DNA of 64,000 nt, taken from assembly GCA_950295325.1 (NCBI GenBank), contig OX485805.1:52724758-52788757 (forward strand), written 5' to 3'. The notes beneath the pieces are model-generated. The model was not told the origin of the DNA and made no database searches. It saw only the letters and a list, made by a program, of their open reading frames with translations. This stretch comes from Polytrichum commune. Taxonomy: Eukaryota; Streptophyta; Polytrichopsida; Polytrichales; Polytrichaceae. Positions 1 to 64,000 of this stretch are shown in pieces. Numbering within the stretch: the stretch's first letter is position 1; every line of letters starts with the position of its first letter. Both the position numbers and the translations under genes were made by a program.

Positions 1-2971
1 ACGGAGACGTGTTCCTGCTGAAGATGGGATCCCGTAACGTGGTAGTGGTGTCCTCCCCAGAAATCGCCAAGGACGTGCTCTTCACAAAGGGAGTCGAGTT
101 CGGATCCCGCAGCGGAAACATTGTCTGGGACATCTTCAGCGGGCGGGGACAGGACATGGTGTTCGCGGCCTACGGTGATCATTGGCGCAAGATGCGTCGC
201 ATTGCCACCGTGCCATTCTTCACCAACAAGTCAGTCCAGCGGCTGCAAGGCGGATGGGAGGATGAGACTGACCGTGCCATCGAAGATCTCAAACACCGAC
301 CAGAGTCGGCCACCTCCGGGGTGGTGATCCGGAAGAGGCTGCAGCTGCTCATGTACAATGTCATTTACCGGATGATCTTCGACACAAGGTTCAAGAGCGA
401 GGAGGATCCGTTGTTTTTGAAGCTGAGGGCGCTTAACCTGACACGGAGCCGTTTGACGCAGAGCTTCGAGTACAACTTTGGGGTTTTCATCCCCATCCTG
501 CGACCGTTCTTGCGAGGATTTCTGCAACTGTGCCGGGATATCAACCGGGAGAGGCATGCCATCTTCAAGAGCTTTCTCGATGACCACAAGTGAGTGTGTA
601 GGGTTTAGGGTTTAGTGAAGTAGGCCCATTTACCAGGTTTTGTGACATGTCCACGTCACCCCATGTTTCCCTCCCATGCTTCCCTAGATTGTAAATTAAT
701 GATGTGTTGATTGCCATTTCAAGTTGGCAAGCTCTCTAGTGAGTGACGTAGAAGCAAGCCCATGCACTAGGTTTTTTGATCCACTTCATCCCGTGATTTC
801 CTCCCATTTTTCTTCAGGTGGTAAATTGTTCAACGTTGCTTCTTGGTTCATTGGTTTATTTCCACTTCTATGAAAAACAAAAAAAATTAGTATAGAATAT
901 ATAGTCTTAACAATTATGGTTGTAATGCAAAAACCAACCCACACTGAATACTCCCTTAAATAGTTGCTCCAAAATTATGTTTTAAAGACGCTGACCCCTG
1001 CAGACACAACAGATAGTTGCCACCTGAGGATAAGCCTCAAGTGTTCTAATTCTGTCAATATGCTTTTAGTTGCTATTGATTGAAGGTCGTGTCATGTGTG
1101 TACGTAAGCTGATGGGTTTCAAAATTTGGCAGGAGGATTGCGAGTACGAAGGGTCCTGAACTGGTGAAGGAATGTGGTATCGACCATATTCTCGAAGCAA
1201 AAAAGAATGGAGAGATCACTGAGGCTAACATCCTCTACTTGATTGAGAATCTCAATGGTGCAGGTACTGGGGATTTAACTACTTATCTCTTGTGTGTCAT
1301 CCCACCATGGCCCACAGTGCAAAATATGTGTAAAATGGCAATACACTCTAGTTATTATAAATGAAAAGTGCATTATGAGATGAATCAAGAAATATAAAAG
1401 TAACTGCTTTCTAGTCTAGCTAGCACACTTTACCAACAAAAAAAAAATTTTAAAAAATCATCCACTATTCATTCTTTTAAGGTTAGACTTCTGAACTTTG
1501 AACATTTTCATGTAAGAAAGTCAGGCTACAAAATGGCATGAGGCAAGCATAAACCCTTAACTCTAAATGGAATGGAATTCGGAAAGCCGAGCATAAAGTA
1601 TGAAGAAAGACACAGAACATCTGATACCACACTGATCTTTCATATTTAGATCTAAGGGTCTTTCTCCAAAACTATCTCATGATAAACTTTGTATGGATTG
1701 TGGAGATTGTCTAAGTACGTGAATTGAACCAGGACCAGTTTTCCTCTGTACCCTTGAAGTTGAGTCCAAATTTAGGTTTGCAGGACATCATAATGTTTCG
1801 ACAATGGATATTGGTTCCAAAAATCTATGTTGGAAATTGAGAAGTCGAGTATAAAGTGTGAAGAACTCAAACTAATCATCTGATGTGGCAGCCTTTAGAA
1901 TTAAGAGAGGCTCTTTGTCGAAGAGAATTTCAGAATGAACTTTGTGTGGATTTGGAGATTTATACATGGATGGAACCTTGAAGACCAGTTACAGTCTCTG
2001 CGCCCTTGATGTTGAGCCACCATTGGAGAACTCCCAGGTCGACATGAATCATTTTCCTTGAAGGTCGACGAATAAATCCAATTTCGTTCAATTTCAATTC
2101 TTCTTTAAAAAAATCATTTTTGCAGGAATCGAGACCACGTTATGGTCCATAGAGTGGGGGGTGGCGGAACTAGTGAACAACCCCGAGATGCAAACACGCA
2201 TCCGGGACGAGCTCGATGCCGTCCTCGGGCGAGGCACCCTGGTGACAGCCGCCGACACACACAACAACAAGCTCCCGTACTTCACGGCATTTGTGAAGGA
2301 GGTGATGCGCTTCCATATGTCCATCCCGCTCCTCGTCCCCCACATGAACCTCCAGCCCGAGAAGCTCGCAGGCTACGACATCCCCGCGCACAGCCAGGTC
2401 AGTGTCCGGGGACAATAATCGGTCAAAATCCTAGTGTTGCCAAGTCCAACCGGTTACATGTTCCGATCTTTCAGGCTTTATTTATTTTTGGTCGATCGGA
2501 GGCACACTCTGTAGATCCTTCTAAATCAATCGGTAAACTTCCTTGGAAGACTTGAACTTCAACCAGCTATTTCTCAAAACTCAACCGGTCGATCTGTAAT
2601 AACTAGCGGTTGATTCTCCTCGTTCACTGAGCCAGGTATTTGTGAACTCGTGGTGGATCGCCAACAACCCCAAGTACTGGGAGCAGCCCGACAAGTTCAT
2701 GCCCGAGCGCTTCTTGGACGGCCAGCCCGCGGCCAAGATGGAGATCACAGGGAACGACTTCCGCTTCCTCCCCTTCGGCGTCGGCCGACGGTCGTGCCCC
2801 GGGATCGTGATCGCCGTTCCCGTGCTGTTCATCGTGCTGGGGCGCCTCGTCCAATCGCTGGAGCTGCTGCCGCCACCTGGCGTCAAAAAGGTGGACGTCA
2901 GCGGCACCTGCGGCCAATTCAGCAACCGCATTGCCACCCACTCCACCGTCGTCCTTCGCCCAAGGACGTAG
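1..2971 (+). CDS. C4H: trans-cinnamate 4-hydroxylase (CYP73A), copy 1, 5'-partial
   Basis: Cytochrome P450 of the CYP73A family, which converts trans-cinnamate to p-coumarate at the ER membrane in the phenylpropanoid pathway. Exons that join in frame are <1-589 (reading frame from base 3), 1133-1263, 2126-2397 and 2636-2971, giving 441 visible residues. The membrane anchor and roughly the first 75-95 residues lie left of the window. Visible motifs are the I-helix AGIETTLWS, the K-helix ExxR in KEVMR, the PERF motif, and the heme loop [10 protein letters not shown] with its cysteine ligand. The protein ends in RPRT and TAG. The 131-bp second exon matches the short C4H middle exon. The third intron (2398-2635) is not present in copy 2 and coincides with a transposon-like insertion; without splicing the frame meets TAA at 2416-2418. 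All other motifs are intact, so the gene looks functional. Family assignment is certain; activity is inferred. Confidence 0.93.
2400..2629 (+). mobile_element. hAT-like non-autonomous element acting as an intron in C4H copy 1
   Basis: A 230-bp insertion inside the last C4H exon. It begins CAGTGTCCGGGG and ends CGTTCACTG; the two ends are imperfect inverted repeats (about 13 of the outer 17 bases match). It is flanked by a perfect 8-bp duplication, AGCCAGGT, at 2392-2399 and 2630-2637. A CAGTG terminus with an 8-bp duplication is typical of hAT elements. The AGGT in the duplicated target makes the intron 2398-2635: donor CAG|GTCAGTG and acceptor GAGCCAG|GT, with the pyrimidine-rich TTCTCCTCGTTC just upstream of the acceptor. 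Removal restores the codons for Ser-Gln-Val-Phe-Val with no gain or loss against copy 2. There is no coding capacity, so it would need a transposase from elsewhere. Confidence 0.88.
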
Positions 2972-3171
2972 CCAAGCCATGGCCATGGCCATCGCACACT
3001 TAACCAAGGCATGGTTCTAGGGCATGTCAAGAAGATAAAATTTTGAGCCATGATTCCACCGTAATGGATGTACAGTCATATGTATGTAAGTGTAAACTAC
3101 ATCTGGCCGACATTGAGTGTTTCATCTTTAGTCATATGCGTTATCTATACCCTATGACACCAACAAAAGTA

Positions 3172-3293
3172 TCGTGCCGGGGCAGATTGTCTTGGTCCTG
3201 GAGTTGCAAAGGTGGACACCACCATCATGTGTGGCCAACTCAAAAACCACGTTGCCATGTACATTCCGAGGTTGTCCTCTATCCAAGGACATA
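3172..3293 (+). pseudogene. relic of a C4H 3' end, downstream of copy 1
   Basis: About 120 bp that align with the last ~140 bp of the C4H copy 1 coding region (about 2833-2971). Shared blocks in the same order are GGGGC, CTGGAG, AAGGTGGAC, GGCCAA, ATTGCC-like GTTGCCAT, GTCCT and CCAAGGAC(A/G)TAG. The reading frame is lost by small deletions and substitutions. It starts about 200 bp after the copy 1 stop codon, so it is probably what remains of an old tandem duplication of the gene end or of a third C4H copy. I see no remains of the upstream exons beside it. Confidence 0.6.
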
Positions 3294-4149
3294 GGTGGTC
3301 ATGATTGCTAAGCAGTGTTATGTTTAAATTCAATTTGAGCAAGATAGCCAAGGTGGCAAATAGAATTTAATCATTGCCAATGAAGAACCAAATGTCGTGT
3401 AAATAGCGATCGTGAGTCACTGTAGCTCAAGTACCAACCACCACTAAGAAACAAAACTAAAACATAGTCAAATCACACATAAACAACACACCTCAACAAA
3501 GAAAGAAGAGAGTCAAACCCTTGCAAGAGTTTTTATCTCTCTTCAAATGCACACAATGAGTCAAGCTATCTCTCACTCCACCACGGGAGAATCCAAGAGT
3601 GTAAGAAAGAAGAGAAAAACTTAAGATTTATTGCAAAAACATGCAATCTTCACCTCACACAAGCTCTCTTCACACACTCACTCACAATATTTGACTTGAC
3701 AAGAATGCCAAGCCAAGAAGGAGGCTCCTCACTTAAGAGCCTTCCTCTCCACATCTAAGATTCATGCATCCAAATCTAAATGGATGAAGCCCAACGGATA
3801 AGGTGCGGCTGTCGACGTCGCATACCGTGACACAAATTTCAACAGATGAAATGTAGGTGTCCAATTAAGAAGTGTGAACACCTAAGGCCCACATTTATCT
3901 TATGGCCTAAACCACAACCACTCTCGTGTGATGACCATATATACCACTTGATGGTGAATTTTTTGGTTTCTAGCAGCCAATTTGGGAGTGTTTTCATTAT
4001 GAATAGTTAGTGTGTGTAAAGTAATTTGAGGCCTGCCAGTGAAAAAGGACTTTTATGATTAAGAAAAGAGATGTAACACAATGCAAAAACATACATCATA
4101 TACATAAGGGGAAGGTAGCGTGTACAAACAAAAATGATACTAGCCAAAT

Positions 4150-4410
4150 AACTACACTAAATATGATATTTAGTATCATATGGTATTCAATGTCACTATG
4201 GTAATTTTCCAGATGACACTTCTTATAAATAGGTGAACAAAGATTGTTATGGATGATGGATGAGTTCATCCATTGACCAACATCCTGCCTTCTGTTGTGA
4301 GCAACTTGTGATGAAATATTGTCATGGATGATTGAATTTTGGATGAAAAATCACTTGGTAAATAAGTGATAATAATTGCAACACTGTAAATCTTTAATCC
4401 CCCCAAAAAA
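4150..4410 (+). repeat. direct repeat DR-A, copy 1
   Basis: Begins AACTACACTAAATATGATAT and ends near AATCCCCCC. It shares the order of many blocks with 6220-6455, including GATGACAC, CATGGATGATTGAA, CACTTGGTAA and ATTGCAACACTGT. The start is a small palindrome around AAATATGATATTT. Confidence 0.65.
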
Positions 4411-6219
4411 ACTACACACTGCATTAGTTTGGAAAATATAGACATGTTTTTTTTGGTGAGGATTACATTTATTTGCCTCACACAATTGTCAGAATGTGGT
4501 AACGTTCTCACTTTACATAAGATTATGTAGTGTTGAAAGTTTGTTGTACAATACTTTGTTGGAGGAATGGTTCGCATTATATTCAAAGCCATTCTTAAGT
4601 TATCACAATGAATATGGGTTGACATGAAATATGTATTAACAACTTTGTCTATGTCGTCAACAATTTTTTGGATCTCAATTCCACATAGAAGATGCAAATA
4701 TTTGGAAGTACGTTTGACTAAGGAAAGCTGGGAAATCAAACATAATACGGCCTCCAAAAGCATTGTTTGAATTGAAGAAATTTGCAAAAGATATGAACAA
4801 ATTTCAACGAGCATTTTCTAGAGGCAAGGCGGTTTGAAGAGAAAAGATGTTATGAACATATTTTTGGAGTTTGATTGTGCAAAGAATAACATTCTTTTTA
4901 GAGGTAGTGTTCAACTAATATAAGTTACACAATCAAACATAGTACCACCTCCAACAAGAAAATTGTGATTTGTAGTTGTCTTGCATTTCAACTTTCAACT
5001 GCAGAATTCAACTTTCACATATAAATTTTGAATCGTTTATCCTTGGAAATCGATCTTCTTGTGTAAACAATATCATGGAGAAAGGGTGACCCATAGTTCT
5101 CAATGCTAAAAGAATGTTATGAGCAAGAACTTTGTGCACTCTGGAACTATTATGACATCTACATCATGGATCTCGCCATTCTTGAATTGGCCACATTAAT
5201 CATGCCAGCTTCTTGAGTGCCCTGTAAACTTAATCAACATCTTCTCACACCCTCCTCACACAACTCAAGTGTTCAACCTTAAAATTTACAATCTCATCAG
5301 TGACTGTTGAGCAAATTTGGTTCAGCTATCTCAGCATTGTTGAATCATTATCATAGTGGAACTTACATGCCTCTCTTTGGATATCAAAATGAAAAAAAAT
5401 CCTAGAGATGAAAATTTCAAATAAGCAAGACTCTCTCCATTGACAAGCCTACATATCTTGCAGGTATATTCCATTTACTAACTGTCCACTTGACATTGCA
5501 CAATAATTACAAACAAGGATGAGTTAGTGCAATTGCGAATTATACAGATTATCATTGTAAATTGTAGAATAGGAGTTAAGATGCAAAATCTGTAAGGTTT
5601 ACTTTCTCCTTACGCAATCACATACACTCTGCCAATCACATAAACAATTAATTAACAATTAAACCTAGAATAACTACAATGTTTTGAGCACATAGTTAAA
5701 TCTCATCAGTTGATGTCATGGCCTCCTAGATATCCCATTAAGGTAGGTGGGTCTTACATGGTTACTCTTTCCAACTACACCACTTCTACCAGGATATGAT
5801 ACACGTGATTAGTACGAGATGGTTAACACATCCAAATCGAGGTTGTACACACTTGCCTCATAATTTTTGAAGTTGATACGAATACATCTTTCATTATCAA
5901 AGTGAAAATGCTTGTGCTCATTAAATTGTCATATAAGTCCTCCTCAATTTTATTGACTATTGAACCTAGAATGGTTATCATACTTTGAGCATGTCAACCA
6001 CTCTCTCTTGAACACAAGTCTTTTCATATCCATTCATGTCACCACTCTGAACCACATACCACCCAGACATAGATGCTCAAATAATAGAAAGGAACTGAAT
6101 AAGAGCAATCTACCTTAAGAGTAAGCAACCACATACTGTGGTATCCTTTCCAACCAAAATCTCAAATAGTCCAATAAATTTGTAAGATTTCAGTCTCCTC
6201 CATTATGGATACATGTGGG

Positions 6220-6455
6220 AACTACCCTAGATATGATATTTAGTGTCAGATGGTAACTTTTCGGGTGACACTACTTATGAATAAGTCAACAAATACTGTC
6301 ATGGATGATGATGAGTCATCCATTGGCCTGACCCTACCTCCTCTTGTCAGCATCCTGTGACGAAAATATTGCCATGGATGGTTGAAATTTGGATAGAAAT
6401 CCACTTGGTAAGTGATAGTAATTGCAACACTGTTAAACTATAATCCCCCAAAAAG
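6220..6455 (+). repeat. direct repeat DR-A, copy 2
   Basis: Second copy of the 4150-4410 repeat, about 2.07 kb downstream in the same orientation and diverged by many substitutions and small gaps. The pair could be ends of a degraded small retroelement or two insertions of one MITE family. An inverted version of the start, CACTAAATATCAAATTTGGTG, follows at about 6558. Confidence 0.6.
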
Positions 6456-6970
6456 TTCACAAGGAATGATAAACAATGTTGGGTTAACAATTTGCGTTAG
6501 TGCCACTATACCGCGGTTTACAATTTGTATTGAGCAAGACAATTCGAATTGGTGACACTAAATATCAAATTTGGTGTACTTCCGCTTATAATAGCTGCTC
6601 CTATTACTAATTACCTCTGAAACTATGTACTATCCTCTCAACCTCAAATTCCAGTGTTTACACATCGAGGCAACACTTTCCGATGCTGTCAGACTGGATC
6701 CGCCGCACTTTTCAATCTCCTCCAGAATAATTACCCCAATGACTCTCCATCTCAGTTACAGATTCCTAAGCTTTACATTATTTCTAATTCATCGACCTTT
6801 TACGTCCACAGATATCGTTTCTGTCTCAGCAGGAAACTTCCATCAATAAATTCAGACCTCCAACTTCCTGGTCTCCTGACTCGAGAATTCCTGATCTCCG
6901 AATTGTCCCCATATTTGTGCTTATTGACGTGGTCCTCGACTTGTTGAATTTTGTGAAGAGACGAGACGTT

Positions 6971-9900
6971 TTACACCCTGGGTCTGACGACAACTGTGGA
7001 GTGGGTAGCGATGTGAAGACTGAACTGCCCACCTTTCTCTGAAACATCGATTTTCTTCACACCGGGAGGAGGAAGAAGCTCGAAAGATTGGATGAGCCGG
7101 CCGAGGACGATGGATAACAAGGGCATCGCGATGATGATTCCCGGGCACGATCGCCGGCCCGCGCCGAACGGCAGGAACCGGAAGTCGTTACCCGTTGCCT
7201 CGATCTTGCCGTCAAGGAAGCGGTCGGGGTTAAACTTCTCGGGTTCATCCCAGTGCTTGGGGTTGTTGGCGATCCACCACGCGTTCACGAGGATCTTGCT
7301 CTCCGACGGGATGTCGTAGCCGGCGAGCTTCGCCTGGTGGAGGTTCATGTGAGGGACGAGTAGCGGGATGGCCATGTGGAGACGCATCACCTCCTTCACA
7401 AAGGCTGAAAGGTAGGGAAGCTTGTTGTTGCATGTGTCGGGCTCGGTGACGAGGTTACCCTTTCCGAGGACGTCGTCGAGCTCCTTCAAGATGCGGGATT
7501 GCATCTCGGGATTGTTCACGAGCTCCGCCACTCCCCACTCAATCGACCACAAAGTTGTTTCAATTGCTGCAAAACACACAAACAAACCCAGAACGAAAAC
7601 AAAAGCTGATCAGTCCGCTGATGAAAAGATGCACCGGAAGAAGAGATGCACATTGATGACTCTAATATTGGCACCGGCATGAATTTATGATGTCGCTTCA
7701 CCTTTCAAGGTAGTCTAATTTTATGTGTAACTTTGAAAACGGACGTCCAAGAATTAGAGGGGACTTTGAAGACTACTACCTCCGAGGTTGGCAGGAAACG
7801 AGGAGCGAGATTGACAACGAATGACATCTTCATGTTTGGAATATTTACCTGCCACATTGATGTTCTCAATAATGTACAGAACATTGTCCTCGTTGATTTC
7901 CCCTTTCTTCTGAGCATCCAGAATGTGGTCGATGGCACACTTATCAGCATCTGATTGAGCCCCCTTCACACTTAACAATTTCCTGCCAATGTTCAACACC
8001 GATTTGTTAGTGAAATTCACCCATTTAAGCATTGTAACGTCCTACCGAAATTTTCTTGGTGAACTTAGAACAAACAAGAGAAAAAATCATCATCCTCAAT
8101 TACACAATTCAATCGATTGCTAGAAATCAATCAGGTTGAATTGTTACTGATAGGAAACATCATGTGCCTTGAAGACAGAGCTCATGAGTGCCATTTAACA
8201 CAGGGTCGCAAAGATCATATTTTGTGGCAAAATAGTCAATTTCGTGCACACTTGACAAACAATGTGGTTCTTTCCATGGGTACCAGGTGACAAATGTCAA
8301 ATGGGCCATGCCAAAAAGACCGTTCTTCACCTGAGAGGAAAGTCTAAGGATTTTCAAAGGCTCTGCACCATCGATACCTCACCATAGACTACCCTTTACT
8401 ATTGATACGCTTCACCCGAAGTTTCCCGGGAGTGAACCACGCATTCCAGAACATCCACCTCCCTTGCTCCAAAAGCATCATATTGGTTAACAGATTCTCC
8501 ACAGTTCATAACGATGTGGATAATCTTGTACACTAAGGTTTGAATTACTAAGAGGTGGTAGAATAAGCCGTATGGTCCAATAGATTCTTTACAAATATCT
8601 AAATAATGTGCTAAATCTTGTACAACCAGATTGACTTTCCAACAAGATGTAGAAGAGGCCCTAAATTCAAGTGCACACACCTTACTCACTCAGAAAATTT
8701 CATGTGGTCCACCAGATTCTCTGCAAAATTTTAAACTATCTACATACACAATCTTGTACAATCATGTTGAATTGCAAATTCGTGGTGGAAGATTCCTAAA
8801 AAGGTTGAACTAATTGAAATTTTTAGAATGACCCAAGTTAAGTTTCTGCTTACTTGCGCTCCTCGAGGAAGGATTCCTTGAAAAGAGCCAACCTCCGGTC
8901 CTTGATATCCTGACACACCTTCAAGTAGCCCTTGAGGAACGGTCGCAGGATGGGGATAAAGTCACCGTAATTGTACTCGAAACTCTGTGCCAACCGAGAC
9001 CGCTCGCCATTCAACGCCTTCAGCTTCACATACAAAGGGTCATCTTCGCTCTCGAAGCGAGAATCGAACATCATCCGGTACATGATGTTGTACATCATGA
9101 GCTGCAATCCCTTGCGGATCACCACACCGGTGGTGGCTGCCTCGGGCTTAGCCTTGAGGTTCTTGATCACATGGTTAGCTTCGTCTTCCCATGCCACGCG
9201 AGATTGTTGCACCACCTTGCTGGTGAAGAAGGGCACGGTCATAATGCGCCTCATCCGCCGCCAATGCTCCCCGTAGACCGTGAACACCATGTCTTGGCCG
9301 TTCCCTGTGAAAATGTCGAACACCACGTTGCGAGTTCGGGAGCCGAACTCCACTCCCTGTGTGTGAAGAACATCTTTAGCTATGTCGGGGGATGACACCA
9401 CAACCAAGTTGCGTTGCCCCATCCGCAGCATGAACACGTCGCCGTACTTCTGAGACAACTCTGCCAAGTTCCTGTGGTTCAAGTCATCTCCGACCTGGGA
9501 ACGCAAACACCGATTCAAGGTGCCAAGTTAACCCACTTGTCTCACACAAATCAATAAGCTCTTATTCAAAAATAATTCACCTGAAACTACCGAAGGTCCA
9601 AATTAACCCACTTACTGATCCACAACCATGCTCAAACGAGTATCAAGTCATCTCCGACCTGGGAACCCAAACATCGAATCAAGGTGGAAGTTGACCCACT
9701 TCTTTCACTACCATGAGCACTTAATCAAAGAGCATTCACTGGCAACTATCGAAAGTGCAAATTAACCCACTTACTGATTCACAACCGTGAACACTAATAC
9801 TCAAACAGGTTTCGCGGAAAACTATCGAAGTTTCCAAGTTCACCCATACATTTCACAACCATGAGCACTAGTACTCAAACAAGTTCCACCAAAACCAATC

Positions 9901-10589
9901 GACCACCTACGAGGTTCATATTAACCAAACCTTCTGTCTGTGGAGAGTGATCAAACTACAGCGCTATTCAATACGAGGAACGTGATGTTTGGGAAGATGA
10001 CTTCGTTGCAGAGTTGTGGAGATTGAGTTTCTACGAGGTTTGGGTGTTTGGAAGCATTGACTGCAACAGTTCTTGGAACCTTCTGTTTCAACCTCTGTTC
10101 AGATATTATTCCATATTGCGATACCCTGCATGTTTGAACCTAAAGATAGGTAAACAGTGCTGTTGTATGCTCTGCACAGATTTAAGTTTGTGCAGTGCCT
10201 TCGTCTTGTCCTCAAACCAGCCTTACAAACAATGGCTTCATCTTCTCCAACCATTCAGCCATTGTATGAATATTTGATCATTCTCAGTTCTTGGAGTGGA
10301 TCACAGACAGAGACTGTTCAATTGATTTAGGGGCGAGTCAACAGACCTGCAGCCAGTTGCCCACAATTGGCAGCGCAATAGGACCAGGGGGGAGGTTCAA
10401 CTTGGGAGCCTTAAGCTTCATGATGATAATCCCCACAAAGACTGCAACACACAACCCCTGCACCACAGTCGCAAAGGTGAACATTGAGCTCAGATGCGGA
10501 GCCGACGAGTCCACTTCCGCTGCCGCCACCTGCTGAACCAACAACATCCCAGCTCCAGCCACTGACACCATGGCCGCCCTCACCCCCAT
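6971..10589 (-). CDS. C4H: trans-cinnamate 4-hydroxylase (CYP73A), copy 2, complete
   Basis: Complete C4H of 537 residues on the minus strand. Exons are 10589-10347, 9494-8854, 7982-7849 and 7566-6971; all join in frame at GT-AG introns, and the third is exactly the 134 bp usual for C4H. The N-terminus carries about 35 extra residues, then a hydrophobic anchor (about residues 36-57) and the PPGP hinge (67-70), a length resembling class II C4Hs. Later motifs are the I-helix AAIETTLWS (about 339), ExxR (398-401), and [10 protein letters not shown] with heme Cys480. The enzyme hydroxylates cinnamate with electrons from NADPH-P450 reductase on the ER. An additional intron follows Trp-Leu-Gln81. 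The last exon is uninterrupted where copy 1 has its transposon intron. A second Met (residue 7) could also be the start. Confidence 0.95.
9494..9900 (-). repeat. tandem repeats in intron 1 of C4H copy 2, with a duplicated splice acceptor
   Basis: The intron next to exon 2 consists of degraded repeat units of about 80/164 bp. Recurring blocks on the + strand are CAAATTAACCCACTTACTGA, CACAACCATGAGCACT and AACTATCGAAG. One unit copies the exon boundary: AAGTCATCTCCGACCTGGGAA at the true acceptor (exon start 9494) recurs 164 bp upstream (exon-like start 9658). Confidence 0.8.
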
Positions 10590-10761
10590 GGCTGGCCTCC
10601 ACCCACACCACCAATGCAGCTACCCTGCCAAGACGCACACCTCCAAAACTTCGTCCGCCGAACCCCTCCGCCCCAAAGTACTCCGCACCCACCTCCACCC
10701 ACCGATCAATTCCCCGAGACACCCATGGAGCTCAGAAACCCACAAAAACAGAAAACTTTGC

Positions 10762-11050
10762 TCCAGAAACCCACGACGGACTGTTACGTGCTCCGAATAC
10801 CCACAAAGTCGTCTGCAAGTCGCGGTACGAACAGAGCTTGCATTGAGCTGGGTTGAAGGGAGCTACGACTAACAAAACTTTCAAAATAGATTAGTGGTAA
10901 TGTGAAGCGAACCCCCACCGGGAAAGAAAAACCCACAACGACGCAAGCTCTGATCCGGAAACCCACAATGGAGTGCGTTGTGCTCCGGATACCCACAAAT
11001 TGTGTGCAGATTGTGGAGCAACGATGGCTTGCGTTGAGCTGCGAGGTGCA
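10762..11050 (-). repeat. direct repeat in the C4H copy 2 leader
   Basis: Two units of about 100 bp, at 10762-10862 and 10954-11050 (+ strand blocks GAAACCCAC, GTGCTCCG.ATACCCACAAA, TTGCRTTGAGCTG), lie about 192 bp apart upstream of the start codon. They fall in the inferred 5' untranslated leader between the TATA box near 11191 and the ATG at 10589. Confidence 0.7.
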
Positions 11051-11190
11051 CAGAGAGAGAAAGATGGGATTAGAGGGAATGTGAGGGAAAGGTGATGGTA
11101 TGGCGAATCGCGGAGGAGGCGAGGGAGGAAAGGAGTGAGTCAATTTGGTAAAAGCCTGGTGCGTGGTGGGTGGGAGTGGGTGGGGAAGGA

Positions 11191-11196
11191 TTTATA
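11191..11196 (-). promoter_or_regulatory. putative TATA box of C4H copy 2
   Basis: TATAAA on the minus strand in a GC-rich context, about 600 bp upstream of the C4H copy 2 start codon. It is followed downstream (minus strand) by C/A-rich tracts of repeated CCCACC, similar to the AC-rich elements of phenylpropanoid genes. A start of transcription near 11160 is an inference. Confidence 0.5.
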
Positions 11197-11199
11197 CGC

Positions 11200-14100
11200 C
11201 TCGCAGGGCGCAGTGAGCAACTACAGCTGCTGCGCTTTCAGTGTTGGAGCCACCAGCAGCAGCAGCAGGGGCCGGTGCGCCTCCACGGGTGCGCAGTGAC
11301 TTCACGGCATGCCGGGTGGGCCACGTCACCTTGGGCGCGCGGGTTTAGGGTCCTCAGTGTGTGTGTCTCGCAACATGATATAGACCTCAAATCTCCCAAA
11401 ACACAATTGGAATGTTTACGTTGAAAAACGAAAAAAAATTATATTAAAAAGTAAAATCGGTCGTGAGTCATAACTTTTAAATGCACGAAGTAGTCCAAAG
11501 TTGTTGTTATTTGTATATTTATAGGATATATAGTCACATTTTATCCAAGTGATTTCTAAATTTGGGAACATTCTTATGATGGTGATCCCCACTTTGGGTA
11601 TAACAATGAAATGTATCGGTTGGGATAAGCTGCAAAGACAAATGGACGTGTAGGAACCATACAACCTCAAGAAGGGTGAGATTAACCCCTAAATGTCCAA
11701 GAAGTCAAAAAGTGGTTGCAAGAGTTTCTCAAAGATATATTTCTCAAGGCAACCTTTTTCCTTTTCTTGTTTTTTTTCCCCCCTTGCACCTTGACAAAAT
11801 AAAAGTTTTGTATTATCCAGAGCAAACCGATTGAAATTTTGCATTGATGACTCTAAGATATGGGCTTTGACATGGTTGGAACCCTTATTTTTCTCTTTGT
11901 TACATAATTAGCTATTTTGGGAGAGTAACAATGTCAGTGACATTGATATTTTTCTAAATTTTTCCATCAAATTATGTAACTCATATTTTTAGCCAAACAT
12001 ATCACAAATCAAGTGGTTTTGATACATCTTGTAATTTTTATTATTTTCCAAAGGAAAATGCTTGTAAAATGATTTGGTGGAGACTAAGGATAAAGCTCCA
12101 TATTTGAACCGCACAGATGTGATTTAAAATCAACTCTTAAAAACTTTCTCTTAGATGAAAACACGTAATAAAGGTTCTAATTCATGCTTTATAGAATATA
12201 TCATTGACTCAAGCTAAAACCCCAAGCTTTTAGGGGTTAAGCATGCTTGACTAAAGCCAACATTAGGTGCTTTAAAGTGCCAAGAAATTATCTTTGATAG
12301 ACTTGGAGGTTGTTACCCTCCAACGCCTTCCCCACATCATGTCAAATTTGTCAAGGATAGTGTTGTAGATAGAAGCCTTCTCCTCATCCTTTCAGGCTTC
12401 CTCCCACACAATTCCTAATACAATGAAGGAAACCATCTTAACAGTAAATCTGATATTTTTTAAGGCAATTTATTTTCCCTTTAATCCAATTGGATTGCAA
12501 AAAGTTTAATGATTGCATGCACATTGAATCGCCTATGTAAATCTCAAATACGTATGATGTATTGAAAGATCATATGTGTCATATGATTTTTATTTTTATT
12601 TTAAATATTCAGATTTAAAAAGAATGTAAGGTAGCTCGACCTAACAACAATAGTACTGAAGTCAAATCATATGAAAGGGGAATGTACATGTTCCAACTTT
12701 AATAGGTATGTACCTACGTGTTAGAAATCATAAGGCACTCACATGGAGCAAATTATGTGTACCATTTGAAACCATGGGACACTTACATTGAGAATATTAG
12801 GTGTACCAACCTTACACCCGGAGTAGCATCAAAGTAGCAGTTGCTTTGATAAAAATATAAAATTTACAATATTACAAACCAAAAAAAATCAATAGACATA
12901 ATGTAATAATAATGAACCCATCATATGATATTGTAGAAATGAGTACATTCTCTTCCCAGAAAGTTCACTTACAAACTTTTTATTATATGATGGTCAAACT
13001 TGCAAATCAATAGCCTTATCTACTAGCTAGTATCCTACATTAAAATGTACAATAAGCAAAATTTTGGCTTATAAATATTCCAAAATCCCAATCATGAATT
13101 ATGTTTATGGTTAGCATAGTACAGTGAGATAGTTGTTTCCATTGTCATAGTCTTGGTTCTTCTCCTCGTATGTAAATGAAATAATAAAATATTAAAAATT
13201 TGTAAAATTGCATAGATTAAATAAAATATATCATTTTTTACTTGTTTTGACCAATGACCATGTCAATTTCGATATGATAGGGAAATAGATACTTTAGTTT
13301 TTATTAAAAAAGAAAAGAAAAGATGAGTGTAAATAATTCAATGATAAAGATATCATTTGGACAACAAAAATTAGGCTTTGGCATCTTTTAGATTAAGAAA
13401 TGAAACAAGATATTTTGTAGAATATAATATTTATCTATTGAAATATATATATATATACACACACACATTATTCACTCTAGCTATCATGCCAATTTCACTA
13501 TGATCAAAACATTTATGATAATGAAACATGTGCAAAGAAAGATGTAGAAATAATTCATGATAAATAATTCATTTGGTTGAAAAAATTTGAGCATCGTTAG
13601 AATACATGTAGCATTAATACATGCTTCCTTATTGATAAAGATCATGGCTATATATGTTTTTAAAACCAATACTTATAACGTGGCAATTTGAGGGCATTTA
13701 AAATATAGCATGCCAACAAATGGGTAAAACAAATGCAGGTGTGAGGCATGCACAAGGTTATGAATATTGGTAGTAGTTGTTGTTGGTGGTCATTTGAAAA
13801 TCAGGCAAATCCTTAAACTATGACTCATTAGAAGAATTACATGGTTTGAGTTTATGATGTAAGTGTTGTGTCTCATATGACCTTGTTTGATTTGATCAAA
13901 TCACAGGTTGTAGTGTATATAAACATTAAGCAAGTATTGATGGCACTTTATATTGGAGTTGTCTCACCAAGTTTCAACCCCCTGCAATTTGTAATGCATC
14001 ACAATCAATAATGTATGTTGAAGTGGGCTCAAGAATGGTTGATTTGAGTGTTCATTCAAGTGGGGATATGGGGAGGGTTTCGATTATGACATGCTTACGG

Positions 14101-15700
14101 TGTGCATTGAAGTTTATGTGGCCTTAACTACTAGATTGCAGTGTATGTTCTCTATATTTTCATGTGTAGGGATACATAGAATGCAAATAAGTATATTATA
14201 ATGCAACCAACAATTTCCATCAAAATTTTATATATACATTTAATGTGCTATATATTTATGTCTCCTACATTGTTCAAGTAACGCCAGGACTCAAGGGGTC
14301 CACTATTCATTGGAATTCTAAATGACATGCGTGGGTGATTCTAATGATGTAAGACCCATTGTAGCTAGAAAAGTACAGATGAAAATAAATGCATATACAC
14401 TAAAATCTACTAGGTAACCTAGATAATAGACTCGAGTACTTTTGGTAAAACTCTCAATCCAATGTGACCCATGCCTCCACTACATACATAATGTGTAAGT
14501 CATGCAAAAAGGTCTTTATTATGTCACTAGAAGAAAACTTCACCAATACAACCATTTGTTGTGACTTCATCACTGTGACTCAGGGTGAAATAATGCATAA
14601 ATAAATCCTTTTGGTTGTTAGTAGAAAGTATTTGGTTGCGGTTTTTGAACAATTAGGAACCAATTCTCTATGGTTGACAACCAAAATGATTTATTCATGC
14701 CATTTATTGCAATGAATTGCAATGGCCAAGTTGCCGTGGACAGTTCTAATGGGCAAGTTTTCTTCTTGTGCGTATACACCCCACTTTCGCTTTCATGATT
14801 GAGACAATATATTCTTATTTTGTATGTTGAGAAAGTTAGTTATGATTTTCCATTCAACAAGATATAATTCATAATGATATGACAACCCTATAACACATGT
14901 CTATTCTAAACTTAAGGACCCCCTTTAGTACATCTACCTTCAACTTAAAATTTAGGGTGAATTTATATTTGTACCATGTTTGTACACACTAGTGGAAAAC
15001 AACACCTCCCCCTTATGTACACAATGCCTCAATTAAAGCCACTTCTTACACCCATGTTAGTTTGTATATGTGATAAAGAGTGGACCTCCGGGTGATGGGG
15101 TCAATGAAATTAACAAGATTTTTTTTATTTTTTTAAGAACAATATAGTGCATTTAAAACAAGGTCATGTACATAATACCACCCAAATAAAAAACCTTTTA
15201 ATGCATTTGTGTCCCACAAAATATACTAAGTGCATACCTTGAGGGTCATTTAGGGGTTAACAATTCTACACTATATAGTGTGCTTTATAAAGTCATGTTT
15301 CATGTTAATTAGAGTGGCATTCACAATTTGTCGTGTAGAAGGAATTGTTCTATGCCACCTTATTTGGTTAGCTACCCGATGATTGCAAAATCATTTGTGT
15401 GTGTGTTGATGACATTGAATATTGTGGATCACGCTAAATAAGATGTATACCTAGAGGACATGGGAGGACTCACTAGGTAGTATCAATGCATTGCTTGTGT
15501 AACATATGTGTAATTGTTTTGTATATTTATAGTTTCATTCATATTTGAATGAATTTGTAAATTTTCGTCAAACTATTAGACATTACATATGAGATCACAA
15601 AGCTCATTTGACTCTTGATAGGGGGTGCAAGGTAGAATGAAGTTTTGTAGTAGGGGTTTAGTAGTGGAATGAGCAAGGTTGTGGGGTGTGGTATTAGAAT
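11200..15700. other. intergenic, no gene seen
   Basis: AT-rich sequence with only short open frames and no recognisable protein, RNA gene or clear transposon ends. It includes a short TA/CA microsatellite near 13444-13466. Confidence 0.6.
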
Positions 15701-15704
15701 TACC

Positions 15705-16075
15705 CATAAAGTCTCTCAAAGAGGGGCGAAACCGTGGGTTTGATCCTTCTTTGAGAAAAAAAACTTTATATTATTAGCTCATCATGTATCATACTGTAAT
15801 TTGAAAGTTGAGTGATATTTTTGGGACCTCCTCGTTCCGCCTCTCAAGCTTTGAGAGAATTTTAGCATTTAAACTAGGTTATTATTGGTTACGTGCATGG
15901 GACATACTGCCCCTAAATTTAGAATCGACCTAACGAAAGTTGATCCATGACACACATCCTAGTAAAACAAACTAGGAAGCTGGTTTTAATAGCTCAACAC
16001 CAATATTTGGGTATGATAACTTTGAGCATTCAAAAAACTTGGAAAACATTGTGTTAATCCTCATAAACTCAATGA
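15705..16075 (+). repeat. dispersed repeat R1, copy 1
   Basis: About 370 bp shared with 57515-57890 (same strand) and 32863-33225 (opposite strand). Landmarks are CCATAAAGTCYCTCAAAGA, GGGACCTCCTC, CTCAAGCTTTGAGAGA, ATCCTAGTA and TCATAAACTCA. No coding capacity; class unknown. Confidence 0.7.
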
Positions 16076-16740
16076 TCGGGAGTAAACCCATCATTTCATC
16101 TCCTTTACTTAGACGGATAACACTCTTTTGGCCAACAAACTTTAGAAGTCGATTAATAAGAGGATCGTTTGTTTTTCCAATTCATTTCAAGGGGGGCACT
16201 TTTCCATCAGAGTCAACTAACCTCACTAAGTTGGTGGCCCGGCTTTGACATGGGATTTGAAAGGCTTTGGTGGGACCAAGAGCCCGGGTGGCTTTCCCCA
16301 TACATTCTTCACCTTTCCCTTGACTAGGGAACCGGATTCAAAGGCTTCGGTAAGATGAGGCGGCTCTAAAGCACATCTCGAGAGCTCGCAAGCCAAAACC
16401 TTCACTCCAACTTCACATCATCCAACCTTTCACACGGTATAAGATACTCACATCTATTCTCAACACTCTCCGGGAGTTGGGTTGGCACGTGAGTGCCGAT
16501 AATGATGTTGTTGGATTAGCTTTTCAAAATGGATATTAATTGCATTGCTCTTAAAACGTTTGAATCATGCCTCAAAATTTTAAGAATCTTGCAAAATATC
16601 TACATCATAGTGGTTTTCCACATATTATTCAAAAATTGGATGATCAATACAAGTATATGGATTTCAAGGATCGTGCTATAATCGTTGTTCCATAACCATC
16701 AAATGGTTGCCATTTTCATATATACATTTTGATAGATATA

Positions 16741-16853
16741 CTCCCTCCGTGCCAAAATGATTGTCCTACCTCCCGGAGTTTTATGTCCCAGACAAACATT
16801 TTGGAATAAAAAAAACTCTAGGGGTAAGGACAATCATTTTGGGATGGAGGGAG
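16741..16853 (+). mobile_element. Stowaway MITE (Tc1/mariner)
   Basis: A 113-bp element starting CTCCCTCCGTGCCAAAATGA and ending with its inverted repeat TCATTTTGGGATGGAGGGAG. It is flanked by the TA target duplication (16739-16740 and 16854-16855). The CTCCCTCCGT terminus is the hallmark of plant Stowaway elements. The long matching ends form a hairpin. Confidence 0.95.
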
Positions 16854-17510
16854 TAATGGTCAAGAACCATTTGTAATATTGCACAGTCCTTATAACATAA
16901 TCATAATTTGGTGCATGAGGTGACCTTCTAAGATTGGGGACAAGGATGGTGTCACAAGAACATAAGCTTTGTTGTCCTCCATCCTCAACCTAAGCCGTAG
17001 ATCTCCATGATCAGAGGGTCTACAACATATGACGCCCAATGGCTATGTCCAGACCCCGGCAATCCCCTTGGGCCTTGACGGTCACCTAGTCCTTAGTTAT
17101 AGTAGTCATTGAGCAAGAAAAAAATTTAAGAAAAAAAATAAAAATACATGGGGGATTTTTTCACCACCGTTGAGAAATTGTAGATTGCACCAACCGTTTC
17201 TTTTTGTGGTACAATCATACCATCTCCATTCCCGACTAAGAAGAGGGGGTTTTGATCCCATTTCAAGTCCAACCTAGTGGCAAAAGTGCATAAAAAGTGG
17301 CAAAAGATGGGCATTCTTGTTGACGCTTTTGTATTGTTGGCTTTGACGTTGGTCCTTTGGGAACCAAATGAGGAATTCGGAGGCTGATGTGGCAACTACC
17401 AAAAGGAGCGAAAGGGGTACCCGAGGTCACAAATATGGTGCTGCCGACCACAAATAAACAAAACGTAGTTGACTTACCTAGTCCTTCGACTTCTTGCATT
17501 ATGCTCAATA

Positions 17511-18336
17511 TGGTATGTGGGTGTTATATGGTTCATTGCTCATGTTCTCCAACTTCTACCGTCGTTTAGATCTACACGACATAACTCGTGTTGCATTAGC
17601 AAATCCATAATGAAACATTTGTAAAAAATGGATTGAAAATTAGACCTCCCATGATTTAGTTATGGTTATCGGAAGTGCATGTTTGTTGATTTCTTAACTG
17701 GATACGTAGGTCCTCCCGATTGTGTTCATTGTTGAGTATAGAGTAGTTAGAAATATTTGAGATGTAGTTTAATCTTTAAATTTAAACATGCGTCTTTATG
17801 TTGTTTTCTCTTTGATCCTCACTGATCCACATCCCAATCAAATCTAGGGATCCGATTAAGAAAACCGGCCACTTAAGACCCGTCCACCTTATATGGTGCA
17901 CGGGGAACACATAGACTCATTATTGAATTCCAACCACAGATTCCAACCATTATGTGATAATTTTAAGATCAAATTTGTATCCACATAAGGTGTTTGGGTG
18001 TAATCTGGTTTGTTATTCATGTTCTTCGACTTCTACAAGCTAGTTTTACATAATGAAACTTGTGTTGCCTTAGCAGATCTACGATGAAGGATCACCAAAC
18101 CGGACCTCCTTTGATTAGGTTCATGTTCTTGAAAGTGTGTATTGTTAATTTCTTCACTGAATATACAAATCCTCCCACTTGTGTTCATTAGTGAGTGTCG
18201 CGTAGTAGTAAATACAATTTGAAGACGTAGTCCAATCTTTTTTAAATATGTTTCATTATGGTATTTGTTAGTTGATCCTCATTAAACCGCACACCAATCC
18301 AATATAGGGAGCCCACTGCAAAAAGTAACCGAACGA
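17511..18336 (+). repeat. old tandem duplication, unit about 470 bp
   Basis: 17511-17868 and 17985-18336 share ordered blocks: TCATGTTCT.C.ACTTCTAC, CTTGTGTTGC.TTAGCA, GACCTCC, TGATTTCTT.ACT, AATCCTCCC, TGTGTTCATT and GTAGT.TAATCTTT. The two units are strongly diverged and non-coding. Confidence 0.7.
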
Positions 18337-18339
18337 CAC

Positions 18340-21240
18340 CTACATATCTTAAGCCTTAGTAAACATAACTTTATTATATTGTTGCAATTTGTATTTTTTT
18401 TTTGATAGGAAGATGATGTTTGAAATGTATTCTACAACAACTTGAGTAAATCAATGAGCTTAGGACTTGTGCCAATCATCCCACATACAAACTAACGTGA
18501 GTGTAGGAAGGGGTATATTTTGAGGAATTAGCGTGCATAGTATATATAAGGGAGAGGCATTGTTTTTCTTTAGTGTGGACATTTAAGAAGGCTATTAATA
18601 AATTTGAAGTGAAGTTAGATGTAAAGAAGCCCCCCCCCCCCAGGTTTAGAGGAAAAATCAGCATTACATGTGCTAGTTTCATCCAATTTACCTTGTTCAT
18701 CCAAATGACATGTGTTATAGGGTCAGAGTATTATGAACTATATCTTAAGGATGAGAAATTTGTTTCAATGACTTTCTCAGTGAAAAGTGAAAGTGGATTA
18801 TATATGTAATGAAGGCCCATTTATTTCATGATTTATATTTTTTTATATAGGGTAGGCATTTATCAGATTAAGATGAAAAGCTTAATATAAATACATGAGA
18901 CTATTTTCCAGCCTACTGTTAATATGTATACATTTTTTGTCTCTATAAATGTCTCGTATATAGGGGTTTTTAATTTCATACTCACGCACGCATGTCATTT
19001 AGGTTTTTAATGAAGAATCCACTTATGGGTACTTGGATTTTGATATTGTTTGATAGCTTTATGTTTGCTTCATCCCAACCTCATTAAAAATTTTATGATC
19101 TCTAATATGTGAATTAGGGTTTAATGCTATTAAAAGAACAATTGAACTTTACAATATTTCTAACAATTTTCACCTTCAATTTACATGGCTGTTACAAATC
19201 CTTTGCCAATTCAGTGCAGTAGTTGGCCTTTTTATATATGTAAACCCACCACGTTACATGTTTATGAATATAAGATGGCCTTTTAATGTGAAAGTTGAAA
19301 CTTATGTCTAGTTGATGTAACTTTGTGGAAAGATGTGTATATGGAGAGTTTCATGGTATGTATTGAGCTCCACTCCCATGACTTAACCCCCCAATACCCA
19401 AATCTTAAAAATAATCATACTTGGTGAGGTGGCAAAATGTGATGGCAAAGCAATGAAAAGAAATTGATCATGGAATGGTCGATGTGCCTAAATGGTCAAG
19501 AGTTCGGAGACGATCTCAATGACCCTAGAAAATCAAGAGAAGCTTCACTTACAAGATGTTGTGATTGATTCAAGAAAATGAGTAAGATGTGGAAGAGATA
19601 TCATCATTTGAGGAAGTTGGAGGCGTTTCTTGAAGACACCACCTTTATCAAACATGTGTTCACTTGGAGAAATAAAAAAACGGCAACGTCAAACACTTAG
19701 CGAGGTGTTGCTAGTTTAGATAAGTCCCCATTTCAATCTAAATACACAAGCCCTCATTTCTCTTCCCATTGACCATGAACTTTGTGTCAGCCAAGCTCCC
19801 TCCAAAAAACCCCCCAAACGAGCATAGTACCCTATTGGAATGGGAAAAGTTTGAGATTGTAGTGGATATTCTCAAAGAACACTAGTAAATTTAGTTACAT
19901 ACAACCAAGACTAGTGTCTAGGGAGAATTTTGGGCATAATCGGTCAAAGGCTACCTTAGTGGATGGAGTTTTGAATAAGATCTTGTGAGAATGTGCACAG
20001 AAAAAACAATCAAGTTTTCTTGATGTGTAGGCTTCTTTGGATAAAACCACAACATGTAGGAAAGCCATTGAAATTCTTAACCTTTTGAGGCTTGGAAACC
20101 GGTTCATCCAACCCATTGTGTGAACTCACATTGTGAATAGAGGGTTCATGGTTTTTTTCAAAGATGACAAGTTTTAGCTAGGGTCAAGTGGGGGGAGACC
20201 TTAAGTAAGGCACTCATTTTGTTATTCTATTCTACTCATTTTGTGTAGAGAGAACAGAGTGCACAAGCATGAGCATGCATATATAACCAAGTTTTTGGGG
20301 ACATGTCTAAACGTATTTTGGACTACTGCAAGGGGATCTTAAACCTTTGTAACCAAGTGTTAAATGTATTTGAAGGGTAGGTTCCACACACATTTTGGGC
20401 ACAACCATGACTAGACCATGACCATTTTCAGGATGCCCAAATCTATTTTGTGGTTGTCCATGCACATAGGGTTTGGAAAGAGTCAACAAGGCCTCCTCTA
20501 TATCCACATTTTCATAACATTTTAGTTTAGTGGAATCAACTAGCAAATCTAAGACATTATTAGATGCAAACTTCAAATTGGCATTTATTTCACACCATAT
20601 GTTGGATGACCTTGGGGCCAAAAAGAAACGTGCACCAACACAAATTGTTTCATGGATTGTTCTACCATGTAGTTGTGCAATACCAACTTTTTCCACACAC
20701 TCCAACCATTAGTCCCACCCCCTGAAACTTCATAACAAATGTATACCAACACCATTTTCCTAAAAAACATATGTTCTCAATATTGATAAAGTTTTCATTT
20801 CTACATTTTCATCATACATTTATGGCTTCCACAAGAGTTGGTACCACAAAATACATTTTCAAACTATTGCAAAGAAGTGCACTTTACTATAGGTAATACA
20901 ATAATGTGTAGTAAATGACATAATCATATATACATATTGACAATCTATAACAAGAACGGGTGGACACTGAAGCAAGCACCACTCTAAAGTTTTAAAACAG
21001 TCAATTATTGACAACAACATATTGATCGACTACTACTGAACATGGAGACGCACATAAATCATGGGTTTTTAGGCCATGTATTTACGCATGCAATGGGATG
21101 GGACGACATGGGTCTAAATTGATATACTTACATAGCCTAAAAACTCAGTGAATCCATATGCAAATAGTCAACCTGAATGATTAGTACTTTCCTCAAATCG
21201 GTACTAGAAGTGCAAAAATGTCCATGGATCATCACTCAAC
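18340..21240. other. intergenic, mostly featureless
   Basis: No gene recognised. A short stretch at about 19910-19950 (TAGTGTCTAGGGAGAATTTT, then GGGCATAATCGGTCAAA) matches the 5' end of the hAT-like family found in C4H copy 1, but no matching 3' end follows. The minus-strand frame at 20307-20705 has no recognised domain. Confidence 0.5.
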
Positions 21241-21254
21241 AAGCACTAAGCATC

Positions 21255-21500
21255 CAATGAAGAGGGGGAACCCACCAACCGCTACTTACAGATGAACCGG
21301 TCGAGTTTGAGAAATAACCGGTTCAAATTCAAGACTCCAGGAAAATCACCAATCCAGTTAGAGGAATTTACAGAAGATTCCTCAAATTAATAAAGAAAAA
21401 GCGAAGAAAAAAATGTGAACACGCAACCGGTTGGTCTTGCAAACACTAGTAAAGCATAGGATCTCGACCAATTTATGCCCAAAAAAATCCCCGGACACTG
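21255..21500 (-). mobile_element. hAT-like element, same family as the C4H intron
   Basis: Read on the minus strand it starts CAGTGTCCGGGGATTTTTTT and ends CCCTCTTCATTG. It shares GGTCRARATCCTA, AACCGGTTATTTCTCAAACT and GTAGCGGTTG with the element at 2400-2629. The 8-bp target duplication CTAAGCAT lies at 21246-21253 (one extra C before the element). On the right it is CTAAG at 21501-21505, continued by CAT only after the later insertion of the 21505-22360 element. Confidence 0.75.
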
Positions 21501-21504
21501 CTAA

Positions 21505-22360
21505 GAGCAAGCCCAGTCGTTCCTGGATCTGCATTTGCATCCGGGAATGAAAAGTGGCCTCCATCCAGAATGCAGATGCAGACCCATGCAAAACTGCCAC
21601 TCATTTTGCATTGCTTTCATCAGAATTTCTTCTAAAATGATTTGTAGTTTTCTGAAGTCATGAACTTCAACCGGTTAGTTCTCAAACTCATATGTGCTTC
21701 ATGCGTAACTAGTATTTTTTTCTTGGTTTACCCTAAACTATAACTGGTTATTTTTGAGCTCCTCCATGCTTCATGCGTAACTATAATTATTTCCTAGGTT
21801 ACCCTAAACCTCAACCGGTTATTTCTCAAGCTCATCCGTAATTTGCACATGAATATAATTATCTCCTGGTTTACCCTAAACCTCAACTGGTTCAACCGGT
21901 TATTTCTCAAGCTCATCTGTAATGTGCACGTGAATATAATTATTTCATGGTCTACCCTAAACCTCAACCGGTTATTTCTCAAACTCATCCGTAATTTGCA
22001 TGTAACTAGAATTATCTTCTGGTTTACCCTAAACCTCAACCGGTTATTTCTCAAACTCCTCCCTAATTTTGCGCGTAACTAGAATTATCTCATGGTTTAC
22101 CCTAAACCTCGTCATTCACTAGGACCCTATCATATTGAGTTGTCTTTAGTTAAAAGCCGCCATGAAGTTGTTTGTCCTTAGCTGATAGTAGGTTCCCTAC
22201 ATATCTCGACGAAATGCAGGGAGTTCTGCACTTCCTGTATTATTTTACATCCAATTTTAGCAAATAGCAGGGTGACTGGGCCAGTATCCTGCATCTTCAA
22301 CCGCATCGCGGATGAAAAAGCGCAAATGCAGATGCAGGTGCAGGGTCATTGGGCTTGCCC
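21505..22360 (+). mobile_element. PIF/Harbinger-like element, nested in the target duplication of the hAT-like element
   Basis: 856 bp with terminal inverted repeats GAGCAAGCCCAGT at the left and ATTGGGCTTGCCC at the right; similarity continues inward (GCATTTGC blocks). It is flanked by the TAA target duplication (21502-21504 and 22361-22363), as expected of PIF/Harbinger. There is no transposase; the inside is mostly a tandem array. Confidence 0.8.
21664..22110 (+). repeat. tandem array, about six units of about 72-78 bp
   Basis: Units contain AACCTCAACCGGTTATTTCT, then CAA.CTCATCCGTAATTTGC, AATTAT and TGGTTTACCCTAA. The array fills the Harbinger-like element. Its core AACCGGTTATTTCTCAA also occurs in the 3' part of the hAT-like family, so one element probably amplified a piece of the other. 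Confidence 0.85.
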
Positions 22361-22369
22361 TAAGCATGT

Positions 22370-23790
22370 TCCTTGCTTTATCAATAATGGCAGTTCAACT
22401 CCAATCCCATCTTTAACATGCAGCTCCATGTTTATTAATAAGTAGTAGTCGGCTGGTGCTTGGTAGCTTATACCAGAAAGCATGGAAGCATTTTTGTTTG
22501 TATTGGACGTGAGCCGTATGTAATTTATGTAAAGCTGCTCATGAGAAAGGCGGAACTGGAACCCCAGACGATCAATGCACAGACTGACAAAAGACACACA
22601 GCTCGATGGCTCACATCTGTTTGGGTGACATGTTTCCCTCTTCACCCCACAGCCTCCGAGTCTACCCATGTGGCAGCATAAGGAGGCCCTCGAAGGCCAT
22701 CATGGCTTTGTGGCTGACGCCTCGAAACTTGTTTGCTTACTTCAATCACACACGAGCTCCCTTTACATGCCAAGTTTTCGGGGAGAGATGGGATTGTTGC
22801 ATAAGGCGAGCGAGTCTTAAATGGTTACTATTTGCTGCTAGCCACTTGCATTCGGATTTGAAACTCGATCGCGATTAAGCTTAGGACGAGATGGGCAGTG
22901 CATCCAGAAGCAAGGCCGTAACTGCTTTCCTCATGATTTCGGGAGCTCATATGTGTTTCTTATGCATTCTCAAAGTGGTGATTCTTGTGTTCACTACATG
23001 ATCGCATCGCCCTTCTCCCCACAATGCAAGAATCATCGTTCGCATGTGTGCATCAAACACGAGAGGTCGAATAGAGACATTTTAGGTTGCATTCATACTC
23101 TGGCAATGTGTTTCTTTAGAGGCAACTATAGTAGTTTGACATGTGTAGTCTCAAGCTCCAACCCATTGCACATGTGGTCCTTCACCTTCCCAGAATGGTG
23201 GGGAGCGGTGGGGCAAGGGTCTTAATGTTCGTGCATGTCTTAATGAATCTAATATTAGATTCTTGAGGATACCATGCTTAGTTGACAAAGAGTCGTTTAC
23301 AATACAAAAGTGGTTGTTGATTGTGGTTGTGATTGACCGCCATAATCAACCGCAACTAATGTAACTCTTTTTCAATCACAATTGTCTTTGTGTGAATTCA
23401 TTGGGTTGTGGTGACCACTAATGGTGGGGCCGGGCTTTTAAATTGTAATCTATCATTGGTTTAGGTCTTGGGCTCAAAAGAAAGGTAATGCGATTATTGT
23501 CCTTGTTGGCTTTGGATTGTAGTGTCAAAGTGGTTGTCTCCTCAACTTTTTGCCCGGACCTTGGCCTTGAAGCTCTCTAGTGATGCCACAAGAACATGAG
23601 TGACCACCCTTGGTTAAATTTAGCCATACGGAGTAGGGGCATTGATGAGACAAGGGGTGGTTGTGGGGGTGATTAGCACGTGTTATACCTTTTCCATGGA
23701 AATAGAACCAAAGAAAGTAACTGACCATCACTACCACAAGGAGAACACCCTGTTATCATTTCTTCTGCTGAAGGTGAGGGCGCTGACTTG
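22370..23790. other. intergenic, no gene seen
   Basis: Only short overlapping frames on both strands, with no recognisable product and no clear repeat boundaries. Confidence 0.5.
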
Positions 23791-23797
23791 ACATACT

Positions 23798-24020
23798 GGG
23801 GTCACACCAAAAAGCCCAGCCAAAAAGCCCAGCCCTACGTATTCTCCGGAAATACAGGGCTGGGATTTTAGATGGCTGGAGCTACTAGTTGCAGGCTACC
23901 CGCCTGCTTCCAGCCACTCCAGTAGCTCCAGCCATCTGAAATCCCAGCCCAGTATTTCCGGAGAATACGTAGGGCTGGGCTTTTTGGTGACTGGAGCTGC
24001 TGAGTATTTCGGTGTGGCCC
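23798..24020 (+). mobile_element. foldback MITE with a near-perfect long hairpin
   Basis: Outer ends GGGTCACACC and GGTGTGGCCC are inverted repeats. Inside, 23821-23888 pairs with 23920-23987: the central 66 bases of the arms differ at only two positions, and the loop is about 30 bases. The left arm also carries a 14-bp duplication of the CAAAAAGCCCAGC type. There is no coding capacity. The low divergence of the arms suggests a young insertion. The superfamily is not clear from the flanks. Confidence 0.8.
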
Positions 24021-24024
24021 TGGT

Positions 24025-27000
24025 ATCAAGCGAGACGCACTCTTTTTAATGAATTTACTGGGTGTTGGATCCCAGTAAAGTTTTAATTGAGTCGCATGTG
24101 TATAGGATGATGAATTGCAGTCACTCGATGATGTCTACAACATTATTTTGATGCTTGCTTTCTCTGATTCTATTGGCAGACGAAAGAAACAAAGTCTGTG
24201 AATTTAAGTTCCGACACAAACAGATTGAGTTGGTGCTATTTATTGAATCTCCTAGGGGAGAGTAGACGATTTTACAAAAGCTGCAATTTGAAACTAATTG
24301 CAATTTGTGCACAAATTACGAGCACATCATACTTTCCTCCCAGAAATTTGAGACTGTTGAAGTGACTCAGCTTATGGTTATCCTCTTCTAAAAAGCATGA
24401 TGCAAGGACAAGTGATAGTTTTGCAGAAACATATCAGCATCAATTAAGAGACTGCTCTCAATGTGGAAGTATATGACATCTGCCCAGTATGTTCAATTCT
24501 TTGAACTGCTCAAGAAACTTCTCTTTAAATTTGTAGTCTGACCAGATTGAGATCAACTTGTGTTAAATTTCTACCGCATTTTCAGAAGCTTATTCACATT
24601 ATAATTTCTGAAGTTAGAGAGATATTCAGACATTCTGATATTTAGTAAATTGACATCCGAAACAAAAATGAGGAACCTGCACAGTTTCAATTGCATGGTT
24701 CAAAAGAGGCACTCAGGCTCTTCTTTCAGCACCATTAGAGAACATCACAAGAGTGCCTTCAACTTCCAACATTCTTCCGTTCCATACACTAAAATGACAA
24801 GATACAATGCTCAGTTGTGATAAAGAATTTTGTGGCGATAGTGACCCCTCACAGAGAGGTTACATTATGTGTGGTTGAACAACAGCTATGGTACACAAAA
24901 ATTCAAAATTCTCATGTCTTGGGGTCCTTGTACCATGATTCAAGTGAATGGAAAACCGCAACTTCGCCTTGGAATATTGTAGATGTGGTTAAAGTTTACT
25001 ACGGTTCTCAAAGGGCACGGAATAAGTTACTCGACCAATGTCATATTTTCTTTATTTAATCATAGCCCACAAATAGAGTGCATTGCCAATGCAGCACCAC
25101 AGTTCAACACATAAGAAACGGAAACAAAAATTTCCAATGTACCACAATAAAAAGACAAAATGCATATTCTGTGGTTCAAAGCTTACAATAACTGCACTCT
25201 TGACATGGCGTAAACGCAATAGCAGTGACCCTTCTGCAAGAAAACTCACAGCTGAGCCTGGAGAGTAGAGATACAAATTCAGTTGATTGAATTACCAACA
25301 AGCAGGAAGCACATATCAACAATGCACATGATGTTTCGAAAACACAGACCGAGCTTTTGCAATGCCACACAAAATCTAAGCAAAATGACAACATAATTTC
25401 TTCAGACTAGCTAAGACCACATAGTACACTGAAGCTCCTTGTTCAGTGTGCAATCTCATTCATCGTATAAACATCCCTGTAAGTTTTTCTGGAAAAGGTT
25501 CGCAGTACCCTAAAGTTAGGATCAACATCATCCTACCATATATATGTGCTGACCGATGACATCATTTTGTAGGCGACCTTCAGGATTTAACGCACTTTAT
25601 CGACAGAAATTCGGAGCAGAACGAGCCTCCACATTAACGACGCCTTAACACGACGAGATCCGAACCCTAATTGTAACTCTAGCAGGTCTTATACGCAAAT
25701 CCACAGTGGCCTGTTGGAGACCATTTACCTGATCGACTTAAGCAAACATAGTGTTTCTATGTTTATAGTCGCCTTCCCCTGGGATTACAAACATAGCAAC
25801 ATTATGAAAAAAAATGGGTTAACCAAAAAAAATCATGTGTCTTTGCAGTCCTGTCTTGCACCTATCTCGATTGGGGATTATGTGCAATGTGAGCAAGGAA
25901 TCCTAAGATTGAGCACTGAAAGTTAGCACACACAATAAGACTGAAAGTTACCGCACCTTGAAATTCAGCAAGGTAAGATAGAAATGCTTCACTTATCAAT
26001 TCCTACCGACCATTTGGAAATCCATGCAATTCTATCAGCACGCTCATGGGAAGGTGCTAGATTAACTTATCTATCACCTGAAACGCACTGTGTAGTAAAG
26101 TATTCGGGTGTCATTCGGTTACTTTCCTTCATCGGACACCTATATTCGATTGGCGTGATTGGCGTGTGGTGAGGTGAGGATCGAAGAACAAACACCATAA
26201 AAAACACAGGTTTAAAAGAGATTGGACTAGGTCTTCAGATTTTATTAGCTACTCCACGCCCAATGGTGAACACAATTGAGAGAACCTATATATACATATT
26301 CAGGCAAGGAATCAACAAACAAACATTCACTTCCGTTAACCATAGCTACTCCTCTATGATCAGAGAAAGTCCCATTTTGAATTCGATTTTTGCTGATGCT
26401 TCAATGTAGATTTTCTAATTGAACGCGAGTTTTATTGTGTAAATCTAATAGATAGAGATGAGAGAACGTGAAGAACAAACCGAAATAACACCCACACACC
26501 TTAAGTGAATCTGCTCCTTTTTGTATGACACTTTCAGCTACAGAAGAACGGGAATTTCAAAATTCTTGGCAATACTGTACACATTTCAGCTTGAGTTGAA
26601 GATTTCTGAGCTCTGACAAGCTCCGGAAACACGTGAGACAAGTGAAGCAAGCTCGTGAAAGGTGTGCACCCTTTACTTTAGCAGCTACAAGACTCTTCGA
26701 CACTGCGGTGTGGAGGCCATGGCGGTGTGAACGCGTTCAGTTGGACCTTGGTGGGTGCCGGAGCAGCTGCCACCTGGAGACTTCTCAATGGGTGCGTCAA
26801 TCCATGAGCATCTCGCTACCGCCATCCCTATTCTAAGTAACATAACCTGGCCTATTTTGCAAGGGGCTGCCCCGCGTCACTGAGGCGTCCTGAACGCTTC
26901 CCATGTGGTCGGGGCTAGGAAGATCTCAGCCGTTGATTTCGATCTGACATATCTAAAGGCTTTTATATTGTCCCAACTTTTGGTTCCTTTTCCCCTCGGG

Positions 27001-27555
27001 TAGAGCTTGAAAAACTTCATATTGGATGAAATCTCTACTTTCATTCACTCACGAATCTTGGATGAAAATTTTCAAACTAAGTCCTTCATTAAAAGGACTT
27101 GTGGAGGAGATAATGCCAACGGGTTTTTTGGGGGGTGGGGGGGGGGTTTCAAACTCCTACCTCTTCCTTCTTAAAGGTAGAACCAAGGGTACTAGCCATC
27201 AACTTCAAGCCCCTTTTGATGACCAACCTTGAAATGAAATGAATTGAAATTTAACTGGTTGTATGAGAGCATTTGTGTGAGATTTTGAAGGTTCCCTAAG
27301 TTCCCAATGGAGAACTATCAAAATGCACTGATACGATGGACTGAACAATCAACCCCTTCATCTTGCAAACATTGATTTTTCGTCTACCAAAATTTCATCT
27401 GTCGGGGAAAAAAGAATTCATGATTGCCCGAGCAATTTTGTAGACCATAGGATGGGGGTTTGTGAATGGATGGCTTGGATGTGGCCTGCCCACGACCACA
27501 CACCCTCCATTCACAACTCCTTAGTGACATGGGGGGTTGCCCTTTTGTCGACCTT
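24025..27555. other. intergenic, no confident gene
   Basis: Mostly AT-rich with scattered short frames. A GC-richer stretch at about 26640-26930 contains a short minus-strand frame (44 codons from an ATG near 26823) but no recognisable domain and no joinable exons. It may be the leader of an unrecognised transcript. Confidence 0.4.
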
Positions 27556-27559
27556 TAGG

Positions 27560-28137
27560 CAATGTCTAAGGAGATTTTTGGGCATAAGCGGTCAAAATCC
27601 TAGTGTTACAAGTTGTGATCTTTCAAATTTTCTTTATTAACATGAATTATATAGTAGAGGTGTCTATTCTCGATGAGGACCCCATTGACAAAATCTTGAT
27701 CAGGTTAGGATTGAATTTCAATGAGGTCAAACCCAATAGTGCCATGACATATATATGTCTTGGTTTTAAGTGTTAAAGTGAGAAGGAATGAACGGTTAAA
27801 ATGAGTGGTCATGGCATACTCTAGACATTGGTAATATGTTTGGGCAAACTTTTGGCTTCAAAAATTCACATGTAATTTCAATTTAAGGAATAAAATTATC
27901 AAGGAAATTATAATTCTCATGATTTCTATCTTCCTACACGGGAAAAAAATGCACCACCTTATACTTCCCAAGATCTGATGCGTAATCTCTTAAGTGATAG
28001 GTTATAAACACCTCTACTCTATTCTATAGATTTCTATAAAAGGACTAGTAATTCTCCTCAAGTGTTGAACTTTAAGTGGTTGTTATCAAACTCAACTAGT
28101 TCACCTATAGCTAGTGGCCAGTTCTCCCCATTCATTG
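27560..28137 (+). mobile_element. hAT-like element, longer relative of the C4H intron element
   Basis: Starts CAATGTCTAAGGAGATTTTT and ends CCCCATTCATTG. It is flanked by the degraded 8-bp duplication CCTTTAGG (27552-27559) / GCTCTAGG (28138-28145). It shares GGTCAAAATCCTAGTGTT and TGATCTTTCA at the 5' end, and TTGTTATCAAACTCAAC and CTAGTGGCCAGTTCTCC at the 3' end, with the 2400-2629 element. It is 578 bp and non-coding. Confidence 0.7.
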
Positions 28138-28487
28138 GCTCTAGGAAACAAAGATAAATTAAGATAGATAGGCAACAATTGATTCTAGGATAGGAGTTGT
28201 TCAAGTCTAAAATGAAACCTTATGATATTTATTATAGCACGCCCTAGCATAATACTTTGAAAATTCATAACTAATTCAAAAATGATAAATTAAACTCAAA
28301 AACATTATGACATGTTTTTGTTCACTTCCTCTACATATGAAATTTTAAAAAAAATCATTCCAAATGGCAATTTACATAAATAACAAAAAATTGCTCAAGA
28401 TGTAGAAGTCTATAATAGGGCATGTTACCTTACCTATTGCTTGCACCTAGTACTTGGATGATAGCTTTGCCAAAGCCACAATAAATA

Positions 28488-28829
28488 TTCCTATTACTAT
28501 GGGCCACAACAATCTCTAAGGCCCATGCTAATTCTCTTAATAAGTAGTGTGGGCCACATTATAATTCAACCCATGCTATATTTTTAGTAGAGAATCAATG
28601 TGGGTCATAATAATTTATTTTCATGAGAATCAATGTGTGTGAATAATTTATTTTGTGCTACTTATGTCCTATAAGTAATATTCTATGTGTTGATCAAAAG
28701 TCTTCATAGAGGCTTGATAGAAGACCTGAGGTCTTCAACCCACATTATTTCCACCTCGACTATAAAAATTATGTGGCCCACCTTAATTACTATATCTCCA
28801 TGGTGATTTTCTACCCACACTAATAGGTT
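28488..28829 (-). mobile_element. foldback MITE family FB, diverged copy
   Basis: Opens with CCTATTACTATGGGCCACA and closes with CCCACACTAATAGG. Internal blocks GTGTGGGCCACA, TTCATAGAGG and GGTCTTCAACCCACATT match, in reverse order, the copies at 34669-35049 and 53451-53858. Boundaries are approximate. Confidence 0.5.
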
Positions 28830-29579
28830 TAATTAATGTACATGTGGCTTAGGGTGGTAAGTGGGATCACCTCTTGAGTACCATACCCCTACCTAAGTCT
28901 CGTACAATGCCTAGAGTCTAGGAGCATAAGCAAATATGGACAATATGTTTGTCCTAGAGAGCAGTAAAATTATGCTTACAAGAGTAGTGTTTGCGCAATT
29001 GACACATGTACATAGCAAAATAAGTTATTTGGAAGTAAGAACAAGTCTAAAATCATATGATGAAATTCATGATTACACAATAATATTTTGGAACCAACGT
29101 GAGGAGAAACACCACTTCACATGCTTATATTTCACAAATTACACAGTGTCCATGCCATATATTAACTATATTATGTACATATGTAACAAAAATGTGTTCA
29201 CATAAGATGCCCACTCCACATCTAATGTTAGTTTGTCATTTCTATAACAGACCCGCCGATGGAATTACATGTATACAATTCCATAATGTTCAAATGCGAA
29301 TACACTATTCATTCAGATTAGGAGTCCTATCACTGTTCAATCAAGAGTGAGATCCACATCTAATTGGCACCGTGAGAGTTTGCTATAGTTGCACAGTTCG
29401 GACAATTTGTTCTCCAGTCATGATTGAGATTAAATATACGTCGATTTCTTGGTCAAATTTAGAGGGATTCATTTCAATCCGATTGCAAGCATCTCTTAGT
29501 TGGATTGATGTCACTGCAAGATCAATGAGCGAATGAGTCTGAAAGGTGAACCGACCTGATAATCTGATTATCAGTCAAA

Positions 29580-29843
29580 ATGAAGGTGGGCACTCTGAGT
29601 GAACCTCATGAGCCTCAGCCATGTCCATGGCCTCAATCTGTGAAAACGACAGACCGGAACCCAATAACACAATAAGTGCAACATTGAGACGTAAGTACTT
29701 ACAGCCTGGGACTGTGGTAGAGATGTTGCTAAAGAACGTTATGAATACATCAACCACAAAAATACCACCCCCATACCACCCAGTAGCCACATTCATGAGT
29801 GCATCAACATTCTGAGGCTTCCGAAGAGTGTTGTCAAGATCGC
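29580..29843 (-). pseudogene. protein-like fragment, unrecognised
   Basis: A minus-strand frame preceded by a good acceptor (CCCTTAG|GC at 29843) reads a hydrophobic, exon-like peptide with the motifs DNTLRKPQNVDALM, GWYGGGIF and VVDVFITFFSN, then meets GTAAGT and later a TGA. About 60 bp of it recur at 30778-30842 (minus strand: GATGCACTCATGAATGTGGC). No further exons can be joined, so a gene relic is more likely than a gene. I do not recognise the family. Confidence 0.3.
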
Positions 29844-30239
29844 CTAAGGGTAGGTTTCCGTGTATGTTGTTTGCACACCAGACTTTAGTGGGAATAAGGA
29901 CAATTGTAGATGAAATCCAGTAGGGTAGGGTTCGTAACCACCTTATGTGTTTAGTGGGTGCGTGAAAGTCTAGCGACCCATGGTCTCACGGCCTTAATTA
30001 CACATTCTGAAAGACAACCAAAATGTGTTTTTGTTATTTCCAAGAGAACACGTCCACTATTATATAGAATCTAGTGAGGCAGCGACAAACATGGAAACCC
30101 AGGCTTACAACACTGGCTCATTAAACTGTTGCTTTTATGTGTAATTTGAACAGGTGATTGAATAGGTGCCGTCAAAAATCAGAACTATTATTAGTTTTTG
30201 TGTTCACGACTTGTCAGCTGGCATGAGCGCCAAAATTAT

Positions 30240-31003
30240 TCATTCACAGCGACATGGTGATTATCAATCCTTCATTAGTTTTGGCAACTTCCACTCATCT
30301 CATGCAGGCTCGACCAGGAAATTCACTAACAATTTCACAAAATGTGCACACTGTGGTTTGATAATCATAGATCCCACATACAGTAGATAGACTTTGCTTG
30401 CAGCACATGGCAGGGCACAGTTCATGAGAAGCTGTAGATCTTCAATGCAGTTACCCTGCTAGTTCTAAGAAGCGTATATAGGTATTTGATCAGCCGTGAA
30501 ACTGCGTAGTTATATACGAAAGGGATACGAAATTTAGGATGCCTTCTAGGTTTCTCCGTCACAATCCCCGGCGAATTAGGTAGAATGTGGGATCCAACCC
30601 CATTGGAATCTGTCAAATTGGTTAACACTTGGTAGGGTACGGACAGGGTATCAGCAGGAAATCTCTCAGCCGACGAGTTGTGCATCATGTCATGACATGG
30701 CATCAGATGATGTATATATACATATATCTGTATGTCTGTGTGTGCGCTCGCGCATTGACCACAAAATTTAGCATCCAGTACTAGCCACATTCATGAGTGC
30801 ATCATTATTCCAAGGTTCCCAAGAGAATATTGTCATCAAGAGCGAATTACTATACTGGTTCATTGGTATGTACTATAAATTGAACTGGTGCAATAAGATA
30901 GTTAGAGTTGAATTAGAACACATTCACAGCGACGTCAATATGATAATTACAAATCCTTCATACTTGTGACCTAATTCTACTCATCTCTTGCAGGAAATTC
31001 ACT
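30240..31003 (+). repeat. partly duplicated segment
   Basis: The block CATTCACAGCGAC, then AATCCTTCAT, ACTCATCTC and GCAGG ... AAATTCACTAA occurs at about 30240-30335 and again at about 30921-31003. Together with the duplicated protein-like piece (29784-29850 and 30778-30842) this points to a duplication of about 0.7-1 kb that has since decayed. Confidence 0.55.
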
Positions 31004-31405
31004 AAAATGCTGTACGGGAAACAAAAGTGGGCTCAATTCTTGATGGGTAATGAGTTTTCATTTGGAAAGTACAGTACAGTTGTCGCCATTCTGAATGGCT
31101 TGATTCATTTCAAACTTGGCACTTCAGGTAATCTAAAATGTGTAGTGCCGATTTTCAATCGACTAATGCTAAACTGAATTTCTCCAAATTGGAGCACAGG
31201 CACCCTTACTCAGCAGTCACACAATTTGAAGGTAGTTGTGTCAACAGCACATGAGGATCTGAGCAGCCACTAATTTCTCAGGCAGCTATATAAATGTATG
31301 AATGAATTGATGTCGGTTGCCGATGCAATATTAAGATTGCAATGTTGCATACTCCATCGGTCGGTTCATTCAACGTGTAACTCATGTCTTGTTTGAAATT
31401 TGCTG

Positions 31406-32038
31406 TCATGAACAGAAAATTGGAGACGACATCAGGAACTGGAACTCCCTGAAATCCACCATCTGGTCACCGTCTCGGTCGACACTGCGGATCATGCACC
31501 GACAATCCTCCAGGGTCGTGTGCTTGTCGCCCAGGCTGACCATCACTCGGTGCAGCTCGTCTGCCGAAATGAACCCATTCTGGTCCACATCGAACACGTC
31601 GAACGCAGATCGCAATGCTTGCTTCTCTTCATCATCAACACTGTCTGCAGATAATTCCTCTCCACCAACTTCACTAATTCCTCCGCTACTGCTGCCACTG
31701 AGAGTCCGGGATAATTCTGCCGAATTAGCAGCACTGGTGCTTTTGGTTGTGTTGAATCTGATGAACTCGTCAAGGTCGATAAACCCATCGCCATCCGCAT
31801 CCGCTCTCATCATCATCTCATCGACTTCGGAGTCCTTGAGAACGTTGCGGCCATCATCAAGGCTGCTGAGTACAGCAACAAGCTCGGTTTTGGAGATTTT
31901 GCCATCGCCGTCCCTGTCGAACACCTTGAAGGTTGCGGTTAGCTCTTTCACAAGAGGGGCAGGTATGTCACTCCAGGTCCCCGAATTACGCCTTGACGAC
32001 CTCGAGCTGCTGCTCCGGCTCCTCAACCGCAACTTCAT
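31406..32038 (-). CDS. calmodulin-like protein, four EF-hands (CML copy 1)
   Basis: Intronless gene for a 210-residue calcium sensor. A basic Ser/Arg-rich N-terminus (residues 1-20) precedes two EF-hand pairs: loops DRDGDGKISKTE (41-52), DADGDGFIDLDE (80-91), DVDQNGFISADE (150-161) and DRDGDQMVDFRE (187-198). A long Ser-rich linker (about 98-135) separates the pairs. Asp at position 1 and Glu at position 12 are kept in all four loops, so all could bind calcium; loop 4 has Gln instead of Gly at position 6, as in CML copy 2. Such proteins bind Ca2+ and then targets; the target here is unknown. A TATA box lies about 300 bp upstream. There is no obvious transmembrane segment or signal peptide. 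Confidence 0.93.
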   Translation of the reverse strand: MKLRLRSRSSSSRSSRRNSGTWSDIPAPLVKELTATFKVFDRDGDGKISKTELVAVLSSLDDGRNVLKDSEVDEMMMRADADGDGFIDLDEFIRFNTTKSTSAANSAELSRTLSGSSSGGISEVGGEELSADSVDDEEKQALRSAFDVFDVDQNGFISADELHRVMVSLGDKHTTLEDCRCMIRSVDRDGDQMVDFREFQFLMSSPIFCS

Positions 32039-32342
32039 TTTCGAAAGATAATCTATATGTAAAGTTCAACCCTGGAAGTTTCTTTCAACCTCACTTTGAA
32101 AACACACTTTGAGACTCTACTCTGCAGATCACAAAGTCACTTTGAAATACACGTTGAAACTTAGCCCTAGTACAAAACACAAACTCTCTGTGAAAGTTAA
32201 CCCTGCAGGTCACACACTCATTATGAAACACACTTTGGAACTCACAAACCCTAACTTGTGCACATCACAGATACGATAGAGATGCTGATGATTCACTCAA
32301 GCTTCTGCAAATTCTGATCCCACTAGACTCATCCATCCTTCT

Positions 32343-32349
32343 TATATAT
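32343..32349 (-). promoter_or_regulatory. putative TATA box of CML copy 1
   Basis: Minus-strand TATATAA directly downstream of TGACGTA, an ACGT-core (bZIP-type) site. It is about 305 bp upstream of the start codon, giving an inferred leader of about 275 bp. Confidence 0.5.
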
Positions 32350-32731
32350 ACGTCACAGACCCGACTGCATCTTGCCGACGGATTGACGCGGCAAAATGAG
32401 GATGGGAAGAGGGCAAGGAAGCTGATGATGCAAGCCAATTGATTACTGCAACTTCCCGACCTTTAACCCTGCCTGCCGATGATCTGGCAGAACTCACCAA
32501 TACCAGTAACTTTCAATGGTTTCATCCCCATCCACCTAAATTAAGTACAGCCAGCTTATTCCTGAGGAGCACTCCTCCCAAATCGCCACCGATCCGACCT
32601 TCGCTCGGAGCTTCGCGTTGACCGTGTGCGACTCAAGCAAATCAACTGGGTGCTGGCTCCCACTTGAGCAAAAACCGGTGCACTTTCGACTCCGAAAATC
32701 ATATAAAATCACTCAGTTCGGCGGACCCACC

Positions 32732-32734
<3 letters not shown>

Positions 32735-32768
<34 letters not shown>
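32735..32768 (+). repeat. (CT)n microsatellite
   Basis: About 17 perfect CT units, some 700 bp upstream of the CML copy 1 start codon (GA on its coding strand). Confidence 0.95.
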
Positions 32769-32771
<3 letters not shown>

Positions 32772-32862
32772 CTCTGCACATAGGAAATGCAAAATCACAT
32801 AGGCACTAGAGCTATTTGTAACTCAAGCAAATGAAATCATGGGTTTAGTCCCAAACCCTCAG

Positions 32863-33225
32863 TTTATGAGAATTAACACAAAGTCATTCATGTTCTCTTA
32901 ATATTTTAACGTAGCAAAATGCATAAAGAGTGGTGTCAGGCTAGTAAAAATTGGCTTTTTAGGTTGTCCTACTAGGATGGGTGGGCCAAGCTAGCCTTGC
33001 ATAAGCCGATCCGGGATTTAGGACAACGAGTCCCATGCGCATACCCTATTTCAAATCCTAAAATTCTCTCAAAGTTTGAGAAGTGGAAAGAGGAGGTCCC
33101 AAAAATTTCACCCAACTTTTTCAAGATCGGTTCCAGATCGTACACGACGAGCTAAGTTTGAGCTTCTAAAGTTTTTTCAAAGAATGATCAAACCTACCGT
33201 GGTTTCATCCCTCTTTGAGAGACAT
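32863..33225 (-). repeat. dispersed repeat R1, copy 2 (inverted)
   Basis: Reverse-oriented copy of the repeat at 15705-16075 and 57515-57890. Shared blocks are TCAAAGTTTGAGAAGTGG, GAGGAGGTCCCA, CCTACTAGGATGGGTGGG, TTTATGAGAATTAACACAAAG and CTCTTTGAGAGA. Confidence 0.7.
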
Positions 33226-33577
33226 GTTTATGGATTTAATTCTACTATGGGTTGGGGCTACACACCCACCTCTTTGAGTCGGGCCCCACCAATAGCGCCC
33301 CAGGCAAAAACACAATTACTTCAATTATTAGATGTAATTCTTCATTTTTGGGTAATTTTATCTCGTTATTAGCATCAAAAGCCCTATATAAGTTTAGGAG
33401 TACCCAAGCCGAAACTTATGTGGTTAGTTATAATATGACATGCACTAATTCTCTCTTTTGCTTGTCAATTTTAATCCATACATTAACATCGTACACCCCA
33501 TATTCATTTAATGAGACCCACGTGGGAATGATGTAACCACAAAACCATAGGGTCAAACTTTTGTACTACATCCATTA

Positions 33578-33783
33578 CCCCAATTAGTGTGTGTTACTAC
33601 TTGGAGTCACGCAATGCTATAACTATTTAATGAGAGAGAACGTAATATTTCACCACGCAAAGTCATTTAATGTTCTATAATGTTTGAACAACTTTGTTGA
33701 ACTGTCGTTAGTAAAAATTGAGCTCCCGAGTAAGATGTTACCGCACCACATAACTCCAAATAATAACACGCACTAATTAATCA
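33578..33783 (+). mobile_element. MITE family M2, diverged copy
   Basis: Ends are CAATTAGTGTGTGTTAC and its inverted partner AACACGCACTAATTA, followed inward by GGAGT.ACG.AATGCTATAAC-type sequence as in the copies at 38201 and 39232. Confidence 0.6.
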
Positions 33784-33789
33784 GGAGTA

Positions 33790-34160
33790 ACCATCACTAC
33801 AAGAGCCCCTTTACCTCGGTAATAGTGTTGGGGCCCAGATCAAAGAGGACCGTGGGTGCGTCTACTACATTGTTGTCACCACCTAATTAGTGTGGGCGGA
33901 AAATTCATGTGGGTTGGAAGAGAGCGCGGCCCACATTGGTCTCAAAGTACTTGCCTCGTCTTGAGTTCTCACCCAACTTGCAGACGGAAAAAATCAACAC
34001 TAATTCCTCACACTGGATTACAATTACAGTGGGCCACTTCAAATTAAAATCACCAAAACAAATAGTGTGGGTAACTGAGAATTAGTGTGGCCCACACTAT
34101 TTAGACAAAACACAGTGCCATTACAGTGGGCCCAGAGTAGGTCTACTGGAACTAATAACT
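33790..34160 (+). repeat. sequence related to the FB/M2 MITEs
   Basis: Contains repeated AATTAGTGTGGG, GTGGGCCAC, GTGGCCCACACTA and CATGTGGGTTGGAAG blocks in both orientations, as in the foldback MITE copies. Exact ends cannot be set. Confidence 0.4.
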
Positions 34161-34668
34161 AATGCCAGGCCTCGTGAATGGGAATCTTCATTTATGCTGG
34201 TGTCCACTGTCCACTCTCTGACTTGCTTGATTATTGAGTAAAAGCCTGCAAGTGTATACGGCATGTGAACATCTAGGAGGTCGGTAGTCCTAATATCTAG
34301 GAAACCTAAACATTATTTCTCTACACATGTCTACCCTAGTGGAACTAGGCTAATATTATACAGTCATGAATCGTGATGCAATGCGAGGGGGCTTTAGCAA
34401 AAGCAACCGGGCTTTCACTTTTGTGTGTTCGGACTAGGGAACGGGCCTTCCCTTGCTCATTGGGATCCTCTTTGGCCGCCATGTGGCGGCTCACCACACA
34501 CATCCATGGTAGAAAGAATCACGAGCCTAAGTTATAGTCTATAATAATGTTGCAAATTGTGGTGGGGGGGAGACTTGTGATATAGGCTCATGGCCGGCAC
34601 ATGATATGGTTATTCACTTCAATGCCGCAAGGTAGTCTAGTAGCCCAAGATGACGCCAAAGAAGATGA

Positions 34669-35049
34669 CGTACACTAAACGGTCTTGTTAGTGTGGGTGG
34701 GAAATTAGCATGGAAATGATTAGCGTGGGCCACACTAATTTGCTAGTCAAGGTGAATTTCACGTGGGTTCAAGGTTCCCGGGTCTTTTCTTAAGTTTTCA
34801 TGAAGGTTTTCGATCACTCACATTGCATATCAACTATAGGACTGAGGTAGTACACAAATAAAATAATCGCCCACATTGATTTGTTGGGGGAATGGTTGAT
34901 GTGGCGTGCGCTAAATTTTTGCGATGAATTTCATGTGGGGTGGGGAAAAAAATGTGGTCCATGTTGATTCTCGTCATGAGAATTAGCATGGGCTCTAGAA
35001 ATCTATTAATGTGGTCTACATTAATAATATGCTATTTAGTGTAGTTTGT
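34669..35049 (+). mobile_element. foldback MITE family FB
   Basis: Starts CGTACACTAAACGGTC and ends CTATTTAGTGTAGTTTG (inverted). Inside, GATTAGCGTGGGCCACACTA, CACGTGGGTT, TTCATGAAGG and AATAATCGCCCACATTGAT match the copy at 53451-53858 in order. About 380 bp, non-coding. Confidence 0.65.
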
Positions 35050-35134
35050 TTTCTACTTGGAAAGATGAACAATGTGTTGAAGTAACCATTGTCATTGGTA
35101 TGTAAGTATACCAACATCAATGGGCTTCAACGGG

Positions 35135-35390
35135 TGAGTGTTCACAACACCTATCAAGGGGGAGGGTGATCCCGGGGAAGGGAGAGTGAAAATGTCAAAT
35201 TTTATTTCAAAGCCCAAGGATTATTATTTTAAGCTAAATTGACTTCCAAATCGATGTCAAAGACCGGGTCTGAATTAGTTTGTGAACTTGGATTGAAATG
35301 AATCAGCAACAAACCTATAGGGGTCACCTTTTACTATTAGGTACACCTTGGTAGGTGTTAGAAAACCAACATGGGTTTCAACAATCACCC
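35135..35390 (+). repeat. direct repeat DR-B, copy 1
   Basis: Begins TGTTCACAACACCTATCAAG; shared blocks with 36715-36945 are GGGAGGG, GGGGAAGG, GTCAAA, TCAAAGAC and GGGATGAAT-like. Weakly conserved after the first 70 bp. Confidence 0.55.
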
Positions 35391-36367
35391 AATTATCTAT
35401 CTTTGCTGAAATTTTTTGTGTCTTCACATCATCCCAATTGTGAAATAATCTTTTTGAGAAGAGTTGGCATTAAATTGGAGTTATGTGTTTTGGATAAATA
35501 ACAAAAGACTTAAGGTGTTGGTAAATTCCATCAAATCGATTGTTGTGTGCAATAAGGTTGCCTCATGCTAATTTACCAACATTCCACATTACTTCTATTA
35601 TTTACTACTATATATATTTTATATGTATTTGAATCTGATGTGGTTGCTATACATATGGAAAAAAATAAAATAAAATAAAATTGATCTATTCTTGAGATAG
35701 ATGATATGCATGGACAAAGAGGCAACATGTTCACGAAGGCAAGTCATTGCACATATTACTAGTGTATTGGTTTGTGGTTAATTCATCTCAAGACTATTGT
35801 AGTGCATTGTATGTGTAGGTCTATACAATTGATTTCAATATCATATCAACTTCTTTCACAAACTTCTAGACTACATACTATGACAAGGCATATTTCCTTG
35901 GTCAAAATCCAACCAGTATTCACTTACACATAACAGTATTCAATTGTGTGGGTTGGCTCCATGACCCTAGAATATGTCAATTATATTATGTGAGCCCATG
36001 AACAAAGTAAGAATATATGTTTACTATTCATACATTCAGGCTAACACTCGGGAATTTGGGTGGAGTTATACTCCCGGCACTATTCACAAAAATCATTGGT
36101 CATCCCAACACTGTTCACAGGAAACATTGTTCATCCCAATATTATTCACTAAAAATATTATTCATAATAGCACTATCACTACAAATAGTATCCGACACTA
36201 TTCATAATATTCATACTAATCATACTAGCACTATTCATTATTTGCACCGACATTTGTTCCTTCCTATTTTATAAGTTTCTTCCCATGCAGTTCAAGAGGT
36301 AGAAACCCATTGTCCAATGCTAAATATAGAATGAAACACAACCATGCAGTTGAATGATGATATGGGG

Positions 36368-36384
36368 TATATATATATATATAT
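36368..36384 (+). repeat. (TA)n microsatellite
   Basis: Perfect TA run in intergenic DNA. Confidence 0.9.
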
Positions 36385-36714
36385 GTTGGTTAATTGACCA
36401 CCACCTACACAGATTATTAGTCATTATGAAGTCCATGGCAAGAAGTCCATGTCTAAGTTTTTAAAGACACAAGAGTCAAATTTGAGGCAACTCGATCGAT
36501 GGGATCACATTTTGCGCTTCATTGTAATTTGCATGGCGTGGTTGTCTGATCAGAATCATAATACATTCACCTCCCATTACATGATAGGTGTGTTTCAAGT
36601 CAAAACATGATCCAAAATTTCATGAGGTCTTTATAAATTTTAAAGTACATTAGTTTTGAGAAATCGTTGTACTAGCCTTTGAAGTTTGCAGTATGGTTGC
36701 AGTCACGTTTGTGG

Positions 36715-36945
36715 GGTGACTCATGTTCACAACACCTACCGAAGGGGAGGGAAAATTGGGGGAAGGAAAGGGTCAAAATGTTGATTATTAGTGTAGAGTA
36801 TGGTGCTGATTTGAAGAAAATATGATATTTAAATCAAGATCAAAGACTTTGGCTTAGTCTAGTGAGCTTAAATTGGGATGAATTAACACTTATAGGGGGT
36901 TAATATCACCTCGGTAAGTATCAAGAAACTATACCAATATTGTCC
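36715..36945 (+). repeat. direct repeat DR-B, copy 2
   Basis: Begins TGTTCACAACACCTACCGAA, about 1.58 kb downstream of copy 1 in the same orientation. The intervening DNA has no reverse transcriptase or gag-like frame, so this could be a TRIM-type miniature retroelement or two independent insertions. Confidence 0.5.
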
Positions 36946-36949
36946 CCCA

Positions 36950-38195
36950 CCAAGCGCTATCTTATCCTAGCTTGCTACTAAAGTCCTACAAAAATGTGGT
37001 TTCGGGGGAGGCCATCTTCATAATGGCTAGTGGTATTTGCAGCGTATATGAAACAGAAGAAAAACTCTGCAACAAAGAGAACCACTTTGGTGGTGGAGGG
37101 AGCCATACCAAAACTAGGAGACTAGTTTAGCAATAACTAGGAGAGCTTCAGAAGGTAGGGAGAACATGGCAATGTTAGGGGCGATGTGGCAATTCCTCAA
37201 CTAAAACGACCCACAAGTAGGAATACATATAAAATTAAAACCAACCATTAAGTACCAAGGCCACAAAATAGCCCGAGCCGAACCGCATTGTGTGTGAACG
37301 GGCCCAACACTACAAGTGGGGCATCTTTAGCATTTAAAACAATGCCCTAAAGTCAGGTGGGGTTGGGCCTTAGCTTGAACCGATTGAGCTACCTGACCTA
37401 TCTTTAGCTAGTTAATAGCTAGCTAGGCTAGCCCATATTTTCCAAGCCTTGATCTTGTTATAGCTGGGCTAGCCCATATTTTCAGGTGTCATTTTCAGCC
37501 ATAACTCTTAGCTATTGGGTTAGCCGCTAGCCCAAAAAGTCTGCGGGCTAGCGGTTGTACAAGGTCTCGAGCATTTCCATGAGATTTAAATCTATCATAA
37601 CATTATTTAGCATTCAACTCTCGTTCAGTGGGCCCTCAAAATATACAGTTGGGTGCTCGAAAAGTTGCGCATGGAGACTCAAAGTTAGGCTAAACTCTTA
37701 ACATCACATTTTTATATTCTAAGGCCCACGTCACTAAGTAATGTTATGGCCATATAATTTTGTGGTATTAAAGTAAAAATATGTGCATTCCATGTTTTTG
37801 GGGCTACAAATGCGTGTGTCAAGAACTTTCCAAGATAAAAGGTTCTCTCATGATATTTGACTTTCACTTTGATATGACCTGCTAATAGTGTCATTTACCA
37901 TAGTCATTTGAAGTCTATGTATAGGTTACACTAATTGCCAAGTGCTTATTAAGTGAATCGAAGTACAAGTGAGTTCAAAAATATATGGGACTGCATCATT
38001 GTGTACATCTTGATTATACATTTAGAAATTATAAAATAACCACTAGTGTAATTTAACATATCACGAGTATTAAAGACAAACATTCAAGAAAGGTCTCCCA
38101 GTGTTTCACATGTGTTGGGCCAACATGAAGTAAACCAATAAATTTGGTAAATATTGTCACTTCACTCCAACTCATTTCTCATTCCTTGAGTACAT
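36950..38195. other. intergenic, no gene seen
   Basis: Short frames only. It contains small local repeats such as GCTAGCCCATATTTTC (twice near 37430-37480). Confidence 0.5.
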
Positions 38196-38200
38196 TGTTT

Positions 38201-38395
38201 TTGTCTAATTAGTGTGGTTATCATTCGGAGTTATGTGTTGCTATAATTTTTTACCGACATTATCATTTTACATTAAGTTACACCATATTCTTCAGTGTGC
38301 AAACAAACTGCTTGTGCTATTTGGGTATAAAATAATACTTTTGGTAAAATGTTATAGCAATGCATAACTCCAAATGGTAACCCACACTATTCTTT
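38201..38395 (+). mobile_element. MITE family M2
   Basis: Opens TTGTCTAATTAGTGTGG, then CGGAGTTATGTGTTGCTATAA. It closes with the inverted partner GTTATAGCAATGCATAACTC, then TGGTAACCCACACTA. The centre TTCAGTGTGCAAACAAACTG is shared with the 39232 copy. Confidence 0.8.
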
Positions 38396-39169
38396 AAAAT
38401 ATTATAGTAAAATAGTTGCCAATCCAAAACAAGAACTTATTCATCTCAAAAAGTTACTTTTTTTGAAAAAAATTGTCTTGTTGATAGAACAACAGTGAGC
38501 ATAACATTTCTAGTCTATTCATAAGCTTTTAGTATTAACTCTTGGCAAGTACTGCACTAATATGTGACACCATATACCATGAATAATGTACATAATGTAC
38601 CATATGCTATATACCATATAAGAACTACACCATTCACACCTATTACTATGGGCTAAAAGTTAGTGTTGGTAGAAAATAACATGGCCCACAACAATTAATG
38701 TGTTAGGTATATTCTCTAGATTCTTCTAAAACAATTGATTCTCCTAACATAGTATTCGTGAAAATGTCACATTCACATGTGACTTTTTTCAAAGCCGACT
38801 AAGTTTCTAGTCTTGTGGAGTGCACTTCAACTGTGGAGAAATTTGCATTTTGAAACTAACTTTGTATGAGCACCTATGGTACAAGTTCATAGAGTAAAGA
38901 AGAAGTCTTTTTATATCATGAATGCTATGTTTTGATTGCTATCAAGATTCAAGATATGAGTCTTTGAAGTAAGAATGAAGTACATAACATTCATGATATG
39001 AAAAAAAAAACTTCTTCCCTTGTTATCACTTGCACATGCTACTAGCATTTTGTGAATACATCCGGATGTAGTTGACAAAAGCTGACTCCACAGACCAATT
39101 CAAGCGAACCTGGCATTTGTGACACTTGTGCGTGCCATGTGACATTTTCACAAAATACCATGTTTCCTA

Positions 39170-39450
39170 AAGTCATGAACTTCAACCGGCTATTTCTCAA
39201 ACTCAACCGGTTCATCCTTAACTAGATCGTTTTGTCTAATTAATGTGGGTTACCATTCGAAGTTACGTGTTGCTGTAACTTTTTTACTGACTTTATCAAT
39301 TGAGTTACATCATATTCTTCAGTGTGCAGACTAACTGCTTATGTTATTTGGATATAAAATAATACTCTCAGTTATAGCAATGCGTAACTCCAAGTGGTAA
39401 CCCACACTAATTAGACAACAGTGTGGCGGTCGGTTCTCCCCATATATTGA
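39170..39450 (+). mobile_element. fragment of the hAT-like family interrupted by an M2 MITE
   Basis: Left part AACTTCAACCGGCTATTTCT, then CAAACTCAACCGGTTCATC and TTAACTAG (39178-39226). Right part GGCGGTCGGTTCTCCCC after 39422. Together they equal the 3' portion of the family seen at 2550-2629 and 28065-28137. The 5' end could not be found. Confidence 0.55.
39232..39418 (+). mobile_element. MITE family M2, best-preserved copy
   Basis: 187 bp with terminal inverted repeats of about 47 bp: TTGTCTAATTAATGTGGGTT on the left and AACCCACACTAATTAGACAA on the right, with further matching inward through GAAGTTACGTGTTGCTGTAA. It is nested in the fragment of the hAT-like family. Confidence 0.9.
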
Positions 39451-40271
39451 AGACAGAAACATACACCGCTTGCTTGTGATGATATCAGAATTGTGTGATC
39501 TGTGATTCCGATATAGGCTTGACTTTGGAGATTAGATAAATGTCCTATATTTAGAAAAAGCTCAACAATCCAAACCCGGTGCACTAGAATACAATTTTAT
39601 TGACAATTCGACTTTCACACTGCAAACCGGCTAACATACGTCTCTCATCACTCCCTCTGCCGATTGGGCTAGTCAGCAATTAATAATCTTGGGTTCTGCT
39701 GGGAAGCATCCTCCCCTGTGTCTCCCTTGCCGCATCGACGCGGTCGGTATGAATCTTCTCGCACACATGTTCATGCTCTGGAAGGATTCGGTGGATTAAG
39801 CACGCACACTCATTGCGTATTGGAGTGGCCAAACTCCACAATTAGGTCACAGTATTACGCTAGTCACAAGGTTGTGATAAGAAGCCTTCAATCTTTGCAA
39901 GTTTCCTCATCCTGAAGTGGGGATCACGTGAAGTATATTTGTGTGCATCTTTAGCGACCGAGTGGAAGAGTACTGTGAGTTAGGTGGTCTTTGCCTGAGC
40001 AACCAACCAGCTGAGTGGGATCAGATACATCATCTAGTGTAGATTTTGTGAGTTTGGGTTTCGAAACCCAAATTTGAAGCTCAGCTGCACTCCTCCCATG
40101 AATGGTAGAGTGCTTTAACACATGAGAATGCAACGTTCGATTTTTGTCGTTCATTTTAAAGACTTGTATAAGATTATAAAGCTGGCACCTTCGATTGATT
40201 GGGGTTTTGGTGGTGGTTTTTAAGTTTCAAGTTTGTTAGTATCTTTACATCTGTTGTGGGCTCGAGAGAAG

Positions 40272-40836
40272 TCGAAGTGAGTGTGCCAGATTTGTGGTGA
40301 GTTGAAGAGTGTGGGTGATTGATTGCCTGAGCAACCTGAGTGGATCAGATGCTTCGGGGTAGATATGTGACGTTGATTCAGGTTTAAAACCTAAAATCAG
40401 AATCAGGCTTCAAAGCTGTGGTAGACTCCTAGAAGCTTTCCACAACCTGAGAGGGAAAAAAACGCTTGACAGGTTCGTTCTGACCTTCATCGTGCAATCA
40501 TCGATCTCAGACCCTGTCTTCGATTGGGGTTTAGGGTTGATCCTCAGTTTTAAGTGTGTTGTTGGTTCAATGTTAGAATCAGAGTGCCGAATTTGAGGTC
40601 ACAAGAGCATCTTAGATTTGTAGACATTAGAGCTCTGTTAAACTCCTGGTACCTGAATTTCTACAAACCGAGAGGAAACACGTTTGACAGATATTTATTT
40701 ATTTATTTGACCTTTCATCATTCATTCATCGATCTCAACTGAACCCTGTGTTTGGGTTGATCTTCAGTTTCAAAGGTTGTAACTATTGTCCAATCCGAGA
40801 ATATACACAGTCAGACTGCCGAAATTTGAGGTCACA
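40272..40836 (+). repeat. tandem duplications in the CML copy 2 leader
   Basis: Related blocks occur three times upstream of the start codon: GTGTGCCAGATTTGTGGTGAG (about 40280), GAGTGCCGAATTTGAGGTCAC (about 40574) and GACTGCCGAAATTTGAGGTC (about 40813). TTCGATTGGGGTTT- and TGATCYTCAGTTT-like blocks recur between them. The unit is about 235-290 bp. Confidence 0.75.
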
Positions 40837-41460
40837 ATGGCGTTGGATTCCGAGAATCAACATGCTCGTGCGGTGGTTAAGAAGCTCACCAGTTACACCG
40901 ATCAGATCACTACCCGCCCCGGCCTCCCCGCTCACCTTGTGAGGGAGCTGAGCGAGACGTTCAAGATCATCGATGTGAACGGTGATGGCAAAATCTCGAA
41001 GGAGGATCTGGGGATAGTCGCTCGGTCTCTCGGGGACACGGTGGAAGACGCCGACCTGGAGAAGTTGGTGGCCGAGGTGGACGCAGATGGCGATGGGTCC
41101 ATCAACTTGCAAGAATTCATTGATCTCAACACGCGAGCCGTCGATGGCGAATCAAACCATGTTGACAAGTTTGGAGAAGATTCCGAGTCTGCAGAAGACG
41201 CATCCGGTAATTACTTTGGAAAGTTTGGTGTGGACCGTGAATCCCTACTGTCTGCGTTCAATGTGTTCGACGCAAACGGCGATGGGTTCATCTCCGCAGA
41301 TGAGCTTCACAGAGTACTCGTGGGGTTTGGTGACAAGAAAGTGTCCCTGGAGGATTGCTGCGCGATGATCGAGTGCGTCGACGAAGATGGCGATCAGAAG
41401 GTCAATTTCAAGGAGTTTCAGTCTCTCATGATGGGTAGCTGCCAAGATTCCGAAACTTGA
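40837..41460 (+). CDS. calmodulin-like protein, four EF-hands (CML copy 2)
   Basis: Intronless gene for 207 residues. The start is the ATG in CACAATGGCG, a good plant context; the same frame stays open upstream but without an ATG. EF-hand loops are DVNGDGKISKED (46-57), DADGDGSINLQE (82-93), DANGDGFISADE (145-156) and DEDGDQKVNFKE (182-193), with an acidic linker of about 50 residues between pairs. Loop 1 ends in Asp rather than Glu at position 12, which in EF-hands tends to favour Mg2+ or weaken Ca2+ binding. Loop 4 has Gln at position 6, like CML copy 1, and FISADELHRV is shared, so the two are paralogues. The role is a calcium sensor in cytosol or nucleus; targets are unknown. Confidence 0.94.
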   Translation: MALDSENQHARAVVKKLTSYTDQITTRPGLPAHLVRELSETFKIIDVNGDGKISKEDLGIVARSLGDTVEDADLEKLVAEVDADGDGSINLQEFIDLNTRAVDGESNHVDKFGEDSESAEDASGNYFGKFGVDRESLLSAFNVFDANGDGFISADELHRVLVGFGDKKVSLEDCCAMIECVDEDGDQKVNFKEFQSLMMGSCQDSET

Positions 41461-43440
41461 ACAATTGTTGTCTGCGTCACTGTTGATATCATATCATACC
41501 CTGTGATACCCTGACCACATACCCTGCTGGATAGATACTGGGTTTCAACTAATTATATCTGGGTGTGGATCCCTACTAACCCGCCCACAGTGATGAAGAA
41601 TCATGAAAGGCATCATAAATTTCGTCCAGAATTACGCCGTTCCGCGGCGCTGGAGTCTGAATTGCATACATACACTAATTCTTAGAACTAGCAGGGTAAG
41701 TGCTGCATTCAAGGAGTTTTAAAGTTCTGCATACAGACTGCTGTCTCCTGAACAGTGCATTGCCACCCCTCATGCCCTGATCACACAACATTATCGTCCG
41801 ATTCCAGCCATGAAAATGCGGCATTGTGTTTGAGAAATAGATGTTGGTCCACCATTTTTCACACTATTATAGCCAGAGATATCAACATATGGTGCCAATA
41901 GTGGTTGGTGTGATTAGCACCTCAAAGTAAAGGCAATCTAATGCTTTTCAAGCAAACTAAGTTATGAATATTTAGAGCATTCTTAGTGAATTGGCTAGAG
42001 ACCACCACCTGCACATATGTCAAGAAATATTCATTACATGTGACCTTGCAATTTTGAGCTTTGAATCTGATTTTTGAACATTCAATGTGTAATTGTTGGA
42101 TGTTACTAAACGAGGTGTGGTTTGCCAACATTTTTCACATGACATCCGGAATCGAACTCTTTGTCAATATACTCTCTACATCCATCAATATTGCCCCACA
42201 CTAATTTATTGACATTCCACACTATTTTGATTATTTGTGATCAACAATTACAAAAACATTACAAAATTGTGCTTTTACTATAATTGCTATACAGATGAAT
42301 TAACAATGGTCATGAGTTTTGTGTTATGGTTGGGTACCACGGTGATTTGCATGGGTGAAGAGGCAACCTATTAGTGAAGGCAACCTAATTGCACATATCA
42401 ATGTAGATGACATTACACTTTTCCTGTAAATGACATTTTGAATACTTGGCTTTCAAAGTAGTCTAATCAAGTAGGTAGCTCAAAACACTGAACAGATGGG
42501 TGCCTGCCACCACCCATATGAAATGTCCATATTGCAACCATCATCAAATTCAATTGCAAGGCTTCTTTGTTGACTGCCTATATATATACATAGGCATATT
42601 TGGTAGTGTGGCACAATGATGAGGTGATCAAGTATGATCAGTGTGACCAACAACTGTCAGCAACTTCACATATTTTTGAGTGGAACCTCCTTGGAACCTG
42701 GCTATAAATTCTAATGGTGCAATTGTGAGTAAAGGGTACACAGCTGCAGAAGGTTTGCAAACCTACACTAAATATGACTGCCATGTTGATTAGAGTGGCC
42801 TCCATGACTTTGTTATGTGGCAGCAATTTTCCCAAGCCTCCTTTGGTTGCCACAGTCCAGTGATTGCAAGATCATTTACATGGATTGATGATGAATATCG
42901 TGGGCCACACAACATCAGATGTTTAGTGTACTTATTTGGACATGGGGTAGTTGGAAAATGCTGTTCATACATGACTTGTTGGGATCTTCTTGGCATGGGA
43001 TTGGAGGTTTCATGGTGCAGGTACTTATTGATGCTTTCATGATATACCACTCTTTCTATCCTTCCAATACAATCCTACTTTTCATGATTCATACTGCACT
43101 CGCCATGATATCATGTAAGGCACATATTTCATGCCTGCAAATTTTCTTACATCAAGTGCTTAGAGTATTAACATCACCTAACAACGTCATAGAGATTATT
43201 GCACAAACTAAAAGTAGTGAAATCTGATCAACAAAGTGAAGGTTGCTTCCTGTTTGCTGAACTGAACCGGACTTATTGTCCTTACTATCACTTTCTATCT
43301 ACATAAGACGTATAGTATTTTGAAAGGAAGGCATTGAGCCCTATGATGATACATGGCTCCACTGCGTACAGTATAGAGCACTTGGGCTCATATTTTTGTT
43401 GGTGAATATACATCGATGTTTCTGTTTTCTTTTCTTTATT
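41461..43440. other. intergenic between CML copy 2 and the lyase gene
   Basis: The 3' flank of the CML is followed by AT-rich DNA with no recognisable gene. CML copy 2 (+) and the lyase (-) are convergent here. Confidence 0.6.
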
Positions 43441-43446
43441 ATTATT

Positions 43447-46400
43447 TTAAGTTAATGCCACACCTTCAGAGTGATCAGGACAAGGTGCTTCAAGCCGCAA
43501 GTAATCATACATGACACCAGTGAAAGGCCCTATAGCCTTCCGTTGTCTGAGAAAGACAGTGTTGTGCCCAACGTGGAAGAGCTTAGGATCGATGTTCATA
43601 ACCCAGAACCTATAGATGCCTCGAATTCCATGACGAGCAATTGAATTGTCTTTGCCATACTGCATTGTGTCAAATACTGGCTTTCGAGCGTCGGGGTTAT
43701 TTACAAACAGCTGCATACATAACAGTTGAAAGTTACAATTTCTCACCCCACACCTTTTATAAATCCCACAGAAATGTAGGGCTATTTAACCCTTAAAGGA
43801 TTGGGTATGTATTTATATAGGATACATGACAATCTTTACAAAACCCCCATACACTATTCAAAGAATATTATATTCGGTCTATGATAATGAATCCATATTT
43901 AGCACAACCTATTAAAATGAGGTCAAAATCAAGCCATATGTGACAACGGTGATTAGACATACATGATATGTATTTAGATCTATGTCATTTTTTTGAGCTC
44001 TAATCTCCCTGTCTTTCATTTTAAATATATGTATGCTCTTATTTAAATAACGCATATGATAAGTGCGATAATTTTAGATAGAGTTATTTTCGGAAATTTT
44101 GGGCTAACAAAATAAAGAAGTAAATTTGAATTCCTCCATATGACACCTCAAGGCCTGGAATGGGCCTCTCAGACCTTTAAGAGTTAAGTAGTCTTTGAGG
44201 GAAGTTGGGAAATACATAAGGATAGACACCTTACCTGTATGGCTGCTGTACTTGAAGAAGCTGTTGCAATAAGCAATTTGTAAAACCCCTGCGTGCTAAC
44301 TTCAGGAAGCTCAAACTGCACCTGCCATGTTGTAGGTGTATACGAACCATCTGGCATTATCCTGCAATCTCCCCCCCCACACACACACACACACACCTTT
44401 GTTTATGGTGCTTGTCCTGATTTTTCTCAAATTTTGTCGAGCTCAAGAGCAATTGTCGGGCTAAAGTGGATACCATAGCTATAAATTATCAGTTGTGAGC
44501 CTCGTAAGTTTCCAACAAAATAAAGCTCAAGAAATAGTCCAATTTTGACACCCCTCATCTGCCAAATTGTGAGTTTCATCATTTATCTAATTCTATGCTA
44601 CTAACTGAGCACAACCTATCACTTGTCAAATCAGAGTTCAAAACCTTAGCATTTCTGCTTCAAGAGATACACCTTGAGATAAAGAGTCCATATCCGAGAT
44701 TGGTAGTCCAAAGCTTCATGTTTCATGTTCTAACTGAATCTTTAAACTAATGAATGTCAACAATTATGGATAGAGAAGAAAAGCTTTTGTCCTACCGATT
44801 AAGGTGTGCGAAGAACCAGTCAGTCTGCCAGTTGCTTGTGCCAACTGTGTACACCAAGTCCTCATTAGGATAAAGCTCTGTGTACCGTTCCCATAATCCA
44901 TACTGCCTCCATCTGCCACATAAAACCTTGAATTAACCTTTAATTCACATACAGATCCGGCCACTTCCTTTACACGCAGCAGAAAAATCCCTGAATTTTG
45001 TTATATGAGCATGCCCATCGTCAGAGAGTTCAGAGATCTTGAAGTAATTTGGTAGCTTGATTACTTATTGTTACCTACAATAGTGCCGAGGATTCTAGGA
45101 TTTGTGCACCTAACATCCATGGCACAGAGGTCACCTGAATGCATATGGAGCTCACTGAACTCAGTGAATTTTAAAGTTACGACAGCCAAAAGTACAACTT
45201 TCAGGGGATGCACTCTTTATTAGGAATAAATCCAATGCGCCCTTCAAACTATTACCCTTGTATACAAAAAAAAAAAACATTGTAAGAAAAACAAGAATAT
45301 GGATACAAACGTAGAGATTACAGATAGCCTCGAATACATGTACTAGCCCAAAACATATGCATCTAATCATTATTAAAATCCTAATTTGGCATTTCCCGCC
45401 CAGATAATGAGCCTAATGTAGTTTTAAAGATAGAAGGACCACAAAATAACCGGAAGTATACATACAAAAAGACTCCAACAATATCCCTCCTATGTGTAAG
45501 AAGTAAGGGACCTATCCGATTAATACCCCTTTTGGGCACCCAAGTGGGCAGGTACTGCAGATGTTTGACTATCTCATGCAAAGATGGAACTATGTGCAAA
45601 GTTGCATAATCATTGCTTCAACCTCATCACAATCAAAGCCTAAGGTTACTAATGTTACCTACTTCTGGGAGCTGTTCAAGTAAAGCCTGTTGACATATTT
45701 TGGATTCGGATCAGGAACATAGAACCCTGTTGCTGTGCGATCAGGAAAGCCAATGTCCCAGACTGTAGGGCCAAAACGTGGAGCTCTGTATGTTATCTCA
45801 CCAATATGTATACGTACACCTGCCACAAATTAATGAGTTATTGAGCTCATCGACCATGCAAACCCAAAAGCAAAATGCCAGAGCAAATCCTCAAATAGGT
45901 TTAGGGTTCAGGACTTAGGGTTTAGGGTAACATAACACGAAATACAGAGTTGCTTGAGGGATTTGGTAGTAATTTTACGCCACAAAGGTTTCAACCATAT
46001 TAAATAGAGAAGCCTAGGAAGTTGAACCTGATTCAACTCTAACGTTTTCAAAGACAAACCTGGCTGGATGTGAATGGGGCCATTCTCATATTTGTAATCC
46101 CCAACTACACCAGGGACCCATCCGTAAAGGTCATATACACCAGCTTGGATATGCTTTATTGAGAAGCATCCATCACCATCAGCTTCAGTCCAGAATTGGT
46201 AGCCCTGTTGGTAGAAAAGGAGGATGGAAAATCAGCCGTAATTTTTTGTGTCATACCTTTATGGTGCTATCTGGTTTGACATAAATATATTATTTCTTGG
46301 AATAAGTTTCACACGTGTCATATGCCCATTGATTAGGATCCCATTGAATCTTATGTGGAATTGAAGCCACCCTTTGGTAATAACTTTACAGGTAATCAAG

Positions 46401-49400
46401 CCATTCCATAACAGTGTGAATGCTCTTTTGAAGACTGCTTCAACATCGTGCCAGAGACCATCACTCATATCAAAACAATGCTATGAATGTGCAGTCTATG
46501 ATTCGAAATATTTACCTTACTATCCTTTTGCCAAGAACCTGCATCCCCAGGAGTCGCTAAACCCACAAAGGCATGAGCACCTCCCCAAACATAGGGTGGC
46601 ATAAACCTGACAACAATAAAAATCTGGATTTTAACACATGCATTCCAATTTAAACAACATGGGATGCATGTTAGATTCTTGAAGCAATCATATAGGATAT
46701 TCTACCAATTTGTTTTTTCTGGAAGGCTATGTCCACCTACTGATCACAAACCAAAAGGCGGCCTGAAAATATGCCACGTTCTTGAGCTTTTGCATAGTCA
46801 GGTGACGCAGGCCAAGAGTACGGCCATGACCTCATCTCAACTTCTACCTGCATTTCAATCAAAAAAATAAACCTCACAATTGGCTGAAGAATTGATGCAA
46901 TGAACGCAAAATGAATTTGAAATGAATGTTCTGGATTAATTGACTAGTCCATATTATTAGTTGGCTGTTGATTGCATTACTAATAATATGGAATTTGTGT
47001 ACAATCACTTGGAGATCCAATACACTTGTCCAATGCATATGGCATTATAACTCTGACTCTCCACCACAGAATACTTATCCTCCTATTCAGTGGATTTTTG
47101 CTTACTTGTGCTTTAGCATTCTCCCAGAGCGAGAAGTAAGGTGCACCATGCAGTGCAGCATTAAGGTAGATGAAAATTGGCCCAAAGACCTTCTGCCAAG
47201 CTTCCCCTTCCTCAAAGCTAGGGCAAAGTTCGAGTCCAGCATAATGTGCACTATGAAATACCTGACAGATCATGATTGCAAACCACCAATCAACACAGAA
47301 AATTATGATAAATTACCTCAGAGCCATTCAGGAAAAGGTTGAGAAAAGAGGCCAAGACAATCTGAGTCATAAATGGTGAGTCTCTCTACATGCTGTTGGG
47401 TGAAAATACATTCATTAAAAAGACCACAAAGCTTGACCTTGCAGCTTAAATCGATGGACAGATAATTAGGTCTCACATAGAAATGGATCCTATTTCCACC
47501 TCCTTGTAGGTGATATCTTAGGAGGTGATAGCATGTACTCAAACAAAGAACAGAAGGAAATGTTGGTTTGAATAATAAGTAAAACTTACAGAGAGACACG
47601 TGGGGCCCACATGGGAAGTTAAATTCTGCTTGGTGGGGCCTCCATTTCGAAATTCATCGCTAGGTGTTATTATCCAGAAACCAACCATTGGGTTGCCACT
47701 GATCCAACCGTGCACTCTATGGTCCCAGTTTTCTTTTGAATACTGATACTTGTCATCCACCTGCCAATCCAAGAAACCCTTGATTCAGGAAATGTCATGT
47801 TCTGGCCAATCTACTTAACTGGTTTCATATGTCATGAATTTGTGGTAGCCAGTGACTACGCCTGAGGCAGTATGTGATGTGAGAGCAACTCCTATGGTCA
47901 CTGTAAACTGATTCTCTCAAAAATTGGCTTTGAAAGTATAATTGGGCCATGGTTTTTGAAGTACTATCAGGCCAATGACACATGCTCATCTCACACAGAA
48001 AGTCCATTTATCTTATAAATCTTCATTGGCCATAAATTATTGAGAGACACACGACCCTCTAAAGCCCTTTAACGCTCAATTCTTAAGGGTGGGAAGGGGT
48101 TACAGTGTTGCCCTCTCTCAGTAATTGGTGAGCAAGAAATGTTCAGAAAACGTATGGGTGGAATGAAGATGCGATCTTGCTCCAGACAAACAGAGAAAGG
48201 GGGTTATTGAGAGAATCATTTTCCAGTGACCATAGGAGTTGATCTGAGAAACCTAAAGGAAGACATTTATTCAGAAATAGTGTAATACGATTGTTCTACT
48301 CGACTATCAGTCTGGTCATTCAGATATTGCGGAGCCCTTTTACTCTGACATTAATGATGTGCACAACACCATGTAAGTTACTGAGGCGACTAAATAGGAA
48401 GATTTCCAAGCATAGGATATGTGAAATCCATAGAACTTACCTCGTCTCGGAGACAGGGTTCAACTGGATTTGTAAGTATGTGTGCTTCTGGATAGGCTAG
48501 TTGCTGACTCCTGTCTGGATTGAGATCCTCAGGGGCTGGCATTAACCTCTGCCTGTCATCTGCTATGGCCATGAACCGGAACCTGAAAAAGTACATAAAA
48601 AAACTTACAAATTGGATCAGTTGTTTGCACAAGCCCCCATTACCATCCTACTCATGTGCGCCCTTTTACACAATAAGTATATCAAATCAATGGTTGTGAG
48701 AGTTTCAAGTGTTATGGTCTCCCAGTTTTGTATTAAACCCACCTCTTTTATGCGGGCTTCATGCAAAATCAGGTAGACCATAAAACATTATCCATTGCAT
48801 GCCATGTAGGAATCCATGTAGGGTTTACATCCATTCAAACTTCCTTGGTCCCTTAAGCCCTCAAGCTCTAGTGTGAGGTGCAGTGGGATGGTCTTGGCAT
48901 TTTCCACCAATGTGAGATTTAGATGTCAATGGTCAAGGGCCCTCAAACTCTAGGGTAAAGTGCCCCCTAGTGAGGCAAGAAAATATGCAGAATGGATGAT
49001 CATCAAGTTAAGGCCCACTACATGCTGACACCTGGCAATCTGAGCTGACACCTCATCCAATATCCATGGGCACTTCATTGCATCAAATAGACATGAGAAG
49101 GATGTCCAAACCTATCTTTACTGAGCTTAAACACGATACGGGTTTGATTGAGGCTGAAGGCTGGCCAGCCATTCGGTCGCTCATAAATGCTGTAAGTGTA
49201 AAAGCCTGAACACCCTTGCATCAACGCAAATCTGAGAAACCAGCAGACATCAACTTTTGTGTGAACCAAACAACTTAATTAATGTTTGAACTGGACCAAA
49301 GGTCCTGAAAAATCTTAATTGGTTGTAAACTTAGAACTATGCATTTGCTTTCTAATCAAATGCAACTGCAATTAAGACTCAAGTACGTGCCATTGACAGC

Positions 49401-51177
49401 TTCCACAGACAAGCTGTAAGACCCAATATATAACTAACAATTAATAATTGCACTCACCGCTTATCAATGTTGAGAGGGATGCCTGCCCCAGTGCTGGGAT
49501 CATAGGGTCGATAAAATGAGACCTCCACTCTGTATTGATCCTTGTGCACTACAGTGTAGATAGTTCCAGAGATCCTAGAATCATCAATACCATGGGAATT
49601 TTCAGAATACAACATAAACTCAAGTGATGCATACTTAGATTCTCCTGAGCGCTAAATACTTAGGAACCAACCTGAACTCTTTACAACACGTAGCCTCCCA
49701 AGGTGCATACCAGTGTTCACCTCTGAGGACATTAATGTCTTCTTAGAGAGTGCCAAAGCGTTGGGTATATACCTATTAAATTAATCGATTTCCAGACAAT
49801 TTCTAATGAACTGGTTAAGGAAAAAATTACATCACCACAATCCCTCCCAAAATGTTTTACATTCTTTGTCACCCCTTTGTCAATGAATGCACGGAGGAAT
49901 TTACACGTCAAAGATGTCCTTTCCACCAGGTTTACTCCAGTTCAAGTCCCAATACCTGCAACCCAAGTCCCTTACAGCATGAGCATTGTCCATTCCACAA
50001 TGAATATTATTAGGTGCATCAGAGGTCTAAAATGTTTTAGAACCTACATGGGTTAGGCTACTACTTTTGGGCAGGGAAAACATGTCACAAAAATTGGTAC
50101 AAATCAGCAAATTACTAGGAACAGGAGGTACAGGATAGAAGCATGAATTCTGAAAAGGAACATGGTTACATAACTTTGAGTTAACCTACAGCAAGAACAG
50201 TATGGAATACTTGAATCCTCAATTGGGTTCCTGCCAATGGTTTGAATATTTTCAGGAAGGCAAGACATCACAATACAAAATGACAAGATTATTGTCACAA
50301 GGAAGTGACAATGTTCAAAGCATCGCTGAATGAATTTAGAGATAGTAGATACCCTCTGTTGGTTTCCTTGTTGCGATACTCAAGAAGATTGTCAATGCCA
50401 CCATACTTAACGCTAGTTACAATTCCTCCTGGTTTAGTGATGGTGACTTGCACTATCCCATTGTCCAACACAACCTGCCAACATCCCTCTTAAAAATCTC
50501 AGTAAGCTACTTACACTCACATGCTCATTTAAACTCATTGAATAGTTGAATTCATATGTGAGGAGAACCACAAAAACAATTGATCTCAGAATTTGCACAA
50601 TTTGGCATAAGCAATATACAATAGAGTTATCCCTTCCTCAGTGGGAGGTAGTTCCTTCCCGGGAGTTAGTTGTTTTGCACACAACACCTGCCATGTTCGG
50701 TAAGTTTTTCGGTGCATGCTGGGAGGTAGTGTGGAAGTTTGAACACAGAACATTCTACATTGGTTCATTGAGGGCCAAACTCATTTTGGCATGTCAAGAG
50801 GTGCTAAAATGAGTTTGGTCCTAAATGAACCGAAATAGGTTGCTCTTTGTTAAAATTCAAACACTACCTTCAAGCATGTCCCACAAATCGTTAATATTGT
50901 ATGCAAAACAACCAATAGAAAATCATAGGCAACCAACTCCCAACAGAAAATTCCCTTGATTTAAAGAATACCCTTTATGATATTGAAACTTGATCAAAAG
51001 TGTACAACAATTTGTATAACTCATGGGATATAAAACTAGCTGGATTTTTGGAGGGGAGTATGGTGAAGTCCTGATGATCATTACGTAATGAGGCTGCTCA
51101 ATAAGGACAACATCACCACGAGGAGGTTGTGTCACCGAACTCTCAGCAGGATCAAGATGGTGTATGATACGATCCAT
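43447..51177 (-). CDS. rhamnogalacturonan endolyase (polysaccharide lyase family 4)
   Basis: Cleaves the rhamnogalacturonan I backbone of pectin by beta-elimination in the cell wall. Fifteen exons join in frame to 659 residues, the usual length: 51177-51085, 50474-50353, 49955-49905, 49574-49458, 49231-49112, 48582-48441, 47760-47590, 47261-47106, 46847-46741, 46606-46516, 46204-46060, 45819-45663, 44912-44796, 44361-44235, 43710-43447. Family landmarks are DNGIVQVTITKPGGIVTSV, PLNIDKR, GFYTYSIYERP, MAIADDRQR, DDKYQYSKENWDHRVHGW, FRNGGPTKQNLTSHVGPT, SGRLLV, then the FN3-like middle and the C-terminal carbohydrate-binding-like domain (QYGLWERY, DNSIARHGIRG, GVMYDYLRLEAP). No signal peptide is seen at this ATG. 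Its exon continues upstream to an acceptor at 51191, so an untranslated or additional 5' exon is likely. Confidence 0.93.
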
Positions 51178-51190
51178 CGCCTTTTGAATC

Positions 51191-53350
51191 CCTGCAAACA
51201 GTGTTCCAACATTATACCTTTTCCAGCCACAACAACTTGACATTTTATTAACGTGAATTTGATTCTCTTCAGTACTATTTGCACGATAAGTTGGTGTGAA
51301 CTGATTTGAAATGGTGATAGCATCTTGGCACACAGAGCTTTAGAAAGGCAAAAAATTGGGACACTTATGGCACACAATTTGCACAAGTCAGAAAGGCTGC
51401 ATATGAAATTAAAACCTTTGCAGTGCCAGGATCTGTGCTGTGAACCAATCAAACAACCAATTCTTTCAGAAAAGTGTGAAGCAACATCTTTTTCTTCATG
51501 GACTTCTTGGTGGACCATGTCAACTTCAAGTCAAATGTTAAGTGTCTGAAGAAGTCAAAACCTGACCTATATTGATGGAGCGCTGCCAACAACTAATTGA
51601 TCACGCCATTGCAACTCGAATGGAAGCTAGGCAAGTTGGTGTTAAATCTCTTTCAACATGGATAGCTAAACCCTAAACCCATGTTGAATGAGATTTAACA
51701 CCTACTTGTACCACCAGATTCAACAAGGATTTCCTATCCCTGACATAATTTGCATGCTTAAGCATCCCTATTATTTGAAGAAGAAAAATGTCGCACCTAA
51801 CCCACATCACTCTATTTGTCTCAACAGCGACAACATAAGATTTAATACTAGAGTACTGTTCTTGTCCGACTCGTTGCTACTAATTAGCACTATCGAGTAT
51901 ATTAAACTATCACGTTTATTGAGTGCCAAGAGCAAGTCGGTGTCAAATCTCTTTCCAACATGGATTGATAAGACCTAAACCCTAAATCCATGTTGAAAGA
52001 GATTCAACACCTACTTGATCCACCAGATTAAACAGGACATTCCTATCCCTGACATAATTTAAATACTTAACCCAATTATCTGAAGAAGAGGAAGTATGTC
52101 GCACCTAACCCTATATCACTCCATTTGTCTCAACAGCGACCACATAATAACCAATTATTAGAGTACTGTTCTTGTCCGACTCGTTGCTACTAATTAGCAC
52201 TATCGAGTATATTAAACTATCACGTTTATTGAGTGCCAAGAGCAAGTTGGTGTCAAATCTCTTTCAACATAGATTGATAAGACCTAAACCCTAAATCCAT
52301 GTTGAAAGAGATTCAACACCTATTTGATCCACCAGATTAAACAGGACATTCCTATCCCTGACATAATTTAAATACTTAACCCAATTATCTGAAGAAGAGG
52401 AAATATGTCGCACCTAACCTATATCACTCCATTTGTCTCAACAGCGACCACATAATAACTAATTATTAGAGTACTGTTCTTGTACGACTCATTGCTAGTA
52501 CTAATGAACACTATTGACTTTACTGTTCCTTAAGACCTCAGAGAGCCAGTGCCCCTTAAATTAAACTTATGCAAATTGAACCTCCATTAGGAAGTGATGA
52601 GGCGTCATGGCGGGCCACATTTCTGGCATGGCCACATTTCTGGCCATGTCTGCATGTCAAGGGTGAGAGTATACATGTTTCGAATTTGGAATATATGAAA
52701 CAGATTTAAAGAGATGATTGTGTATGAGGAAAACACTAATTCAAAGGTCTCTCGTACAGTAAGTACCTCGCTTGATCATTGTTGCCAGTATCTTTCTTCC
52801 TGTGAATATGGCTTAACCCACAACCTCCTGGATCCTGATAAGGCGCTTGAAGGTCTTCAAGTACTGGATTCGCACCGAAAAACGACCTCTACTCCTTATT
52901 GCTAAAGTTGGAGCTAGCCAGCCATCGTGCACAGGTGAATTGCTCCGAAGTAAAACCATTCCCGGAATTTGCAGTCCACCACTTGGGCTGTCATCAAACT
53001 GCCCAAATTTGCACAGATATCCTTCAAACTTGAATTTCGGGGGACTACAGAATCTAAGACGCCACACCTTAACGCTCCAATTGTACTCTGAGAAACCGAG
53101 ATTTGAGAACCCAAGAAGCTACACAACAAATTTTGCGAGAACGAATGATTCCCGGCACGTCCCGAACTCCATACTCTCCTTCAATAATTCCCAAAAGTTT
53201 CTGCACAGATTACCGAATACAAGGCTGCGCCTGTCAGTTTCATACATAATTGATACTGCCCATGAATGCCTGAATGCCACATGTCGTGAATTTTGTTGGC
53301 TAAGAGAATTCACAAATCCGATGTGGCACCTTAGAATTATTTATTTTGTC
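51191..53350 (-). other. upstream region or first intron of the lyase gene
   Basis: The acceptor TTTGCAG at 51192 shows that an exon lies further upstream on the minus strand. The base composition of 52780-53350 is more gene-like than its surroundings. A minus-strand frame at 52813-53067 ends near a possible donor (CAGGAG|GTTGTG), but its phase does not continue into the lyase frame. It is therefore a candidate untranslated first exon rather than coding. Confidence 0.35.
51639..52515 (+). repeat. tandem triplication, unit about 301-310 bp, each with a hairpin
   Basis: Units start at 51639, 51940 and 52250 with GTGTYAAATCTCTTTC. Each unit has an inverted repeat of about 25 bp: GTCAAATCTCTTTCAACATG, then about 25 bases, then CATGTTGAAAGAGATTCAAC. 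Units end with AGTGCCAAGAGCAAGTYGG. Copies 2 and 3 are nearly identical and copy 1 is more diverged. Located just upstream of the lyase start exon. Confidence 0.92.
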
Positions 53351-53450
53351 ACATGAGTGTATGGACTCGCAACCGACCGTAATCTACGGGAACTTCAAAG
53401 CCCACAAACTTTTTCACCAGAGCTTCCTTTAGAGCTCGGGATTGTGGACC

Positions 53451-53858
53451 AAAAAACTACACTAAATAGTCCTATTACTGTGTAAATAGTCCTATTACTG
53501 TGGAAATAATTAGCGTGGGCTACATTAATTTTCTAGTAAAAGTGGAATTAAAGTGGGTTGAAGATCCCAAATCTTTCCTTGTGTCTTCATGAAGACTTCT
53601 AACCAACACATTGAATACTAATTATAAGAAGAAGAAAAATATCACATAATAAAATAATCACCACATCGATCTTTTAAACAAATAATTATTGTGATCCACA
53701 ATGATTTTCTACGAATACAACTTAGGATGATTTGAAAATGAGTAATTGATGTTGGATTATTATTGTGGCCCACACTGATTCTCATTATGACAATTAATGT
53801 GGACTCTAGAAAAATATTGTCAACCCATAGTAATAGGACCTATGTAGTGTAGTTTTTG
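53451..53858 (+). mobile_element. foldback MITE family FB, best copy
   Basis: Begins AAAAACTACACTAAATAGTC and CTATTACTGTG. It ends with the inverted partner CATAGTAATAGG, then CTATGTAGTGTAGTTTTTG. About 408 bp, non-coding, with more inverted similarity inside (GTGGGCTACATTAAT / GTGGCCCACACTGAT). Confidence 0.8.
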
Positions 53859-53869
53859 AGCACACATGG

Positions 53870-56180
53870 TGGGTTTTTCTTGAAGGGTCTCAAAGCTTGC
53901 AAAATTTGCAGAGGAAGTGACTTCAATTTGAATGCAACAAATTAAAAACTCATATTCAAATTTTTAAAACTAAAAATAAACCTTAAAAACTATGAAGAAG
54001 CAAAAGACACGTAGAAAATTTATACGGTAAAGGCAACCTCAAAGATTGCTCGACCCAAAAAGTAGGCGATAATTGCAAATAATGGAAGTGATGCTAAAAG
54101 CATGTGATTGAGGAGATGCACAAGCCAACGTCTGATGCAAGAAATCTCTAGTGCAAGCTGGAGTATTTCTTAGATCTTGAAAAGTTGAGTCAAATGTTCT
54201 AAGTCATGGAAACTTGCCTTGTTGTAACCTCTGATGTGGGGGTTATTTCGTTTTCCACATCTAATTATGGGCATTGGATCGTATAACATTACTCAAGGGT
54301 AGTATCATGTGTATGTGGGGCCATTGTATCAAACCACAAAGTTTGAGAATAAAGCCTTCGGATTCCGGCATTTCTTCTTTCTCATACCCAATATGGGGCC
54401 ATGCCCTAGTGTTGTCCATCAGTTGCATCTCGAATAAGTAAAAAGTGGGGGAGGATTGGCAGTAAATGATAGCGTGGACTTGCTGGATGAAGCAAACATC
54501 TTTTTGGCCGAGGCAGTCGTGGGGGGATGTATTTTTGTTTGTAGCCTATTGTGGCAGGAATATAAGTGTCGAGAGTTTGAAGTTTCTGAGATTAGAAGAC
54601 GGTAGTACCAAGCCAAGGTGCCAATGGTGTCGCAGTATGCACAAGGTACAACAGTGATTATATTTAAGTTTGTGTCAATTGCCAAGGCTGCAATTTGTAT
54701 TCTTTACTGTGGATATGTAGTTGTGGGTATGAGTCATTTGTTTTTCTTTGTGTGAAAGTGAATACCTAGAGACAATATTGGCTTGAGGACAAATTTTTCA
54801 TGTTCAAATTTGGTGGCTCTGCAAATTTTGGTGTTTTGGTAGTTTGTGACACACCATCAAATCTCCAACTTGCAGTAAGGTTTTGCACAATTGGTGTGAT
54901 GCATTCTTATGATGCAACTTTGTCATGCATTTTCAATCTTTTCTTCATGAAGGTTGCAAGCAAACTAGGAGACCGAGAAAGATCAAGTGTCATTTGGTTT
55001 CTAGTGCTACCCAATTTGTTGCTCAAACTATAACTTCATTCTTTTGCAAGCATGGTAGCATGAGTACGTATGAGAGAACTAATTGGATGTAAGCAGTGTA
55101 TTGAGAGGTTTTGTTCAATCGGTCACATGATATGAGGACGACTACATCCAAATCACAACATAGTTTGAGCTTCAAAAGAGCTTTGAAGTAACTTGGAGTT
55201 AAGGAAGTTCTCAGTGCATCTCTAAGTTCTATGGTAGAGTTCGCAAGATCCCCACACCTGCTGCATCAAAGTCACACATGGAAAATGGCTAAATAGTAGT
55301 TTTACAATGCTCAATTGATGTTGCAATGTTGTGGTGAATGGAGAGGCAAAAATATTTTTTTCTTTTTTTTAGCAAAGTGAGTACCAAGCATGGTTATTTT
55401 GAGGAGATTTTTTGAGTTATAAATGTTTATTTTTTGTTGAAATAAAGTATGCTTCTTTATGTGTATGTTGACGTGTCTTTATTTGGGTGGTGCTCGCCCG
55501 AGGACTTCTTAATTAATAGGACTCCCAATATACGATAGTTAGTATGAATGGCATTGCTTTGCCATTGCCACTTGTGATAGAAGAAGGTTGAAAGGAGATT
55601 GGCCCCACTGCTAAATGGAGCCTAGGTCATACCAAAGACCTTGTGGAAGGTTCAACTTAGGGTTTACATCAATGGTGGCCCAAATCCACTACCCAAATCC
55701 TACTTACCTACTTGTTGGCAACCTGATGGGAAACCGGACAAAAGAACTGGGACGGTTGGTGGGTGTCACCCTAACCCATTCATTGCAAGTGAACACATGT
55801 CATTCTCCGAGTAATGTGATGTCGATAAGGAAGTGTCTCATTTACAAGTGTTGTTTCAAGTCTCATAATTAAAGTTGAAATCTAGAATGTATAAAAAAAT
55901 GAAAATGTTATATTATATTTAAGTGATTATAAAGGCTCTTCCAAAAAAATACTATTGAATATGGTTATTAACAACACAAGTTACTATAGATCCCAATGAA
56001 CATAGTACCAAGTTATGACATTGGGTGGGTTGTTTGAGAGTACATAATAGTAGATCTTGTGGCTTTTGGAGAGCTTAATCATGAAAATCATTGAGTTTTT
56101 TGAACATGCATAACACTACACCATACATAGTATTTAGTGTCACATGGCATGTATTAGTGCCACCTACCCTATTATGAGAT
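53870..56180. other. intergenic, no gene seen
   Basis: Short frames on both strands, none with a recognised domain or joinable exons. No clear transposon ends. Confidence 0.5.
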
Positions 56181-56209
56181 GTATGTTAAGCTCCACCACC
56201 AACCAACAA

Positions 56210-57060
56210 CTTGACAATTAGTGTAACCTCATGACACTTGGTGTTATAGTGTGCTTACTAATATCTTGGCATTAGTATACTCAATAATATGATGAGGTCT
56301 ATGCCTAGCTTACACAATGGTCAACAAGTTGACTACAAGTGTAAACACATGACACTTGGCATTAGTATGCTCAATAACATCTTCCTTTGTATGTTAAATT
56401 ATAAACACATGACACTTGACATTACACCCTAACCTCCGTAATATCACCCTCCTCAACATGACTCCTTCTCTTATATCCCAAACCCTAAGGAACAAATGTT
56501 CTTAGTTAGAATCTCCCTCCTTGTTATCATATTTCCCTCCCATATATTATGGGTTTTGACATTGAAGTAATCCACTAAAGAATTTGAACCACATACTTGC
56601 ACGCATCATGTTGTCATCAATGTAATATTAACTTCATGTTATTCCACAATATCACATGCTACATTGATTCCCTATTATCATGCATCCATGTAAACACTGC
56701 ATACCTCCTTAATATCACATGCACTTTGGTTGCCATGGACATGATATTAGGGAGTTTAGAGTGTAGTATGCTCAATAATAACCTCATGTATAGCTAAACT
56801 TTGAACACACGACACTTGGAACTAGTATGTTCAATAATATCTTCCTCTGGATCCTAAATTACAAACACATGACACTTGTTGGATTAGTATGCTCAATAAA
56901 AAACATCTTCTAGTTGCATACTATATTTAAAACATGATGACACTTGCTATTAGTATGCTCAATATAATCTTCCTTTTGCATACTTAATTATGAACACAAA
57001 CAATTGACATTAGTATGCTCAATAATATCATCCTCTGACATACTAAAACGTAAAATTATC
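56210..57060 (+). repeat. degenerate minisatellite-like array
   Basis: AACACATGACACTTGGCATT and TAGTATGCTCAATAATATCT, then TCCTCTG, recur at least seven times (near 56270, 56360, 56765, 56820, 56885, 56950, 57010), at irregular spacing with a core period of about 65 bp. An unrelated stretch of about 300 bp interrupts the array. Confidence 0.75.
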
Positions 57061-57514
57061 AGCTTGACAACACACATATTGTAAACAAATCATTACATGC
57101 ACTTCAAAAAGTTACTTACAATATAATGTTATGTTGACAATGAGCAAAAAATACACTATTAGACACCTAGACACCTAGTTTAGACCGTTCACCAATAGTG
57201 TTTATGACACTAAATTCCATAAAGGTGTAGATCCTAGAGAAATTACCTTATGGCAATGGTTGGGTTGTTTGCCCATGGAGCTCTAAGAGCATGTACACAC
57301 ATTGCACTCCAAACGCTAACACAAAAGGGTACTAAATCGGGTAAGATTATTTTAGGGGGAAGTAGTCTTGTTACATGTCCCACACATTCACTCTATAGGA
57401 GCTTCATAAATTATGGGTCCTTCTCATGACCAAAACTAATATCTTACAATACATATGGCTTTACATAAAAATAGTTAAAGCTAAGATTGTATTTGGTCAA
57501 AGATTGCGAGGTAT

Positions 57515-57890
57515 TAGAGTTATCCATAAAGTCCCTCAAAGATGGACAAATTGTGGGGTTGATCCTTTTTTGAACAACTTTCTATGAGGCGCTCGCTAGC
57601 TCATTGTGTTTTGGAGCCTACCTTGAAAATTGGGTGCAAATGATTGGGACCTCCTCTTCCCACTTCTCAAACTTTGAGAGAGTTTTAAAATCTAAAACAT
57701 GGTATGCACATTACACCTGTTGTCTTAAATCTTGGATTGGCCTATGCAAAGCTAGCTTGCCCACCCATCCTAGTACGACAAGCTAGAAAGTTGGGTTTAA
57801 ATAATTGTTTGACACCACTCCCTATGGATGATAATTTAGACATTAAGAAAACTTGGGTGACTTTGTGTTGATTCTCATAAACTCATGTTT
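57515..57890 (+). repeat. dispersed repeat R1, copy 3
   Basis: Same order of blocks as 15705-16075. This copy and the inverted copy at 32863-33225 share CCCACCCATCCTAGTA and are closer to each other than to copy 1. Confidence 0.7.
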
Positions 57891-58520
57891 TCATCCATGG
57901 GTTCGACTCCCAAGTGTCCGTTCGAATTCTTGGACATGTTACACCAACTGCATACATGTTACAAACTCTAGATGATACGAATTGCATGTGGCATTCTTAG
58001 GCTAGAGCAAATGTTACGGTTCAAACATGAAACTTTCCATGGCAAACTTTATTACAAAACTCCTAGATGAGAGCATGGTGTCCATGGAGGTAGTGGTGTT
58101 AGTGGTGTACATGAAGCATTTGATTGCCTATAGGTCTATCAAGTGTAGCTAGGCACATTGGGACCAACAAAGATTGGAGAAGGTGTAGGTTGCCATCGAG
58201 CTAGCCATGAAGGACTTTGATAGGTGTTAGTACCCACAAATCTTGCAACACAAGTGAGGTTGGCACCCACTATACCAACGTTTCATTTTGAATCCCCTTT
58301 GCACTTTTAATTTTTTAATTTTTTAATTTTTTAGCACATCAAAATTAAAGGCCCTCCTCTTGCAAGCCACCATCATGGAGTGGTTGGTTGTACCACATAT
58401 TGTTCTAGTCCCCATAGAGTGTGTTGCTTCTTTGATGTTACTTGAAATTCTCGTGCAAGACACCTCTTGTGTCTCACATCCCTCGCGAGGCTTCAGTGAT
58501 GAGAGGTGTCACGTTGGTTA

Positions 58521-59019
58521 GGGCCACTTCACACACGAGACTGAGAGCCCGTGACCAGTACACTTCGAGCACTCTCATTGGTGGAAAAGGCGGAGCCAGT
58601 CCAAGTTCGCTTCACGCTGCGCTTGAGGGACCAACGGAGTATGTGAATGCAAGATGGATGTAAAGTCTACATGGATTCCTACATGGCATCAAATGTATCA
58701 TGTTTCATGGTCACTTGGACTATTTTCAAAAACCACCTCTTGGAGGTAGGCTTGACACAAAACCATGAGACAATGGCACTCTAAATGCTCACAACCGTTG
58801 ATTTATTCTATTTAATCATGTGTGAAGACCCACATGAATAGAAATTCATTGAAATAGCATTTGGTTGAGGGTCAGGTCTCATATGGCTTCACACTACACT
58901 TGAGGGCCCATGACCACACTACATGATTTTGGAGGTGTCTTTGGACGGCCCCTGGACACTTTCTTCTGGGCTCTCACAATTTCATGGTCACGGCTCTTGG
59001 CTCGTGTGTGAAGTGGTCC
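58521..59019 (+). mobile_element. Harbinger-like MITE, TTA target duplication
   Basis: 499 bp flanked by TTA (58518-58520 and 59020-59022). Terminal inverted repeats are GGGCCACTTCACACACGAG and CTCGTGTGTGAAGTGGTCC, extending to GAGAGCCCGTGACC / GGTCACGGCTCTT. No coding capacity. Confidence 0.85.
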
Positions 59020-59289
59020 TTAGCAACACCATGGGAGCCCACATGGAGCATGTTCTTTGTCTTGGCACCATGCTCCCAAATACTTGGAGGATGAGGGTTA
59101 CATCATATATGCCGCATCAAGACCGTGGCTCTTCCACGATGAGTGGGTACTCCAAGTCAATACAACTTGGATAGATCTACTCAATACAAAGCCACAGTGG
59201 TGGGCCAAATTGAGATGTTGGTGCCATAACGTGTAGACAAGGCCATTCATCAATATGGTGAGGGAGGACAGAGAGAATTTGTGGGGGCT

Positions 59290-59751
59290 TACACTTCAAG
59301 CACTCTCATTGGTGGAAAAGACGGAGCCGGTCCAAGTTTACTTCACACTACGCTTGAGGGACCAACGGAGTATGTGAATGCAAGATGCATGTAAAGTCTA
59401 CATGGATTTCTACATGGCATTGAATGGATCATGTTTCATAGTTACTGGGATTAATTTCAAAAACCACCTCTTGGAGATAGGTCGAACACAAAACCGAGAA
59501 ACCATGGCACTCCGAACGCTCACAACCGTTGATTTATTCTATTTTAACATATGTGAGGACACAAATGAATTAAAAATTCATTGAAATAGCATTTGGTTTA
59601 GGGCCTGGTCACATATTACTTCACACTACACTTGAGGGCCCGTCACCACAATACATGATTTTGGAGGTGTGTTGGGACGGCCTTTGGACGGTTTCTTTTG
59701 GGCTCTCACAATTTCATGGTCACGGCTCTTGGCTCGCGTGCGAAGTGGCCC
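59290..59751 (+). mobile_element. second copy of the 58521 MITE, left end missing
   Basis: Begins inside the element (CACTTCAAGCACTCTCATTG) and runs to the right terminus (CTCGCGTGCGAAGTGGCCC followed by TAA). It parallels 58561-59019 base for base apart from scattered changes, offset by about 730 bp. It lacks the first ~40 bp, so it more likely arose by unequal exchange or partial insertion than by a fresh transposition. Confidence 0.8.
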
Positions 59752-59755
59752 TAAG

Positions 59756-60115
59756 TGGGCTGCCATTTAACAGCACAAATCGCGGGCCCGGCGGCCCAGC
59801 CCGCTCCAATCGAGCGGCGAACGCATTGGGACTCGGGAACCACAGTGCGTACCAGAATCACGGGGCCAGCCCAGCCCCCTTCTTAGCTTGGAAGAGAAAT
59901 CACGGTGAGTAGATACCGGGTCGGGCGACCCGGTCCCTCCAACGGTCGCATTTCGAACGCTTCCCCGCCATTGCGAGGGCGTCGATGCTCTCACGGACTC
60001 TTCCTCCGACGCATCCCTCGCCATCTCCCGCATCCTCATGCCTGCACCGCATAGCGGCGGCCCCGCGCATCATCACCACGATGCGCGCGTCCGTCTCCTC
60101 ATCATTTTGAGCTAT
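59756..60115. other. GC-rich block, possible promoter or first exon
   Basis: Abruptly GC- and CpG-rich DNA directly after the MITE, in otherwise AT-rich surroundings. It could be the promoter or leader of the 61540 gene or of a divergent transcript. A minus-strand frame (59767-60039) and a short plus-strand frame from the ATG at 60038 are both open but unrecognised. Confidence 0.4.
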
Positions 60116-60615
60116 CTAACTACTTTCTCGGTGCACTGTAGGCCAATTTAGACCCTCGTAGGGTTTCATGTAACTTACGGACCGTTTGTTGTGTCCTTTA
60201 GGAATTTAATTTGTCATAGCTGCAAGTAAGTCTCGCCAGAAGGTCTCAATCGATCCTTATGTATTGCAGGCCGAAGGAATGCCTCGTTAAAGCTCTATAG
60301 GTTTCTATGCATATTAATAGTTGCTGCTGTTGCGTACTCTCGTTTACAGAGCTTTGTTGCAGCATTAGAGTAGATTGAATTGCAACATTAGATATATCAA
60401 TAATCGGTAGGCTTAGGGTTTAGGCTCGAGTTAAGTTTCCCCTTTTCAAGTGTTTTGGCCTGAAGCGTTTCTTACAAGTCTCAGTATCCATAGATTGATG
60501 AACTACGAAGGCCTCAATCCATCTGTTGCCCATGTAGTTCGCATTTCTTAGCTGGAGAGAGTGTGAGTTTATCTGAATTCGCAATTGCCAATCCTTCGAC
60601 CGCTCGTCTATTGTT

Positions 60616-60733
60616 GTGTCCGACAATTGTCAACAGACCAGGGATTCATTTGGATCATACGAAATGGGAGGCGTGCAAGGTATATCGTCTTCTGGACTTG
60701 CCAGTGACGAATCTGCGCAATGCACTGAAGAAG
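60616..60733 (+). other. possible 5' exon of the 61540 gene
   Basis: An open frame (in-frame ATG near 60664) encodes a Ser/Gly/Glu-rich stretch and ends at the strong donor GAAGAAG|GTACGT. No acceptor can be chosen with confidence before 61540, so it may be an upstream exon or an untranslated leader. Confidence 0.35.
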
Positions 60734-61221
60734 GTACGTTGCATTTTTATTCATTCATTTCGCTTGAGGAAGTGGGGAATCGTGATCTCGGACACTCACA
60801 TATGCTTATGCTGCTGCTGGTTCTTCCTCCTCCTTTTCTCTTCCATGTACACAACCAAATTGTGTGGTTCCAATACTGACATTTTTCTGGTTGATCCGGA
60901 TACGTGATGGAACTTAGTAGTCAAATGTTCTCACAGCGATGTGCTCATACAAGAATGCCTTTTACTTTGTCTCTCTGACGAGAACAATTAGGTTTTAGTG
61001 GCATCTTGGCATTGTAAAGTGCCACGCTTTGATCCGTCATGATTGTGTCATGAAGGAAAATATGATCATGATTGTGTCCCACAAAATGGTGGAACTCACA
61101 CCTAGTTTGGTGAGGTAGCCCTAAATCATTCTGCCACTTTGAAATGAGCACCTTCGTTGCTCATTGGGACCTTCTTAGCTTATGCTTCTGCACTGTCTCG
61201 TAACAGAGCACATGCAGGCAC

Positions 61222-61365
61222 CTGAGTGCTACAAGAAGCCTTAAGAACCACCATATAACTTTCATTCTCCGCCCCTTCTTCCCATCCTTGAGTGCTACAA
61301 GAAGCCTTAAGAACCACCATATAACTTTCATCCTCCGCCCCTTCTTCCCATCCTTGAGTGCTTCC
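61222..61365 (+). repeat. tandem duplication, unit about 66 bp
   Basis: Two almost identical units beginning TGAGTGCTACAAGAAGCCTT and ending CGCCCCTTCTTCCCATCC. They sit just upstream of the first coding exon of the 61540 gene. Confidence 0.9.
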
Positions 61366-61539
61366 ATCAGTGCAACAAGGCACTAGCTGGTAGTTTCCCT
61401 GTTTCCAATGCTGCTGACTATGCTTCAACATGAGAAGCACATGAAGCCTGAATTGTTTCGACTGTTTGGTATGTAAAGGGGCAGGGAGGCAACGGTGGTG
61501 ACTGGCACGCAAAAGGACAGGTAAGCAAGGAAGGAAACC

Positions 61540-63824
61540 ATGGCGTCTGTACAGAGCCTGATGACCAAATGCGACCCAAGAATGGAGAAGGAAAATATGG
61601 TGCCACGGGTTCAGAGGTCTGAACCAGGATCTGCAGGGTACTCCACTGGGCGAGCTAGAGGGTTGACAAGTAGCGAACACAGGTCAAGCACGGTTCTCAA
61701 GGAGTCGCCGTTGCAAAATGTGGTAGGTTTCTGCTGGAAATGTCCAATTGTGAAACTTAGTTGGAACCCATTGTCTTGATTGAATATGATGATGACGTAA
61801 GGCTTTGAGGCACCTTGCAATGCTTTGGGTTCAGCACATCACAATTTAAGCACAACTGGCGTGACTTATTTGCTTTATGCACCTGCTTCTGAGCTTGTTC
61901 TAATTTTCCACCTGCAGGCTCCTGCACCTGTGAACCCAAGCAAGGCAAACCTAGGATCTGTCGAGAAGGATCGACTTGAACGACTAATGGAAAAAATAGG
62001 GCAGCTGAAAAATGCCAGTGCTCCAAAGCAACAATCTCAGAGAACACCATCTACAAATGATCCTCATCCATATGGGGAATCAAATCCTCGAGGCTCAACA
62101 CCAACTGGAACTGAAAGTAAAGGTCAAATCTATAGGGATGTGAAGGTATCAAATTCAGGAGGCTATGTGAAAGAAAGTTCCAAAATTGAAAATCAAAGAC
62201 GCATCCGGGAGATCAATGCAAAGATTGGTTCTATGTCTGCGCTTGAGCCCGCAATGGAACAGGTACCTGAGGAGAGTGCCAGGACAATTTCACCTTCCAC
62301 ACCAGCGAAGTCCATTGGCAACGAGAAGAGCTCTTCAGTCCGGACTCGAGCATCAGCAGCATCCACATTCTCCCGAAGTAGCAATGGAACACCTTACAAG
62401 AAAAAGCTCTCCGCTTTAGAAGGGGTTGACAATACAAGTATGCACATGACTCTTGTTTCCACCATGTAGTAGCTGTTGTGCCTATGGGGTTCATATTGCT
62501 CTTCTGTTCGTGAAAGCCGGTTCAATAAGAACTAGTCTCTAAAAATTAGTGGTGGTGTTTTTCTCAAGTGATGTTTGAACTCCATGTATTCTGTGTATAA
62601 TCTATTTTGATTTCCTCAAGGCTGACACATTTTTGACAGGTCAAACACTCCAAACCAAGGTAGAGGGAGCTGTGGAAAGCACACACGAGAAGCATCATAG
62701 TAGTAGTTATCAGGTTATTGAAAAAGAAGTAGCCAAAGATGTAAAAGGGGTTTTGGAGCAAGGGCTGGATCTTCACGGGAGGAACCTGAGGCTATTATCC
62801 AGCGAAACCACACATACAACTAATCATGCACATGGAGAGGAAAAGGGCAGTCATGAACATCTCGTTGAACACCTTGCACTACCGAGTAGCGGCCTTCTAG
62901 CTGGCATTGAAAAACCAAGCAACATCATCAAGCGTGCAAAATGCTCAAGATATGGTAATTGTAAATTCTTGCTTCTGAGAGATTTGGTGACAAAACATCT
63001 TGCCTGCTTACACTGTTGCTCATACTTTTTTGAGGGAGGTGCTTCCAGTTGGGAAGTTATGCATGTTACTCCTAATCCTCAATCAGCCTAGTTTTGACTC
63101 TAGACTTCATTGATATGCATCTGCAGGGCCAGCATTAAGGGTAAGGAGAGATGACCCCAGATTTCCTAACTCAAAGGATGATCATAGCCCAGGTTCAGAA
63201 ACTTCAGCTGATAATGGTCAACAGAGTCCGGAGGTATTGCTTACCTCTAAACATGATGACAATAGTGGCAGAAGCAATATCGCTTCAAAGGCAGAAATGG
63301 AAGTCATCAATACTGGCCATCAGCAAAGAAAAGATAATGAAATCCAACATGGACAGGATTACCTTTTAGATCTGAGAAAGCGAAAAGCTGACACAGATCC
63401 TTCTACAACAGATACTTCTCTTCTTTTGTCAGGAGTAACTGGTGACAAACAGATCTCTGGAACTATGGCCATGGAAACACAGAAGGATGGCCTTCCTAGA
63501 GGTGGAAATACCCTTGATCACGAGGTATATGGAGGCATCTCATGGAGAGAGAGCCGGACTGAGATGACTGCATTGGAGCAGAGTGGAGAGAGCCTTACTG
63601 CAGAGTTTGTTGATAGACCTCTTACAGGGTCATCAACCAAAGGTACTCCAGGAACTGAAAGAGAGCCATGGGCGTGGAAAAGAGATGCACGAGCTCATAC
63701 TTCACCCACTTTACCTGAGCACTCAAAATCAGGGAAAGGCATGAATGGCATACCACCACGTTATGTACATCCAGTAAGACTCCTCAGAACTCCTCAGCAT
63801 GGAAATAACTTAACTAGACATTAA
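61540..63824 (+). CDS. unrecognised multi-exon gene, Ser/charged-rich protein
   Basis: Four exons join in frame at GT-AG sites: 61540-61722, 61918-62437, 62640-62954 and 63127-63824 (571 residues, TAA). The ATG lies in ACCATGGCG. The predicted protein is hydrophilic, rich in Ser, Lys, Glu and Gly, without membrane segments. A short possible helix, EKDRLERLMEKIGQLKNAS, lies near residues 75-95 and another, RRIREINAKIG, near 155; most of the rest looks disordered. I recognise no domain. The last exon contains a possible donor (CATCCA|GTAAGAC at about 63770), so the protein may continue to the right of the window instead of ending at the TAA. Upstream exons are also possible. Exon phases agree throughout, which supports a real gene. 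Confidence 0.7.
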
Positions 63825-64000
63825 TGAGTGATGGGCTTGGACTTTTCAGTACCAAATGATTTGCAAATGGACTTTCTTGATTGCAGTGAACCTGTATAAT
63901 CAGTAGATTTTTGTTGGGACCTATGAGAATGGGATAGAGAGGTAGATGCTTGTGAGAGGAGGCACAGTTATGTAACAATTTCATCTATCTGCGGTTTGAT

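Follow-up and report, generated by a model that had tools for sequence, protein, structure and literature searches.

Has a moss gene acquired, from a transposable element lying in one of its coding exons, an intron that can be removed without altering the protein, and if so, what supplied the splice sites? The locus lies at the start of the 64,000-nucleotide stretch of Polytrichum commune DNA analysed here (contig OX485805.1; 'the window') and carries a C4H-like gene, termed C4H1, whose ancestral last exon is divided by a short element placed between two copies of an 8-bp target. The reading favoured here, and considered very probable, is that of a hAT-type element framed by its target duplication (TSD) and spliced out of C4H1 as a phase-0 intron.

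The host gene and the anatomy of the insertion

C4H1 is predicted from its nearest relatives to be a P450 of the C4H (CYP73) type, and it matches PDB entry 6vby, a cinnamic acid 4-hydroxylase, with an E value of 4.4e-205. Among the best 120 of 1000 protein matches, the top identities (66–70%) were to proteins of Physcomitrium, Sphagnum and Ceratodon together with a few unnamed proteins, two longer angiosperm proteins had a higher bit score at 59% identity, and a near-identical protein was absent. Likewise, no near-identical protein was present among the best 120 of 272 in a second listing, where the top identity was 77%. Description of the host as a lignin-pathway gene, as in an earlier note on this DNA, is misleading given that the host is a moss and that the top identities among the named matches listed are to mosses, which are not known to make lignin. 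The C4H1 branch is long in the tree (0.34) and exon 5 is four residues longer than in most other alignment rows; relaxed constraint on C4H1 is possible. All four C4H1 introns are GT-AG, the putative transposon-derived intron included.

Table 1. Positions in the window of the two C4H genes, the insertion and its parts, and a further copy of the element
Feature	Position	Strand	Remarks
C4H1 exon 1	about 1.1–1.3 kb upstream of the window (L009)	+	gene model with upstream sequence
C4H1 exon 2	1..589	+	starts 49 bases before the window
C4H1 exon 3	1133..1263	+	gene model
C4H1 exon 4	2126..2397	+	5' half of the ancestral last exon
Target copy 1, AGCCAGGT	2392..2399	+	AGCCAG encodes S-Q; GT would be the donor
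Putative transposon-derived spliceosomal intron	2398..2635	+	238 bp, GT-AG, phase 0
hAT-like MITE copy	2400..2629	+	230 bp; CAGTG...CACTG ends; supported by family copies and repeats
Branch-point-like TTGAT (yTnAy)	2610..2614	+	A at 2613 is the 23rd base from the intron 3' end
Target copy 2, AGCCAGGT	2630..2637	+	second AG would be the acceptor; GT opens the next codon
C4H1 exon 5	2636..2971	+	3' half of the ancestral last exon; presumed haem-binding stretch; stop included
C4H2, convergent paralogue	6971..10571	-	exons 10571–10347, 9494–8854, 7982–7849 and 7566–6971
Further full-length copy of the element family	21255..21500	-	78% to the consensus

The direct repeats of AGCCAGGT that flank the element are identical at 8/8 bp. 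The inverted arms of the element (2399–2416 and 2613–2630), each of which takes in one target base, show 78% complementarity across 18 nt. The junctions of the putative intron read CAG|GTCAGT at the donor and GAGCCAG|GT at the acceptor, and its A+T content is 56% compared with 37.5% across the flanking coding sequence (100 bases per side). At the level of DNA, removal of the intron (238 mod 3 = 1) leaves a stop-free reading frame of 543 aa. If the element is kept in the transcript, the frame shifts and a TAA is reached at 2416–2418 after 438 aa, and this reading would lose the stretch of exon 5 that we take to be haem-binding. The earlier note had described a 230-bp insert with CAGTG...CACTG ends and a perfect 8-bp duplication, both AG|GT junctions contained in that duplication, a frame restored by joining across the insert, and a frameshift with TAA upon retention; each of these points stood up to the analysis.

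In the proposed mechanism, a 230-bp non-autonomous hAT-type element would have entered AGCCAGGT in the last exon of C4H1 and duplicated its target. The first copy would supply ...AGCCAG|GT, with the terminal CAGTG of the element extending the donor to GTCAGT, and the second copy would supply the acceptor following the pyrimidine-rich 3' end of the element. The element together with one target copy could then be excised by the spliceosome as an intron of phase 0, and because the ancestral coding sequence would be unaltered, C4H1 would have remained under purifying selection.

The quality of the donor bears on how completely such an intron would be spliced. Eight of nine bases agree with the donor consensus CAG|GTAAGT, the mismatch being a C rather than an A at +3. 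This mismatch is consistent with partial intronisation, in which spliced and retained forms coexist and an inefficient or regulated intron lowers C4H1 output, as is the fact that the retained form reaches a stop six codons past the site and is presumably a likely target of NMD. However, the donor is strong apart from +3, and the remaining C4H1 and C4H2 introns, which start with GTCTGT, GTGAGT, GTACTG, GTCTGT, GTAAGC and GTAAAT, include a GTCTGT start in one intron of each gene. Partial intronisation is regarded as unlikely, and removal of the element as a regular phase-0 intron is preferred.

Near its 3' end the C4H1 copy carries the stretch GGTTGATTCTCC, which contains TTGAT. A yTnAy motif occurs in the same stretch in 1 of 54 other family copies, a count from which four poorly aligning copies were left out. 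Having been spotted post hoc, TTGAT lends weak support to splicing.

The element family and its other insertions at AGGT

A family pattern consisting of AGGT and the first 19 bases of the element end, with at most 3 mismatches allowed, was searched for across the 408-Mb genome. Matches numbered 597 on one strand and 578 on the other (1,175), compared with 5 and 1 (6) for the reversed control. A consensus of 226 bp was built from the 29 best-BLAST copies, with the C4H1 copy excluded. The family ends are CAGTGTCCGGGGAG...CTCCCCGTTCATTG, and 12 of the 20 outer consensus bases match in inverted register. The TSD is perfect (8/8) in 10 of these 29 copies and 7/8 in a further 8, and 12/29 copies combine a TSD of 7/8 or better with ends matching at 9/10 or better, as against 2/580 control placements. 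Chance repeats are ruled out by the reversed-pattern and TSD placement controls, and tandem duplication is ruled out as the source of the AGGT repeats as the insert is a dispersed repeat.

Ends of CANNG type, for instance CAGTG/CANTG, are characteristic of hAT elements. The features of a hAT-type MITE that were found comprise 8-bp TSDs, short inverted ends of CANNG type, short length and high copy number, and the family appears hAT-like from its 8-bp duplications and CAGTG ends. The claim of a hAT-like element within a C4H gene was in this way borne out by both the number of pattern matches over the control and the 8-bp TSDs. The genome carries the hAT dimerisation domain PF05699 at 150 places that were scored, out of 1060 candidates, and open frames of 698–1084 aa contain 11 of the 150. 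Within the window, several short pieces of the element resembling a sub-repeat array lie at 21627–22058, next to the second full-length copy.

Insertions elsewhere that might have produced introns in the same manner were sought in one orientation, with AGGT required 0–4 bases before the 5' end of the element. Seventeen matches were obtained, which represent 16 distinct places as two matches fell at one place. When the empty sites were joined, the sense frame at C4H1 ran for 112 codons before and 111 codons after the site, and by frame length, a crude criterion, C4H1 is the only one of the 16 places in this orientation where the sense frame is long in both directions from the site. The sense frame at L080 extends 31 codons before and 76 after the joined site. 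At L074 (G000:C3:35377615), where AGGTAGGT is duplicated 8/8, 133 sense codons precede the site and a stop follows after 2; this copy may have duplicated a natural donor at an exon end. The codons before and after the site total at most 72 at each of the remaining 13 places. At 8 of the 15 places other than C4H1 (L070, L072, L077, L078, L079, L082, L083 and L084) the far end of the element is uncertain, its TSD falling below 6/8 or its terminal match being poor. Of the suggestion that other family members would sit in coding exons with AGGT-containing duplications, one good case, C4H1 itself, is what remained among the 16 places of this orientation.

These places bear on the alternative that the family is an Introner, a lineage that makes introns repeatedly in this genome. 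Such behaviour might be expected of an element whose terminal CAGTG completes a donor behind any target ending in GT and whose 3' end is pyrimidine-rich, and L074 has its duplicated target at an apparent exon end. Yet with long frames on both sides at C4H1 alone, the 16 places show no sign of an introner burst as judged by frame length in one orientation; a family-wide burst is rejected for that orientation, and an Introner identity for the family is held to be very improbable.

Ancestral state, gene integrity and age

C4H2 encodes 531 aa in four exons, and its three introns are positioned like those of C4H1. Its identity to proteins of Physcomitrium, Sphagnum and Ceratodon is 81–86% in the matches listed, and the JGI protein P0121 is 98% identical across 80% of the C4H2 length. 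C4H1 and C4H2 share 67% aa identity, with a dN of 0.23 and a dS of 1.38, at which dS is saturated. As had been claimed for the convergent copy, C4H2 is continuous at the site homologous to the insertion, which falls within its unbroken exon 4.

The site is unbroken in 22 of 22 other aligned rows, C4H2 included, although protein rows by themselves show no introns. Several database frames begin with non-C4H letters just before the start of exon 4 and then read through the site, which is the behaviour of genomic exons. Possible genomic frames were flagged in 21 of 281 proteins, about 15 of which were upheld by eye (P0169, P0170, P0178, P0209, P0228, P0240, P0241, P0245, P0246, P0254, P0262, P0268, P0269, P0270 and P0280), the others being ordinary upstream exons or ambiguous. 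Among those upheld, P0209 groups with C4H1, the Ceratodon protein P0009 and the unnamed protein P0010 in one subclade with support of 99/94, and its non-homologous start and a contig of up to 11.9 kb suggest that it is a genomic frame. On these alignments the interruption of C4H1 is the derived state, because both C4H2 and P0209, a frame from the same subclade, are unbroken at the site. An ancestral C4H intron is ruled out, the site being unbroken in C4H2, P0209 and further frames. Mosses seem to have a second, more diverged C4H-like subclade (C4H1, P0009, P0010 and P0209), and the convergent pair in the window consists of one member of each moss C4H subclade.

The coding sequence of C4H1 has zero stops and zero frame breaks over its 1,632 bases. 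Simulated decay of the whole coding sequence at the divergence of the element itself (0.161) left a stop-free share of 0.00025 among 4,000 copies, a figure that presumes the 16% divergence to have accrued after the insertion in a dead gene. Indels expected in an unconstrained C4H1 coding sequence number about 35 at the rate of the element and 14 at the family median. Exon 5 carries little weight by itself, as 0.24 of simulated copies are stop-free at the same divergence. From the anatomy and the intact gene together, we infer splicing of 2398–2635.

A disruptive recent insertion would offer a different account, in which transcripts keep the element or splice it badly and C4H2 makes up for a newly formed C4H1 pseudogene. 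The intact paralogue lies 4 kb away, C4H1 has diverged from it, and cut-and-paste can relocate a copy of the element that is already diverged, in which case the divergence would not date the insertion. Against this account, C4H1 lacks any stop or frame break, and its target holds AGGT, which is present in only about 2% of random 8-bp targets (5/256). A fresh pseudogene is accordingly judged quite improbable beside an element spliced from an intact frame.

The earlier note had also called the gain recent. Against a consensus built from 58 other copies, the C4H1 copy shows 35 differences over 217 positions, 25 of the 35 being transitions, and it carries 5 indels as compared with a family median of 2, where both consensus and median retain four poorly aligning copies (42–45% differing). 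Nineteen of the 35 changed bases occur in at most 5 other copies. The top long match to the C4H1 copy elsewhere in the genome is 78%, from 40 scored of about 2,900 candidates. A recent insertion is not supported by these sequence comparisons. The perfect TSD is a weak clock here and tells little of age, since the majority of its positions are constrained by coding or splicing. Conversely, since cut-and-paste can carry an already diverged copy to a new site, divergence is no proof of an old insertion.

Relation to known intron-making elements

Ac/Ds elements belong to hAT and make 8-bp TSDs. Dennis et al. in 1988 reportedly described, to go by the title, the splicing of Ds1 as an intron from maize Adh1-Fm335, and a 1994 maize study is said, again by title, to concern Ds creating an intron. 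As at C4H1, a hAT element would in these cases be spliced out of a plant gene; however, the maize cases are mutant alleles (the second reportedly so), whereas the C4H1 insertion stands in a moss reference genome, in a gene that is intact, and the AGGT within its TSD would make the splice exact. With hAT superfamily MITEs the C4H1 family shares the 8-bp TSD, CAGTG/CANTG ends, shortness and copy number, and as for those MITEs, hAT transposase domains are present in the same genome.

The route through target duplication had been noted as already proposed, and PMC3443670 does state it: a duplicated AGGT gives an AG|GT donor and an AG|G acceptor, with the coding sequence preserved. The same arrangement is found in C4H1 with no difference in principle from that model, to which C4H1 adds a natural bryophyte case with an 8-bp hAT-like TSD. 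Introners are described in PMC9860276 as non-autonomous DNA elements with TSD and TIR whose splice sites are drawn from the TSD, and the large survey reported there gives zero introners in land plants. The C4H1 element is like them in being non-autonomous, in its TSD and TIR and in its TSD-borne splice sites, but Introners make many introns per genome (PMC9860276) while one case was found for the C4H1 family. By title, no report of a MITE-made intron in a moss was found in the open-licence literature. The mechanism is already known, and C4H1 is, its age aside, a clean natural example of it in a bryophyte.

Intron gains with a still-recognisable source are few. The C4H1 locus is legible throughout, comprising the element, the TSD, the junctions, an unbroken neighbouring paralogue and an unbroken relative, and each step of the AGGT model is therefore testable there. 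More tentatively, land plants might gain perfect introns at a low but steady rate from hAT MITEs, refined afterwards by changes such as TTGAT, a generalisation that is possible and still doubtful. If true, CAGTG-ended hAT elements bring with them the part of a 5' splice site that the target lacks, and an 8-bp target ending in AGGT would yield an AG|GTCAGT donor and a matching acceptor in one step.

Elsewhere in the window, two frames with EF-hand-like loops were seen by eye, at 31406–32065 on the reverse strand and 40783–41460 on the forward strand. Both probably encode calmodulin-like proteins.
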